A stretch of DNA of 64,000 nucleotides from Deltaproteobacteria bacterium (lineage in GTDB: Bacteria; Desulfobacterota; Binatia; UBA9968): NCBI GenBank assembly GCA_016193465.1, contig JACPSE010000023.1, positions 1 through 64,000 of the forward strand, written 5' to 3'. The number at the start of each line of letters is the position of its first letter. Within the stretch, counting starts at the first letter, position 1. Position numbers and translations under genes: made by a program. Shown here piece after piece: positions 1-64,000 of the stretch. The notes under the pieces are model-generated. The model was not told the DNA's origin. It did not search any database and worked only from the letters and a program-made list of their open reading frames with translations.

Positions 1-112
1 AGGTTTTCTGTCTTTGGTTTCCTCGAACAATGACATGGTAGAGCAGAGCGGGAGCGAACAATCGTGGACGACGAGCCATAGGCAGAACTTCTAACAGACA
101 AAGATCAAACAG

Positions 113-364
113 TCAAGACATAGAAGTCTGACCCCTATCTCTTTGCCCTATCTCTTCTGACCTATCTCTTTTTGAAACCTGGAGTTTGAATAGATTCTTC
201 AGCGGCAGCCGCTGGCTGGCGTCCAGAATCTCCAAGGCGACGATCTTATCTTCATCGGTTACATGAAGAATAACGCCCTCTTTTACCTCCACGCCTCCGA
301 CAGGACGCTTTGAGGAAAACCGAATAAAGGCGGCATCAGTTTTCTTGTCATAGCGGACTTTCAT
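113..364 (-). CDS. DUF2283 domain protein
   Basis: MKVRYDKKTDAAFIRF...VEVKEGVILHVTDEDKIVALEILDASQ is typical DUF2283; C-terminal tail lies in a short tandem repeat. Confidence 0.75.
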   Translation of the reverse strand: MKVRYDKKTDAAFIRFSSKRPVGGVEVKEGVILHVTDEDKIVALEILDASQRLPLKNLFKLQVSKRDRSEEIGQRDRGQTSMS

Positions 365-366
365 TT

Positions 367-478
367 TTACTTCCTCCAGTGAGCCTGACTCAACGGGTAG
401 GCAGTAATCACAAAAGACTCGTCATCTTGTAAGACATATACCACTTGTTCCAGGCGTGTCGGGAAATCTTCATAACTT
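367..478 (-). pseudogene. C-terminal remnant of a DUF4258-like protein
   Basis: Minus-strand frame reads YEDFPTRLEQVVYVLQDDESFVITAYPLSQAHWRK*, lacks an N-terminus and abuts the permease stop; DUF4258/DUF2283 pairs are common. Confidence 0.45.
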
Positions 479-1151
479 AACCAGGCGTAAGCCGCCGCTC
501 TAAATAGCGGGCGTAGCGGGACATGGAGTAAGTGCAGAGCCAGTAGACGACGGCGATAAAAAGGTAGAGCTCGAAAGGTCTGATCTCGCGGTTGTTCACG
601 ATCTCAGCGGCCTTGGTGAGGTCGACGTAGCCGATGATTGAGGCTAGAGAAGTATCCTTGAAGAGCACGATAAACTGCGTTACCAGCGCCGGGATCATGT
701 TTCTCAAAGCCTGGGGCAGGATTACGTAACCCATGGTCTGAGCCGGGGTAAGGCCTGTGGACATCGCGGCCTCCGCTTGTCCCCGCGCCACCGATTGAAT
801 CCCCGCCCGGACGATCTCTCCAAGATAAGCCGCTTCAAAGACCACGAAAGCGGTAAGCGCCACGCCGTACTCGGGCAACGGCACTCGGAGCAAGAGCGGA
901 ATAATAAACCAGAACCAGAAGATTACCATGACAAGCGGCACGCCGCGGAAAAACTCCACGTAAACCATCGCTGGAATCCGGATCCAAGGAGTGCGCGCCA
1001 GCCTTGCCAGGCCGATAAAGATTCCCAAAATAAAACCGAGGACTATGGCTGGAATCGCCAGCCTGAATGTGCCTCCGACGAAGTTGCCGAAGCCGAGAAG
1101 CCCCTGGAGAATGAGAAAATCGATGTTTTTCGCTACGACGGTGAAATCCAT
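477..1151 (-). CDS. polar amino acid ABC transporter permease
   Basis: HisM/GltK-type permease; EAAYLGEIVRAGIQSVARGQAEAA loop. Confidence 0.93.
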   Translation of the reverse strand: MDFTVVAKNIDFLILQGLLGFGNFVGGTFRLAIPAIVLGFILGIFIGLARLARTPWIRIPAMVYVEFFRGVPLVMVIFWFWFIIPLLLRVPLPEYGVALTAFVVFEAAYLGEIVRAGIQSVARGQAEAAMSTGLTPAQTMGYVILPQALRNMIPALVTQFIVLFKDTSLASIIGYVDLTKAAEIVNNREIRPFELYLFIAVVYWLCTYSMSRYARYLERRLTPG

Positions 1152-1342
1152 TCTAACTAGCCTGACTTGTTCATCGACCTAGGGAACAAGCTACCGCGAC
1201 CGAGGGCAGTCGTTCGCGGACCTACCTCTCGCGCCGAAAGCAATGGGCCGCTGCTTATTTCGAACCGTTCACTCTCGGTGTTTTCGGCTTGGTCGGCAGG
1301 CCCTCTCACTTTCATCCTTCCGCCTTCATCCTTCATGCTTTC

Positions 1343-2068
1343 CTAGTGCTCCGCGCTTGCGACCCTGCCAATCATTCCAGGCAAGGCAAAGCGTCGCTCG
1401 ATTTTAGTCATCAGTGTGGCGATGCCCAGACAGAGGGCCAGGTAGATCACCGTTCCCGCAGTCAGAGCTTCGAATGCCCTGGCGGTATAAGTCTCGATCT
1501 GGCGCGTCTGGAAGGTCAGTTCGGTAACGCTGATCGTGAGCGCCACTGACGAGTTCTTTAGGAGGTTTAACGACTCGTTGGCGATTGGCGGGATGATCAG
1601 CCTGAGCGCGATGGGGATGATGACGAAGCGGTAAGTTTGCGCCGTTGTGAGTCCCGTCGAAAGTGCAGCTTCAAACTGGGTCTTGGGAATGGACTGGATT
1701 CCCGAGCGGATCATTTCCGAGAATCGGGCGCCATGATAAACGCCAAGGGCGAACATGCCGGCCCAGAACTCGGCGCCGTGGTTAAAAAGCCAATCCTGGA
1801 GCGGCCCGGGTAAGAGGGGAGGGACCGCAAAGTACCAGAAAAACATCCAGACCAGCAAGGGCACGTTCCGGAAAAACTCGACATAGCAGGTCGCCAGTGC
1901 TCGCAGCGGCGCGAAAGGCACAGTGCGTAGCGCGCCCGAGACAGTCCCCAGCGCCGCCGCGAGCAGCCAGGCCAGGGTCGAGATCCCGAGCGTCGTGAGG
2001 ATTCCCTGCAGCAGCCACTCACCCGACTGCCCTGTCCAGAGAACGGACCAATCAAACTGGTAAGTCAT
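1343..2068 (-). CDS. polar amino acid ABC transporter permease
   Basis: HisQ/GltJ-type permease; GVYHGARFSEMIRSGIQSIPKTQFEAA loop. Confidence 0.93.
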   Translation of the reverse strand: MTYQFDWSVLWTGQSGEWLLQGILTTLGISTLAWLLAAALGTVSGALRTVPFAPLRALATCYVEFFRNVPLLVWMFFWYFAVPPLLPGPLQDWLFNHGAEFWAGMFALGVYHGARFSEMIRSGIQSIPKTQFEAALSTGLTTAQTYRFVIIPIALRLIIPPIANESLNLLKNSSVALTISVTELTFQTRQIETYTARAFEALTAGTVIYLALCLGIATLMTKIERRFALPGMIGRVASAEH

Positions 2069-2173
2069 TTAAAAAAACAGGCACCAGGCGATAGGCAACA
2101 GGCAATAGTCCAAAGTATACAAAAGCGAGTCGTCTCACTGTTGCCTGGTGCCTCATGCCTATTGCCTTGGTTT

Positions 2174-3025
2174 TTATTTCGGCACGGCCTGATAGATCAT
2201 AAATTTTTTTATGTCCGGCGACATGGGATAGGGAAGCTCCCCTTTGGGTCCGAACCATTTCTCGTAGATATCAAAAAACTTGCCGGAGTCAATTCCTTCC
2301 ATGAGACCGTTGTTGACGACCCCGCGAAAATCAGCATCGCCCTTTCTAAGCGCCATCCCGTAAGGCTCGTAGGAATAGAAGTCTCCCACGATCTCCCAGC
2401 CGCGCGGATTCGGCGCCTTGGCTTTGAGGCCGGCAAGCTGAATGCCGTCGTTCGTGTAGGTGTCCACCTGTCCCTGCGCGAGCGCCTGGAAGGCGGCCGG
2501 CTGATCCGGGAACTCGCGGAGCTGAGCCTTGGGCGCCTGCTCGCGTATGATCCTGGCGTTGGTGGAGCCTTGCTGGGCCGCCACGCGCCTGCCGGCGATG
2601 CTCTTGATTCCTTTGATGGGGCTCCCTTTCTTCACCAGGAACTGAGCGCCGGTCACGAAGAAGGTAAGGCTGAAGTCCACACTGTCGCGCCGGCTTCTGG
2701 TGTCGGTCATCGTCTCTGCGATGAGATCAACGGCGTTTGAGGCTAGGAGCGGAATCCGCGTTGGCGGGGTGGACTCCTTCTTCTCCAGTTTCACAGGCTT
2801 TCCAACCTTCTTCGATAGGGTTGGAAGAATGAGCTGCTCAACCAGGTCGATAGAGAACCCTACCCATTGGTTCTGGGCGTCAACGAAAGCGAAAGGCGGA
2901 GAGCCGGTCCGAGCACCTATGGTGAGGACCCCGGTTCTGGCAATCTTTTCTAGCGTGGTCTCAGCCATAGCCGGAGTCACGGCGCCGAGAGCTATGGCCA
3001 CCAATAGCGTCAGCATTTTTTTCAT
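2174..3025 (-). CDS. amino acid ABC transporter substrate-binding protein
   Basis: Signal peptide plus SBP_bac_3-type fold motifs. Confidence 0.93.
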   Translation of the reverse strand: MKKMLTLLVAIALGAVTPAMAETTLEKIARTGVLTIGARTGSPPFAFVDAQNQWVGFSIDLVEQLILPTLSKKVGKPVKLEKKESTPPTRIPLLASNAVDLIAETMTDTRSRRDSVDFSLTFFVTGAQFLVKKGSPIKGIKSIAGRRVAAQQGSTNARIIREQAPKAQLREFPDQPAAFQALAQGQVDTYTNDGIQLAGLKAKAPNPRGWEIVGDFYSYEPYGMALRKGDADFRGVVNNGLMEGIDSGKFFDIYEKWFGPKGELPYPMSPDIKKFMIYQAVPK

Positions 3026-3096
3026 CGTTCCCTCCTATCACCTTCGGGAATTGCAAAGTTTCTCTCTCAACTCTTCGACTCCTCATCCCATAAAGT

Positions 3097-3825
3097 TTAA
3101 TGGGAAAGAATCTTGCTCAGGAACTGTTTTGTCCGCGGCGAGCTTGGATTCTCGAAGAAGGTTTGAGGGCTCCCCTCTTCGATAATCTGCCCTTCGTCCA
3201 TGAACAGTATCCGGTGCGCCACGCGCCGGGCGAAACCCATCTCGTGCGTGACCACCGCCATGGTCATCCCTTCCCCGGCAAGATCGCTCATGACCTCCAG
3301 CACCTCATTGATCATCTCGGGATCGAGGGCCGAAGTGGGCTCGTCGAAAAGCATGATCTTTGGCTGCATGGCCAGCGCCCGCGCAATCGCGACGCGCTGC
3401 TGCTGTCCGCCGGAGAGATTGGCGGGGTAGGAAGCAGCCTTGTCCGGGATTCCCACCCGCTCCAGGAGCCGCGTGGCGATCTCTTCCGCTTCTGGCCGCG
3501 ATATTTTTCTTGCCTTCATCGGCGCCAGGACGATGTTTTCCATTGCCGATAAGTGGGGGTAAAGATTGAACTGCTGAAAGACGAAGCCGATCTCGGCGCG
3601 CAGCGCCGTGAGGTCTAAAGAGGGATCTGAGAGACGCTTCCCATCAATCAGGATTTCGCCGGATTGGATCGGTTCTAACCGGTTAATGCAGCGGATCAGG
3701 GTGCTCTTGCCGCTGCCGCTCGGGCCGCAAACCACCACCACCTCCCCCTTCTCGATCCTGAGGTTGATCCCCCTTAGGACATGGAGCGATCCGTACCATT
3801 TGTTTACGCTCTGGAACTCAATCAC
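3097..3825 (-). CDS. amino acid ABC transporter ATP-binding protein (GlnQ-like)
   Basis: Walker [10 protein letters not shown], signature LSGGQQQR, Walker [15 protein letters not shown]. Confidence 0.96.
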
Positions 3826-3924
3826 GAAAGCCCGAGTGTCACCAACTATGAGATTTGCAAGTTACCGGACGGCATACTATATCATCACTGACGTTTTGCA
3901 ACAGTCTATTAAGAACTCTACCAT

Positions 3925-3993
3925 ATGAGATTCTACCTGGTCCGGCACGGGTTGACCGCTAGGCAAGGATGGTCTAAAAGGGAAGGTATTTAA
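3925..3993 (+). pseudogene. N-terminal fragment resembling histidine phosphatase (RHG) family
   Basis: ATG frame reads MRFYLVRHGLTARQGWSKREGI*. Confidence 0.4.
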
Positions 3994-4023
3994 CAACTGA
4001 GCAGGATAAGGAAGGTAGCCACT

Positions 4024-5319
4024 ATGAATTCAGAAACGCTTACCATTACCGACAACCGAACGGGCAAAAAATACGAGATCCCTATCCGCGACGGGGCGAT
4101 TAACGCCAACGATCTACGCCAGATCAGGGTTTCGGAAGATGATTTTGGTCTGATGAGCTATGATCCTGCATTCATGAACACAGCTTCCTGCCAAAGCAAG
4201 ATCACCTATATTGACGGCGATATAGGAATCCTGCGCTACCGCGGCTATCCCATCGAGCAACTGGCCGAAAAAAGCACTTACCTGGAGACCGCCTACCTGA
4301 TCTTGTATGGCGAGCTGCCTACCAAAGCCCAGTTGGATGAGTGGAGCCGCAATGTCACCCACCATTCCATCCTGCATGAGAATATCAAGAAATTTATCGA
4401 TGGCTTTCATTACGATGCCCACCCTATGGGGATGCTGGTCAGCGCAGTCGGGGCGTTATCGACCTTCTACACCGACGCCAAAAATATATTCGATCCGGGG
4501 TCGCGCACAAAACAGACCCACCGGCTTATTGCCAAGATGCCGACGTTGGCTGGCTTCGCCTATCGTCACAGCGTTGGTATGCCGTATTCCTATCCGGATA
4601 ACGACCTTAGCTATACTGGGAATTTCCTCAACATGATGTTCAAGATGACCGAGCTCAAGTACAAGCCGAATCCGGTTATCGAAAAGGCCCTTGACGTTCT
4701 CTTCATCCTCCATGCGGACCATGAGCAGAACTGCAGCACCAATGCTATGCGCGGCGTCGGCAGCTCACACGTGGATCCCTATTGCGCGGTCGCGGCGGCG
4801 GCCGCGGCGCTCTATGGCCCGCTGCATGGCGGGGCGAATGAAGCCGTGCTCCGAATGCTGATGCAAATCGGTTCCAAGGACAAGGTCCCGGAATTCATTA
4901 AGCAGGTTAAGGAGGGCCATGGCAAGGTGATGCTGATGGGCTTCGGCCACCGGGTTTATAAGAACTACGATCCGAGGGCAAAAATTATTAAGCAAGTCGC
5001 TGACAACGTCTTTGCAGTGACCGGGCGCAATCCCCTTTTAGATATCGCCCTTGAGTTGGAGCGCATCGCTTTGGAGGATGACTATTTCATCAAACGCAAA
5101 CTCTATCCCAACGTCGATTTTTACTCCGGCCTGATTTACCAGTCGATCGGGCTTGCGATGGATATGTTCCCGGTTCTCTTTGCCATCCCCCGCACCTCCG
5201 GCTGGATCGCCCAATGGGAGGAGATGTTGCTGGACGCCGAGCAGAAGATCGCGCGCCCGAGGCAGGTCTACAAAGGAGCTGGGAAGCGGGACTACGTGCC
5301 GATCGCAATGAGGAAATAG
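4024..5319 (+). CDS. gltA: citrate synthase
   Basis: Full-length; MGFGHRVYKNYDPRAKI, GPLHGGANEAVL, HADHEQNCSTNAMR. Confidence 0.97.
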   Translation: MNSETLTITDNRTGKKYEIPIRDGAINANDLRQIRVSEDDFGLMSYDPAFMNTASCQSKITYIDGDIGILRYRGYPIEQLAEKSTYLETAYLILYGELPTKAQLDEWSRNVTHHSILHENIKKFIDGFHYDAHPMGMLVSAVGALSTFYTDAKNIFDPGSRTKQTHRLIAKMPTLAGFAYRHSVGMPYSYPDNDLSYTGNFLNMMFKMTELKYKPNPVIEKALDVLFILHADHEQNCSTNAMRGVGSSHVDPYCAVAAAAAALYGPLHGGANEAVLRMLMQIGSKDKVPEFIKQVKEGHGKVMLMGFGHRVYKNYDPRAKIIKQVADNVFAVTGRNPLLDIALELERIALEDDYFIKRKLYPNVDFYSGLIYQSIGLAMDMFPVLFAIPRTSGWIAQWEEMLLDAEQKIARPRQVYKGAGKRDYVPIAMRK

Positions 5320-5329
5320 AAAGCCCGCC

Positions 5330-6742
5330 TCACCGCTTTTTCAGGGCCCCATCGAGCGTAATGATCAGATCCTGTCCCACGCGGATCTGCCGATTCCGCA
5401 GGCCGTTTAATTCCATCAATTGACTCACCTTTTGGCGGTAAGTTTTGGCAATGCCTAGGAGGGTTTCCCCTTTTCTGACCTTGTGCGTGATCACTTTCGG
5501 TTTGGCGGAGTCCGGCAGGAGTTCGTAGGCCTGAGTAAACGCCCTCCCGCTTCCGGCCGGAAGCCGCAGCGCGAATCCGCCTTGATCAGGCGGGGTGACG
5601 CTTCGCAGCAGGGCCGGGTTCAATTCTTTGATCGCCTTCACCGTAGTCTCGGCCAGTTTCGCGATCGTCTCAAGCCGCAGCGGTCTTTCGATCGTCACCT
5701 CGTCATACTCCATCGGCGGCTCGTAGGCGATATCCCCAAACCCGTACTTCTCAGGCATGCTGGCAATAAGGGCGGCAGCAATGAACTTGGGGACATAGTT
5801 GCGCGTCTCGCTTTTCAGATATGTCTTTTGACTCAGACGCCAGAAGTCATCTGTCCGCGAGCGATGCATCGCTTGTTCCACTTTTCGCTCGCCGGCGTTA
5901 TAAGCCGCCGCAGCCAGAAACCACTCCCCGAACTGGAGATGGAGATCTTTGAGGTAGGCCGCGGCTGCGCGCGTGGACTTGACCGGATCTCTCCGTTCGT
6001 CCACCCAGCCGGTAATCTTTAATCCGTAGCGGAGTCCCGTGCCGCGGATGAACTGCCAGGGACCTACTGCCTTCGCTCTGGAGAAGGCATGCGGGGAGAA
6101 TCCGCTTTCTATCAAGGAGAGATAAACGAGATCCTGGGGCAGGCCCTCCTCCTGGAGGATCGCCGCCATCATGGAGATGTACCTGCCGGAGCGCGCCAAC
6201 GCGGTTTCAAAAAAACCTCTTTTTTTCCCGCAAAAATAATTCACGAAGTAACGCACCCGATCGTTCTCCACTACGGGGATGGAGAACTGGATTTTGCGCC
6301 GTCCCGGCGGTTGCTGCATCGCCCGGTCGATATCCTTCTGCCATAAACCCAGCAACTGGTCGTCTGCCTTAGGCCCAGGGGCTTCCTGGAGCGCTGTGGG
6401 CGGCTCCTTCTGGGCTTTTGCTGTTTTCTCCGGGCTTTCTTTTTTTTCTTCGACTTTCTCTTCTTCTTTCTGCGCGATCTTCGCTTCTGGAAGGGGCGTG
6501 AAGGGATCTTGCTTTTCTGCGTGCTTGTCCAGAAGAGCGCGGGGCAAGGCCATGTCGAGACCCTGTTCAGGCTTGTTGTCAGAGTGATCGGGTGGTTCCG
6601 TTCTTAGGTTTGACGGCGGGACGGCGCCCAGGCAGCCGGATAAGATCCAGACCGAGAACAAAAAAAGAGCGCGGAAAAGTGATCGCGTAATGCTCATGGG
6701 CGTAAATGTCGGCAGGGTACAAGAATTTTGCTGAACATTCAA
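5330..6742 (-). CDS. lytic murein transglycosylase with LysM domain (MltD-like)
   Basis: SLT motif ESGFSPHAFSRAKAVGPWQFIRGTG; C-terminal LysM; lipoprotein-like N-terminus. Confidence 0.92.
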   Translation of the reverse strand: MNVQQNSCTLPTFTPMSITRSLFRALFLFSVWILSGCLGAVPPSNLRTEPPDHSDNKPEQGLDMALPRALLDKHAEKQDPFTPLPEAKIAQKEEEKVEEKKESPEKTAKAQKEPPTALQEAPGPKADDQLLGLWQKDIDRAMQQPPGRRKIQFSIPVVENDRVRYFVNYFCGKKRGFFETALARSGRYISMMAAILQEEGLPQDLVYLSLIESGFSPHAFSRAKAVGPWQFIRGTGLRYGLKITGWVDERRDPVKSTRAAAAYLKDLHLQFGEWFLAAAAYNAGERKVEQAMHRSRTDDFWRLSQKTYLKSETRNYVPKFIAAALIASMPEKYGFGDIAYEPPMEYDEVTIERPLRLETIAKLAETTVKAIKELNPALLRSVTPPDQGGFALRLPAGSGRAFTQAYELLPDSAKPKVITHKVRKGETLLGIAKTYRQKVSQLMELNGLRNRQIRVGQDLIITLDGALKKR

Positions 6743-6913
6743 CCAGCCCGGCCTTGACAGGAAATGTCAAAAACAACTAGATTGCCGGTCGAACGGCCCG
6801 GCTTTTCCAGAAAAAGCTAAAAGCGGGGCCTGACGGGGCAAAATGTAAATTTTTGATAAGGGAGAGCTTACGGCCCTCGGGAGCCCTGAGGTTCGCACCC
6901 TAAGGACAATACT

Positions 6914-8977
6914 ATGCAAACTGAACTAGAAAATCTGCGGCCGGTGGAGCCTCTCCTCCACGCCCGCTCGTTAGCGATGGTGGGCGCGTCGCCTAAAGGA
7001 CGCTGGGCCAACCTTATCTTTCGCAATCTCAAAAGAGGAGGCTACGGAGGAAAGATCTATCTCGTAAACCCCAACTATGCTGAGATTTGGGAAGAGCGTT
7101 GTTATCCCAACCTTGCCGCCCTGCCTGAGGCCGCCGAGCACCTGCTACTCCTGGTTCCGACTCAGGCAGTGCTTCGGACATTGGAAGAGGGAGCAAAGCT
7201 GGGCTCTAAGGCGGCGACTATTTATAGCGCCGGTTTCGGCGAGGGCGATGATCCTCAGAGCAAGGAACGCGCGCGGGCCCTGCAAGAGCTTTGTGATCGC
7301 ACCGGCATACTCTGCTGCGGGCCAAACTGCATGGGATCGTTTTCCGTGAGTGAAGGGCTGTGGAGTTTTCCTACCGCCGTCCCGCATCTTCGCCGTGGGC
7401 CAGCAGGGCTGATCTTCCAGAGCGGAGGCTCGCTGGGGAACTGGGTAAAGGGCGCAAGCGAACGGGGGCTGGGCTTCAGCTACGCGGTGTCAAGCGGCAA
7501 CGAGGTCAGTCTGGATCTGGTCGATTATCTCTCTTTCTTGGTTGAGGATCCTGAGACTAAGGTTATCCTCCTCATGATTGAGGGGATACGCCGGCCAAAA
7601 GAATTTATGGCCCTCGCCGCGGAGGCGTTAGCCAAGAACAAGCCGATTCTCGCAGTAAAGATCGGCCGGTCGGAGCGGGCCAAGCGTCAGGCGATATCCC
7701 ACACCGGCGCCCTGGCAGGGTCGGATGAGGTCTTTGATGCGGTCTGTCAGCGTTTCGGAGTGGTCCGCTGCCCGTCGCTTGAAGATCTCCTGGAGACCAC
7801 TCTGGCATTTCAGTCCGGTAGATTTCCCTGCGGTCAACGCGCCGCCATCGTGGTCAACTCCGGCGGCATGAAAGGCATTCTCCTCGACCATTTGGAGGAG
7901 GTTGGCTTGGATCTCGCCCGATTGAGCGATGCCACGCAAAAGGCGATAAGGCCGCTTATCCCTGCCGAGCTTGCGGTGGAAAATCCGCTAGAGTGCGGGG
8001 TTGCTGGATTTGGCGACGAGAAGGGGTTCGTGGAAATTGTTCGCCTCCATGCTCAAGACGAAGGAGTGGATCTGCTGGCCATTCACGGCGAGCTGCCGCG
8101 TCACCCGGAAAAGAGAGAAGCTACCCTTTTCACAACTCTGGCGGCCACGACCGAAAAACCCATCATCGCCTTTTCCCGTTCCACCTATAGCCTGACGGAC
8201 GAGAGCCGGACCTTTCAGGACCAGGCGGGAATACCCTTTTTACAGGGGATCAAAGCAACGCTCAGGGCGCTCAGGGGATTGGGATTCTACACCACCCGCC
8301 GGCAGCAAGGGGTCTCTCCGTTACCCCCTGCCACGGGGAAGTCTGAGGATCTGGAGGGAGAAAATCTCAACCGTTTGGCGCAGGCGCACGGTCTCACCTT
8401 GCCGCGCCAGGCGGTTGCGGCTAGTTCTTCGGATGCGGGGCTGGAAGCCAAGCTGATGGGCTTTCCCATAGCTCTCAAGCTGCTCGCGCCGGAGGTCGTG
8501 CACAAGACCGAGCTCGGGGCCGTTGTCCTGGGGCTCAGAACTCCTGAAGAGGTGGAGAGCCAGGGAGGGCGTTTGCTCGCCAAATCGCGCGGCGCCAGAC
8601 TGCTCGTGCAGGAGATGGTCGAAGGCACGGAAGTCATCGTCGGCGCGCGCACCGATCCGCAATTTGGTCCATTTCTCATGGTAGGACTGGGGGGGATCTT
8701 TGTTGAAGTGCTCAAAGATGTGTCCCTAAGGCTCTTACCCGTTGATGAGAAAGAGGCTTTAGCGATGTTGAAAGAGCTGAAAGGATACCGGGTATTAGAG
8801 GGAGTCCGCGGTCAGCCGCCGAGAGATATAGCAGCCCTGGTTCGCGCCATCACCGGCCTCTCTGCTCTGTTTGCTAACTACCGCTCCTGGATCTCTGACT
8901 TCGAAGTAAATCCCCTGATCGTTCGACAGGAGGGGAAAGGGGTAGCAGCCGTGGACGTAAGAATGATCAAAAGATGA
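6914..8977 (+). CDS. acyl-CoA/acetate-CoA ligase (NDP-forming) family protein
   Basis: CoA-binding, succinyl-CoA ligase-like and ATP-grasp segments in one chain. Confidence 0.9.
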   Translation: MQTELENLRPVEPLLHARSLAMVGASPKGRWANLIFRNLKRGGYGGKIYLVNPNYAEIWEERCYPNLAALPEAAEHLLLLVPTQAVLRTLEEGAKLGSKAATIYSAGFGEGDDPQSKERARALQELCDRTGILCCGPNCMGSFSVSEGLWSFPTAVPHLRRGPAGLIFQSGGSLGNWVKGASERGLGFSYAVSSGNEVSLDLVDYLSFLVEDPETKVILLMIEGIRRPKEFMALAAEALAKNKPILAVKIGRSERAKRQAISHTGALAGSDEVFDAVCQRFGVVRCPSLEDLLETTLAFQSGRFPCGQRAAIVVNSGGMKGILLDHLEEVGLDLARLSDATQKAIRPLIPAELAVENPLECGVAGFGDEKGFVEIVRLHAQDEGVDLLAIHGELPRHPEKREATLFTTLAATTEKPIIAFSRSTYSLTDESRTFQDQAGIPFLQGIKATLRALRGLGFYTTRRQQGVSPLPPATGKSEDLEGENLNRLAQAHGLTLPRQAVAASSSDAGLEAKLMGFPIALKLLAPEVVHKTELGAVVLGLRTPEEVESQGGRLLAKSRGARLLVQEMVEGTEVIVGARTDPQFGPFLMVGLGGIFVEVLKDVSLRLLPVDEKEALAMLKELKGYRVLEGVRGQPPRDIAALVRAITGLSALFANYRSWISDFEVNPLIVRQEGKGVAAVDVRMIKR

Positions 8978-9076
8978 TGGGCTGACCCCGGTACCTACTT
9001 TGCCGTGGAGAGTGACCGGTAAGGTGCCCCTCTTATCTACCTTGCTCAATTCAGGGTCGATGGGTAACCCTGGCTC

Positions 9077-10069
9077 TTATATATGCAAGAGCCTTTTGGC
9101 ATTGCCTTCAAATATTTGGTGTTTATGCAACTCGGGTATATCCATCTGTTCCACGGAGGCAATCTTCCGCTCAATATTCCCGAAGGGCAAATCACTTCCA
9201 AACACCATATGTTCAGCGCCAAAAAAGGCATAGCCGCACATCAATCCTGGTGTGTAGCCGCTGAGCGCGGTGTCGGCATAAAACAACTTAAAATATTCCA
9301 CCGGTGGCTTGCTTAGGCCCGTATTGATCCCGGCAGCCTTTTCCAGCGCTTTGTGCTCACCACACAGCCTTGCGGCAAAGTAAGGAACCATAGCCCCGCA
9401 ATGGTGGGTTATGATTTTGAGTGAAGGATACCTTGCTAAGGTGCCGCTCAGGACGAGTCGCATCATGGCAACTGTAGTCTCGTAAAGCCAGCCGACTGTT
9501 TGAAATATCCGGTATTTTGAGTGGCTTTCGTTTTTATAATCTGGGGTATCCGCACCTCTTGTGGGATGAAGCCAGATTGGCAGATCGTATTTCGTCATCA
9601 TTTCGTAGAGCGGGAAGAATTCAGGGGAATCCAGTGGTTTCCCATTGCAAGGCGTATATATTAGTACTCCTTTCATGTTTAGTGCTTCTATAGCCCTTTC
9701 TGCCTCTTTCAGGGCAGCATCTATATCATTCATTGGAAGGCAGGCGACGCCAGCTACAAAGTGATCAGGGTACTTAGCCACCACTCCCGCCATCTCCTCG
9801 TTGGCCATTTTGGCTAATTCTACTGCATCACTTGGATTGGCGACCATCTCTAACGGTGGGGATATGATGGTTAACACCTGTCTCAACCCTTCATACCCCT
9901 TCATCGTGCTAAGCCGGAGTTCTATGTCAAACAAAGCCGGGATAGCATTGTGGTGATTTTCCAGCCCTTCCATATACAGGCTGCCTTGAGCCTTTTTGTA
10001 GAGCGCCTTCCTGTATTTATCGGGAAGGATGTGTGTGAAAATATCTATCTTTGGGAATTGTTTAGCCAT
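9077..10069 (-). CDS. amidohydrolase family protein (Amidohydro_2)
   Basis: IDIFTHILP, PIWLHPTRGAD, ITHHCGAMVPYFAAR, FGSDLPFGN. Confidence 0.9.
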   Translation of the reverse strand: MAKQFPKIDIFTHILPDKYRKALYKKAQGSLYMEGLENHHNAIPALFDIELRLSTMKGYEGLRQVLTIISPPLEMVANPSDAVELAKMANEEMAGVVAKYPDHFVAGVACLPMNDIDAALKEAERAIEALNMKGVLIYTPCNGKPLDSPEFFPLYEMMTKYDLPIWLHPTRGADTPDYKNESHSKYRIFQTVGWLYETTVAMMRLVLSGTLARYPSLKIITHHCGAMVPYFAARLCGEHKALEKAAGINTGLSKPPVEYFKLFYADTALSGYTPGLMCGYAFFGAEHMVFGSDLPFGNIERKIASVEQMDIPELHKHQIFEGNAKRLLHI

Positions 10070-10109
10070 GTTTCACTCCAATGGTTGGCACCGATTTGCC
10101 TTGATGAAG

Positions 10110-10739
10110 CTATTTTTCAGTTACGAGTTTATCCGCCAATTCGTCACGGTCATCAGCCTGTCGCGGAAAGTGCTTCGCAAGAATATCGCCGCAGCACTCA
10201 ATCGCTGCGCAAAAGGCCACGCAGCCGTTTTTTGACTTTAGCCCGGAGGTGAGAATCTGCACTACGTCATCCCAGGTGCCGGGCTGAACCTTATCGTTGA
10301 TGCCGCGGTCGGCTAGCACTACGACTTTATGCTCCAGCAGGGAGGCAAGGATTAAGATGCCGGTGTGCGCCCGTGTGTAATGGAGACCATGAGCGGTAAA
10401 CGCCGCTAGGCCACGAATGTGCACTGCCTCAGCAATGCGGTATTCAGGGATGAGGCGACGCTTGATGGCAGGGATGTAACAGAGGATAAACCCCAGCCCC
10501 GCACCTACTATTGGCCATGCCAACTGCGCGTGTGTTATTGTCCATTCCGACCAGAAGAATGCAGCAGCAGTGCCGATAAGCAAACCCACCATCGCACCGC
10601 TAAGTTCCACCTCCGCATAGCGGCCACTAGCGCCGACGATCATCGGCACGATCTCACCGGCGGTCCGTTGCTCTGCTCCATCGACGGCCTGACGGATACG
10701 CTCTTTTTCTTCGGCTGAAAAATATGTCTCTGCGTTCAT
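10110..10739 (-). CDS. TPM domain protein
   Basis: Start chosen at MNAETYFSAEEKERIRQAV; AHTGILILASLLEHKVVVLADRGIN. Confidence 0.85.
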   Translation of the reverse strand: MNAETYFSAEEKERIRQAVDGAEQRTAGEIVPMIVGASGRYAEVELSGAMVGLLIGTAAAFFWSEWTITHAQLAWPIVGAGLGFILCYIPAIKRRLIPEYRIAEAVHIRGLAAFTAHGLHYTRAHTGILILASLLEHKVVVLADRGINDKVQPGTWDDVVQILTSGLKSKNGCVAFCAAIECCGDILAKHFPRQADDRDELADKLVTEK

Positions 10740-10743
10740 TGTT

Positions 10744-11703
10744 TCACCAGCTACCCGAGGACCCGCCGCCACCGAAGCTGCCACCTCCACCGCTAAAACC
10801 GCCCCCGCCGCTAAAACCACCTCCGAAGGTGCCGCCATACCGACGCCTGCCGCCTCCACTCCACCCGTCTGATGGGCGAGTCTCGGTAACAGCCACTAAG
10901 GCTCCTAGGACGGTACCGATCACAAGCAACGTGATCACAAGCCCGAGTCCTGCGCCTATAGCACCTAAATAGATTCCCGCCAGGATGCCCGTGGCAGCAC
11001 CAATGCCGCTTCCCCACAGAAGGCGTTGGGGTCGACGCCTTTCAGCCTCAATAAAAATCCTTGCTAGAAACAAAGTTATTATGATGAAAACCATGAAGGC
11101 GGGCATGTTGTCCATGAAGAATAGGAGGGCTCCAAAGGGGAAATTGTCTCTTCTTGCAACAGACCTGGTTGTCTCTGGTATCGGTAGCACCTCGCCTCGG
11201 GTCGCCTTCATGATGGCATCCACCCCCGCTTCGACGCCCCCAGCGTAATCGTTGGCGCGAAATCGCGGGACAATGACCTCACGGATAATGCGGCTTGCAA
11301 TCGCGTCGGGGAGGACTCCTTCGAGGCCGTAGCCGACCTCGATCCTGAGCTTGCGGTCGTTTTTCGCTATGAGAAGGATGACGCCATTATCGAAACCCTT
11401 CTTGCCGATCTTCCAGCTCTCGGCTACCCGGATGCTAAAGCCTTCGAGGTCCTCTCCCTGAAGGCCAGGGATCGTAAGCACCGCTATCTGGTGACCTGTG
11501 GCCTTCTCAAAACTCGCCAGGCGATTTTCCAGAGAGCGCGCTCGATCAGCAGGCATGAGACCGGCGTAATCGTTGACGCGGCCGCGGAGCGGCGGGATAT
11601 CCAGTGCACTTACGGAAGCGGACTCTGTAAAGGCGAGAAGAAGGGCAATGAAGAGTAGTTTTGAGATACGAAACCTACCAACACGAGCACGAGCCACGAG
11701 CAC
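10744..11703 (-). CDS. TPM domain protein, YgcG family, Gly-rich C-terminus
   Basis: LRGRVNDYAGLMPADRARSLENRL; GGGFSGGGGSFGGGGSSGSW tail; GTG start lies in a GAGCAC-type repeat. Confidence 0.88.
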   Translation of the reverse strand: MLVARARVGRFRISKLLFIALLLAFTESASVSALDIPPLRGRVNDYAGLMPADRARSLENRLASFEKATGHQIAVLTIPGLQGEDLEGFSIRVAESWKIGKKGFDNGVILLIAKNDRKLRIEVGYGLEGVLPDAIASRIIREVIVPRFRANDYAGGVEAGVDAIMKATRGEVLPIPETTRSVARRDNFPFGALLFFMDNMPAFMVFIIITLFLARIFIEAERRRPQRLLWGSGIGAATGILAGIYLGAIGAGLGLVITLLVIGTVLGALVAVTETRPSDGWSGGGRRRYGGTFGGGFSGGGGFSGGGGSFGGGGSSGSW

Positions 11704-11706
11704 GCC

Positions 11707-12294
11707 CTAAAATTTGACCGGAGGAGGCTGCGCCAGCTTTTCATCTACACTAAATGTTTCCCTTACCTCAAGCCCCAGGAGATACTTGGCCGTGAGATTG
11801 GTGGGGAAAAAGCGCACGCCCTTGTTGTACTCGGCGACCTTTTCGATGTAGCGCTTGCGGGCCACGGCGATGCGGTTCTCAGTCCCTTCCAGTTGCGCCT
11901 GGAGGTCGCGGTAGTTCTGGTTGGCTTTAAGGTCGGGGTAGCGCTCTATCACTACCAGGAGTCTGGCCAACGCGCCGGAGAGTTCTCTCTGGGCCTCCTC
12001 GAAGCGTTTGAAGGCATCGGGGTTGCTCAGGGCTTGGGCGTCCAAGTTGACCGACGTGGCCTTGCTTCGCGCCTCCACTACTTTGGTGAGCGTTTCCTGC
12101 TCAAATTTCGCGGCGCCCTTGACAACCTCGATAAGGTTAGGCACCAAGTCGGCGCGGCGCTGATACTGGTTTTGCACTTCACTCCAGGCGGCCTTGACAT
12201 CTTCATCTAATGCCTGGAGGGAGTTATAGCCGCATCCCGCCAGCAGGGAGAGAATGAAGACCCCTACGGTCCCGATCCAATGGCGTTTCATCAT
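11707..12294 (-). CDS. lemA: LemA family protein
   Basis: GCGYNSLQALDEDVKAAWSEVQNQYQRRADLVPNLIEVVKG. Confidence 0.95.
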   Translation of the reverse strand: MMKRHWIGTVGVFILSLLAGCGYNSLQALDEDVKAAWSEVQNQYQRRADLVPNLIEVVKGAAKFEQETLTKVVEARSKATSVNLDAQALSNPDAFKRFEEAQRELSGALARLLVVIERYPDLKANQNYRDLQAQLEGTENRIAVARKRYIEKVAEYNKGVRFFPTNLTAKYLLGLEVRETFSVDEKLAQPPPVKF

Positions 12295-12390
12295 AGCCGA
12301 AACTCCTCGATTCCTGTATTGCAGAGGTAGGGAGCCTTGTCAAGTTTTAATAAAGAGTAGTGAAGGTTGTTACGGGATGTTGTTACAGGA

Positions 12391-12444
12391 TTGACAAAAT
12401 GCTATGCTTATTATAGTTAATTAGCTTGCTAAGCAAGTTGATTA
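12391..12444 (+). promoter_or_regulatory. TTGACA element followed by 12-bp stem-loop adjacent to ATG
   Basis: TTGACA at 12391-12396; TAATTAGCTTGC-TAA-GCAAGTTGATTA (G-U tolerant) at 12418-12444. Confidence 0.4.
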
Positions 12445-12447
12445 TCC

Positions 12448-12699
12448 ATGAAGGCTAAAAAGAAAAAGAAATCTCTCAATTTAAGAGGTGCCGCCGAGAA
12501 AATCTCTACTGTTCTGTGGGATTTTCTAAAAACCCTTCCACCTGCGGAGCGTAATAAGCGGCTTGATAAGTTTCACAGATCGGTGCGCGCTAAGGTAGCT
12601 AGCGCAAGGGCTTCCTCCGCTGTGACCAATACTCATCAAAAGCACGAAGCGCCGCCTCGAACTGTTCTGACCCGACTTGTTGCCCGTAGCGGGCGGTAA
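12448..12699 (+). CDS. small lysine-rich hypothetical protein
   Basis: ORF with promoter-like upstream sequence; 3' 101 nt antisense to the next ORF. Confidence 0.45.
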   Translation: MKAKKKKKSLNLRGAAEKISTVLWDFLKTLPPAERNKRLDKFHRSVRAKVASARASSAVTNTHQKHEAPPRTVLTRLVARSGR

Positions 12700-12898
12700 G
12701 TTTTTTCAGATATTTAATAAAATCCTCTCTACGCTCGGCTGTTCGCAGTAATCTAAGGACGTCCTGCTTAAACCTTTTTTCTCTTTCGACATCATCGAGA
12801 TCGCGTATGGGCTTTCTGCGGCCCCTTGTCTGTTCCTGTCGCATCAAATGTCTTATATCTTTAGACTTAAAAGCCATACGGTTTGTTTTGCCTTTCAA
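12599..12898 (-). CDS. small hypothetical protein, charged/helical
   Basis: ORF with upstream TTGACA on minus strand; convergent overlap with the preceding ORF. Confidence 0.5.
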   Translation of the reverse strand: MKGKTNRMAFKSKDIRHLMRQEQTRGRRKPIRDLDDVEREKRFKQDVLRLLRTAERREDFIKYLKKLTARYGQQVGSEQFEAALRAFDEYWSQRRKPLR

Positions 12899-12994
12899 CC
12901 CCTATCGCAGAGGGGGATAGTGTTGTCAAGTTTCGGTATTGGTTGACTTTGAGGGGCAAATCTGGTTTAAAAATAGGTTAAGGAAAACGAAATC

Positions 12995-13306
12995 ATGTAC
13001 GCAGTTATCAGGACGGGCGGGAAGCAATACCGCGTCGCTCAGGGGGATACGCTTCGGGTAGAGAAGCTTGCGGGCCAAGTGGGGGAGAAGATAACACTTG
13101 ACGAGGTGTTGTTTATTGGAGGCAACGGCGAGGCGAAAATTGGCACCCCGAGGCTGGCCGACGTTAAAGTCGTTGCGGAGATTGTGGGCCAGGGGTTGGC
13201 CAAAAAAATCATCGTCTTCAAGAAGAAAAGACGCAAAAGTTATAGCCGGCAGCGTGGGCACCGCCAGAGGCTGACGACGCTTAAGATCGTTGAGATTCAA
13301 GGATAG
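12995..13306 (+). CDS. rplU: 50S ribosomal protein L21
   Basis: MYAVIRTGGKQYRVAQGD; KKKRRKSYSRQRGHRQ. Confidence 0.97.
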   Translation: MYAVIRTGGKQYRVAQGDTLRVEKLAGQVGEKITLDEVLFIGGNGEAKIGTPRLADVKVVAEIVGQGLAKKIIVFKKKRRKSYSRQRGHRQRLTTLKIVEIQG

Positions 13307-13328
13307 GTAGGAGCAAGGAGCAGACATT

Positions 13329-13583
13329 ATGGCTCATAAAAAAGCGGGTGGAAGTTCTCGAAACGGCAGGGACAGCCAGGGACAGAGGCGGGGAGTGAAG
13401 ATCTTTGGCGGCGAAAGCGTGCGCGCGGGCAATATTCTCGTGCGCCAGCTCGGCACGCGCATCCACCCGGGAAGGAACGTTGGCATGGGCCGGGACTATA
13501 CTCTTTTCGCCAAGATCGATGGGGTAGTCCGTTACGAGCGCCTCGATAGAGAGAGGAAGCGGGTGAGCATATTGCCGCTTTAG
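13329..13583 (+). CDS. rpmA: 50S ribosomal protein L27
   Basis: [29 protein letters not shown]. Confidence 0.97.
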
Positions 13584-13604
13584 TCCCCTTCTTGTCTTGG
13601 CGGA

Positions 13605-13630
13605 AAGGCCCCCTTCGGGGCTTTTTTTTT
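13605..13630 (+). terminator. rho-independent terminator after rpmA
   Basis: GCCCC-CTTC-GGGGC stem followed by T9. Confidence 0.85.
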
Positions 13631-13660
13631 GCCTGGAGAAAGGCGATGATAACATCTAAT

Positions 13661-15929
<2,269 letters not shown>

Positions 15930-15932
15930 GGA

Positions 15933-16027
15933 AGGCAATAGGCGGTAGGCAACAGGCAACAGAAAAAGCGAAGAGCTGGTAGTCGAAAGTTTTCACTGCT
16001 GTCGCGTGCCTGATGCCTCTTGCCTGG
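15933..16027. repeat. 7-bp-period fold-back array (AGGCAAT / TGCCT words)
   Basis: AGGCAAT AGGCGGT AGGCAAC AGGCAAC ... GTGCCTGATGCCTCTTGCCTGG. Confidence 0.85.
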
Positions 16028-16036
16028 GGGTAAGAG

Positions 16037-17293
16037 ATGTCTTTGAAGGAAGAAGCAGTTTTGTTGGGCAAGAGAGCTAAAGAGGCTTCGCGCCGGCTCG
16101 CCCAGCTTTCCTCGGAAGAGAAAAACCGCTCCTTGCTCCTAATGGCTGATCGTCTCGAAGGGCAAAAAGAGCTCCTTTTGAAAGAAAATAAAAAAGATCT
16201 GGATCTGGCTCGGAAGGCGGGGCTTTCCTCTGCCTTGCTCGACCGGATTGCCCTGGACGCAAGCCGGATAGCAGGCATGGCAAAAGGGCTGAGGGAGGTT
16301 GCTGGCCTGCCGGACCCAGTGCGGGAGATCGTCAAGATGTGGCGCCGTCCCAACGGCCTGCAAGTGGGAAGGATGCGTATCCCCCTCGGAGTGATTGCGA
16401 TGATCTACGAGGCCCGCCCCAATGTTACCGCCGATGCTGCGGCCCTCTGCCTGAAGTCGGGCAACGCCGTGATTCTTAGAGGCGGCAGCGAGGCCTATTT
16501 TTCCAACCGCGCCCTCGGTGGTGTCTTGCAGCGGGCCTGCGCTGAAACTCAGGTGCCGCGGGACGCTATACAGGTAGTTGAATCTAAGGATCGGGGTATG
16601 GTTCAGGAGATCCTTCAGTTGGAAGACTACATTGACCTCGTCATTCCGCGCGGCGGAGAGGAACTTATCCGCATGGTCGCCGCCAACTCCCGCGTCCCCG
16701 TGGTCAAGCATTATAAAGGGGTCTGCCATGTCTATGTGGATAACGAGGCATCACTGGAGATGGCCGAGCGCATCTGCACGAATGCCAAGGTGCAACGCCC
16801 CGCGGTGTGCAATGCGATGGAGACGCTGCTGGTGCATGATGCGATCGCCCCCGCATTTCTTCCCTCGATGGTGGCCAAGCTCCAGGCGGCGGGAGTAGAG
16901 ATTCGCGGCTGCGAGAGAACGCGGGCGTTGGTACCCGGGGTGAAGGCCGCGAGCGAGGCGGACTGGACTACCGAGTATCTGGACCTCATTCTTTCCGTGC
17001 GCGTGGTTAAGGATATGGATAGCGCCATCGATCACATCGAGCGGTACGGTTCCCAGCATACGGAAACCATTGTGACTTCCAACTACCAAAAGGCCAGGGA
17101 GTTCCTTGACCGGGTGAACTCCTCGGCTGTTCTAGTCAATGCCTCCACGCGCTTTAACGATGGCGGGGAGCTGGGCTTAGGGGCCGAGATAGGGATCAGC
17201 ACGAGCAAGATCCACGCCTTCGGCCCTATGGGACTGGAGGAGCTAACTACGACCAAGTTTGTCGTCCTAGGGGACGGGCAGATCCGCGAATGA
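16037..17293 (+). CDS. proA: glutamate-5-semialdehyde dehydrogenase
   Basis: Full-length; [32 protein letters not shown]-type block. Confidence 0.97.
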
Positions 17294-17294
17294 A

Positions 17295-17421
17295 CAGGCC
17301 GCTGAAAAAAGCCCATCTGCTTCGTTGCACTCAGCCCGCTCGCTCCAACGTACTGCCCAAGTACGCCTCCGCTCGCGGATCTTTCGTGCGCCTTGCATCT
17401 GGCGCCTTTTTGATCGGCCTG
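17295..17421. repeat. palindromic ~127-bp element
   Basis: Ends CAGGCCGCTGAAAAA ... TTTTTGATCGGCCTG; inner CATCTG...GCATCTGG; central GTAC-containing hairpin. Confidence 0.65.
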
Positions 17422-17444
17422 AGAATAGGGTGTAAAGACGCCCT

Positions 17445-18116
17445 ATGAAGATCGGCCTTTTTGGTGGCACCTTCGACCCGATCCACTGGGGGCATCTGCG
17501 CAACGCCGAGGAGGTACGGGAGGGCTTCTCCCTGGATCGTCTGCTCTTTATCCCGGCCGGCAATCCGCCGCACAAAAAAAAGGGGGCCGCCGCACCGGCG
17601 CGGGATCGCCTCGAGATGGTGCGCCTGGCGATCGCTAAAAACCCCGGCTTTGCCCTTTCTACGGTGGAAATCTCACGCCCTGGGAAATCCTATTCGATCG
17701 ACACCGTCCGCTGTTTTGCAAAATCGCGAGGGCCAAAAAACTCGCTCTATTTCATCCTTGGCCTCGATGCCTTCCTGGACATCGGCTCTTGGAAGGGCTA
17801 CGAGGAGATTCTTTCTCTCTGTCATTTCATCATAACTTCGCGGCCGGGATCGGGAAACTCGGTGTCGCTCAGCCGGATGCCCATTGCGGTACGTAGGCAG
17901 TTTTGTTATGATCACCGAAAAAAGTTATATCGGCACAAGAGCGGTACGAAACTCTTTTTTTTACAACTCACGGACATTGCGATTTCGGCTTCAGACATCC
18001 GGCGCCGACTGAAGGAGGGGGGGTCTATCCGCTATCTGGTTCCTTTGGAGGTAGAGACCTACATCAAAAAAATAGGCCTGTACCGAGGGCGCCGGGGGAG
18101 AAGCAGACGAGATTGA
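17445..18116 (+). CDS. nadD: nicotinate-nucleotide adenylyltransferase
   Basis: MKIGLFGGTFDPIHWGHLRNAEEV. Confidence 0.96.
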   Translation: MKIGLFGGTFDPIHWGHLRNAEEVREGFSLDRLLFIPAGNPPHKKKGAAAPARDRLEMVRLAIAKNPGFALSTVEISRPGKSYSIDTVRCFAKSRGPKNSLYFILGLDAFLDIGSWKGYEEILSLCHFIITSRPGSGNSVSLSRMPIAVRRQFCYDHRKKLYRHKSGTKLFFLQLTDIAISASDIRRRLKEGGSIRYLVPLEVETYIKKIGLYRGRRGRSRRD

Positions 18117-18517
18117 GGGGGGTTGACTCCTGGGAAAAGGCCCTGCTCCTCAGCCGCTTCGCGCTGGAGAAAAAGGCCTACGATCTTATCCTGATGGAGG
18201 TGCGCGAGGTCACCTCCATCGCCGACTATTTTATTATCTGCTCCGGACGCTCCGATCGGCAGGTTCAAAGCATCGCCCAAGGCATTGAAGAAAACCTGAG
18301 CGCCATGGAAATCTTCCCCCTCTCCGTCGAGGGCGCGAGTCGAGGGCAATGGGTCTTGATGGATTTTTCAGACGTCATTGTCCATGTCTTCTATCAACCT
18401 GTGCGGGAGTTTTATGACCTCGAAGGGCTTTGGAGCCATGCCCCGCGGGTGGAGCTGCCCGAGCCCTATTCCGCTCTCGCCAGCCAGTTTCGCATCAGGA
18501 CCGAAGAGCGTCTCTGA
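18113..18517 (+). CDS. rsfS: ribosomal silencing factor RsfS
   Basis: VREVTSIADYFIICSGRSDRQVQSIAQGI; YDLEGLWSHAP. Confidence 0.94.
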   Translation: MRGVDSWEKALLLSRFALEKKAYDLILMEVREVTSIADYFIICSGRSDRQVQSIAQGIEENLSAMEIFPLSVEGASRGQWVLMDFSDVIVHVFYQPVREFYDLEGLWSHAPRVELPEPYSALASQFRIRTEERL

Positions 18518-18596
18518 CCGGTCGAGAAAGAATCCGCCTGTTATCCGTCGGGTGCGTGGATTGTCCTGTTAAACAGAGAAGAAAGGAAGAAACATC

Positions 18597-20138
18597 TTGC
18601 GCGACCAACGCCCCGTTGTGCTGATTATCCTTGACGGCTGGGGGGTCCATCCCCGTAAAGAGGCGAATGCCATTGCCAAGGCGGCAACCCCCAATATGAG
18701 CGGCTTTAGTCAACGCTACCCTTCGACCACTATTTCCATTTCGGGACTGGATGTCGGTCTCCCCGACGGGCAGATGGGAAACTCCGAGGTCGGCCACATG
18801 CATCTCGGCTCCGGCCGCGTGATCTACCAGGATCTAACGTTGATCCACCGCGCCGTCGATGACGGGAGCTTTTTTTCCAACGCGCTTTTTCTCGAAGCGC
18901 TCAAGGCGTGCAAGGAGACACGGGGGCGGCTCCATCTCCTTGGGCTTCTCGGCGACGGCGGAGTTCACAGCCATCAACGCCACCTTGAGGCGCTGGTAGA
19001 TCTCGGCTGCAGAGAAAAAGTAGGGCCGATCTTTCTCCACCTCTTTTTAGACGGCCGGGACACTGCGCCGACCAGCGGCGAGCGCTTTCTGCTCGGGCTG
19101 GAAGAGAAGATCAAAGTTTACCCGGAGGTCCGGGTCGCAACCCTCAGCGGCCGTTATTACGCGATGGACCGGGATAAGAGATGGGAGAGGACCGAGAAGG
19201 CGTATCTGGCGCTCACCGAAGGGGCCGGCGTTCAGGCAAAATCTCCAATCGAGGCGATCCGAAAGAGTTATGAGTCAAAGGTCACAGATGAGTTCGTTAT
19301 TCCCACGGTGATCCGGGGTTGCGTCCCCCAGGGGCTGGTGCGCGACGGCGATACGCTGATCTTCTTCAATTTCAGGGCCGACCGCGCGCGCCAACTGACG
19401 CGCGCCTTTACAGAGAGAGATTTTAAGGAATTTCCCCGCAGGCGGCTGATCCCGCTTGCCTCTTTCGTCACTATGACCGAGTACGATAAAAAATTTGGCC
19501 TGCCGGCAGCCTTTCCTCCGAGGGAGCTGAGCAATATCCTGGGCGAGGTCACCAGCGGGCAGGGGATTCGCCAACTGCGCATTGCCGAGACGGAAAAGTA
19601 TGCTCACGTCACCTACTTTTTCAACGCCGGCGAGGAGAAAACATTCCCGCTCGAAGAGCGCATCCTGATCCCTTCTGCCAAAGATGTCCCCACCTACGAC
19701 TTCAAACCAGCCATGAGCGCCTATGAAATCACGGAGGCGCTCGTTCAGCAGATTGAGGGACAGCGCTACGGGCTGGTGATCCTGAACTACGCCAATGCCG
19801 ACATGGTGGGTCACACGGGAAACTTCGAGGCCACGGTCCGCGCTTGCGAGGTCATTGATCAATGCGTCGGCAAGGTCGTGCAGGCGACGCTGAGCAATAA
19901 CGGTCGCGCGATCATCACCGCCGATCATGGCAACGCGGAGCAGATGATCGACTACGACACAGGCGATATCCACACGGCCCATACCTCCAATCCGGTGCCC
20001 CTGATCCTGGTGGATGAAGAATTGAAGTCGCGGAAACTTCGCTCGGGCACAGCCATCGATGTTGCGGCGACCATTCTCAAGCTTTTTGGCATCCCCCAGC
20101 CTCGTGAGATGACGGGCCGCTCTCTGATCGTCGAATAA
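18597..20138 (+). CDS. gpmI: 2,3-bisphosphoglycerate-independent phosphoglycerate mutase
   Basis: LIILDGWGVHPRKEANAIAKA; DGQMGNSEVGHMHLGSGR; TTG start. Confidence 0.96.
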   Translation: MRDQRPVVLIILDGWGVHPRKEANAIAKAATPNMSGFSQRYPSTTISISGLDVGLPDGQMGNSEVGHMHLGSGRVIYQDLTLIHRAVDDGSFFSNALFLEALKACKETRGRLHLLGLLGDGGVHSHQRHLEALVDLGCREKVGPIFLHLFLDGRDTAPTSGERFLLGLEEKIKVYPEVRVATLSGRYYAMDRDKRWERTEKAYLALTEGAGVQAKSPIEAIRKSYESKVTDEFVIPTVIRGCVPQGLVRDGDTLIFFNFRADRARQLTRAFTERDFKEFPRRRLIPLASFVTMTEYDKKFGLPAAFPPRELSNILGEVTSGQGIRQLRIAETEKYAHVTYFFNAGEEKTFPLEERILIPSAKDVPTYDFKPAMSAYEITEALVQQIEGQRYGLVILNYANADMVGHTGNFEATVRACEVIDQCVGKVVQATLSNNGRAIITADHGNAEQMIDYDTGDIHTAHTSNPVPLILVDEELKSRKLRSGTAIDVAATILKLFGIPQPREMTGRSLIVE

Positions 20139-20140
20139 AA

Positions 20141-20206
20141 AGTTTTGAGTTTTTAGTGTTAAGTTCTTAGTAACTCAAAATTCGAAACTCATAACTCAAA
20201 ACTGTA
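20141..20206. repeat. 7-bp-period fold-back array (AGTTTTG / AACTCAA words)
   Basis: AGTTTTG AGTTTTT AGTGTTA AGTTCTT (AGT) AACTCAA AATTCGA AACTCAT AACTCAA AACTGTA. Confidence 0.85.
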
Positions 20207-20212
20207 GCCCGT

Positions 20213-20953
20213 ATGTTTAGCCTTCGTTTAAGCCAGGCGTTGGATTGGCTTTACCCGCCACGTTGCCGCTATTGTAGAGAGAGTATCAGTAAAGATGAGG
20301 ACTATTTTTGCCACGCCTGCTGGGCGAAGATCCGTCTGGTTTCCCCTCCTCTCTGCACCAGATGCGGCCGGCCTTTTCTCGACGCGGGCGGCGACGACCA
20401 TCTCTGCGGGGCCTGTCTAATGCACGCGCCTTACTTTGAGAAGGCGAGGTCTTGGGCCTGTTATCCCAGCGAAGAGAGCGAAGGACATCCTCTGCGCGAG
20501 ATAGTGCAGCGCTTCAAGTACCGGCGCAAAGTATCCTTGGGAAAACCCCTGGGCCGGCTCATGGCTCGAGGCTGCTACTCGTTTTTATCTGGATGCCCCG
20601 TGGATCTGGTGATCCCTGTTCCTCTTCATCCGAAGAGGCTTCGCTGGCGGGGTTTTAATCAGGCGGTGATCCTGGCCAGGGAAGTGGGCCGTTTGTGGAA
20701 ACTTCCCGTGGATCCATTTATCCTTGTTAGATCCAGGGAGACGCCGCCTCAAACCCAGCTGGCCGAAGAGGAGAGGAGAAAAAATATGCGCGGCGCTTTC
20801 TCCTTGAATCCGGCAAAGCCAGTTGATGCAAAGACGATATTGCTGGTAGACGATGTCTATACCTCGGGAGCGACCGTCAACGAGTGCAGCCGCACTCTGC
20901 TCCGCGCCGGGGCGAAAGAGGTCTATGTATTGACGTTGGCGAGAACCGTATGA
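20213..20953 (+). CDS. ComF family phosphoribosyltransferase-like protein
   Basis: Zn-ribbon N-terminus; ILLVDDVYTSGATVNECSRTL PRPP motif. Confidence 0.93.
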   Translation: MFSLRLSQALDWLYPPRCRYCRESISKDEDYFCHACWAKIRLVSPPLCTRCGRPFLDAGGDDHLCGACLMHAPYFEKARSWACYPSEESEGHPLREIVQRFKYRRKVSLGKPLGRLMARGCYSFLSGCPVDLVIPVPLHPKRLRWRGFNQAVILAREVGRLWKLPVDPFILVRSRETPPQTQLAEEERRKNMRGAFSLNPAKPVDAKTILLVDDVYTSGATVNECSRTLLRAGAKEVYVLTLARTV

Positions 20954-20966
20954 TGAATCAGGAGAT

Positions 20967-21019
20967 GTTCAAATCGTTTAACGGCTTGAACCGCTGAACG
21001 AATTGAACCCTTGAATAAG
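20967..21019. repeat. TTGAACC-type short-period fold-back repeat
   Basis: GTTCAAATCGTTTAACGGCTTGAACCGCTGAACGAATTGAACCCTTGAATAAG; left part pairs with right part. Confidence 0.6.
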
Positions 21020-21027
21020 ATTTTTCT

Positions 21028-21609
21028 GTGGCTGGTGGTGATCAAAAGATATGGGATGAAAGGCACGCGTCCAAGCGTGGGCGGGGAGACCCTTCGCCCT
21101 TCTTGCAGCAGGTTTTCGCGTCCAGTGCCTGGCGCATTCAGCCCGGAAAGGTCCTCGATATCGCCACGGGCAAAGGGCGGAACGCTGCCTTTTTGGCTGA
21201 GAGGGGTTTCCAGGTAGAGGCTGTGGATATCTCTGAGGTCGCCTTGGAGCAGGCCCGGAAAGCGGCGGGAGAGAAGGGGCTATCCATAATCTTCCGGCAG
21301 GCGGACCTGGACACCGTGGAGCTTCCTGAGGCCGCTTATGACCTGATCCTGAATTTTAATTTCCTCCAGCGCTCTCTCATCCCCAAAGTGAGGAAAGCCT
21401 TGAAGCTTGGCGGGCATATCGTTTTCGAGACCTACCTCATCGAACAGCGGGTCCTGGGCCATCCCAGAAATCCCGCCCATCTCCTCGGTCACAACGAGCT
21501 GCTGGAGCTTTTCCGCGACTTTCGCGTCCTCTATTACCGTGAGGGAAAATTCGTCGAGAGCGGGCAGGAGGCCTACCGCGCCGGACTTTTCGGGCAAAAG
21601 GTGAAGTAG
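21028..21609 (+). CDS. class I SAM-dependent methyltransferase
   Basis: VLDIATGKGRNAAFLAERGFQVEAVDIS; GTG start. Confidence 0.85.
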   Translation: MAGGDQKIWDERHASKRGRGDPSPFLQQVFASSAWRIQPGKVLDIATGKGRNAAFLAERGFQVEAVDISEVALEQARKAAGEKGLSIIFRQADLDTVELPEAAYDLILNFNFLQRSLIPKVRKALKLGGHIVFETYLIEQRVLGHPRNPAHLLGHNELLELFRDFRVLYYREGKFVESGQEAYRAGLFGQKVK

Positions 21610-21640
21610 ACGCACAGGCCCCTAGCACGAGTTACCATGT

Positions 21641-21663
21641 AAAAAGGTTCCTGACACCTTTTT
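21641..21663. terminator. symmetrical hairpin AAAAAGGT-TCCTGAC-ACCTTTTT between convergent genes
   Basis: 8-bp perfect arms, A-tract and T-tract at the ends. Confidence 0.5.
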
Positions 21664-21677
21664 GGTCATCTGAAGAT

Positions 21678-22406
21678 CTACGTGTCGAGCACGGGATAAT
21701 GCCGAAAGATACCTTGTTGATTGAAAGGCAAGCGCCGCTGCGACTTGAGGTAGGCGGCAATCCGGCGGCGAGCCGAAACGCGATCGTGCAGCGCGCCCAA
21801 TCGCGGGTGTGTGGGCTCCAGCCTCGCCATCGCGCGCGGAAAGGCATAGCGCAGACCGGCGATCATCTGGAACATCGACAGATCGACGTAGGATAGCTCT
21901 TTGCCCACGAGATAGTCGGTCCCTTTCGGATTGCGATCGAGTATCTGCTCGAAGTAATCAAGGAACTTTGGCAGCCGTTCGGCCCTGAAATCCGCGGCGC
22001 GCCGCTTCGCTTCAGGCTTCTGCTCCTCATAGTAGAGGCCGCCTGAGATCGGATGGTGGGTGTCGTGGGCCTCGACGACCCAATCGGCGATCGTGAGTTG
22101 CAACTGGTGGGCCCAGAGCTGGCTCGCCTCGTTTTTCGGCACGAGGCCGAGGCGCGGGCCGAGAAACAGCAGGATATTGGCGGTTTGCGCGATCACCAGG
22201 CGGCCGGCTTTCAGGAAAGGCGGCGCGAACGGGGGGTGCTCCACCGAGCGGCTTTCCAGGAAGCGCATCAGCGCGGGAATACCACGGCCACCGCGCTTGG
22301 GGAGACGGGCTACGTCCACGTATTCCGCGCCGGCGTCCTCCAGCGCAAGCCGGACAAACTCGCCGCGTCCTTGTATGGAGGGCCAGTAATACAACTCGTA
22401 GCGCAT
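21678..22406 (-). CDS. glutathione S-transferase family protein
   Basis: YELYYWPSIQGRGEFVRLALEDAGAEYVDV; GST C-terminal domain. Confidence 0.9.
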   Translation of the reverse strand: MRYELYYWPSIQGRGEFVRLALEDAGAEYVDVARLPKRGGRGIPALMRFLESRSVEHPPFAPPFLKAGRLVIAQTANILLFLGPRLGLVPKNEASQLWAHQLQLTIADWVVEAHDTHHPISGGLYYEEQKPEAKRRAADFRAERLPKFLDYFEQILDRNPKGTDYLVGKELSYVDLSMFQMIAGLRYAFPRAMARLEPTHPRLGALHDRVSARRRIAAYLKSQRRLPFNQQGIFRHYPVLDT

Positions 22407-22442
22407 GTGAGTTCTCCTCTCCTTTTCTTCCAGGTGTGGAGG

Positions 22443-22754
22443 TCAACGCCAGGCGGCGTCGGAGGGTACCAGGTTTTTGCCGAAGCGGCGCTCGGGTGGG
22501 GCGGCCAGCCAGCGCTGGCTCTTCTCGAAGTAGAGCTTGAAGTGGGGCGTCTGCCGGTGCGCCTCCAGCGCCGCCTCATCCCGGTAGATCTCGTAGAAAT
22601 AGAAACGGTTCAGGTCGTCCCGGTCCTGGATCACGTCGAAGCGCAGGCAGCCGGGCTCGTCCTTCTCCGAATGCTCCGCGTCGTAGCGGACGATTTCCAA
22701 GAACTCCGAGACGTGCTCAGGTTTTACCTTGATAGTCACGTGCAGAACCACCAT
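22443..22754 (-). CDS. antibiotic biosynthesis monooxygenase (ABM) domain protein
   Basis: VTIKVKPEHVSEFLEIVRYDAEHSEKDEPGCLRFDV...FYEIYRDEAALEAH. Confidence 0.9.
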   Translation of the reverse strand: MVVLHVTIKVKPEHVSEFLEIVRYDAEHSEKDEPGCLRFDVIQDRDDLNRFYFYEIYRDEAALEAHRQTPHFKLYFEKSQRWLAAPPERRFGKNLVPSDAAWR

Positions 22755-23320
22755 GGATGCACCTCCTGCCTGGGAAAGGCTATCTTATCCGTCCCCCCGC
22801 GTCTAACGGACCATGTATAAGAACAGAGCAAGAGGCTTAGGACTCTCCCTTAAAGCTGCTCTTTTTGTAGCATCGAGTGGTTGCATGATCTAGCGGAGGA
22901 AATGCAAGATCCAAGACCTTACCGTCAAGCCGCGAGAATTCTCGAAACGTGGAAGGGTGGTCGGGGCCTGTTCTTTATTTCACTATTGGCTTCTTCATTA
23001 AAGATAAGATTGGCGGGAAATAACGACGGAACCCTCAACCTTGGAATACAAGATCCAAGACTTGATCCCGAAACCTTCCTTCGAAATAAGTCAATAGTCA
23101 GGCCTGACCCTCAATTTTTTGACCTCAATTTTTGCTCAATTTTGCCCTTTCCACCCGCCGCATGGCGACCCTTTGGCCCCGAAGCCACTTTTTGACTTGA
23201 GGCTTAGGCAGACTGTCTCTCATCGTTGCCCCGTGAACTCCAGTTACCTAGCATCCCGACAAGCTGGAATTTCAATCGATTTTACGCGATTTGGCGGCAT
23301 TATGACAAGGCCACCAATAA

Positions 23321-23379
23321 AGGATGAATTATGAAGGCGGAAGGACGAAAACACAGCCTTCAGCACGAGTTGCGAGTTG
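23321..23379. repeat. composite 7-bp-period array
   Basis: AGGATGA ATTATGA AGGCGGA AGGACGA ... TTCAGCA CGAGTTG CGAGTTG. Confidence 0.65.
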
Positions 23380-23403
23380 CGGTCAACGACAAGGGAGTCT
23401 TTT

Positions 23404-23658
23404 CTACCTGGCAAACGTATTGTACAGCCAGGCAAAAATGGCTCCGCCGACCGCGCCATCTAGGAGCGCGTAGAGCGTTCCTACCACCACGCTGCCCAAC
23501 GAGCCCACGGATTTGTATCCGGGATAGATCGAGCTCACCATGTCGAGAAAGGCCTTCCCGTATGACGGCGATAGGTAGTTGAAGAAGGCAACGAAAAAGA
23601 CAGCGCCTCCCCAAAATAGGGCCATGGTGACGGTTAAGGATTTTATAGATAGTTTCAT
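23404..23658 (-). CDS. small membrane protein (holin-like hypothetical)
   Basis: 84 aa with two or more hydrophobic segments; resembles bacterial proteins often annotated bacteriophage holin. Confidence 0.55.
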   Translation of the reverse strand: MKLSIKSLTVTMALFWGGAVFFVAFFNYLSPSYGKAFLDMVSSIYPGYKSVGSLGSVVVGTLYALLDGAVGGAIFAWLYNTFAR

Positions 23659-23676
23659 TTTCCGTCCTCCCTGGAG

Positions 23677-25185
23677 CTAAAGGAGTTTCAGGCCGTTTTT
23701 TCTCTCTAACATAAGCGAGAAGCCGGGTTTTTGCACGTAGATCTGGGTGTGCTCTTTTTTCCTGGTGAGCTCGTGGACCAGCCAGACCAGGGGGTGCGTG
23801 GCGTTGGGATATTCCCGTGGCGGACCGGCGGCGTACATCGCTTTTACCGACTCTTCCCCGGCGAATAGCCGCAGCACCAATTCTTCGTCTGAGACGTCCG
23901 GTCCCCCGTATTTGCGCCGCACCTCTTGAATGGAAAGGCTGCACGGCTGCCATCCGGCCCACTCTCTGGCCCGCGGCCGGTTCAGGATCTTGTCTTTGAC
24001 GTCGGGATCCATCAACTCCCCCCCCTCTTTGCCCCAGAGCCCGAGCGCGTATTGGATGGTCTGATCCGTGACTTCCTTATAACGTTCTCCGACAATTACA
24101 TTGATCGCCGCCTGGCTTCCCACGTATTGGGAAAGCGGGGTCACCATGATGGGATAGCCCCACTCGGCCCGGACGCGGCCGCATTCCTCCAGCGTTGCCG
24201 GCAGTTTGTCCTCCATTCCCACAAGAAGGAGTTGGTGGCGCAGATTGGAGATCATCCCTCCGGGGACCTGGTGGAGATATTGCGAGTGGTCGTACTCCGG
24301 CGGTTTCCCTATGGGCAGGCCCTCTCTTTTGGCGACCCTGGTGAAGTGCTTCTCGACCGGCTCCAGCGCTTTCTCATCCACCACAGGCGTGTAACCAAGA
24401 GCGCGGGCGTTTTTTGCCACATTGAAGATCGAGGGCTGGGAAGAGCCGTTGGCCAGCGGCGGGATAGCTGTGTGGAGCGTTGTCAGGCCAAGCTTGATCG
24501 CTTCCAGATAGCAGAGCGGGGCTTGTCCACTGTTGCAGTGCGCATGGAATTCCAGGGGCACGTCGCCAATACTCTTTTGGATCACTGGGATAAGCGTGCG
24601 TGCGCGCTCCGGTGTCAAGAGCCCGCCTACGTCTTTGAAGCAGACGCGGTAGGGCCTGGCGGCAGCCGCAGCGCGCGCCTTCTCGGCGTAATACTCATCG
24701 GTATGTCGCGGAGAAACCGTATAGATGAGATTCGCGACCGTCTCCATCCCTATTTTTCTAAGTCCATCGATCTCCTCCTTGAAGGCCGTAAAGTCATTCC
24801 AGGGGTTCGACGTTCGCGTAAGCGTGAAGCCGTACGAGACGGCGCGCTCGATCATGATTTTATAAATGCAATCCGGCATCTTTTCGAAGCTGCCATGGAG
24901 CCCGCCATGCCAGCGGAGCCGCGTTTTGCTAAAGCGCTTTGCGCCAAGCCGCACCCAATCCCACGGATTCTCCTTGTGCTCGCGGACGTATTTCTTGAAC
25001 ATGGCGGTGACAAAAAACTCCATGGACTCGAAGCCCGCCTGGTCCATCTGCTCTGCGATGGCGAGCATCGCCCCGGTCCTCATGTTCAAAGCCCAGAGAC
25101 TCTGATTTCCGTCGCGCAGCGTGGTATCGACAAAATGGATCTCGCTCGTGTGATCGTGTTCGTTGCTCGTGATCGTGCTCGTCAT
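23677..25185 (-). CDS. HMGL-like / pyruvate-oxaloacetate carboxyltransferase-type protein
   Basis: FVDTTLRDGNQSLWALNMRT; GDVPLEFHAHCNSGQAPLCYLEAI; ATGA overlap with upstream gene. Confidence 0.85.
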   Translation of the reverse strand: MTSTITSNEHDHTSEIHFVDTTLRDGNQSLWALNMRTGAMLAIAEQMDQAGFESMEFFVTAMFKKYVREHKENPWDWVRLGAKRFSKTRLRWHGGLHGSFEKMPDCIYKIMIERAVSYGFTLTRTSNPWNDFTAFKEEIDGLRKIGMETVANLIYTVSPRHTDEYYAEKARAAAAARPYRVCFKDVGGLLTPERARTLIPVIQKSIGDVPLEFHAHCNSGQAPLCYLEAIKLGLTTLHTAIPPLANGSSQPSIFNVAKNARALGYTPVVDEKALEPVEKHFTRVAKREGLPIGKPPEYDHSQYLHQVPGGMISNLRHQLLLVGMEDKLPATLEECGRVRAEWGYPIMVTPLSQYVGSQAAINVIVGERYKEVTDQTIQYALGLWGKEGGELMDPDVKDKILNRPRAREWAGWQPCSLSIQEVRRKYGGPDVSDEELVLRLFAGEESVKAMYAAGPPREYPNATHPLVWLVHELTRKKEHTQIYVQKPGFSLMLERKNGLKLL

Positions 25186-26249
25186 AGTGCGCTCTTCCCG
25201 CCGAAGCGGCTTTGCCACTGCGCGATGACTTCCTTGTTGTAGACATTGTCGGGCACCTCGCCGCGCAGGGCAGAGAGCAGCGAGCGGGTTGCCCATGCGA
25301 CGCCGGGTTTGAGGCCGCTGCCAAGGTTGGAAGAGACCATATGGGGCGAAAGCAGCACCCTGTCGCCCATTTTTCGTAGCGGGCTGTCCGCGGCCAAAGG
25401 TTCGTTCTCAAACACGTCCAGCGCGGCCCCGGAGATCTTTTCATTTCGGAGCGCGTTGATGAGAGCTGCTTCGTCCACGCAGAACCCGCGCGACGTGTTG
25501 ATGAGAATCGCCGTCGGCTTCATCATCGCCAGTTGCGCGCTGCTGATCATGTGCCGCGTCTCCTTGGTAAGCACCACGTGCAGGGTAACCACATCAGACT
25601 CCCTGAGGAGGGTGGGAAGGTCCACGCGCCGCACCCCGTACTCGGCGAACTTGGAGTCAGGTACATAAGGGTCACAGGCTAACATTCTCATCCCCCACGG
25701 GCGCATGAGCTTGGCAACGCGGCTGCCGATTCTGCCGAGGCCGATGATTCCGAGCGTGATACCCTGATAGCCGTCCGATGCGCGGGAACCAACGTACGTC
25801 CCCTGAAGCTGCATGTCTCTCCATCCCGCGGTGGTCTTGACATGGCGGTCGCGCTCCCGGACCTTCTTGAGCAGGGTGAGCATGGCGGTGATCGTCCCTT
25901 CGGCCACTCCGCCCCAGTTCGATTCCGTCGGGGCATGGGTCACCAGGATGCCCAGCTCTGTTGCGGCGTCGACGTCCACGTCGTCCACGCCGATCGTGTA
26001 TTTGGCCACGATGCGAAGGTTTTTGGAGCTCTGCATGATTTTTTGCGTAATCGGCGTGCTGCGGATGGAAGTTCCTACCAGGGCATCGCACCCCTCGGCC
26101 ATTTTGGCCATCTCCAGCTCGCTGTCTCCCTGCGGCGTATCCCAGTTGGCTTTTCCCATGAGCAGCTCGCAACCATGCTCCTCGAGCATCTTATGACTCT
26201 CGCCCGTCGGATCTGCGGGGGCGAACACGAAAACCTTGGCCTTTGCCAT
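25182..26249 (-). CDS. D-2-hydroxyacid dehydrogenase (phosphoglycerate dehydrogenase-like)
   Basis: GIIGLGRIGSRVAKLMRPWGM; LINTSRGFCVDEAALINAL; DVFENEPL. Confidence 0.93.
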   Translation of the reverse strand: MAKAKVFVFAPADPTGESHKMLEEHGCELLMGKANWDTPQGDSELEMAKMAEGCDALVGTSIRSTPITQKIMQSSKNLRIVAKYTIGVDDVDVDAATELGILVTHAPTESNWGGVAEGTITAMLTLLKKVRERDRHVKTTAGWRDMQLQGTYVGSRASDGYQGITLGIIGLGRIGSRVAKLMRPWGMRMLACDPYVPDSKFAEYGVRRVDLPTLLRESDVVTLHVVLTKETRHMISSAQLAMMKPTAILINTSRGFCVDEAALINALRNEKISGAALDVFENEPLAADSPLRKMGDRVLLSPHMVSSNLGSGLKPGVAWATRSLLSALRGEVPDNVYNKEVIAQWQSRFGGKSAL

Positions 26250-26328
26250 CTAATGTTCCCTCCTTCTTACGTTCCCAATTTTCCTACCACAATTTCTTGC
26301 GTTTTGGCTACAAGCCAACCCTGCAACC

Positions 26329-26565
26329 CTAAGTAATGTGGGGGAGGGCCTGGAAAAATCCTGTTAGCCCCAACTGGAAGGAGGAGCCTGAAAGCTCGTA
26401 GACCTGATAGAGGCTGGAGACGTTTCGTATCTGTGCGGATATTGCGGCCATGACGCTCGAAGTCCAGATCAGGCTGAAATCTCGGATCAGCAACGACGAC
26501 CAGGGTCGGATAGCGATGCCTCCTATCTCTCCTTCCTCTATTTCAACACGATCATCCACTGCCAA
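26329..26565 (-). pseudogene. N-terminal remnant of an MFS transporter
   Basis: LLIRDFSLIWTSSVMAAISAQIRNVSSLYQVYELSGSSFQLGLTGFFQALPHIT* then stop; typical of first ~2 TM helices of EntS-type MFS. Confidence 0.6.
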
Positions 26566-26673
26566 TGTTAAGCCCCAGCTTTGTCATGCGGTAAAGTAGA
26601 GAACTGCGCCGCATGAGTCAATAGCACGGATCCGGTAGATGCGCCTCCGAGAAGGAAACGTGTTGACAGACGA

Positions 26674-27717
26674 TTGTTTTCGATTTACCTGTATCCTGTT
26701 CATTTTTTTGGAGGAGGCGAGGTTGTGGCATACGACGACCGAAGCGTCAAGCCGATGAGCGCCAGCTTGATGCGGGCGCGGATTGCAACGCGGCTTCTGG
26801 CCGGGCTTTATGAGAGCGTGCCGACCCTCATGACAAGCTCCGTGCGCTTGATGGTGGAGTTGCCCGGGAGTTCTCCGGAAGCGGGGCCGCCCTATCCCTT
26901 CACCTTTGCGGTGAGCCCGGCGTGGTGCAGCGGGGTTGAGGGGGCGAGGCTCGTAGGATCAGGAAAGCTCGATATTGCCTGGATCAATCCCTCGGTGATC
27001 GCCACTATGGCCTATTTGGGAAAAGGCCCGTTCCGTCGTTCCTATCCACTGCGGGCGCTCGCGGTCTTTCCTTCCTGGGACCGTCTGGCAGTGGCCGCCT
27101 CCGGAAATCTCGGCGTGCGCTCGATGGAGGAGCTCAAGGAAAAGCGTCCGGCGCTCAAGGTCTCCGTTGCGGATAACGATTGCGTCAACTTTGCCATACG
27201 CGCGCTCCTCAAGGCCCACGGCCTTAAGCTCGAATCTTTTACCGAATGGGGTGGCTCTGTGGAGCCGGTGGTGCGGCCCAGCAACCCCCGGCGGCGCGAG
27301 GGGATCGTCTCGGGCGAGATCCACGTGGTCATTGACGAGGGAATAGATTCCTGGGGACAGACGGCTCTGGAGCATGGGATGCTCTTTTTGCGATTTTCAA
27401 AGAAGGCGCTGGTCAAGCTTGAGCGCTACGGCTTCCGGCGCGCCACGCTTACGGCCGGCAGACTTGAGAGCGAGCTGTTAGGAGGGATAGAGGTCGTGGA
27501 CTTCAGCGGCTGGCCGCTCATTACGCGTGCGGACCTGCCCGATGAGCTTGCCTATCACTTCGTCTCGGTCCTGGACCGTATCCACGAGGAGATCCCGTAC
27601 GATTTTGCCCAGGTGCCGCCCATGTCCTCCCTTTGCCGGGATACCGAGGCGGGACCTCTGGACATTCCCCTCCATCCCGGCGCAGAGCGCTTTTACCGCG
27701 AGCGCGGTTATTTGTGA
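26674..27717 (+). CDS. TAXI-family TRAP solute-binding-like protein without obvious signal peptide
   Basis: FTFAVSPAWCSGVEGARLVGSGKLDIAWINPSVIATMAYLGKGPF; N-terminus not signal-peptide-like. Confidence 0.7.
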   Translation: MFSIYLYPVHFFGGGEVVAYDDRSVKPMSASLMRARIATRLLAGLYESVPTLMTSSVRLMVELPGSSPEAGPPYPFTFAVSPAWCSGVEGARLVGSGKLDIAWINPSVIATMAYLGKGPFRRSYPLRALAVFPSWDRLAVAASGNLGVRSMEELKEKRPALKVSVADNDCVNFAIRALLKAHGLKLESFTEWGGSVEPVVRPSNPRRREGIVSGEIHVVIDEGIDSWGQTALEHGMLFLRFSKKALVKLERYGFRRATLTAGRLESELLGGIEVVDFSGWPLITRADLPDELAYHFVSVLDRIHEEIPYDFAQVPPMSSLCRDTEAGPLDIPLHPGAERFYRERGYL

Positions 27718-27804
27718 CGAGTGGCACTCTTAATTTCTACGGCGGTTGTGGTAAGATATGCCCCAGCGATTCACCGTCAAAGGCGGATCCGAAAGGTAGG
27801 AAGT

Positions 27805-28272
27805 ATGGAGTCTCCCGGCAGAGAAAAGATCGACATCCTGGCCAAAGAGCTAGAGCGCCTGTCTTATTGTCCTGATTGCCGGCACCAAAAATGTGCCCGA
27901 TGTGTAGGCGTGAGCGTAGATGTTGAAGGCCCTTGGGAGAAGATCGGCGTCAATGAACAGGATATCCTTGAGATACCCAGGAAGATTCTTGACAAGGTCG
28001 TTTACTGTTGCCGGTGTGAAAAGCGCAACCACTTTGTTGACTGGATGAGCAGTCAACATGGGACTTGTGAGGAGGCAGAAGAACGCTGGAGTCTGTCCCT
28101 TAAGGAATTCGCCCGGGAGGTCATCGCCCGGCTTGCCAGGCTCCGTGGTGGCAATGTCTCGGAAAAGGACTTTGAAGAGTGGATAAGCCGGTGGGTCATC
28201 AGCGAGAGAAACGCCATGCAAGCAAGCGAGATGATCAAACACCTGGCCGCGGTGAAGACCGCCGCTAAGTGA
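27805..28272 (+). CDS. hypothetical Cys-rich (zinc-ribbon-like) protein
   Basis: CPDCRHQKCARC ... CCRCEKRNH Cys clusters; start set at MESPGREK. Confidence 0.55.
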   Translation: MESPGREKIDILAKELERLSYCPDCRHQKCARCVGVSVDVEGPWEKIGVNEQDILEIPRKILDKVVYCCRCEKRNHFVDWMSSQHGTCEEAEERWSLSLKEFAREVIARLARLRGGNVSEKDFEEWISRWVISERNAMQASEMIKHLAAVKTAAK

Positions 28273-28276
28273 AAAT

Positions 28277-28309
28277 CGAGCACGAATCACGGGCACGAGA
28301 ACAAGAACA
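28277..28309. repeat. GAGCAC-type 6-7 bp repeat
   Basis: CGAGCACGAATCACGGGCACGAGAACAAGAAC. Confidence 0.55.
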
Positions 28310-28329
28310 GATGAGGGATCAAAGCAGGC

Positions 28330-28779
28330 TTAGCTGTCGAGATCGGGTTTGGGGAGGATAACGTAAGGGATTCCTTCGTCGTCGAGCTGCTCGCGCTCTT
28401 GGGGAGTGGAGGTCCCGTGGATGGATCGCTTTTCGCTCTCGCCGTGAAAGATCGCCCGCGCCTCCTCAGCGAAGCGCGGACCCACGTCCTCAAAGTTCTC
28501 GCGCACGTAGTGGCTCGCGCGGATGAGCAGCTCTTTAGCCTCAGCCTCGGTAAGGGAAATTGTCGGGGCCTTTTCGGCCTTGGCTGGCGCTTTCTTCTCT
28601 TCTTTGTCTCCTCGATTGGTCAGCACCGCGCAGGCGTGTGGCATTTTTTCCACCTTGGTGGTGCCGCAGGCGGGACAGGAGATCAGCTTCTTGGCAGACT
28701 GCTCCTGAAAGCCTTCGAAGCTCGGAAACCAGCCTTCAAAGCGGTGATTTTTCTTGCAGATGAGGTCGTAAACAACCAT
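28330..28779 (-). CDS. DUF1178 family protein
   Basis: MVVYDLICKKNHRFEGWFPSFEGFQEQSAKKLISCPACGT. Confidence 0.93.
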   Translation of the reverse strand: MVVYDLICKKNHRFEGWFPSFEGFQEQSAKKLISCPACGTTKVEKMPHACAVLTNRGDKEEKKAPAKAEKAPTISLTEAEAKELLIRASHYVRENFEDVGPRFAEEARAIFHGESEKRSIHGTSTPQEREQLDDEGIPYVILPKPDLDS

Positions 28780-28864
28780 TGTTAGCTGCCTCTTTCCTAT
28801 AGATAAGTTCCTTTGACCGGTTTGTCAACTCCCTGTCTTCGCTGCGCTCAGCCAGAAGGTTTAG

Positions 28865-29940
28865 GGTCTATTGATTCTTAAAATTGGCCTCAAGCTCCCT
28901 GAGAGCCCTCGCCATTGTTCTCGTGGGGCTCTCTCTCACGCGTCGGATCGCATTACCGACCGCACTATAATGCAGCCCTACCCGTTCTCCGATCTCTCTT
29001 AAACTCATTAAACAGTACCGGCGTAACAGATAACTCGCCAAATACCTGGGCTCCGTGTATCTCTGCCCTCTCCCGCTGATCTCTCCTCCCTCAATCCCAA
29101 AGTGTTTCCCGACTTCCCTCAACACATCCTCGGGCCTCGCCCCCACGATCTCCCTTATCCCGCTTAGTTCCTTTCTATCTCTCATACCCTTAAGGTACCT
29201 CTCCACCATCTCGTCCACAAATCCCTCCGAGCCAATCACTGCCTGCCCCCGCACTTCTTCCCATGGCGTCTTCACACCCTCTTTGATCCCCTCAAGGACA
29301 AATCCTCTGTAGCCCTTCTTGCCCTTGCTCCCAAAATAACTCAGCACCTCTTTAACCGTGAGCCATGGCGGAATGGCCGCTTTGCCCCCATAGGCCCTCA
29401 GACTGCTCCAACGATAAGCAAAAGGATTCTCAGATCTCCTTAAACGCCATGGATTCAAATGGATATAGCGGCTAAGCTCCAATAAATAAGATTCCCTGTC
29501 TACTAGGATAGCCTTATACCTGCCCTGAAAGAGATGTCCCACACGTCCGTGGCGACGATTAAATGACTGCGTGTAGACCCCGTTGAGGTAGCGCAACGCC
29601 CGATTAAGCTCTCCCCTAGGGGTCTCTACCAAGAGGTGATAATGATTCCCCATCAGCACGTAGGCATGAACTCGAAGATGAAACTGCTCCGCCGCTCGCC
29701 CAAGCAAGTCTAGAAACTTTCCGCGGTCTTGGTTGTCTCTAAAGATGGGTTTTTGCTCGTTGCCCCTGGAGGTGACGTGGTAGTAGGCTCCGGGATATTC
29801 AATCCGTAACGGGCGCGCCATGAAACAGTTGCCTATCAGAAACTAAAATAAGAATCAATAGACCTGACCCCCTAGACCAGACCCTTGTGACCCCCTAGAC
29901 CCTTGACCCCCTAGACCCCTTTACCCCAACGTAGGGGTAA
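28865..29940 (-). mobile_element. RAYT (Y1 transposase) unit with 16-bp inverted repeats and a distal REP-like hairpin
   Basis: GGTCTATTGATTCTTA (28865-28880) and TAAGAATCAATAGACC (29849-29864) are exact reverse complements; TTACCCC-AACGTA-GGGGTAA hairpin at 29921-29940. Confidence 0.7.
28868..29821 (-). CDS. REP-associated tyrosine transposase (Y1_Tnp/IS200-like) with C-terminal DnaA-like HTH
   Basis: MARPLRIEYPGAYYHVTSRGN; HAYVLMGNHYHLLVETP; RRYCLMSLREIGERVGLHYSAVGNAIRRV. Confidence 0.93.
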   Translation of the reverse strand: MARPLRIEYPGAYYHVTSRGNEQKPIFRDNQDRGKFLDLLGRAAEQFHLRVHAYVLMGNHYHLLVETPRGELNRALRYLNGVYTQSFNRRHGRVGHLFQGRYKAILVDRESYLLELSRYIHLNPWRLRRSENPFAYRWSSLRAYGGKAAIPPWLTVKEVLSYFGSKGKKGYRGFVLEGIKEGVKTPWEEVRGQAVIGSEGFVDEMVERYLKGMRDRKELSGIREIVGARPEDVLREVGKHFGIEGGEISGRGQRYTEPRYLASYLLRRYCLMSLREIGERVGLHYSAVGNAIRRVRESPTRTMARALRELEANFKNQ

Positions 29941-30083
29941 CCTCCATGTTCCCTTCTGCCCTACCTATCGGCTGACCGTTTAGACGAAAGGGAGTTAAAA
30001 AAATTTGGTATATTCAGGCTAACAAGACTGGCTAGTCCGGTTCCCCTGTAAGTTTGCAAGGATAATGCTACAATCCGTGCTGC

Positions 30084-31250
30084 GTGGCGGACAAGCTTAC
30101 CATCAAAATCATCCGTAAGATCAGCGAGGTAGAGCGGGCTGACTGGGACCGGCTCCTGGGCAAAGGCTCTCCCTTCATGATGTGGGACTGGCTCGATGCC
30201 TTCGAGCAGACCGGCTGCGTGAAGGAGGAGAGCGGCTGGCTGCCGCACCACGTCATTGTCGAAAAGGGAGGAAAAGTCATCGGCGGCTGCCCCATGTATC
30301 TCAAGCTCCACAGCATGGGGGAATTCGTCTTTGACTTTGAATGGGCCGACTATGCGCACCGTCAGGGCATCCGCTACTATCCCAAAATGCTCGTCGGGGT
30401 GCCTTTCACGCTGGTTACAGGGCCGCGCTTTGTTACCGATTCCCGCGAGGATCGGCAAAGGCTGATCCAATTTATGGGACAGGCGCTCATCCGGGCCGCG
30501 CGCGAGAATAAGATCTCTTCGGTCCACGTTAATTTTTGCCTAAAGGATGAAGGGGAGGCGCTTGAGCAAATCGGCTTCATGCCGAGAATCGGCCTTCAGT
30601 ATCACTGGCACAATCGCGGTTACGACTCTTTCGACGACTATCTTGCCGCTTTTCGCAGCGACCGGCGCACCAAGATCAAGCGCGAGCGGAGGGAGATTTT
30701 AGAGCGCGGCATCACCATTCGGGCCGTCCAGGGCGAGGAGCTGACGGCGGCGCACTTGGGCACCATGTTCGAGCTTTACAAGGGACACGTCGACGAGCTT
30801 TATTACGGCAGGCAGTATCTCACACGGGAATTCTTCGACGAGCTATTCCGCCGCTTCGCTCCCTACGTCTGCCTCATGCTTGCAGAGCGAGACTCGAAAA
30901 TCATCGCCGGCACGTTTAATATTCAGGACCATGCAGTCCTCTACGGCCGCTACTGGGGAGCCTTCGAGGAAGAGCGTTATCTCCACTTCAACGTCTGCTA
31001 CTATTCGGCCATCGAGCACTGCATCCGGCACGGGCTTGAGCGCTTCGAGGCCGGCGCCGGGGGAAGCTTCAAGCAACTGCGCGGCCTGGAACCCCAGCCG
31101 ACTAGAAGCTTTCATTACATCGTCCATGAAGCATTCCGGCGCCTCGTGGAGCGGCACCTCAGACAAGAAACGGAAGTGATTCAGCGCAAGCGCGCAGCGC
31201 TGCTCGAGAAGAGCCAGCTAAAAGACAGAGAAGAAGGCAATAGGCAGTAG
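30084..31250 (+). CDS. FemAB-like / peptidogalycan biosynthesis (DUF482) GNAT-fold protein
   Basis: SPFMMWDWLDAFEQTGCV; GVPFTLVTGPRF; ARENKISSVHVNF. Confidence 0.85.
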   Translation: MADKLTIKIIRKISEVERADWDRLLGKGSPFMMWDWLDAFEQTGCVKEESGWLPHHVIVEKGGKVIGGCPMYLKLHSMGEFVFDFEWADYAHRQGIRYYPKMLVGVPFTLVTGPRFVTDSREDRQRLIQFMGQALIRAARENKISSVHVNFCLKDEGEALEQIGFMPRIGLQYHWHNRGYDSFDDYLAAFRSDRRTKIKRERREILERGITIRAVQGEELTAAHLGTMFELYKGHVDELYYGRQYLTREFFDELFRRFAPYVCLMLAERDSKIIAGTFNIQDHAVLYGRYWGAFEEERYLHFNVCYYSAIEHCIRHGLERFEAGAGGSFKQLRGLEPQPTRSFHYIVHEAFRRLVERHLRQETEVIQRKRAALLEKSQLKDREEGNRQ

Positions 31251-31325
31251 GCAACAGGCAATAGGCAAAAGGCGGAAGGATGAAGGGTGAAAGCGGAAAG
31301 CGGAAGGCGAAAGGCGAAAGGGAGA
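31235..31325. repeat. 13-unit in-phase 7-bp array with word transition AGGCAAT to AGGATGA/AAGCGGA/AGGCGAA
   Basis: AGGCAAT AGGCAGT AGGCAAC AGGCAAT AGGCAAA AGGCGGA AGGATGA AGGGTGA AAGCGGA AAGCGGA AGGCGAA AGGCGAA AGGGAGA. Confidence 0.9.
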
Positions 31326-31370
31326 GCCCCGAGGGGAGCGCGAGTGAGGCTGCGGACAAGCCCTTCGGGA

Positions 31371-31426
31371 TCTCAAATGGCAAATTTCAAATCTCAAATC
31401 TGAGATATGAGATCTGCAATCTGAGA
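31371..31426. repeat. 8-unit in-phase 7-bp array switching TCTCAAA to TCTGAGA
   Basis: TCTCAAA TGGCAAA TTTCAAA TCTCAAA TCTGAGA TATGAGA TCTGCAA TCTGAGA. Confidence 0.9.
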
Positions 31427-31556
31427 TTCCGAGCGAAGCGAGGACGGCCATCGGCCGCAGCCGAATGCGCGCTCCCAAGGGCATGGCATACGATCATTCC
31501 TTGACAGGGACTGTGCTTTCCTTTAACGTTCCATCTATCCTTATATTAATATTAAA

Positions 31557-32597
31557 GTGGCGGGCAGAAAAACAATAACCTACAAAAAAGCCGGGGTGGA
31601 TATTTCCGCCGCGGACCACCTGGTGCGGCGCATCCGTCCCATCGCTCTTAAGACAGCGCGCCCCGGCCTTTTGGCCGGTGTCGGCGGCTTCAGCGCCTTG
31701 TTCGACCTCAAGAGTCGAAATTACCGCCACCCGGTTCTGGTCTCCTCCACCGATGGGGTTGGCACCAAACTCAAGATCGCCTTCATGATGGACGTCCATA
31801 ATACGGTGGGCATTGATCTCGTGGCTATGGGAGTCAACGATATCCTGACCCAGGGGGCCGAGCCGCTTTTTTTCCTCGACTATTTTGCCACCGGCAAGCT
31901 CAGGCCAGAGACCGCCCTGAAGGTGATCCGCGGCATCGCTGCCGGGTGCCGCATCGCAGGCTGCGCGCTAATCGGCGGCGAGACGGCGGAGATGCCCTCT
32001 TTTTACAGCGACGGCGAGTATGACTTGGCCGGATTTGCCGTGGGCGCGGTGGAAAGAGAAAAGATTCCCGATCCCGCTAAGATTGTCTCAGGCGATATTC
32101 TCCTTGGACTCCCCTCGAGCGGGCTCCACAGCAACGGCTACTCACTGGCGCGCAAGGTTCTATTAGAGATGAAGGGTCTCAAACTCGGAGACCGGATTTC
32201 GGAACTGGGGCGCACCCTTGGAGAGGAATTGCTGGAGCCTACCCGCATCTACGCTAAAGTGATTCGAACCCTGCTCCAGCGCCATCCCATCAAGGGGATA
32301 GCGCACATCACGGGAGGGGGGATTCCGGGAAATCTTCCGAGAATCTTTCCCCAAGGGCGGCGGGCATGGATACGGCGCCGGAGTTGGCCGCGCCCTGCCA
32401 TTTTCGATTTGACTCAAAGATTCGGGGGTGTTTCGCAGGCCGAGATGGATCGCGCCTTCAATAACGGTCTCGGCATTATCCTGGTTGTGGGGAAAAGGGA
32501 GGTGGAAGAAATCGGGCGCACGCTCCAGAAGACGGGCGAAAAATACTATTTGATCGGGGAGGTCAGGAAAGGAGAGAGGGGAGTCACTTTTATTTAA
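31557..32597 (+). CDS. purM: phosphoribosylformylglycinamidine cyclo-ligase
   Basis: STDGVGTKLKIAFMMDVHNTVGIDLVAMGVNDILTQGAEPLFFLDYFATGKL; GTG start. Confidence 0.96.
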   Translation: MAGRKTITYKKAGVDISAADHLVRRIRPIALKTARPGLLAGVGGFSALFDLKSRNYRHPVLVSSTDGVGTKLKIAFMMDVHNTVGIDLVAMGVNDILTQGAEPLFFLDYFATGKLRPETALKVIRGIAAGCRIAGCALIGGETAEMPSFYSDGEYDLAGFAVGAVEREKIPDPAKIVSGDILLGLPSSGLHSNGYSLARKVLLEMKGLKLGDRISELGRTLGEELLEPTRIYAKVIRTLLQRHPIKGIAHITGGGIPGNLPRIFPQGRRAWIRRRSWPRPAIFDLTQRFGGVSQAEMDRAFNNGLGIILVVGKREVEEIGRTLQKTGEKYYLIGEVRKGERGVTFI

Positions 32598-32601
32598 GGC
32601 A

Positions 32602-32681
32602 GCTATCAGCGCTCAGCTTTCAGCTTAAGAAAAAGCACTATGAGTTTTAAGCTGATTGCTGACGGCTGAATGCTGATCGCT
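32602..32681. repeat. 7-bp-period fold-back array (TCAGC / GCTGA words)
   Basis: GCTATCA GCGCTCA GCTTTCA GCTTAAG ... GCTGATT GCTGACG GCTGAAT GCTGATC. Confidence 0.85.
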
Positions 32682-32693
32682 CTCCAAAAAATT

Positions 32694-33356
32694 ATGGCGC
32701 GACAGCTTCCTTTAGGCGTGCTCATCTCCGGCAGTGGCACCAATCTCCAGGCGATCATTAACGCCGTCGAAGCAAAGCAGCTCGATGCCGTCATCCGAGT
32801 AGTGATCAGTAATCGCGAAGATGCTTACGGACTGGTCCGGGCAAAAAAACATACCATCCCGACCGAGGTCCTGGATCACCGCAAGTTCCCCAGCCGAGAG
32901 GCGTATGATCAGGCCCTGATCGAGATTCTTGAGAAGCACCAGGTAGAGCTGGTTATCCTGGCGGGCTTCATGCGTCTGCTCTCTCCTGTTTTGGTGAAGG
33001 CATTTTCCAACCGCATCATGAACGTCCATCCGGCCTTGCTGCCAGCCTTTCCGGGGCTGCACGTGCAGAAGAAAGCGGTGGAGCACGGGGTCCGCTTTTC
33101 CGGCTGCACCGTCCATTTCGTGAACGAGGAATGCGACGAGGGGCCGATTATTATCCAGGCGGTCGTGCCGGTTTTCCCCGATGATACCGAGGAGTCCCTC
33201 TCCGCGAGGATACTGAAGGAGGAACACCGGATCTATCCGAGGGCCATCCAGCTTTACAGCGAAGGAAGGCTCCGAGTGGTAGGGCGGAGGGTCCTGGTCG
33301 ATGGACTGGAAGAAGATGAGAATCAGCTCCTCGTCAACCCGCCGTTGAAAGGATGA
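32694..33356 (+). CDS. purN: phosphoribosylglycinamide formyltransferase
   Basis: LGVLISGSGTNLQAI; VLAGFMRLLSPVL; NVHPALLPAFPG; start set at MARQLPLGV, downstream of repeat. Confidence 0.95.
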   Translation: MARQLPLGVLISGSGTNLQAIINAVEAKQLDAVIRVVISNREDAYGLVRAKKHTIPTEVLDHRKFPSREAYDQALIEILEKHQVELVILAGFMRLLSPVLVKAFSNRIMNVHPALLPAFPGLHVQKKAVEHGVRFSGCTVHFVNEECDEGPIIIQAVVPVFPDDTEESLSARILKEEHRIYPRAIQLYSEGRLRVVGRRVLVDGLEEDENQLLVNPPLKG

Positions 33357-33823
33357 AGAAGGGTGGCTACATCGTATCTGCCTGTCTTGTGGGCCGGCGC
33401 TGCCGTTACGACGGAGAGGACAAAAGCCACTCTGGAGTTGTCCGTTTCCTTCGGAGAAGAAAGTATCTCGCGCTTTGTCCCGAGATGCTAGCCGGTTGGA
33501 AGAGCCCGCGTCCCGCGGTCGAGTTGCGCGGCGGTGGCGCCGCTCAAGTGAGTGAGGGGGTGGCGAGGATAAAGGACGCGCGGGGAAGGGATCGGACGGA
33601 GACCCTTATCAGGGGAGTCCACAGGGCGCTGCGACGGGCCGTCGCGTTTGAGGCGCGTGAAGCCATACTCAAGGAGAAAAGCCCTTCTTGCGGTGTCGAG
33701 CGTGTCTATCGTGATGGAAGGCTCGGCCGCGGGGAGGGGCTCTTCACGTATTGGCTGCGCAAAAACGGCATCAGCGTGCGCTCAGAGGAGGAACTTTCCG
33801 CGAAGAGAGCCGCAAAACCATGA
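33353..33823 (+). CDS. DUF523 domain protein
   Basis: VSACLVGRRCRYDGEDK; LALCPEMLAG; LKEKSPSCGVERVYRDG. Confidence 0.92.
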   Translation: MKKGGYIVSACLVGRRCRYDGEDKSHSGVVRFLRRRKYLALCPEMLAGWKSPRPAVELRGGGAAQVSEGVARIKDARGRDRTETLIRGVHRALRRAVAFEAREAILKEKSPSCGVERVYRDGRLGRGEGLFTYWLRKNGISVRSEEELSAKRAAKP

Positions 33824-34800
33824 GCCGTTCCACCCTCACGTTTCTCTTGAAGACCCTGGTGAGCCTGGGCATTCTGGCCTTTCTCTTCTCCCGGATCAAC
33901 ACTGCTCAGCTTGTTGGGGCGCTAACCTCTGCACGCCTCTCCTACCTCGCGGTCGCGCTGGCCGGCTATTTTCTCGGACAGCTTCTCTGCTCCGTCAGGT
34001 GGGGTTTGCTGGCGCGGCCGTTGGGTTTTGAGAACGGCGCCAAGGACTTTGCCATCTTCTATTTTATCGGCATGTTTTTTAACCTCTTTGCCCCGAGCAC
34101 GATCGGCGGAGATGTCGGGCGGGTCTTCTACCTGGCCCGCGGCGGACGAAGAAAGGAAGGGCAGCAATGGACAGGGGCCACGCTCTCGGCCCTGATCTCC
34201 GTGCTGGCGGATCGGATTATAGGATTGGTTGTGCTGGTCTGGATCGGGGCCGCGGCGCTGGCGCTCTTTTCAAACTATGACCTTCCCTTGGCCGTGCGCA
34301 CGATCACGTTCGCCCTGGCGGCCTGCTCGATTCTCGGCTGGCTGTTGCTGGCGCCCCTTCACCGGCTGGCCGAGCGGTGGGGCGTCCCCAGGGCGAAGAA
34401 TCTCCTGCAGGGATTGGCGACCTACACGGGAAACCACTGGACCATCGTGGTCACCGTTGTCATCTCCCTGATCGCCCACGTCATCCAGTCGTGGATGCAT
34501 ATCCTTCTGGGCCGCTCCCTTGGGGTGGAGATTCCGTGGTCCTACGTCTTTATTCTCTACCCGCTCGTTGGGATCTTTAGCTCCCTGCCGGTGAGCCTGA
34601 ACGGGATCGGGCTGCGGGAAGGGGGCTATCTCTTTTTGCTCGGCCAGATTGACGTGAGCCCGGAGAAGGCCATCGCCTTCTCTTTTCTCTGGCTGATTAT
34701 CGTTGCCCTCGACAGCCTGATCGGCGGGGTTGTATTTGTTCTGAAAAAGAGCCCCAAGCCCTCAACCCTGGTTCCAGTGATAAACGATCAAACCAAGTAG
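33820..34800 (+). CDS. lysylphosphatidylglycerol synthase TM-region (UPF0104) family membrane protein
   Basis: Multi-TM; FFNLFAPSTIGGDVGRVFYLAR; PVSLNGIGLREGGY; ATGA overlap. Confidence 0.9.
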   Translation: MSRSTLTFLLKTLVSLGILAFLFSRINTAQLVGALTSARLSYLAVALAGYFLGQLLCSVRWGLLARPLGFENGAKDFAIFYFIGMFFNLFAPSTIGGDVGRVFYLARGGRRKEGQQWTGATLSALISVLADRIIGLVVLVWIGAAALALFSNYDLPLAVRTITFALAACSILGWLLLAPLHRLAERWGVPRAKNLLQGLATYTGNHWTIVVTVVISLIAHVIQSWMHILLGRSLGVEIPWSYVFILYPLVGIFSSLPVSLNGIGLREGGYLFLLGQIDVSPEKAIAFSFLWLIIVALDSLIGGVVFVLKKSPKPSTLVPVINDQTK

Positions 34801-36152
34801 CGGAGAAAGACCGTCGCCAGACCCAGGAAAGAGAGGAAACCGAAGACATCGGTAAAGGCGGTGACGAAGATCCCCGACCCCAGCGCCGGGTCCAAGCGTG
34901 CCTGCTTCAAAGCCAGTGGGATGACGGTTCCGGCAAGGGCTGCCACGAAGAGGTTGATAATCATGGCCAATGCGAGTACCACTCCCAGGATCGGGTTACC
35001 CTTCCAGAGATAAGCCACTACGGCCACCAGGATTCCGGCCACGCATCCAACAGTGATTCCCACGGTCACTTCCTTCAAGACAGCACGCCACGCCGATGAA
35101 AATTCCAGCTCTCCCAGGGCGATTCCCCGCACGACCACGGTGAGAGTCTGTATGCCGCAGTTTCCTCCCATGCCGGCCACCACTGGCATAAAGATGGCCA
35201 GGGCTACAGCCTTCTCGATGGTGCCCTCGAAAAGAGCTACCACGGATGCGGCCAGCATGGCCGTTAAGAGATTCAAGGTTGTCCACGGAAGCCGCTTCCG
35301 GATGGAGAGTTGGGGCGGGCTGAACACCCTGTCCTCCTCTTCCAACCCGGCCATTCTGTACATGTCCTCTGTGGTCTCTTTGTCAATAATGTCAATGACG
35401 TCGTCTACCGTGATAATTCCCGCGAGACGGCCTTCATGGTCCACGATCGGCAAGGCCAAAAGTTCATACTTCGAGACCAGTCGCGCGGCTTCCTCTTGGT
35501 CCATGGAAACATCTGCTCGGATAGGATCGACGATCATCATGTCATGCAACGTCCGGTCGTGCGGCGCGATGACTAGGTTGCGGATGGGAACGACTCCGAC
35601 CAGCCTGCCGGATTCTTCTACGACATAGAGGTAAAAGAAGGTCTCCAGTTCTCCACGTTCGCGGATCCTGTCAATGGCCCCCTGCGCGGTGGTGGCGGGC
35701 GAAAGCGCCAGGTAGTCCGTGGTCATGATTCTTCCGACCGTCCCCTCTGGATAACTGATCAGTTGCCGGACCCTTTCCCGGCTGTCCGGATCCACCAGGG
35801 AGAGGACTTTCTCTCTTCTCTCCTCGGGCAGGCTGTCGGTGAAAGTCACCGCGTCGTCCGGGTCGGCGCGGGCGATCACGCGGGCGACCTTTTCATCCTC
35901 GATCAGAGCCAGGATCTCCGGCAATAGGTCCAGCGGGAGTTCCTTAAGGGTCTTGGCGGCTCGACGGGCAGAAAAGAGGACGTCAAACAAGACACGCACC
36001 TCAGTCGGCTCCAGGTCCTTGAAGAGGAGCGCGATATCGGCAGGGTGGCTCTTGCCGATCATCCTCAGGATGCGATCCGGAGTGGTGGTCCGTATCAGCT
36101 CGCGGACCGTTTCATGATTCAGCGCTGGCGATTTCATAAAATTTTCCGCCAT
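34788..36152 (-). CDS. mgtE: magnesium transporter MgtE
   Basis: MgtE N domain, CBS pair, C-terminal GGNCGIQTLTVVVRGIALGE. Confidence 0.95.
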   Translation of the reverse strand: MAENFMKSPALNHETVRELIRTTTPDRILRMIGKSHPADIALLFKDLEPTEVRVLFDVLFSARRAAKTLKELPLDLLPEILALIEDEKVARVIARADPDDAVTFTDSLPEERREKVLSLVDPDSRERVRQLISYPEGTVGRIMTTDYLALSPATTAQGAIDRIRERGELETFFYLYVVEESGRLVGVVPIRNLVIAPHDRTLHDMMIVDPIRADVSMDQEEAARLVSKYELLALPIVDHEGRLAGIITVDDVIDIIDKETTEDMYRMAGLEEEDRVFSPPQLSIRKRLPWTTLNLLTAMLAASVVALFEGTIEKAVALAIFMPVVAGMGGNCGIQTLTVVVRGIALGELEFSSAWRAVLKEVTVGITVGCVAGILVAVVAYLWKGNPILGVVLALAMIINLFVAALAGTVIPLALKQARLDPALGSGIFVTAFTDVFGFLSFLGLATVFLRYLV

Positions 36153-36287
36153 GGGCGACTTTCCCCTTCTTAACCGTTGCCATGAGCTTTTGCAATCTTT
36201 TTTTGTGCCGCAGACTAGGCTTAAAGCGAGTCTCGAAATCTGATATGTTAGCCTGCGGTATCTTTAGCAAGGAAAAGGAGAGATCAG

Positions 36288-37742
36288 ATGTCGCAGAAGA
36301 GATATTCTTTGAGGGTCCTGATATCGGCAGCGATCGGCTCATTTGCTCTGGCGGCTGTCTTCTTCCACGCGCCGGCGAGCGCGCCGGTGATGGCCACCCA
36401 TACTGTTCCTGGCGCCGGGCGGCCGCTCTCTTTTTCGGCGATTGCGCGTAAGGCGATGCCGGTTGTGGTCAACATTTCCACCACCCTACAGAAGGGATCG
36501 CGCTCGGGCGCTGGGGCCTTTGGGAGTCTGGATCCGTTCGAGGATTTTTTTAACCGCTTCTTCGGAGAGGCGGTCCCGAAGGAAACGCCGCAGCGGAGCC
36601 TGGGATCGGGAATCCTTATCAGCAAGGAAAGGGAGATTCTCACCAATTACCACTTGGTCAAGAACGCCGATCTGATCAAGGTCAAGCTCTCGGATCAGGC
36701 GGAGTATGAGGCGCGGGTCATTGGCAAGGACGAGCGGACCGATCTCGCGCTGATCAGAATTGGCAAGGGAGCTGGCAACTTACCGGTGGCACGATGGGGA
36801 AGCTCAGCGAGCCTCGACGTGGGGGACTGGGTTATGGCCATCGGAAATCCTTTTGGTCTGGAGTTGACAGTGACTGCCGGGATAGTCAGCGCCAAGGGAA
36901 GGGTGATCGGCGCTGGACCCTACGACAACTTCATTCAGACAGACGCCTCCATTAACCCTGGAAACAGCGGTGGACCGCTCATCAATATGCAGGGAGAAGT
37001 CGTGGGGGTGAACACCGCCATTTTTAGCCAGAGCGGTGGAAATATCGGCATCGGCTTCGCCATTCCGGTGGAACTGGCGAAGAAGATCGTTGACCAACTT
37101 AGAAAGAATGGGCGTGTCATCCGAGGGTGGCTGGGTGTTAAGGCGCAAGACGTGCCGTCACAGCTAGCCGCCTCTTTGGGCGTTGCCCGCGGCAGCGGGG
37201 TTATGGCCGTAGTGACTGACGTCGCGGAAAAGAGTCCGGCGGCCGAGGCTGGAATCAAGCCGGGCGATGTCATATTGGAGTTCAACGGTAAGCCTCTTCC
37301 GAAGAGCCAGGATCTACCTTCCCTGGTGGCGGACACGCCGCCAGGCCAGAAAGTAACCCTTAGGATCGCCCGCGAGAAGAGCGAACGAAACATTACTGTT
37401 CATGTCGGGGAGCTCCCCGATGAAAGGGAGCCGGTCTCCCAAGCGGAAGGGAGGGAAACGGAGCTTGGCCTTAGAGTGCAGAAAGTCACCCCGGAGCTTT
37501 CGCGCCGCCATGGATTAAGCACGACCAAGGGAATCATGGTGCTCGATGTCAAACCCGGAAGTCCTGCGGATCAGGCAGGGATTGAGTCTGGAGATGTTAT
37601 CCGGGAGGTCAACCAGCGTCCGGTGAACACGGTAAGAGATTTCGAAAACTCTGTGCGGCAAAGCAAAAAGGGAGATCGCCTGTTGCTACTTGTGCAGAGA
37701 GGGGAGAACGCAGTATTCTTTGCCCTAAAGAAAAAGGGCTAA
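36288..37742 (+). CDS. Do-like serine protease with two PDZ domains
   Basis: GSGILISKEREILTNYHLV, DLALIRI, TDASINPGNSGGPLINMQGEVVGVN. Confidence 0.95.
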   Translation: MSQKRYSLRVLISAAIGSFALAAVFFHAPASAPVMATHTVPGAGRPLSFSAIARKAMPVVVNISTTLQKGSRSGAGAFGSLDPFEDFFNRFFGEAVPKETPQRSLGSGILISKEREILTNYHLVKNADLIKVKLSDQAEYEARVIGKDERTDLALIRIGKGAGNLPVARWGSSASLDVGDWVMAIGNPFGLELTVTAGIVSAKGRVIGAGPYDNFIQTDASINPGNSGGPLINMQGEVVGVNTAIFSQSGGNIGIGFAIPVELAKKIVDQLRKNGRVIRGWLGVKAQDVPSQLAASLGVARGSGVMAVVTDVAEKSPAAEAGIKPGDVILEFNGKPLPKSQDLPSLVADTPPGQKVTLRIAREKSERNITVHVGELPDEREPVSQAEGRETELGLRVQKVTPELSRRHGLSTTKGIMVLDVKPGSPADQAGIESGDVIREVNQRPVNTVRDFENSVRQSKKGDRLLLLVQRGENAVFFALKKKG

Positions 37743-37757
37743 AGGCAAGAACTTGCC

Positions 37758-37826
37758 TTCAGCTATCGGCAGTCAGCAACTCATTTTGGACCCGAAGCTG
37801 AAGGCTGACCGCTGATGGCTGGTTGC
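37758..37826. repeat. 7-bp-period fold-back array (TCAGC / GCTGA words)
   Basis: TTCAGCTATCGGCAGTCAGC ... GCTGAAG GCTGACC GCTGATG GCTGGTT; preceded by AGGCAAG-AA-CTTGCCT. Confidence 0.8.
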
Positions 37827-37846
37827 CTACGAACCAAGGAGGATTT

Positions 37847-38053
37847 ATGTTTGGACTTGGGTTTCAGGAACTGTTGATTATCTTGGTTATCGCCCTGATC
37901 ATTTTCGGCCCGGGCAAGCTCCCGCAGATCGGCAGCGGATTGGGCAAGGCTATTCGTGACTTCAAAAAGGGCGTCAGCGGCGAGGAGTCGGACGAAGTGG
38001 CCAAGGATGAAAAGGGCTCCAAGAAAAACGACTCCAAAGAGCTCCCACGCTAA
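37847..38053 (+). CDS. tatA: Sec-independent translocase TatA/E
   Basis: [42 protein letters not shown]. Confidence 0.96.
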
Positions 38054-38072
38054 AGGGTCGGAAGGACCGCTT

Positions 38073-38858
38073 ATGGGAGAGATCTCTGAAAAATGGGGCT
38101 TCAAGGGTCTCTACCCTGTCGAGCTGGCGAGCGAGTACCTGGGAGGACTTGGCCTTCTCTCATATGAGGTGGCGCGGTGCTTGCGGAAGCGATGGGAGGG
38201 TGGTCTGATCCTGGAGCAAATGGAACGCATCGGGGTGCGCTCTCTTTCCATTGTGCTCCTTACCGCGGTGTTCACGGGAATGGTCCTGGCCCTGCAGATG
38301 GGCAACTACCTCACGCGTTTCGGCGCAAAACCCTATGCCGGAAGAATCCTGGCCCTTTCGATGTTGCGGGAGATGGGTCCGGTGCTGACCGCTCTCATGA
38401 TCGGGGGACGGGTCGGGGCTGGAATCACGGCGGAAATCGGCTCGATGAACGTCACCGAGCAGATCGATGCCATGCGCTCTCTGGGAATCAACCCGATCCA
38501 AAAATTGGTCTTGCCGCGGCTCATGGCCCTGCTGGTGATGCTCCCATTGCTCACCGTTCTCGCCGATTTCGTGGGCATCCTGGGAGGGCTCGTGATCACT
38601 ACATTGGAGCTCGACATCCCCGCGGACTTTTACTTGAACTCGATTATCCAGTTTATCAAATTCCAGGATCTCTTCAGCGGTCTGGGAAAGACCGTTTTCT
38701 TTGCCTTTTTTATCGCCATCATCGCCTGTTATAACGGACTTGAGGTGAGCGGCGGCGCCGATGGGGTGGGACGTGCGACCACGCAGACCGTGGTGACGAC
38801 CTCCATCACGATCCTGGTATCGGATTTTTTCTTGACCAAGCTCTTTCTCCAGCTATGA
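38073..38858 (+). CDS. mlaE: MlaE-type lipid ABC transporter permease
   Basis: LREMGPVLTALMIGGRVGAGITAEIGSMNVTEQIDAMRSLGINPI. Confidence 0.95.
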   Translation: MGEISEKWGFKGLYPVELASEYLGGLGLLSYEVARCLRKRWEGGLILEQMERIGVRSLSIVLLTAVFTGMVLALQMGNYLTRFGAKPYAGRILALSMLREMGPVLTALMIGGRVGAGITAEIGSMNVTEQIDAMRSLGINPIQKLVLPRLMALLVMLPLLTVLADFVGILGGLVITTLELDIPADFYLNSIIQFIKFQDLFSGLGKTVFFAFFIAIIACYNGLEVSGGADGVGRATTQTVVTTSITILVSDFFLTKLFLQL

Positions 38859-39592
38859 GTGGCAACGGCTTTATTGAATGTCGCAATCTCTGTAAGTCTT
38901 TTGGCGAAAAAGCCGTGCTTCAGGGAGTGAGTTTGGCCGTGCAGCGGGGCGAGACGATGGTAATCCTGGGCGGCAGCGGCTCGGGCAAAACGGTCCTGCT
39001 GAAGCATATGAATGGGCTGATCGGTCCGGAATCCGGAGAGGTGTTACTCGATGGGCTGGAGATCTCGCGCATGGAGGAGGACGAGCTCACGGAGGTCAGA
39101 AAAAAGGTGGCGATGGTCTTTCAGGGTTGCGCCCTATTTGACTCGATGACCGTCGGTGAAAATATTGCCTATCCGTTGAGCGAGCACACGACGCTGTCAG
39201 TTGAGGAGGTCAGGGACCGGGTCAGAGAGGCCCTCGTCTTGGTCGGACTGGAGGGATGCGAAGATCTCTATCCCGCCGAGATGAGCGGAGGGATGAAGAA
39301 ACGCGCGGCCTTGGCGCGCGCCCTGATCTTGCGGCCCGAGGCGCTTCTCTATGACGAGCCCACTACCGGGCTGGATCCCATAATGACCCATCGCATCAAT
39401 CGGCTGATCCGCGACCTGCAAAAGAAACTGGCGGTCACCTCGGTGGTTGTCACCCACGATCTCCAGAGCGCCTTTGTCGTGGCGGATCGCCTTGCCTTTC
39501 TCGAGAAAGGCCTGATCCGGTTTGTCGGCACCAGGGAAGAGTTTCAGGCATCCAAGGACCTCGCGCTGCACGAGTTTCTTGCTGACGGATAG
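38855..39592 (+). CDS. MlaF-type ABC ATPase
   Basis: LGGSGSGKTVLLKHMNGL; MSGGMKKRAALARAL; LLYDEPTTGLDPI. Confidence 0.95.
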   Translation: MSGNGFIECRNLCKSFGEKAVLQGVSLAVQRGETMVILGGSGSGKTVLLKHMNGLIGPESGEVLLDGLEISRMEEDELTEVRKKVAMVFQGCALFDSMTVGENIAYPLSEHTTLSVEEVRDRVREALVLVGLEGCEDLYPAEMSGGMKKRAALARALILRPEALLYDEPTTGLDPIMTHRINRLIRDLQKKLAVTSVVVTHDLQSAFVVADRLAFLEKGLIRFVGTREEFQASKDLALHEFLADG

Positions 39593-39606
39593 GGGGGAGC
39601 TCTCGC

Positions 39607-40788
39607 ATGAAACCGACTCCGGCCTTGCAGATCAAGGTTGGCTTGCTGATCGTGACCGCACTGATCATCCTTAGCGCTACCATCTTCCTGATGGGCAAAG
39701 AGAGGCGCTTCTTTGAAAACAAGGTCCCATTCGAGATCCATTTCTCGCGCACGATCGGCTTGCGCGAAGGGGCGCCAATCAGCCTGACAGGGGTGCGGGT
39801 GGGTTCGGTCGAGAGCCTGACCTTTCCCCGGAATGTCCAGGAAAAGTATATCGTGGTCCAGGTCAAGGTGGTCGGGGATGTGGCGCCGCGCGTCCGCAAG
39901 GATACCGTAGCCCGCATCCGCACGCAGGGGGTCTTGGGAGATAAGTTCATCGAGCTTTCAGGCGGCAGCCCCCAGAGTGAACCGTTGCAGGCTGGCGGGC
40001 TGATCGCTTCGGTGGATCCGCTCGACTACGAGGCGCTGCTTGGGGAGAGCGGAGACGTCGTGCAGGATTTTGCCGAGGTGGCCAATTCTCTTAAGGGGAT
40101 TCTAAAGTCAGCCCAGGAAGGAAAAGGGTTGCTGGGACAGATCGTCGCTCCAGAGCATGAAAAAGAATGGGGCGAGACCGCCAGCAACCTTCGCTCTGCC
40201 TCCGCTTCTCTAAAGAGCATTCTCCGCGCGGTCGAAAAAGGCGAGGGGGTCTTGGGACAGTTGGTGGAAAATAAGGAGGCCGGCCAGGCGGTGATGGAGG
40301 ATTTAAGGATCGGCTTGCATCAGTTGCGAGAGGCAACCGAGTCGCTGCAAAAAACCGCGCAAAAGATCGAGCACGGGGAAGGGACCCTGGGGACGCTGAT
40401 CCAGGACCCCCACGCCGGCAGAGAAATCCTCGCCAGTCTAAGGCGCTCCGCTGCCAATCTCGAGAGCGTCACTCGCCAGCTCCGCGAAGGCGATGGGGTT
40501 CTCCAGCGGCTGATCACGGACAAACCTTACGCCGATCGCCTCCTGGGGCACCTGGAGCAGACCGGGAGGGATCTGGCCGAGATCACGGGAAAGATAGAAC
40601 GAGGGGAAGGGACCATCGGCGCATTGGTGAACGATCCCGAGCTCTACCGGGAGGCCAGAGGGCTGGTTGGGGATGTCAAAGGGAGCTGGCTTTTTTCTAT
40701 CTATCGCTTTTTCCGCAATCTGGGTTTCTCCCGGGAAGATGCGCCCAAAGCAGGGACCCCGAAAGGGACAAGCCAGCCGGGAGAATAA
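39607..40788 (+). CDS. MCE/MlaD family protein
   Basis: N-terminal TM then MCE domain (GLREGAPISLTGVRVGSVESL). Confidence 0.94.
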   Translation: MKPTPALQIKVGLLIVTALIILSATIFLMGKERRFFENKVPFEIHFSRTIGLREGAPISLTGVRVGSVESLTFPRNVQEKYIVVQVKVVGDVAPRVRKDTVARIRTQGVLGDKFIELSGGSPQSEPLQAGGLIASVDPLDYEALLGESGDVVQDFAEVANSLKGILKSAQEGKGLLGQIVAPEHEKEWGETASNLRSASASLKSILRAVEKGEGVLGQLVENKEAGQAVMEDLRIGLHQLREATESLQKTAQKIEHGEGTLGTLIQDPHAGREILASLRRSAANLESVTRQLREGDGVLQRLITDKPYADRLLGHLEQTGRDLAEITGKIERGEGTIGALVNDPELYREARGLVGDVKGSWLFSIYRFFRNLGFSREDAPKAGTPKGTSQPGE

Positions 40789-40815
40789 CAACCAAAAGAC
40801 TAAAGGAGCAAACTT

Positions 40816-41436
40816 ATGCGTTTTCTACCGAGAGATGAAAAATTTTATGAACTCTTTGAGGCCAGCGTAAGCAAGGTAGTCGAAGGCGCCACCCAGTTGG
40901 AGGACTTGATCAGGGATTTTAAAGAGGTCTCGCTGAAGGCCAAGAAGATCAAGGACACGGAACACGAGGGCGACGTGGTTACGCACGACACGATCCAGAT
41001 GTTGAATCGGACCTTCGTCACGCCTTTGGACCGGGAGGACATTCACAACCTCATCACTGCGCTGGACGATGTCCTGGACTATGTTGAGGCCTGCGCCGAG
41101 CGGCTCAATCTCTTTAAGATCAGCGGCACCACCGAGGAGGCCATGCTTCTTGTCGGCATCCTCGTGCAGGCCATCAAGGAACTGGAAAAGGCGGTTTTTA
41201 AGTTGCGCCATTTAAAGGGCGCTGATTCCATCATGAAGAACTGCGTCGAGATCAACCGCCTGGAGCACGAGGGCGACTATGTGTGCCGGGCGGCGGTGGC
41301 TAAGCTGTTCGAGCCGGGCAACGATCCCCTCGAGGTCATCAAGTGGAAAGAAATCTACGAGACCCTGGAGAACGCCATCGATCGATGCGAAGATGTGGCC
41401 AACGTCCTGGAGGGGATCGTCCTCAAGAACGCTTAG
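40816..41436 (+). CDS. DUF47/TIGR00153 PhoU-like protein
   Basis: MRFLPRDEKFYELFEASVSKVVEGATQL; ALDDVLDYVEACAER. Confidence 0.92.
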   Translation: MRFLPRDEKFYELFEASVSKVVEGATQLEDLIRDFKEVSLKAKKIKDTEHEGDVVTHDTIQMLNRTFVTPLDREDIHNLITALDDVLDYVEACAERLNLFKISGTTEEAMLLVGILVQAIKELEKAVFKLRHLKGADSIMKNCVEINRLEHEGDYVCRAAVAKLFEPGNDPLEVIKWKEIYETLENAIDRCEDVANVLEGIVLKNA

Positions 41437-42074
41437 ACCCTGTGGTAGCCGTTTTTCTGATTGGAACCTACTAGAACCGTGTAGAGAGACAACTTGGAGA
41501 GTTTATAGGCCTTTTCTACCTCCAGCTCTGTGGCCTCGATAAAAGGCCCCAGTTTCAGATTGGTGCGCCATCCCAGCCTCCGGGTCACCGGGTCCAGCGT
41601 CTCGGTCAACAACCCCAGCAGTGGAAAATCGCTGGTAAAGTGGTTCACAACAACGATGCTCCCCCCGGGCCGGCAGACTCGTTTGGCTTCCTCCATCATC
41701 CGCACCGGGTCCGGCACCACGGTTACCACATGGAAGGCCATGACGTAGTCGAAGCTGTCATCCGGGAACTCCAGGTTAAGGGCGTCCATCTCGAGGACCT
41801 TTAAGTGGCTCCAGCCGTTCGCTTTTATTTTTCCCTGAGCCCGCGCGAGCATATCGGGCGCCACATCAATGCCGACCACTTCGCAGTGGCGAGGATAAGC
41901 GGGAAAAGAGGTGCCGGTTCCGGCGCCAAGTTCCAGCACTCGGGCCCCCTTGGGAATATGGAGGTCGCCGATGACCCGTCTTAAGCGGGAGGAGAAGATC
42001 TTGCCGAATACTTTGTCGTAAAACGGTGCGAAGTCCGAATAAAGCTTGCTCTCATGTGCCTCTATTTCGCCCAT
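41433..42074 (-). CDS. class I SAM methyltransferase, PmtA-like
   Basis: YSDFAPFYDKVFGKIFSSRL; VLELGAGTGTSFPAYP; VVNHF. Confidence 0.88.
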   Translation of the reverse strand: MGEIEAHESKLYSDFAPFYDKVFGKIFSSRLRRVIGDLHIPKGARVLELGAGTGTSFPAYPRHCEVVGIDVAPDMLARAQGKIKANGWSHLKVLEMDALNLEFPDDSFDYVMAFHVVTVVPDPVRMMEEAKRVCRPGGSIVVVNHFTSDFPLLGLLTETLDPVTRRLGWRTNLKLGPFIEATELEVEKAYKLSKLSLYTVLVGSNQKNGYHRV

Positions 42075-42113
42075 GGTGCTAACCTCGAGCCACGATGCCG
42101 GTCCTGTCGGAGA

Positions 42114-42311
42114 TCAAACAACTCGGATCTCCCGAGTCTGCCTTTTGTTGAACAAGGAGATGTCTCTCTTCTTAAAACGCCACTGTTTCCCTTTTTTGAA
42201 GCCAGGCAATATGTTTTTCCGGGCAAACTCGTTGACCGTATCAGGGCTGAGGTCCAGGATCCTGGCAACTTCCCTGCTGTTCAACAGATCCTCTTCTCTT
42301 TCCAGTAGCAT
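42114..42311 (-). CDS. excisionase/MerR-type HTH domain protein
   Basis: LLNSREVARILDLSPDTVNEFARKNILPGFKKGKQWRFKKRDI. Confidence 0.8.
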   Translation of the reverse strand: MLLEREEDLLNSREVARILDLSPDTVNEFARKNILPGFKKGKQWRFKKRDISLFNKRQTREIRVV

Positions 42312-42494
42312 AAGGCCCCCCGTCAGAATGGTCTCCGGCTAGCTAAGTATAAGGTGTGTTTTTTACCAAGTTAGCGGAAAGCTGTCAAGGCAAATGAGGC
42401 ATTCTTTGCTTGCGCCCAGGCTGAAGTTCCTTTAGCATCAGTGAATCTAGGCGTTCAGCACGAATGGGAGCTCCGAGCCTGCTCCCAATCTGCA

Positions 42495-42522
42495 GCCGAA
42501 GGCTGATCGCTGAAAGCTTCCT
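42495..42522. repeat. short 7-bp-period GCTGA array
   Basis: GCCGAAG GCTGATC GCTGAAA GCTTCCT, adjacent to GGGAGC...GCTCCC hairpin. Confidence 0.6.
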
Positions 42523-42525
42523 GTT

Positions 42526-45500
42526 ATGAAAAAGCTCTTCAAAATTATCGGTTTACTGGGGATGGCCCTGGCTCTTTTCTTCGTTGTCGTGCTTTTTGCC
42601 TTTTACCGTCTCGTCCAGGTAGGCGAGCTTCGCCGCTTCCTCATTAGCGAGATCGAGAGGCGAACGCATTTGCGAGTCAGCGTGGGAGAGGCGGAACTGC
42701 AAATGGGCAAGATTGTAGGGATCTCCTTTACCGACCTCGCGGTGAGGACGGCTGAAAGCGACCGGCCGGTGATTGCTGCTCAGAAGACCTTCATACGAGT
42801 AGCCCTGCTGCCGCTATTAGAGCGCAGGATGGTTTTTTACCAGGTCCGCTTCTATCGTCCGACAGTGAGGCTAGAACGGGACGGAGAAGGAGAGATAGCC
42901 GTATCAGACCTGATGGTTTACTTCCCTCTCCAGGCGCAGGGAGAGGATCCATTCGCGCTCGATTTGCGTGAGGTGAAAATCGAAAAGGGCGAAGTTATTT
43001 TGGCGGACCGTCAAGAAGCGCTGGAGCGCCCCGTTATCCAACTGCGGGAAGTGGATCTTAACCTACGGCGCATCCGTGCGGGGGAACTTGCCCCATCGGC
43101 GACCGGCACCGCTCAGAAGACGGCCGCTCCCAGCGAGGGAGATTTGGCGGTGGAGTTCGAACTAAAGGCGGCCATCGAGGGGGAAAATAATAGCGCCCGA
43201 GCCTGGCTTCAGTCAAAAGGGAAGATTCTCCTTCCAAGGGACAGGCTGGATTTCCGGCAGGCGTGGTGGGATGCGGATAGCCGGGCGGAGGGATTGCCCG
43301 TGAGTTTGTTGTCGCGGTATTACGGTCCGTTCCTTTCGGCAAAAGAGAGCCGGGGCATTCTCGCGCCCAAGCTGCGTTGGCAGGGGAGCATAGCCGGAGG
43401 AGGCCGCATTCAAGGGCAGATTGATTTTAAAGGGCTGGAGCTGGACGCTCCGCATATCTTCTCCGGCGTTGTGGCGCCCGGAGAGGGGCGCCTCGATTTG
43501 GGGCTCGAATGGACCCCCAAAGAGGTTCGTTTTCCGCAGCTTGAGCTTCGCTCGAAGGAGATCAACCTATCCGCGCAAGTATCCCTACGCTCCTTGGGAG
43601 AAGAAGATTCCCAACTAGAGGTTCACCTTACGACGCCCTTCCTGCCACTGGTTGCAGCGCGGAAGTATGTTCCCTTGAAAGCTCTAAGCTCGCCCTCGCT
43701 GGAATATCTTGCTAAGGCGATAAACCAGGGGGAGATGAGAGTGACGAAGGCCGGAGTGAGCGGTCCCATCTCTGGAATCCGCCGGCTGCTTGAGCCCGGC
43801 TCCGAAAGTAATATCTGGCTGGATGCTGAATTGAAGGGAGCGGGAGGCCACTTGCCGGGAGACCGTTATCTTCCGCTCAAGGGCATCAGCGGGCGGCTGC
43901 TTCTGGAAAAGGGCACCCTCTATTATAAAAACTTCAAGGGCATGTACGGGCTGTCGCGCCTGACGGAAATCGAGGGGATTCAAAACGGGATTTTTTCCGG
44001 CCGGAGGTCTCTGGAGCTGCGCGTCAGGGGCGAGGTCGATCTATCCCAGTTGCGCGAACAACTGAAACTTGGCTTAGTGCCGGTCCAGGCGGCGAAGGCG
44101 GGCGATCTCTTCCAGGAGTTCAGCGGCAGAGGCAGGTTGGGCTTGCTGCTGCGCACAGACTTTACCGGGTCACCTCTTTACGAAGGACAACTGTCCGTGG
44201 ACAGCACGCGTATCCGGATGGGGGATGTCTCTCTGACACAGGTCAAAGGAGAGCTGTCTGTTTCTCCCAAAGAGATTCGCGCCGAAGGAGTCACCGCCCT
44301 GTTGGGAGGCTCTCCTCTGCTTATGAAGGTTGTTCTGAGCAATTATCTATCGGAAAAAGCGACCTTCGACCTCACGGCAGACTCTTCTGGTGTGAGAGCG
44401 GGCGACGCGCTTCGCCTCCTTCTTTCCATGGGGGCGCCGCAAGATCCCGGAACGGTGCGCGGCAGTCTTCACTATCGAGGTTCTCTATTGTCAGCCGGGG
44501 AGCGGAGTCTCAGCGGATCGTTGGAGCTGATCGGGGCTCAGTTACCGCTGGGATTTTTTCGCCAACCTTTGCGGGAGGCGCGCGGGAAGGTCTCGTTCGA
44601 TGAAAAGGGCTTCGAGCTTCATGGCCTGCGGGCTCAATTGGCTGGCTATGGATTCGACTTCAGCGGGCGGTGGAGGTATGCGGAAAAACCGCAACTGACC
44701 TTCTCGCTCAACTCCCCGGAGATGGACATTGCTTTGCTGCTGCCTCAGGAGGAGAAAGGCGGCAGGGATTGGTACGAGCGTCTCCAGGCAAGAGGCAGGA
44801 TCAACATTGGCAAGGGGCGGTTCGAGGGCTTTGAGTTTTCCGATCTCAGCACGGATCTCACTCTGGACAAGAGGCTCTGGCGCCTGGAGAATTTTTCCGC
44901 GCGCTCCCTGGGTGGGACTGTCCAAGGCACGGGAAGTTTTGCCGATGGCGCCGACGGTCTGGCATTTTCTATCGAGCCGAGAGTCCAGGGAGTCCCGCTG
45001 CAAGGGTTTCTCAGGTGGTTTGACATGGGAACAAGGGAGATCACGGGGAGAATCAACCTTGCCGGCAGGCTCGAGTCCCGCGGGGCCACAGGGGCTGAAA
45101 GGAAACGGAATCTCACGGGCAATTTTCAGCTCGAGATCGAGGATGGTTTGGCGCGGCGGCTGCAACTGTTGGTGCGGATTCTCAATGTCATGGACCTGAC
45201 GCGCTGGTTCTCTTTCCGGTTGCCGGATCTGACCCAGAAGGGGATACGCTTTCGCAGCGTGACCGGAGACTTCAAGGTAAAAAAAGGGATTTATTCGACG
45301 GAGAATCTCCTGGTCGACAGCGATGATCTGAGTATCAGCGGGGCCGGTCAGTACGACGGTCCGAACGATGCTATCGACGCCGTTCTCGCGCTTCGTCCAT
45401 TTCCAAGATTGGGTTCTGTCGTGAGCTATATACCACTGATCGGCCCTGGAATCGCCGGCATCAAGGATTCCGTGATGGTGGCGAGCTTCCGTGTCCAGGG

Positions 45501-45618
45501 ACCTGTGGACGATGCGACTATCACTCCAGCCCCTCTGAGCACGCTCTCCGAGTGGTTTTTCAGCGCCCTGAAGCTCCCGCAAAAGCTGATCACGATACCG
45601 GGGACGGGAAAGAAGTGA
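42526..45618 (+). CDS. AsmA-like/DUF3971 C-terminal domain protein
   Basis: N-terminal TM, 1030 aa beta-rich; DLSISGAGQYDGPNDAIDAVLALRPF...IPLIGPGIAGI. Confidence 0.88.
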   Translation: MKKLFKIIGLLGMALALFFVVVLFAFYRLVQVGELRRFLISEIERRTHLRVSVGEAELQMGKIVGISFTDLAVRTAESDRPVIAAQKTFIRVALLPLLERRMVFYQVRFYRPTVRLERDGEGEIAVSDLMVYFPLQAQGEDPFALDLREVKIEKGEVILADRQEALERPVIQLREVDLNLRRIRAGELAPSATGTAQKTAAPSEGDLAVEFELKAAIEGENNSARAWLQSKGKILLPRDRLDFRQAWWDADSRAEGLPVSLLSRYYGPFLSAKESRGILAPKLRWQGSIAGGGRIQGQIDFKGLELDAPHIFSGVVAPGEGRLDLGLEWTPKEVRFPQLELRSKEINLSAQVSLRSLGEEDSQLEVHLTTPFLPLVAARKYVPLKALSSPSLEYLAKAINQGEMRVTKAGVSGPISGIRRLLEPGSESNIWLDAELKGAGGHLPGDRYLPLKGISGRLLLEKGTLYYKNFKGMYGLSRLTEIEGIQNGIFSGRRSLELRVRGEVDLSQLREQLKLGLVPVQAAKAGDLFQEFSGRGRLGLLLRTDFTGSPLYEGQLSVDSTRIRMGDVSLTQVKGELSVSPKEIRAEGVTALLGGSPLLMKVVLSNYLSEKATFDLTADSSGVRAGDALRLLLSMGAPQDPGTVRGSLHYRGSLLSAGERSLSGSLELIGAQLPLGFFRQPLREARGKVSFDEKGFELHGLRAQLAGYGFDFSGRWRYAEKPQLTFSLNSPEMDIALLLPQEEKGGRDWYERLQARGRINIGKGRFEGFEFSDLSTDLTLDKRLWRLENFSARSLGGTVQGTGSFADGADGLAFSIEPRVQGVPLQGFLRWFDMGTREITGRINLAGRLESRGATGAERKRNLTGNFQLEIEDGLARRLQLLVRILNVMDLTRWFSFRLPDLTQKGIRFRSVTGDFKVKKGIYSTENLLVDSDDLSISGAGQYDGPNDAIDAVLALRPFPRLGSVVSYIPLIGPGIAGIKDSVMVASFRVQGPVDDATITPAPLSTLSEWFFSALKLPQKLITIPGTGKK

Positions 45619-45884
45619 TGTGGGAGATATTACTCTATACCAGGAAGGACTGCTGTCTCTGCGAGGAGATGAAAGAGATTGTTCGCAAAGTGGCAGGGGA
45701 GTTTCCTTTGGACGTGAAAGAGATTGACATAGACAGCGTGGCTGATCTTCAGGAGAAGTACGGCAGCGAAGTCCCCGTCCTCTTCATCAACGGCCGCAAG
45801 GCCTTTAAGGTCCGGGTGACGGAACGGGAGCTTAAAAAGAGATTAAAGAGATTGAGAAAGGAGGCGGTAGCAAGCAGCGGCTGA
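45618..45884 (+). CDS. glutaredoxin-family (DUF836-like) protein
   Basis: ILLYTRKDCCLCEEMKEIV; EVPVLFINGRKAF; TGATG coupling to upstream gene. Confidence 0.87.
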   Translation: MWEILLYTRKDCCLCEEMKEIVRKVAGEFPLDVKEIDIDSVADLQEKYGSEVPVLFINGRKAFKVRVTERELKKRLKRLRKEAVASSG

Positions 45885-45962
45885 GGTTTCCCAGCAGCTT
45901 TCTATCGAATCTGAAATGGGGCCTGAGCATCTTGGGGACGGTAAAAACATATTGCCTATCTC

Positions 45963-47165
45963 TTATTTCAACCGGTAGGTCGGATAAGCTTCGGTCTGCT
46001 GGTCAAACCATTCATCCGGCAGGTCGTGACCGATCCTTTTTCGTTTGGCTTCCCGATATACCGTAGGGACCAGAACCGCGAAGCGCACCACCGCCGCGCT
46101 CGCTCCTGCCGGTGACGGGCTGAAGGTGATCTGTTTGGCTTCGCTCCGCCCGACTGCTTGCCCCTCGACCAGATCGGTCAAGAACACTCGTTTGCTCGCA
46201 TACTTCTCCAACAGTCGCCACCCCGCCATGCGGTACCCGGTTTGTCCCCCTCGTTTTCGAGCAGCCAGTTTCGCTTCTTGAGGTTCACCCGTGGTCATGA
46301 GGGATGTGACAAAGTCTTTCGCCGCGTCATACTCGAGCGATCGCGGAAAAGTCCATGACACCACATCCGCCTTTTCAAGCATCCTGTCGTCGTATTCCGC
46401 CCCCGTCACGCAATACACGTGCGCTCCCTGTGCTACCCACGCGGGATCGAATGTAGGTTCCGCGGTATTTGTCGCGGAGATCACTATGTCCGCATCCCGG
46501 ACTGCCTCTTCCGCTGAAGAGACTGGTGTGATTTCTATTCCCAGCTGCTTCTTCATCTGTTCGGTGAAGTTAGACCGGCTTTTAGGGTTGGGACTGAAAA
46601 CTTTGACAGTCTTGATATCTCTCACCAAACAATGTCCCATGAGTACTGAGCGGGCCATCCAGCCGGCTCCGATCAGGCCGATAGACCGGGCATCCGTCCG
46701 CGCTAAATACTTGGCGTTGAGGGCGGCGACACCACCGACTCGTATCACTTGAACGTCGCGTTCCTGCACGATCGCTAACAGTTTGCCTGCTCGCATATCG
46801 AACAAGAACAACCACCCGCTCTTTTCACTGTCTTGCGGGTACCCGGGCTTTTGGCTGGTATCAGCGTTAAGCGTCTCGCCGAGCGGCGCGATCACTCGAC
46901 GCGGCATCCCAAACTGCTCAACGGTCACACTGACCCAAGAATTGAGACGTAGGATAGCTGTAGCGTCCACTAAGTCCAAAACCGGTCGCAGTCGAAGGGT
47001 GTAAACTCTTTCAAGCCCCTCAGCCTTGCCGACTTCTATGTTGCGTCCACCGTCCCATCGCACGAGCTGGCCCCGGCCTATTCGACGAGTACTCTCTTCT
47101 ACCGCCTCGAGGCATTTCTCCATGGTTAAAACCTGCACCACATCGTCGTTAGTCAGCAGAAGCAT
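45963..47165 (-). CDS. ornithine cyclodeaminase/mu-crystallin family protein
   Basis: SIGLIGAGWMARSVLMG; DADIVISATNTAEPTFDPAWVAQGAHV. Confidence 0.88.
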   Translation of the reverse strand: MLLLTNDDVVQVLTMEKCLEAVEESTRRIGRGQLVRWDGGRNIEVGKAEGLERVYTLRLRPVLDLVDATAILRLNSWVSVTVEQFGMPRRVIAPLGETLNADTSQKPGYPQDSEKSGWLFLFDMRAGKLLAIVQERDVQVIRVGGVAALNAKYLARTDARSIGLIGAGWMARSVLMGHCLVRDIKTVKVFSPNPKSRSNFTEQMKKQLGIEITPVSSAEEAVRDADIVISATNTAEPTFDPAWVAQGAHVYCVTGAEYDDRMLEKADVVSWTFPRSLEYDAAKDFVTSLMTTGEPQEAKLAARKRGGQTGYRMAGWRLLEKYASKRVFLTDLVEGQAVGRSEAKQITFSPSPAGASAAVVRFAVLVPTVYREAKRKRIGHDLPDEWFDQQTEAYPTYRLK

Positions 47166-47223
47166 TGCACACCTCCTTGGCTGTTCGGGACAACCCTATG
47201 CAAGACCCCTTTTTCCCATCTTT

Positions 47224-47613
47224 CTAGGCCTGATCGCTATGCGCAGTATTATAAAGAGCGTTACGTAGCACGCGCCCCGGATGGGTTCCTGTAGGCTCGC
47301 CCCGCTCCAGCAACACCTGGCCGTTGACCACCGTATAGTGAATGCCTTCAGCTAGATCGCGCATCCACCACCTATTATTCAGGAGATCATGCACGACTTC
47401 TTGCTTTCCTGGTTTCACCGTATCGGGATTGAGGATGATGAGGTCTGCCGCGAGTCCCGGCTGCAATAGGCCGCGATCATAGATCCCGAAGGCCGAGGCC
47501 GAATCAAAGGTCAGACGGCGAACAGCCTGTTCGAGCGACATGATGCCCCGTTCTCGGACCCAATAGCCTAGGAGGCGTGTGCTGTAAATGATAAGAACTT
47601 GCTTTTTGACCAC
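47224..47613 (-). pseudogene. C-terminal remnant of a D-aminoacylase/Amidohydro_3-like protein
   Basis: LEQAVRRLTFDSASAFGIYDRGLLQPGLAADLIILNPDTV...VVNGQVLLERGEPTGTHPGRVLR; no N-terminal metal-binding domain. Confidence 0.7.
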
Positions 47614-47722
47614 AAGGTCGAAGAATCCTATTTTTCCCGCGACCGCGTACCGACGCAGCCCCTGAGAGCCTCATGTGACCGGCGGAAGGAGATCGGGCCG
47701 GCCCGGGTCAGCGTTTCGGACA

Positions 47723-47755
47723 GGACAATATCCGATAAGGAGGCGTTATGTCAAC
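47723..47755 (+). repeat. copy A of 33-bp motif (RBS and ATG of RAYT remnant)
   Basis: GGACAATATCCGATAAGGAGGCGTTATGTCAAC; 29/33 identical to reverse complement of 62889-62921. Confidence 0.8.
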
Positions 47756-48134
47756 TTCTGGGATAGCAACTTGTGGTAGCAAAGTTAGTGGGATAGGACA
47801 AGCTCAAGCCAGGTATCGGGAGTTTGTCAGAGAAGGGCTAGAGCATCAACCTTGGGAGAGGCTTAAGGGGCAGATTTATCTCGGCAGTGAGGAGTTTATA
47901 GAGAGGCATACCCGAGGGGTGGAAGAGATCAAGGAAGTACCCCGGGCGCAATGGAGGGCGGCGAGGCCGACTTTGGAAAAGCTCTTTAGCAGGCAAGGAG
48001 ACAAGGCCGTTGAGGTGGCCTACAGAGAGTACAGATACAAGCTAGGAGAGATTGCCGAATATCTTGGGGTGCACTATGCTACGGTGAGTCGCAGGCTGAA
48101 GGATTTGGAGAGAAGAAAAAAGAGGAATGTATGA
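47748..48134 (+). pseudogene. C-terminal remnant of RAYT/Y1 transposase (HTH part only)
   Basis: YREFVREGLEHQPWERLKGQIYLGSEEFIERH...REYRYKLGEIAEYLGVHYATVSRRLK parallels C-terminus of the 28868-29821 RAYT. Confidence 0.75.
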
Positions 48135-48171
48135 TTGCAAGACCTGACCCCAAAACCCTTATGGACCAGGG

Positions 48172-50007
48172 CTAACTGTCCTCTTCCCGCCGTCTCGGAC
48201 GCTCTGTTTGTTTGAGGACCTTTTTGCGCAGCCGGACCGATTGAGGCGTCACCTCCACCAGTTCGTCGTCGCCGATCCACTCGATCCCCTCTTCCAATCC
48301 CATCTCCCGGTGCGGCGTGATCAGGATATTTTCATCCCGGCCTGCGGCGCGGATGTTGGTCAGCTTTTTTTCCCGGCAGATGTTGACGTTGAGGTCGTTG
48401 TCGCGCGAATACTCGCCGACGACCATTCCCTCGTACACGCGGGTGCCCGGGGCGGTGAAGAGGGTCCCTCGCTCCTGGAGATGGAAGACCGCGTAGGGGG
48501 TCGCCAGGCCCTCGCGGTCCGCTACCATGGCGCCGTTGCTGCGCGCCTGAATCGACCCGTGCCAGGGCGACCAGCCGTTGAAAAGCGCGTTCATGATCCC
48601 CGTGCCTCTCGTGTCGGTGAGAAAGCGCGAGCGGAAGCCGATAAGTCCCCGCGAGGGCACGGCGAACTCCAGCCGCACGCGTCGTCCCGACCCGGCAGGC
48701 GCCATTTTGGTCATCTTGCCGCGCCGCACCGCAAGTAGCTGCGAGATCATGCCGATGTAATCCTCCGGAATGTCGATCATGAGCAACTCCACCGGCTCGT
48801 GGAGCTTGCCATCCACCTCCCGGGTGACCACGGTCGGCTTGGATACCTGCAGCTCGTAGCCTTCGCGCCGCATGGTCTCGATCAAGATGGCGAGCTGAAA
48901 CTCCCCGCGGCCGGTGACCCGAAAGGCATCCGGTGAATCCGTCTCTTCGACGCGTAGACTCACGTTTTTCCGTTGTTCGTATTGCAGGCGCTCGCGCAGT
49001 TTGCGCGAGGTGACAAATTCTCCCTCGCGGCCCGCCCAAGGCGAAGTATTGGCGCTGAAGATCATGGCGATGGTCGGTTCATCCACACGCAGCGCAGGCA
49101 GCGCTCGCGGGAGGTCTCGGTCAGCGATAGTATCGCCGATCTCGATGTCCTCGATGCCCGCTACTGCCACGATATCGCCCGCGCCGACCCTTTCGACCTC
49201 GATTCGCTTGAGCCCCTGCCAACCGAAGAGCTGAGTGATTTTCACGGGCTGCTGGGAGCCGCCCGATCGGCAGAGAGTATAGAGGCCGGGAGTCAACGCG
49301 CCGTTCTTCAGCCGGCCAACCGCCAGGCGGCCGAGGTAGTCGCTGTAGTCGAGATTGTTGGCCTGGAATTGCGTTGGCGCCTGCGAGTCAATCTGCGGCC
49401 CAGGGAGCGCCTCTACGATCAGGTCGAACAAAGGCCGGAGGTCCGTTGCCGGTTGCTTGAGGTCGCGGGTCGCGATGCCGGCGCGCGCGTTGGTGTAAAC
49501 CACCGGGAAGTCCAGTTGGTCCTCGGTGGCGTCAAGATCAATGAACAGATCGTAGATTTCATCCAGCACGGCGCTCACCCTGGCGTCGGGCCGATCGATC
49601 TTGTTGATACAGACAATCGGCGGCAGATCGGCTTCCAACGCTTTCTTTAAGACGAAGCGGGTTTGCGGCAGCGGACCCTCGGACGCGTCGACTAGCAACA
49701 TCACGCCGTCGACCATCGCCAGCGTGCGCTCGACCTCGCCGCCGAAATCCGCGTGACCGGGGGTATCGACGATGTTGATTTTGACCCCGTGATAGTGAAT
49801 CGAGGTGTTCTTGGCCAGGATGGTGATGCCGTGCTCCCGTTCGAGATCCAGGGAGTCCATGACGCGCTCCATCACTTGCTCGTGGGCGCGAAAGATGCCG
49901 CTTTGATGGAGCATGGCGTCAACCAGGGTCGTCTTGCCGTGGTCGACGTGGGCGATAATGCCGACGTTACGGATATCATCGCGCCGCCTTGGCTTGTTTT
50001 CACTCAT
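48172..50007 (-). CDS. typA: GTPase TypA/BipA
   Basis: [27 protein letters not shown]; full length. Confidence 0.97.
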
Positions 50008-50085
50008 AACTCACTTATTGGGGAGCGTGGCGGTTTTGTCAAGCGATCTTTCTTGCTTAGCGTGCTTCCGTAGAGTATAAATTTT

Positions 50086-51837
50086 TTGATGGGCGGGATG
50101 GGGCGATTAAGAAGTTACCTTTGGCGCTACTGGAGGCGCTATCTCCTGGGAGCGATCTGTCTCTTCGGCACGGCGACTCTTGTCATGTGGATCCCGTGGT
50201 GGATACGGGAGGGCGTGAGGATCATCGAGCACGGCGGGCCGATCGGGGACGTCACCTTCTATGCCGTGATTATCATAATGGCGGCGGTCGCCCAGGGCGT
50301 CATCCGGACTTTTTCCCGCTCCCTCATCTTCAACGCCGGTCGCGACATCGAGTATGATCTCAGGAACGATCTCTTTGCTCACCTGCAAAAGCTGCCGATC
50401 GCCTACTATCACTCGCAACGAACCGGTGACCTGATGTCCCGGGTCATCAACGACATCTCGGCGGTGCGCGTGTTTTTGGGTCCCGGGATTCTGAATCTCG
50501 TCAACGCCCCCCTTTATTATCTCTACGCGCTCGTGCTGATGTTCTCGATGGATGTCCGGATGACCTTGGCGGCTGTCCTTCCCTATCCGCTCCTGATCTG
50601 GGCGGTGCGGAATTTTCGCGGGAAGATCTTGCGCGCGTCCCTCAAGGTGCAGCAGCAGATGTCGGAACTGAGCAGCCATGTCCAGGAAAATCTCAGCGGC
50701 ATGCACGTGGTAAAGGCATACACTCAGGAAGAAAACCAGATTCGTCAGTTCGCCGGCCTCAACGAAGATTACCAGAAAAAAAATATGGAACTGGCAAGGC
50801 TCCGCGGACTGATCGGCCCCTTCATGCAGGGCATCAGCGGCCTTACGATCCTGATCGTAATTTGGTACGGCGGGGTCCGGGTCATTCACGGTGATTTAAT
50901 GGTCGCGGATATCGTGGCCTTCATCGCCTATCTCAACGTCCTGGCCTGGCCCACCGCTGCTTTCGGCTGGATGCTCTCCCTCGTGGAGAGGGGACGAGCG
51001 GCGATGGAGCGTCTGGAGGAGATTTTCAAAGCCGAGCCGGAGATTATCAGTCCGCCTGCCCCAACGCCGCTCAGCTTCGCCAAGGTCGGCATCGAATTCC
51101 GTAATGTCTGCTTCGCCTACGACAGTAAAACCAACGGCCAAGCCGTTCTCAAAGAGATCGATTTTACTCTACCTCGCGGTCGCACGCTTGGGATTGTGGG
51201 TCGGACCGGGGCAGGCAAGAGCACCGTGGTTCAGCTCCTTCCCCGGCTCTACGATGCCACTTCAGGAGAGATCCGAATCGGGGGAAGGAGCATTCGCGCG
51301 TTTTCCCTCGCCGAGCTGCGCCGGACCATGGGTTATGTCCCCCAGGATCCTTTTCTCTTCTCGACATCGCTCAGGCGCAACCTGGCATTCGGGAGGGACG
51401 GTGTTTCGGACCAGGAGGTCGAAAACGCGATCCGGCTCGCGCGCCTGGACCGGGATTTGGAAATCTTTCCTCAAGGGCTGGATACAATCGTGGGAGAACG
51501 CGGCATCACCCTTTCCGGCGGTCAGAAACAGAGGGCGACCTTGGCGCGCGCCTTGCTTTTGAATGCGCCGATCTTGGTTTTGGATGACTGCCTCTCCAGC
51601 GTGGACGCACAGACAGAAGATGAGATTCTCAAGGGACTCAGGTCGGTTTTCAAAGAGAAAACCTCCGTAATCATCTCCCACCGGATCTCTGCGGTCAAAG
51701 AGGCGGATGAGATCCTGGTGCTCGATGACGGGAAGATCATCGAGAGGGGAAATCACCAGGAGCTTCTCCTCAAAGGCGGTTTCTACGCGGAGCTATTTCG
51801 CCAGCAACAACTGACCGAAGAATTAGAGCAGATTTAA
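50086..51837 (+). CDS. ABC transporter ATP-binding/permease (half exporter)
   Basis: ABC membrane domain plus VGRTGAGKSTVVQLL, LSGGQKQRATLARALL. Confidence 0.95.
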   Translation: MMGGMGRLRSYLWRYWRRYLLGAICLFGTATLVMWIPWWIREGVRIIEHGGPIGDVTFYAVIIIMAAVAQGVIRTFSRSLIFNAGRDIEYDLRNDLFAHLQKLPIAYYHSQRTGDLMSRVINDISAVRVFLGPGILNLVNAPLYYLYALVLMFSMDVRMTLAAVLPYPLLIWAVRNFRGKILRASLKVQQQMSELSSHVQENLSGMHVVKAYTQEENQIRQFAGLNEDYQKKNMELARLRGLIGPFMQGISGLTILIVIWYGGVRVIHGDLMVADIVAFIAYLNVLAWPTAAFGWMLSLVERGRAAMERLEEIFKAEPEIISPPAPTPLSFAKVGIEFRNVCFAYDSKTNGQAVLKEIDFTLPRGRTLGIVGRTGAGKSTVVQLLPRLYDATSGEIRIGGRSIRAFSLAELRRTMGYVPQDPFLFSTSLRRNLAFGRDGVSDQEVENAIRLARLDRDLEIFPQGLDTIVGERGITLSGGQKQRATLARALLLNAPILVLDDCLSSVDAQTEDEILKGLRSVFKEKTSVIISHRISAVKEADEILVLDDGKIIERGNHQELLLKGGFYAELFRQQQLTEELEQI

Positions 51838-51845
51838 CAACGAGG

Positions 51846-51880
51846 AGGCAGAGGGCAGTAGGCAATAGGCAGTAGGCAAT
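51846..51880. repeat. 7-bp-period array (AGGCAAT word)
   Basis: AGGCAGA GGGCAGT AGGCAAT AGGCAGT AGGCAAT. Confidence 0.85.
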
Positions 51881-51885
51881 AAAAG

Positions 51886-53703
51886 ATGGCTATCGAGACT
51901 CACGAAGAAGAGATATTCGGCAAGGCCTATGATCTCAAGCTGATCAAAAGGCTCTGGCGCTTCATCCTTCCCTATAAGAGGCGCTTTTGGAACGCTATGC
52001 TCCTGCTTCCGCTGCAGCAGGTGTTCGGCCTGGCACAGCCCTATATCATGAAGGTGGCGATCGACGGCTATATCGCGGGCGGCAACCTTTGGGGTCTTCA
52101 GGGCGTGGGACTGTTTTTTCTCCTTGCGCTTGCAGGAGAGGTGGTCACCTCTTACTTTCATTATTACTTCACCATGCAGGTGGCGCAGAAGTGTCTTGCC
52201 GACTTGCGCGTGGCGATTTTTTCCCACGTACAAAGGCTTCCCATGAGCTATTTCGATCGGAATCCGGTAGGCCGTCTGGTGACACGGATGACCACGGACG
52301 TGGACGTGCTCCAGGAGATGTTCGCTGCGGGAGTCATGACCTTGGTTTCGGATTTTATCATGCTGGCCTGGATCGTAGTGATCATGTTCTACCTGCATGC
52401 CCAGCTCGCCCTGGTCTCGTTGGTATTGATCCCGCCCATGGCGTTGGCAATTAATTTTTTCCGCGTTAAGGCCCGTCAGACCTATCGCCTGATTCGCGAG
52501 CGGATCGCGCGCATCAACGCCCATCTGGGCGAGGCCATTTCAGGAATGTCTGTGATCCAGCTTTTTGTGCGCGAGGAGAAAAGCTACCGGGAATTTGACG
52601 AGCTCAACGCGGCGCACCGGGATGCCAATCATTGGTCCAACATCTATGAGGCGGCGCTCTATTCCATGGTCGAGGCTGCCGGTTCGGTGAGCGTGGCGCT
52701 CTTGCTCTGGTACGGCGGCGGCGAGGTGCTGCACGGTGTCATCGGCATCGGGACCCTGGTGGCTTTCAAGGAATACATCCACCGTTTTTTTGTTCCGCTG
52801 CGCGATTTTAGCCAGAAATACACGGTGATGCAGTCCGCCATGTCCTCGGCCGAGCGAATCTTCCATTTGCTCGACACGCCGGTCTCCATCTCCAGCCCGT
52901 CCATGGCAGTGATCGCCAGACCCTTCCGGGGCGAAGTGGTCTTCAACGACGTCTGGTTCGGGTACAAGAAAGACGAGCCGGTTCTCAAAGGGGTTTCGTT
53001 CCGGATCGAGCCGGGGGAAAAAGTGGCGGTGGTGGGCGCTACGGGTTCGGGAAAGACAACAACGATCAAGCTACTGAGCCGTTTTTACGACATCCAGCGC
53101 GGCTCGCTTCAGGTCAGCGGGGTCGATGTCCGTGACTGGGACCTTTCGGCGCTAAGGCGGCATATCGGCGTAGTCCTGCAGGATGTCTTCCTCTTTTCCG
53201 GAGATATCCGCACGAATCTCTGCTTGGGTGACCGATCCGTTCCTCTGGAGCGGGTGGAGAGGGCCGCCCACCACGCCAACGCTGAGGGTTTCATCCGGCG
53301 CCTCCCCGGCGCCTTTGAGGCGCAGGTGCGAGAGCGGGGCAGCAACTTCTCGACTGGTCAGCGGCAGTTGTTAGCGCTCGCCAGGGTCCTGGTCTTCCAG
53401 CCGGAGATTTTAGTCCTGGATGAGGCGACCTCCAGCGTGGATACGGAGACCGAGCTGCTGATTCAGGACGCGCTGGAAAAGATCATGCGCGAGCGCACCT
53501 GCCTGGTGATCGCGCACCGTCTCTCGACGATTCGCAACGCCGACCGCATCATCGTCCTCCATCGTGGTGAAGTGAGGGAAGTGGGCTCTCATGCCGAGCT
53601 ACTGCAAAAGCGCGGCATCTACTACCGTCTGTATCAGCTCCAGTACCAGCAGGAGGAGATGAGGATGGGTTTTCAAGATGGCAGGTCCAAGATCGAGGGC
53701 TGA
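51886..53703 (+). CDS. ABC transporter ATP-binding/permease (half exporter)
   Basis: ABC membrane domain plus VGATGSGKTTTIKLLSRF, STGQRQLLALARVLV. Confidence 0.95.
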   Translation: MAIETHEEEIFGKAYDLKLIKRLWRFILPYKRRFWNAMLLLPLQQVFGLAQPYIMKVAIDGYIAGGNLWGLQGVGLFFLLALAGEVVTSYFHYYFTMQVAQKCLADLRVAIFSHVQRLPMSYFDRNPVGRLVTRMTTDVDVLQEMFAAGVMTLVSDFIMLAWIVVIMFYLHAQLALVSLVLIPPMALAINFFRVKARQTYRLIRERIARINAHLGEAISGMSVIQLFVREEKSYREFDELNAAHRDANHWSNIYEAALYSMVEAAGSVSVALLLWYGGGEVLHGVIGIGTLVAFKEYIHRFFVPLRDFSQKYTVMQSAMSSAERIFHLLDTPVSISSPSMAVIARPFRGEVVFNDVWFGYKKDEPVLKGVSFRIEPGEKVAVVGATGSGKTTTIKLLSRFYDIQRGSLQVSGVDVRDWDLSALRRHIGVVLQDVFLFSGDIRTNLCLGDRSVPLERVERAAHHANAEGFIRRLPGAFEAQVRERGSNFSTGQRQLLALARVLVFQPEILVLDEATSSVDTETELLIQDALEKIMRERTCLVIAHRLSTIRNADRIIVLHRGEVREVGSHAELLQKRGIYYRLYQLQYQQEEMRMGFQDGRSKIEG

Positions 53704-53974
53704 GAGGCCTTTGGAAGTTCAATTTCATTACGACCGGGAAGCAGATGTGCTGTATCTTTCGGTAGGTAAGCCGCAGCGCGCCAAGACGGTTGAGATGGGA
53801 GAAGACTTTATTCTCCGCTTACATCCCAAGACCGGAGAGGTGGTAGGAGTAACCATCGTCGACTTCTCAAGACACTTTCCTCAGCTCAAGCCAGCACATC
53901 TCAAGCTGCCAGCCAGTGGCTCCTTCGATCCCGCGCGGCTCTTGGGACAGGTCCTGACGCCTCACGCTGGGTAG
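53678..53974 (+). CDS. DUF2283 domain protein
   Basis: VQFHYDREADVLYLSVGKPQ...EMGEDFILRLHPKTGEVVGVTIVDFS. Confidence 0.8.
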   Translation: MAGPRSRAERPLEVQFHYDREADVLYLSVGKPQRAKTVEMGEDFILRLHPKTGEVVGVTIVDFSRHFPQLKPAHLKLPASGSFDPARLLGQVLTPHAG

Positions 53975-54080
53975 CTTCCGGAATGTTTGAAGGAGTAACG
54001 GGCTGGTTTCTTTCAGGCAAATAAGTCAATAACTCAAGCCAGGCACACTTTGACCCATAATCCCGTTATGGCTTAGAGCG

Positions 54081-54482
54081 CTAAGCAAGCCGGACCTTCA
54101 GAAAGCGGGCAAACTCCCTCTGCCGCTTGTCTTTGGTGAGGAGCGGGCACCTTGCTTCCAGAGCCATGGTGACAATTAGAGAATCGATGGTGGGTACAGT
54201 GAGTCCCCGGCGCTTGATACGCACGTGGGCTTGGGCCGCGCGGAGGTGAAGCTGGTAGTTGGCAGGGGGAAGTTGGTCGAAATGTTCCAAGTCAGCCCGC
54301 GCTAGGGTAAACTCGTCAGGGTCCGTTAGCCCCTGTAAGTATTCTTGCATGATGATCGGCGCCGTGGACGGAGCCGGTCCCTGGTCGAGGAGCCGGTCAA
54401 GGATTTCGGTTTCTCGGCTGGTGATGCCGCCGAAGTAATCAATGAGAACGCTTGTATCGACCAGAGGACCGTGCCCATTCAT
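54081..54482 (-). CDS. vapC: PIN-domain toxin (VapC-like)
   Basis: LVDTSVLIDYF; TVPTIDSLIVTMALEARCPLLTKDKR. Confidence 0.93.
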   Translation of the reverse strand: MNGHGPLVDTSVLIDYFGGITSRETEILDRLLDQGPAPSTAPIIMQEYLQGLTDPDEFTLARADLEHFDQLPPANYQLHLRAAQAHVRIKRRGLTVPTIDSLIVTMALEARCPLLTKDKRQREFARFLKVRLA

Positions 54483-54681
54483 GGGTCTCCTCGCCTCGCA
54501 TCTTCTCTAGATCTCCATGCCAATGGAACCTGCCCTTATGTTCTCTGACTTTTCGGAGCTTGGCCAAGCGAATGACCTCCCGCAAGCCAAGGTGGACGAC
54601 TTCTCTCTTGGTTTGAGCGCGGGTAAGCCGCATCGCCTCGGCTAAAAGCTTCTCATCTAGGTCAATATTGGTGTGGGCCAT
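54439..54681 (-). CDS. vapB: type II antitoxin (VapB-like)
   Basis: MAHTNIDLDEKLLAEAMRLTRAQTKREVVHLGLREVIRLAKLRKV. Confidence 0.9.
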   Translation of the reverse strand: MAHTNIDLDEKLLAEAMRLTRAQTKREVVHLGLREVIRLAKLRKVREHKGRFHWHGDLEKMRGEETHEWARSSGRYKRSH

Positions 54682-54700
54682 AGCGGGCCTCCTCCCTCTA

Positions 54701-54735
54701 TGCACATATATCAGACAATTTATGTGCATTGTCAA
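54701..54735 (-). promoter_or_regulatory. vapBC promoter/operator candidate
   Basis: TGCACATA (54701-54708) / TATGTGCA (54721-54728) perfect 8-bp inverted repeat next to a minus-strand TTGACA (54730-54735). Confidence 0.6.
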
Positions 54736-54799
54736 GGCTTGGCCCCGAAGCGGGGAAGTTTTGTATATTGGCCTTCGGACTGTTAGGATGAAATAGTCA

Positions 54800-55921
54800 T
54801 TGTTGGCAGGTTCAATGTTGTTGAGTGCCTTTTCTTTGATATCCCGTCTCAAACCTCTAATCGCTGTCTACGTATTCTCCGTCTTTTTGCTTTCCGGCTG
54901 CTCTCCCTTCTATATCCTCCGTGCCGCGTACGAGGAGGGGAAGATTCTCTGGCGGCGGGAGCCTATCGAGGGACTGTTGGGAAAAGCCGATCTCGACGCG
55001 GAGACGCGGGAAAAATTGCGGCTTGTCCTCGCGGTGCGCGAGTATGCCAGGGATGCGCTGAAATTCAGAGTCGGTGGGAGCTACGCGAGCTATTCCTATG
55101 TGGACCGCAGCATTCTCACCTATGTCTTGATGGCGGCGCCCAAGACGGATATCGCTCCCTACACTTGGTGGTTTCTTTTCGTCGGGCGCGTTCCTTACAA
55201 AGGTTTTTTCTCCGAGGAGGCGGCCAGGGCTGAGGCCGAAGAGTTCCAGGCTCAGGGCTACGATACCTTTGTCCGCACGGCGCCAGCCTTCAGCACACTG
55301 GGTTGGTTCGATGACCCGCTTCTCTCCCATCTCCTCAGATACGACAAGGTGACTTTGGCCCAACTCATCTTTCACGAGCTCTTCCACAACACCCTCTTTG
55401 TGAGCGGTAGGGTGGATTTCAACGAGAGCTTGGCCAACTTTATCGGCAATCGGGCGGCGATCCTATTCTTCCGCGACCGCTATGGCGAGGGAAGCCCTGA
55501 GCATCAGAGCGCTCTTAATGCCTGGCAGGAGGAGATGGAGTTTTCCGCCTTTATGGGTGAGGTGGCGGGTCCTCTGAAAGAGCTTTATGGAAGAGACATC
55601 CCCAAGGAAGAGAAGTTGAAATTGAGGGAGGAGATCTTTTCCCGCAGCAAGGAGGAATGGTCACGCCGGGTTTCGGTCGAGCCCGCCTACCGGTTCAGCG
55701 GCTTTGGGCGGCAGAACTTGAACAACGCGGTCATCGCTCATTACCTTCTCTATTTTAAGGATCTGAAGCTTTTTGAGTCTCTTTATCAAGCGGAGGGAAG
55801 AGACCTGGCGCGTGTGGTGGAGCGGATCACACAATCGATTCATAACGGTGAGGAGCCTTTTGATACCGTCCGCGAGTTGGTCCACAAGAAAAGCGCATCC
55901 GCTAGACCGCCATCACAATAG
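54800..55921 (+). CDS. predicted aminopeptidase (COG4324-like), lipoprotein
   Basis: LLSGCSPFYILRAAYEEGKIL; LAQLIFHELFHNTLFV...FNESLANFIG. Confidence 0.9.
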   Translation: MLAGSMLLSAFSLISRLKPLIAVYVFSVFLLSGCSPFYILRAAYEEGKILWRREPIEGLLGKADLDAETREKLRLVLAVREYARDALKFRVGGSYASYSYVDRSILTYVLMAAPKTDIAPYTWWFLFVGRVPYKGFFSEEAARAEAEEFQAQGYDTFVRTAPAFSTLGWFDDPLLSHLLRYDKVTLAQLIFHELFHNTLFVSGRVDFNESLANFIGNRAAILFFRDRYGEGSPEHQSALNAWQEEMEFSAFMGEVAGPLKELYGRDIPKEEKLKLREEIFSRSKEEWSRRVSVEPAYRFSGFGRQNLNNAVIAHYLLYFKDLKLFESLYQAEGRDLARVVERITQSIHNGEEPFDTVRELVHKKSASARPPSQ

Positions 55922-56570
55922 GTGACAGGACCTTCTCCTCAAGCCAGGCCGAGAGATCGGCGAGACTGCGCTGGCTGATCTCATGGCCCATGTTGTATTC
56001 ACGGTAGGTCACGGGGATGCGAAGGTTACGGACTATTTCTACGGACTCCCTGGCACGGTTCACTTCAATGAGCTCATCGTGCGTGCCGTGCTGGATGAGA
56101 GTCGGAGGGTGCTGACTGCCGGCGATGTTGGTGAAAGTATTCACGAGCTCCTTTGACAGCCAGGAACTCAGGACAGCCACAGCAGAGAAGCGCTCAGGCT
56201 CCCCAAGCGCCAGGCTATAAGCCATGACGCCGCCCTGACTGAAGCCGAGGACAATGAGCTTGTTTGGGTCGATTGGATAACGGGTCGCGCAGGCATTGAG
56301 GAACGCTTTGAGCTGTTCCCTGGCGGAGAGGATGGCCGGAATATCCGCCGGGCCCCCCGATCTCAATGGAAACCAGCCGTAGCCTGTAATTCCGGGACCA
56401 ATCTCCATCTCCAGCGCACCCTGAGGACAGATAACCAGAAAGCGGCCGCCGCAGAGATGGGGCGCGAGACCGAGGAGATCTTGGCAATTGGCGCCCCAGC
56501 CGTGGAGCGCCAGGATCGTCGGATGCGGTTCCTTGCCTTGGGGTTCGAAAACCGTGTGGATGAGTTCCAT
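55902..56570 (-). CDS. alpha/beta hydrolase, phospholipase/carboxylesterase family
   Basis: LALHGWGANCQDLLGLAPHL; LGFSQGGVMAYSLAL. Confidence 0.9.
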   Translation of the reverse strand: MELIHTVFEPQGKEPHPTILALHGWGANCQDLLGLAPHLCGGRFLVICPQGALEMEIGPGITGYGWFPLRSGGPADIPAILSAREQLKAFLNACATRYPIDPNKLIVLGFSQGGVMAYSLALGEPERFSAVAVLSSWLSKELVNTFTNIAGSQHPPTLIQHGTHDELIEVNRARESVEIVRNLRIPVTYREYNMGHEISQRSLADLSAWLEEKVLSPIVMAV

Positions 56571-56578
56571 CTGTTCTC

Positions 56579-58270
56579 CTAGTTTCTCATCGCGTCCAAT
56601 TTATTCAGTCCCAGCTTGATCGGCGTGATCACGGCGGCAATCGTGAGGGCCAGGACGGCGGCAAGTGACGGCACGATGACCCAACCGCTCACGTTGAAAC
56701 TGCCGGGCTTTAGCCCCTCCATGGTAAGCAAGTACACAGGCCAGGCCTCGACCACAACCGTGACGCCGACGAAGGCGATACTGCATATCATGCAAACCGC
56801 TCCGCCAAAGCTCGTCGGGATCTCCGCGGCGCTGCTGTAGTCAAACTTCGGATAGAGGGCTCCGACCCCCACGCCTATCGCTGCGATTCCAAAGGTCATC
56901 AAAAAGATGGTGATCAGCGAAAGGATCATCATCCACTGCGGGACGCGGAGCAAGCTGTTGCTCAGGAAAACCAGGAGTTCGCCGAGAACGAGCAGCGGAA
57001 TCAGGTTGAGCCAGAACTTGCTCCACAGTAGAGAGCGGAGGGCAATCGGCGAGCTCTGGAGAATCCAGAACACCTTGCCCTCCAGGCTCACCGCTGGGAA
57101 GGCGAAGCGGATCGCCACGGAGCTCAGGACGAAACCGGCCAGCCCCAGGTTGGCAAAGGAGATCACGGTGCGCAGCGTGGAGCCGGGAATAGGTGAGCGA
57201 TCCAACGGGAGAACCTTGAAGTTATACAGATAGACTACAATCAGAGCCAGCAGGAGAAAGAGCTGGGACCATTGCGTGGTATCGCGGAGAAAGGTCTTGA
57301 TGTCTTTGATCATGATAGCCCGGAAGGTCTCGGGAAAAGGATGGATGATGCGATTGATCATCCTGTCGAGTAAGTATCCCTGGCGTCGTCCCTGCCGCGA
57401 TTCCTGTGCCTTGGACCAGCCTGAGAGATGCACGGCAGCGGAAAGCCATGAAGCCAGGAGAGGGAAAAAGAGGGCATAGCTCAAGAGCAGGGGATAGAAA
57501 AACCAGAGGTCCACCTTTTTTTGAAACAAGGCAGAGGCGAAGATTTCTGCCGACCAACTGCTCGGCAGGTAAGCAGAAGAGGGGGTTTCCATGGCGTTCA
57601 GGAACTCCATGAAGTGGCCGAATGCCTCAGGGTGCACCAGTCTCTCCGGCTGGGAGAAGCGAAAAAGAAAGTAGAGGATGATAAAGGCGAAAAGGCCGAT
57701 GAAAAAGAGAATATCCCGGATCCTCCTCGCGGGCAGGAAGTAGACCAGGAGGTGGGTCAATAGGGTCCCGATGGAAGCGGGGACAATAAGAAACGGCGGC
57801 AGCACGAGAATCACCCACAGATAAAAGAGAATGCCGCCGTGAAATACGGAGCCATAAGCGGCGAATATAGGGAGGCTGAAGAATAGGACCATCCAGGAGG
57901 AGTTGACGGTCGTAGCAATCATGCGCGAGTAGAAAAAGGCGGCACTGGGTGTTGGCGCTGACAAGACGAGATCCAGGTCCTGCGACAGAAAGAAAGTGGA
58001 GAGGGCTGTGATGAGATTGCTGAAAAGGAGCATGGATAGAAAGGTGAGCAAGATGATCAGGAGAAGTTGGTAGGCGAGCGCCGGTCCAAGCCCGTGAACG
58101 GTCTCGAAGTAGATGAGCACCCGCCGGGCGGTCCAGTATATTCCCGCCCAGAAACCGAGGCCCAGGCAGAAGAGGATGGTCCTGCGCGGCCATTTTCTTT
58201 CACCCTTTCGCAGGAATTCGTTTTTCCAGGAGAGGAGGATGGGGGAGAGTAAGATAGCGAGCGAGGACAT
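56579..58270 (-). CDS. ABC-2-type exporter permease
   Basis: Large multi-TM protein immediately downstream of its ATPase. Confidence 0.8.
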   Translation of the reverse strand: MSSLAILLSPILLSWKNEFLRKGERKWPRRTILFCLGLGFWAGIYWTARRVLIYFETVHGLGPALAYQLLLIILLTFLSMLLFSNLITALSTFFLSQDLDLVLSAPTPSAAFFYSRMIATTVNSSWMVLFFSLPIFAAYGSVFHGGILFYLWVILVLPPFLIVPASIGTLLTHLLVYFLPARRIRDILFFIGLFAFIILYFLFRFSQPERLVHPEAFGHFMEFLNAMETPSSAYLPSSWSAEIFASALFQKKVDLWFFYPLLLSYALFFPLLASWLSAAVHLSGWSKAQESRQGRRQGYLLDRMINRIIHPFPETFRAIMIKDIKTFLRDTTQWSQLFLLLALIVVYLYNFKVLPLDRSPIPGSTLRTVISFANLGLAGFVLSSVAIRFAFPAVSLEGKVFWILQSSPIALRSLLWSKFWLNLIPLLVLGELLVFLSNSLLRVPQWMMILSLITIFLMTFGIAAIGVGVGALYPKFDYSSAAEIPTSFGGAVCMICSIAFVGVTVVVEAWPVYLLTMEGLKPGSFNVSGWVIVPSLAAVLALTIAAVITPIKLGLNKLDAMRN

Positions 58271-58280
58271 TAGAGTAAAG

Positions 58281-58343
58281 AGTTTTTAGTGTTTAGTTTT
58301 GAGTCCTTAACTGAAAACTCGCAACTAATAACTCATAACTGTT
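58281..58343. repeat. 9-unit in-phase 7-bp array (AGTTTTT to AACTCAT switch)
   Basis: AGTTTTT AGTGTTT AGTTTTG AGTCCTT AACTGAA AACTCGC AACTAAT AACTCAT AACTGTT. Confidence 0.9.
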
Positions 58344-59088
58344 AAGAGGTGCCATCCCGGGTGAGATCGAGAAAGACGCTCTCCAGTCTTCCTTCCTCCA
58401 CCCTGGCGAGGCGATACAGATCTGCCATGGTTCCGCTAGCGATAAGTTTTCCTCTGTGGATGATCCCGATCCTTTGGCAGACCTCTTCGGCGACGCTGAT
58501 GCTATGGGTTGAGAGAAAGATCGTGGTTCCTTTTTTTGCCAAGTCGAGAAAAAGGTCCTTGAGCATTCTGGCCCCTTTGGGGTCGATCCCGACCATCGGC
58601 TCGTCGACAACGAGAATCCTGGGCTGGTGGATGAGGGAGGCGCAGAGAACGAGCCGCTGCTTCATCCCGTGCGAATAGCTCTCGATCAGCTCGTCCTTCC
58701 AGTGGATAAGCTCGAAGTGCTCGAGGAGCTCCGGGATCCTTCGCTGCATGGCCTCAGCGCTGACCCGATGCAGGCTGCCGACGAATTTGAGAAACTCGCT
58801 GCCGCTTAGCTTCTCGTAGATAAAGGGCCGATCCGGGACAAAACCGGTGATTGCCTTGGCCTTCTCAGGCTCCCGCTCCATGTCGTAGCCTCCAAGCGCG
58901 ACGCGGCCTGAAGTGGGTCTTAAGATGCCCATCATGACACGGATCGTGGTCGTTTTGCCGGCGCCGTTGGGTCCGAGAAAACCAAAGATCTCACCGGGCT
59001 GGACTTCAAGGCTCAAGGAATCGACAGCCGCCAGCCTGCCGTAATGCTTGGTTAAATTTTCCAGTCGGATCATTTCTATGTTAGGCAA
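58342..59088 (-). CDS. ABC transporter ATP-binding protein
   Basis: LGPNGAGKTTTIRVMMGIL; ILVVDEPMVGIDPKG. Confidence 0.95.
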   Translation of the reverse strand: MPNIEMIRLENLTKHYGRLAAVDSLSLEVQPGEIFGFLGPNGAGKTTTIRVMMGILRPTSGRVALGGYDMEREPEKAKAITGFVPDRPFIYEKLSGSEFLKFVGSLHRVSAEAMQRRIPELLEHFELIHWKDELIESYSHGMKQRLVLCASLIHQPRILVVDEPMVGIDPKGARMLKDLFLDLAKKGTTIFLSTHSISVAEEVCQRIGIIHRGKLIASGTMADLYRLARVEEGRLESVFLDLTRDGTS

Positions 59089-59149
59089 TAGGCATTAGGC
59101 AATAGTAAGAATCTGGCTATCCCCCTGCTGCCTGGTGCCTTTTGCCTCC
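59083..59149. repeat. 7-bp-period fold-back array (AGGCAAT / TGCCT words)
   Basis: AGGCAAT AGGCATT AGGCAAT ... TGCCTGG TGCCTTT TGCCTCC. Confidence 0.85.
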
Positions 59150-59155
59150 TTTCCG

Positions 59156-60619
59156 CTAAGATGTTTCCAACACTTTTATTTTTAGCTTGCCGATGAGCTC
59201 CAGGATATCGATCTGCCGGTCGATCTCGCCTTCGAGAAATTTGATGTGAGTGACATCCGCGGGGAATTGGTCCAGGACCGAATCCACGGAAACCCATTGT
59301 CCCAGCCAGATCTCGGACCAGGCGTGATAGTAGAAGGCGCCGCGCAGGTACACGACACCGACCACCGTCTTGGCCGGGATCCCCGCGGCCCGTGCCATGG
59401 CGTTAAAGAGCACCGTGTGCTCATTGCAATCGCCCTTCTTGGTTTGCAGCACCTCCAAGGCATTGGGGATGCTGACGGTGGGCACCTTGGCGAGTCCGTC
59501 ATAGACCCATTTCCTGATCCGCCTGGCGGCCGTTAAGCCGTCCGTTTCTCCTCCCAGGACCCTCTCTGCCAGCGCGCGAATCCGCGGATGGTCGCTTTGC
59601 AGAAAAGGTGTGGACTGGAGGTAAGAGGCCAGGAAAGGCTCGCGAATGGGGAGCCTGTAGGGGCGAAGCTGGCTTAAATCTTCACGCTTGATTTCCAAAA
59701 CATTTTTGTTCAGTCGCTGGCGCCCGCCGTTCAAAGGAAAGTGGGCGAGATTGAAGCCGGAGAGCTCGATCTTGAGAAGGGCTTTTTCCGTCGGGTTGAC
59801 GATCGGTGTTTCTACCTGGACAGCGGTTTCCGCGATGAGGTCGAGGGAGAGAGGCCGCGCATCCGCGAGCAGCTTGGCCTCCTCTTCTCTCTGCCGGACC
59901 AGGGAGAGTCCCGCCGGCGTCTCTTCTTTCAGCGTTCTCCCGTTGCGGTCGACCCAGGAGATAACCGAGATTCCTTTGAAGCGTTGACGGAGGCGCAGCG
60001 CCGGCTCCATCTTACCGCCGATTTTGATCTGTTCCCTTCCCTCGACGGTAACGGTAGTGATCTGCTGCGACAGGGTCGCAGGATCGAAGGTGGGGAAGAG
60101 TTGCTCTTTGCCCGGTTCCAGGTTCTGCGTTGCCACGTAAGGTTTGAGCGCGGCGAGCAGATAGAGAGGCTGATTCAAAGGTAGCTCTTTGTCCGTGCGG
60201 TGACCCCCGGATTCCACCTGGAGTTGGAGTTTTCCCGGGAGGGCTTCTCCTCGAGCCCTGAAACTGACCTCGCTCGATTGGAGATCGAAGTCAAAATGGC
60301 TCAATGACCAGCTAGGGCTTGCTGCCATGCGGAGCTGGGTCTTGACCGTTTGGATAGTCCCGAGCAGATTCAGCCGCAAGATCGAAGACTCTTGGACAAG
60401 GTATCCTTCGGGCTCCGGCGTGATTTTCTGCGCCGCGTAACCGACCTTTTCTCCGCGATAATAGATGCCCCACCACTCCTCCATTGGCTCGGTGATTGCC
60501 GCCGCGGCAGGGAGGAGAACCGGGGGAGGCGGGGCCCAGAGCTGGCGCCTGAGGAGAAGGACGTTCATGAGGCACCAAAAAAGGACGATGGCCACACTGA
60601 AGAACCTCTTCACAATCAT
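59156..60619 (-). CDS. transglutaminase-like domain protein
   Basis: QTKKGDCNEHTVLFNAMARAAGIPAKTVVGVVYLRGAFYYHAWSEIWLGQWVSVD. Confidence 0.92.
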   Translation of the reverse strand: MIVKRFFSVAIVLFWCLMNVLLLRRQLWAPPPPVLLPAAAAITEPMEEWWGIYYRGEKVGYAAQKITPEPEGYLVQESSILRLNLLGTIQTVKTQLRMAASPSWSLSHFDFDLQSSEVSFRARGEALPGKLQLQVESGGHRTDKELPLNQPLYLLAALKPYVATQNLEPGKEQLFPTFDPATLSQQITTVTVEGREQIKIGGKMEPALRLRQRFKGISVISWVDRNGRTLKEETPAGLSLVRQREEEAKLLADARPLSLDLIAETAVQVETPIVNPTEKALLKIELSGFNLAHFPLNGGRQRLNKNVLEIKREDLSQLRPYRLPIREPFLASYLQSTPFLQSDHPRIRALAERVLGGETDGLTAARRIRKWVYDGLAKVPTVSIPNALEVLQTKKGDCNEHTVLFNAMARAAGIPAKTVVGVVYLRGAFYYHAWSEIWLGQWVSVDSVLDQFPADVTHIKFLEGEIDRQIDILELIGKLKIKVLETS

Positions 60620-60666
60620 AGACCAAAAAATTATATACTAGGTAAGGGTCAAAGAAAACGCGAACT

Positions 60667-61125
60667 ATGAAGTTTGCTACCGACAAGATGCTGGGGAGGC
60701 TGGCCAAGTGGCTTCGAGTTATCGGGCAGGACGTGGCCTATGGCCCGCATTTGTCGGGCTACGGGCTGATCCGGGCGGCGCGCCGGGAGGGGCGATTGAT
60801 CCTGACGCGGGATCGCGCCCTTTCCAGGAAGAACCCGCCACATTACTTGCTGATCGAAAGCGATCAGTTTCGTGAACAGCTCAAACAGGTTGTCCGCGCC
60901 TGCCACCTGGACCCGTTCAAAGAAGCGTTTACGCGATGCGTGGAGTGTAACCGCCTGCTCGAGCCTGCAACGAAGGCGGTGGTCAGGGATAAAGTTCCCC
61001 CGTATGTCTTCTCCACGCAGGAGAGGTTTTCTCTCTGCCCGACCTGCCGGCGCATTTTTTGGCCAGCGACGCACCAGCAAAGGATGGTGGAGGAGCTGAA
61101 GGGTTTAGGGTTTGGAACCCGTTGA
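60667..61125 (+). CDS. Mut7-C RNase domain protein
   Basis: MKFATDKMLGRLAKWLRVIGQDVAY; ILTRDRAL; RCVECNRLLEPA; FSLCPTCRRIFW. Confidence 0.92.
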   Translation: MKFATDKMLGRLAKWLRVIGQDVAYGPHLSGYGLIRAARREGRLILTRDRALSRKNPPHYLLIESDQFREQLKQVVRACHLDPFKEAFTRCVECNRLLEPATKAVVRDKVPPYVFSTQERFSLCPTCRRIFWPATHQQRMVEELKGLGFGTR

Positions 61126-61144
61126 AGAGTGTGCACCGGACGGC

Positions 61145-61180
61145 GTTAACATAATCGCGCGTTATCGGATACTTAACCCC
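61145..61180 (-). repeat. copy C of 33-36 bp motif
   Basis: GTTAACATAATCGCGCGTTATCGGATACTTAACCCC. Confidence 0.7.
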
Positions 61181-61287
61181 TTCTCCCTTCTTTCTCTCCG
61201 GTGACGACCCCGGGCACAGCCTTACAGCAGACGACAAGCTTTACGTTTGGATCTCCTTGGAGGTCACTGGCCGGCCTGTCTGCCAGA

Positions 61288-62781
61288 TCACAGGCAGGCG
61301 GCGTTCCTTCCGGCAATACGCCCTGTTATGGCACCCCGCATGAGACCGCCGCCGCTAGGGTAATTGTAATAGAAGAACCCCGCGGTCAGCTCTCCGGCCG
61401 CATAAAGACCGGAGATGGGCCGATCCAGTCGATTGAGCACCTGACACCGGGTGTTGATCTTCAAGCCCCCCAAAGTGAATGTGAGCCCACAGGTCGCGGC
61501 GTACGCCACAAAAGGCGCTGTATCAATCCTTTGGGCCCAGTTGGACTTAGGCGGCTGGATACCCTTTGTGCACTTCCCGTCGCGTATAATCTGGTCGAAA
61601 GGACGGTCCTCCGTAACAGCCTTGTTAAACTCCTCGACGGTTTGAACCAGGGCGTCCGGTTTGATCTCCAGCTTTTCCGCCAGCTCTCGAATGGAGTTGG
61701 CCACAATCGGTGTCGCCCCTTCGTAGAGGTGGCGAGCGACTGCCTCTTTGACTTTTTCATCAAAAATCTGATAGGCGATGCCTCCTGGCTGCTTCAGGAT
61801 CTCGCCACCCGTCTTCGCATAAGTGTAAGCGTGGAAATCCTCCCCTTCATCTAAAAAACGCCGCCCTTCGGTATTAACCATAATTCCGAGAGTCCAGCCA
61901 TAGCGGTGGGTTCTGTACCGGCGGTTGGCCGGGTCCAGGAATCCCCCCTCGTAGTCGCCAGCATCAGCGTCGATGGGAGTTGCATGGGTGCCGCTCCAGT
62001 GGCCGAAAGCCTGCGCTCCGATGTCCAACGCCATCTGGATTCCGTCGCCGGTATCGTACTTGGTGCCCCTAACCTTTGCCAGATCCCAGCCGCTTCCCAG
62101 GTACTGAGCGCGCAACGCAGGGCTCGCCTGGAAGCCGCCACAAGCAAGAACGACCCCTTTGCAGCGGACCTCAGCCAAGCCTTCGGGAGTTTGAACCACC
62201 ACGCCGCGAACCGCATTTTTCTCGTCCGTGATGAGACGAGCGGCGCCATTTTCGTAGCGGACTTCGATTCCCTTGCTCTGGAGAATACGGTGCCACATGT
62301 CCACCAAGCCAGCGCCGCCATCCTTGGAATGGATGAAGCTACTGCCGTGATGCCACCGAAAGCGGCCGCTTTCAGGCTTAGCATCCGTGTAGAGGATTTC
62401 CCATTGGATGCCTGATTCCCGCATCCACTTGACAGTGGGGTAGGATTCGTTCACCAGAAGCTCGGCCAGCTCCGGCACCGACCGTCCGCGGGTGACACGC
62501 ATGATGTCCGCATAAAAATCGTCTTTCGTATAGGGAGGAAGGTCGATCTTTTCCCATTCGCTTTCCGGCACATGCGGGAGGAGGGGTTTCACGTCGGGAA
62601 TCCCGTTATGGTAGTGGCGGAATTGAGCCCCATGGCTAAACCAAGTATTTCCCCCTCTCTTTTTTTCAGGAGCCTTTTCCAACACTATGACCTTGGCCCC
62701 GGTTTCATGAGCGGACGCTGCCGCAGCTTGGGCGGCGTTTCCCAATCCAACGACAACCACATCGCAGTCCAGCGTGGCCAT
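61288..62781 (-). CDS. FAD-dependent tricarballylate dehydrogenase-like flavoprotein
   Basis: DVVVVGLGNAAQAAAASAHETGAKVIVLEKAPEKKRGGNTWFSHGAQFR; C-terminal GLYAAGELTAGFFYYNYPSGGGLMRGAITGRIAG. Confidence 0.87.
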   Translation of the reverse strand: MATLDCDVVVVGLGNAAQAAAASAHETGAKVIVLEKAPEKKRGGNTWFSHGAQFRHYHNGIPDVKPLLPHVPESEWEKIDLPPYTKDDFYADIMRVTRGRSVPELAELLVNESYPTVKWMRESGIQWEILYTDAKPESGRFRWHHGSSFIHSKDGGAGLVDMWHRILQSKGIEVRYENGAARLITDEKNAVRGVVVQTPEGLAEVRCKGVVLACGGFQASPALRAQYLGSGWDLAKVRGTKYDTGDGIQMALDIGAQAFGHWSGTHATPIDADAGDYEGGFLDPANRRYRTHRYGWTLGIMVNTEGRRFLDEGEDFHAYTYAKTGGEILKQPGGIAYQIFDEKVKEAVARHLYEGATPIVANSIRELAEKLEIKPDALVQTVEEFNKAVTEDRPFDQIIRDGKCTKGIQPPKSNWAQRIDTAPFVAYAATCGLTFTLGGLKINTRCQVLNRLDRPISGLYAAGELTAGFFYYNYPSGGGLMRGAITGRIAGRNAACL

Positions 62782-62888
62782 AAATCTGTCTCCTCTCTGT
62801 GTTTTATTTCTAGTCGTCAAGCATCGTTCGACCTTTCTTTACCGCAATCGGGGGCCGATGTCCATCTCTACCTACAGATCGCGTCCCA

Positions 62889-62923
62889 GTTGACATAACA
62901 CGTCGTTATCGGATACTGTCCCC
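62889..62923 (-). repeat. copy B of 33-36 bp motif
   Basis: GTTGACATAACACGTCGTTATCGGATACTGTCCCC. Confidence 0.8.
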
Positions 62924-63063
62924 TCCCAAAAGGGTGGCTCAACGCTGCTTGCTGTCCCTAGAGACTGTCGGGTACCTTAAAGGACGTTTTTTACTGTTGC
63001 AGCGGGGGCTGTTTCCGACCTCTCGGCGACTGACCCTCAAAAGGAAGTCTCTATCACTAAAGA

Positions 63064-63235
63064 ATGTGGGTTCTGCTTTTGCTTCTTGTCGGGATTGCCT
63101 GCCAGAGCGCGGCCCAAGGTCCCCTCGGCCTACCGCGTTCCTGAGGGAGTGGAAGTGGTCGTTAACGACCCGGCTATGACCGAGAGATTCAATGAAGTGG
63201 TCAGTCTGTACAAAGAGGTCTTTGCTCTGCCTTAG
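63064..63235 (+). pseudogene. small lipoprotein gene with apparent frameshift
   Basis: MWVLLLLLVGIACQS (lipobox) then, in +1 frame, RPKVPSAYRVPEGVEVVVNDPAMTERFNEVVSLYKEVFALP*. Confidence 0.45.
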
Positions 63236-63340
63236 AGACCGCGTCCTTTAAGAAGCGAGATAACGCCTCGCCAGCGCATTACTCATTGACAAGGCGTCAG
63301 GTATGATATAAGGGAGAGGGCGAATCTTAAGGAGCGAAAA

Positions 63341-64000
63341 ATGCGCTCAACAGATGTAACACGCAGAACCCGTTGGGCTCTATGTCTTGTCGCTTTCCTC
63401 TTTCTGTTCCAAGTCCAACTCAGGGAGGCTAAATCGGCGAGTTTCCCTGCCCACCTTGCCAAGGACCCCGTGGCGAAGGCCCTAGGCGCTGAAATAATAA
63501 ATGCCGCCTTGAAAGAAGGCCGCGTGGTTTGGTACGCATCAGACACGTCGGGGGAATTCTTTAAGAAGGGGGGCAAGGAGGCCTTTGACAAGCGCTTCGG
63601 GATCAAGATAGAGCCTGTAGTCGGTCGGCTGCGTGAACAGACGGATAAGGTGCGCGCGGAACACGCCGCAGGCAGAAAAATCGCGGATGTCTTTGATGGA
63701 AATGATCAGTACTTAATAGAAATCTACCGCGCGGGGGCGCTAGAGAAATTCAGGCCTCCTACGCCTACGCTCGACGGCTATGACAAAAGCGTATTTATCC
63801 GAGAACCGGCAGGGTATTGGTCGCCCCTGTTTGTCAGCGCCCAGGCGTTGATCGCCAATACAAACTTAGTGAAGAAGGAAGAATATCCAAAATCCTACTG
63901 GGATATTGTCCATCCCAAATGGAAAGGCCGCGCGGCCACGCGTGACCCCAGGAGCGCGTCGGGTGGCGCTTGGCAGTTCCTGGCTTTTTATAATCACCCC
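63341..64000 (+). CDS. extracellular solute-binding protein (Fe/thiamine-type ABC SBP), truncated by window end
   Basis: Not in ORF track (no stop in window): MRSTDVTRRTRWALCLVAFLFLFQVQL...EGRVVWYASDTSGEFFKKGGKEAFDKRFGIKIEPVVGRLREQTDKVRAEHAAGRKIADVFDG. Confidence 0.88.
   Translation, partial: MRSTDVTRRTRWALCLVAFLFLFQVQLREAKSASFPAHLAKDPVAKALGAEIINAALKEGRVVWYASDTSGEFFKKGGKEAFDKRFGIKIEPVVGRLREQTDKVRAEHAAGRKIADVFDGNDQYLIEIYRAGALEKFRPPTPTLDGYDKSVFIREPAGYWSPLFVSAQALIANTNLVKKEEYPKSYWDIVHPKWKGRAATRDPRSASGGAWQFLAFYNHP

Follow-up and report, generated by a model that had tools for sequence, protein, structure and literature searches.

The motif standing on either side of a flavoprotein gene in the window (the whole analysed stretch of 64,000 nucleotides) is, with a probability of roughly 0.6, a conserved promoter-like core within the approximately 250-bp 3' end of a decayed IS91/ISCR-like family of Y2 rolling-circle elements, and at the same time a point of re-assortment between the sequences to its left and right. 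An earlier note had described a pair of 35-bp motif copies around this gene, and both are present in direct orientation (Table 1); the enclosed gene, called tricarballylate-dehydrogenase-like in the same note, matches the TcuA model NF006130 above its cut-off (E = 8e-152). A third match, reported on the reverse strand at 47723-47755, was likewise recovered, positions 47727-47754 carrying the full 28-bp pattern TTGACATAA-N7-TTATCGGATACT with one mismatch. The 13-bp core GTTATCGGATACT is exact at both flanking copies and has two mismatches on the reverse strand at 47727-47739.

Table 1. Motif copies, relics of the IS91-like element and genes of interest in the window
Feature	Position	Strand	Basis and remarks
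IS91-like left-end relic just upstream of the intact RAYT gene (28868-29821)	29918..29988	-	91.5% over 71 bp
33-codon fragment of the IS91-like transposase	45868..45966	-	79% identity
3'-end relic (motif and M), adjoined on the left by a C-terminal RAYT fragment	47587..47754	-	
Mut7-C RNase-domain gene, left anchor	60667..61125	+	Pfam PF01927, E = 4e-41
Motif copy 1	61145..61180	+	28-bp core at 61146-61173, 1 mismatch; core alone, E and M flanks absent; 20 bp past the Mut7-C stop
TcuA/tricarballylate-dehydrogenase-like flavoprotein gene	61288..62820	-	NF006130; probable ATG near 62781
Relic of the region that follows an IS91-like transposase stop; includes block E (TGTCC..., 62859-62889)	62839..62889	+	Similarity to other tails
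Motif copy 2	62889..62923	+	Core at 62890-62917, 0 mismatches; promoter-like TTGACA-N16-GATACT, consensus match 10/12
Right-hand module M; its end CTCTATCACT is regarded as the IS91-like right end	62918..63058	+	Alignment

The motif is not restricted to this gene. In the 4.5-Mb genome of the organism itself, the 28-bp pattern occurs at least 22 times with at most one mismatch, as compared to no match for a reversed-pattern control, and chance can therefore not account for the copies; a slightly stricter pattern with up to three mismatches is found in at least 32 places in this genome and at least 34 in the relative G009 (control none). Within the class, 16 of 148 genomes carry the 28-bp pattern (at most one mismatch), all of them belonging to two related families, and again the reversed control gave nothing; all compared genomes are draft assemblies. 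Since viral contigs contain no exact match to the motif, a phage origin was dropped. The genome-wide search shows copies widespread beside unrelated genes, one of the refuting observations named in the earlier note, and this speaks against a motif pair specific for the flavoprotein gene.

Aligning the copies together with their flanks revealed a larger repeat around the motif. Many copies are preceded by a degenerate protein C-terminus ending in SYSQLI and then by a block, here termed E, consisting of TGTCCAGCCC and about 20 further bp, while the right side closes in AAGTTCCTATCATT; for the majority of 47 units, the end block starts approximately 147 bp (within 2-3) from where the motif starts. 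On contig C93, an open frame of 415 codons without internal stop directly precedes block E, motif and the right-hand module M and encodes an IS91-family transposase (NF033538, E = 5e-51, 173.8 bits against a cut-off of 125; PF04986, E = 3e-24; PF14319, E = 2e-18). Both the Zn-binding and the Y2_Tnp domain of the IS91 family are thus found in the element that is the source of the repeats, the last residues of this copy being frameshifted relative to the family. The order of the element is transposase stop, short tail, block E, motif, module M of about 140 bp and right end TTCCTATCATT, the latter seen in most of the 47 units, and on this alignment evidence we assign the motif to an IS91-family 3' end, where it falls between the stop codon of the Y2 transposase and the right end. 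G025, which belongs to another family of the order, encodes a related transposase (80% identity), and E, motif and right end come after it in the same way. For four elements the left ends could likewise be aligned; their start lies close to GATAGGTAGG, some 205 bp ahead of the start codon, and GATAGGTAGG and the right end CCTATC match over a short stretch in inverted orientation. From the aligned left ends, the transposase and the right end, an element length of about 1.8 kb is therefore estimated. It should be noted that both ends were deduced from alignments rather than from an insertion paired with its own empty site; neither an intact pair of this kind nor a target sequence was found among the copies, and the flanks past the right end of the 47 units are mostly T-rich and varied.

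Copies of the element in its own genome mostly are relics: at least 31 matches to one 3'-end query and at least 14 to the 5' end stand against a single Y2_Tnp among the matches listed. The M type of the window has one copy in the genome among the matches listed, and a 95% identical copy lies at another locus in G001. In the M modules of two other copies (L187 and L195), the same position holds an insertion of about 23 bp with a hairpin, CTGCCTGTGC..CGGCAGACAGG, which may be a small palindromic repeat in its own right. At L092 on contig C93, two IS91-like 3' ends in direct order enclose an ORF of 505 amino acids, a layout expected of a captured gene.

In its transposase domains and length, its single gene and its unlike ends, which are conserved among the copies, the element agrees with the IS91 family (NF033538, PF04986 and PF14319), and so does the occurrence of many copies with one end only. 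It departs from this family in having exchangeable M modules at its right end and in that nearly all copies here are fragments. The resemblance to ISCR1 concerns the layout, in which a HUH/Y2-type transposase gene is followed by a region of about 250 bp ending at the right end, beyond which variable genes stand, mostly in the direction of the promoter (PMC6218425). However, the transposase passes the IS91 family model and scores 135.5 bits with the ISCR clade Ia model, whose cut-off is 925; we therefore regard the element as one working like ISCR without filing it as a member of clade Ia. The right end TTCCTATCATT may resemble ISCR right ends, such as that in the oriIS of ISCR2, a likeness that was not counted as evidence.

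The earlier note had explained the motif pair by RAYT mobilisation, the two copies framing a movable metabolic gene. The starting point of this proposal holds: the reverse-strand copy at 47723-47755 does lie at the start of an ORF of 128 amino acids (47748) resembling the C-terminal part of a RAYT, with 29% identity to the intact RAYT of the window (E = 3e-9), and this ORF abuts a 3'-end relic. At C133, a RAYT gene is located 257 bp downstream of a motif, and the short, dispersed and mainly intergenic nature of the repeats recalls REP sequences in a genome that also has RAYT genes (PMC2817692). Against these points, 17 of the 18 Y1_Tnp loci of the genome lack a convincing motif nearby (one of the 17 has a match with six mismatches), so that the repeat flanks a RAYT gene in one case; the motif copies adjoin unrelated genes; and neither the covarying palindrome of REP nor an association with RAYT loci was found (PMC2817692). 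Pairs compatible with a hairpin at the spacer edges were observed 48 times where 48.8 are expected, leaving no sign of compensatory changes, and M is devoid of the RNA structure known from REP hairpins. With the motif belonging to the 3' end of an IS91-family (Y2) element, RAYT/REP origin was discarded; mobilisation by RAYT is largely refuted and appears very improbable. A separate observation concerns the other end of the element: sequence of the IS91-like left end, TTCGTCTAAA..GATAGGTAGGGCAGAAGGGAA, is found with 91% identity over 55-71 bp immediately ahead of two RAYT genes (window 29918-29988 and L237), as a shared end or a relic.

The second part of our reading, re-assortment at the motif, is based on the independence of the two flanks. 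Copy pairs that are alike on the right (60 bp, at least 78%) mostly are at background level on the left and vice versa; two transposase tails on C93, for example, are 98% alike up to the motif and 54% beyond, and for L031 and L034 the values are 43% ahead of the motif and 97% past it. The points where similarity breaks off are concentrated at the edges of the motif, and at several loci the synteny between related genomes stops at the motif on one side. Since the sites were chosen by the motif, the motif itself looks conserved, an effect which leaves the independence of the flanks untouched. Divergence of non-coding DNA was excluded as the whole explanation for the loss of similarity by pairs that are 94-98% identical on one side. 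Comparison of the copies thus shows that left and right sequences of different copies were re-assorted at the motif. In detailed alignments the switch lies in or near the 7-bp spacer, which goes sometimes with the left and sometimes with the right side, a pattern that agrees with recombination within the short conserved arms on both sides and fits poorly with a recombinase in need of identical spacers.

Exchange at a short two-arm repeat could also be the work of a site-specific tyrosine recombinase (Xer/dif-like or another integrase), for which TTGACATAA and TTATCGGATACT would be half sites around the variable 7-bp spacer, flanks being swapped and segments like that of the flavoprotein gene moved as cassettes. 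Besides the re-assortment itself, arms ending in ATAA/TTAT around the spacer, direct motif copies bracketing a gene and the resemblance of one locus in G009 to an empty site speak for it, and the left arm of copy 1, TTAACATAA, is identical to the end of the XerD-type dif arm. Short two-arm repeats with a variable centre between swappable segments are also known from the dif modules of Acinetobacter, which are exchanged at pdif/Xer sites (PMC12907356, PMC6449649). Nevertheless, several pairs sharing the left side, and some sharing the right, have wholly different spacers (L190_1134/L214_1459, the L092 pair, L031/L034), although recombining Xer/dif sites are expected to be identical in their central region, and a fixed crossover in identical spacers is therefore disfavoured. 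The spacer measures 7 bp instead of the 6 bp of dif, and a dif-type pattern search of the draft genome yielded only two weak matches with three mismatches and did not identify a dif site of its own. In contrast to pdif sites, furthermore, the motif does not keep its spacers on exchange and lies within a transposon end. Taken together, we consider a recombinase core site unlikely. An integron was set aside, the GTTRRRY core being absent from the motif by eye.

Another explanation divides the repeat into two families, an IS91-like element with E as its right end having targeted, as a specific insertion site, the left side of a pre-existing mobile promoter unit M of 167 bp that starts with TTGACA. 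M occurs without E and E without M in some copies, and the two could be separate elements. The E tails of four copies (L045, L055, L057, L058) stop just before the place of TTGACA and continue into unrelated sequence; M modules have sharp edges of their own, on the left at TTGACA as well as on the right (L081 and L192, 90% over 167 bp); and tandem transposase tails that are 98% alike carry different M. This division is likewise unlikely, however, as the order of transposase, E, motif and M is kept in another family (G025) and part of the spacer of L031/L034, which agree to the right of the motif, goes with the left side, which is unexpected if M begins there. Unlikely as well is a further possibility, namely that the 28-bp motif actively serves the IS91-like transposase or a host recombinase as a site of recombination or strand transfer, with 167-bp promoter modules and whole genes exchanged as cassettes.

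As regards the promoter-like core, the next downstream ORF is co-oriented with the motif in 82 of 108 copies that have one (p = 6e-8), while the orientation of the upstream ORF is unbiased (51 of 108). Genes downstream belong to many unrelated families, by which a regulon promoter for one gene class was ruled out. In ISCR1, the 232-bp oriIS region contains two promoters that face outward and have been shown to drive the genes lying past it (PMC6218425), and by analogy the motif probably acts as an outward promoter for genes past the right end. The outward promoter of ISCR1 is sigma-70-like, compared to promoter-like sequence only in the present case, although this core is nearer to consensus than ISCR1 PCR1-1 (TAAACG-N17-TAAGAT) (PMC6218425); unlike in ISCR1, the core here coincides with the breakpoint, and the genes beyond are ordinary metabolic genes. 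Promoter use at motif copy 1 is unsupported, because this copy runs into the flavoprotein gene from its 3' side and no co-oriented gene follows. A structured RNA or riboswitch leader was rejected, the window containing no Rfam match and the M module giving no consensus structure with RNAalifold, with a mean folding-energy z of -0.2 over 40 units against shuffles. In one frame the motif reads VDITxRYRIL, but a coding repeat was dismissed as well, given that unit lengths vary by single bases, stops outside the motif are without frame bias and M is not coding.

The suggestion of the earlier note that the flavoprotein gene is movable is partly supported: relatives lack this gene in the corresponding interval between Mut7-C and tRNA-Asn. 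In relatives, the Mut7-C gene is syntenic with transglutaminase/ABC genes to its left (tblastn), and the same CoxL-type gene follows tRNA-Asn there and in the genome under study, where an insert of 5.4 kb separates Mut7-C from tRNA-Asn (contig position 66484). This insert comprises motif copy 1, the flavoprotein gene in reverse orientation, E with motif copy 2 and M, and the binding-protein and permease genes of an ABC transporter. With regard to empty sites, a search for which the earlier note had suggested, four genomes (G005, G006, G012, G018) have tRNA-Asn about 50 to 600 bp past Mut7-C with neither motif nor flavoprotein gene between, and in G009 and G016 a single motif directly follows Mut7-C, their left sides being 98% alike over 60 bp and their M different. 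The M of G009 at this locus is of the same type as that of the right copy in the window (94% over 67 bp), and the arrangement looks as an empty site would look, a convergent origin being possible. A single motif follows a Mut7-C fragment in G003. Synteny of the flavoprotein locus, checked in relatives, is not conserved, which counts for insertion. An 87% identical flavoprotein gene lies within an etf cluster in G007, where no motif was found, and the gene thus is independent of the motif and moves in other ways too. Close to their intact Mut7-C gene, G003 and G016 each have a further, incomplete copy of its 3' end (L103:5064-5174 and L106:4777-4884, respectively), the fragment in G003 being the one that runs into a motif copy, and group I introns (Rfam RF00028) interrupt the tRNA-Asn past Mut7-C in G009 (L105:5404-5663) and G005 (L109:3732-3997).

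The simplest reading of the locus is that the flavoprotein gene with its own E and motif came between an older motif after Mut7-C and the module M; insertion at a pre-existing motif site fits, and ectopic recombination as well as transposase action are candidate mechanisms. We propose an IS91/ISCR-like family of which decay has left dozens of fragments in this and related genomes and whose motif, reading outward, would serve as promoter for whatever stands past the right end. Exchange most likely took place when copies recombined ectopically within the stretch that they conserve best; alternatively, the transposase may treat the motif as a secondary nick or termination site. At the locus of the window, judging from a few relatives, the ancestral order would have been Mut7-C beside tRNA-Asn, after which a 3' end may have settled behind Mut7-C; placement of the flavoprotein gene to the right of this older motif would then have produced the two direct motif copies, with the ABC-transporter genes coming to lie beyond module M.

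IS91 and ISCR elements are blamed for the movement of resistance genes; to our knowledge, how their 3' ends pick up and switch on neighbouring genes has been poorly shown. The present family is a natural one, remote from any clinical setting; the promoter-like core that points outward from its 3' end is also the place where left and right sequences are re-assorted, and the related draft genomes offer many test cases. If the cassette reading were true, uncultured bacteria would possess a dispersed system of promoter-carrying cassettes with the flavoprotein gene as one cargo, and if the exchange is enzymatic, the capture of a new gene and its expression would be a single step.
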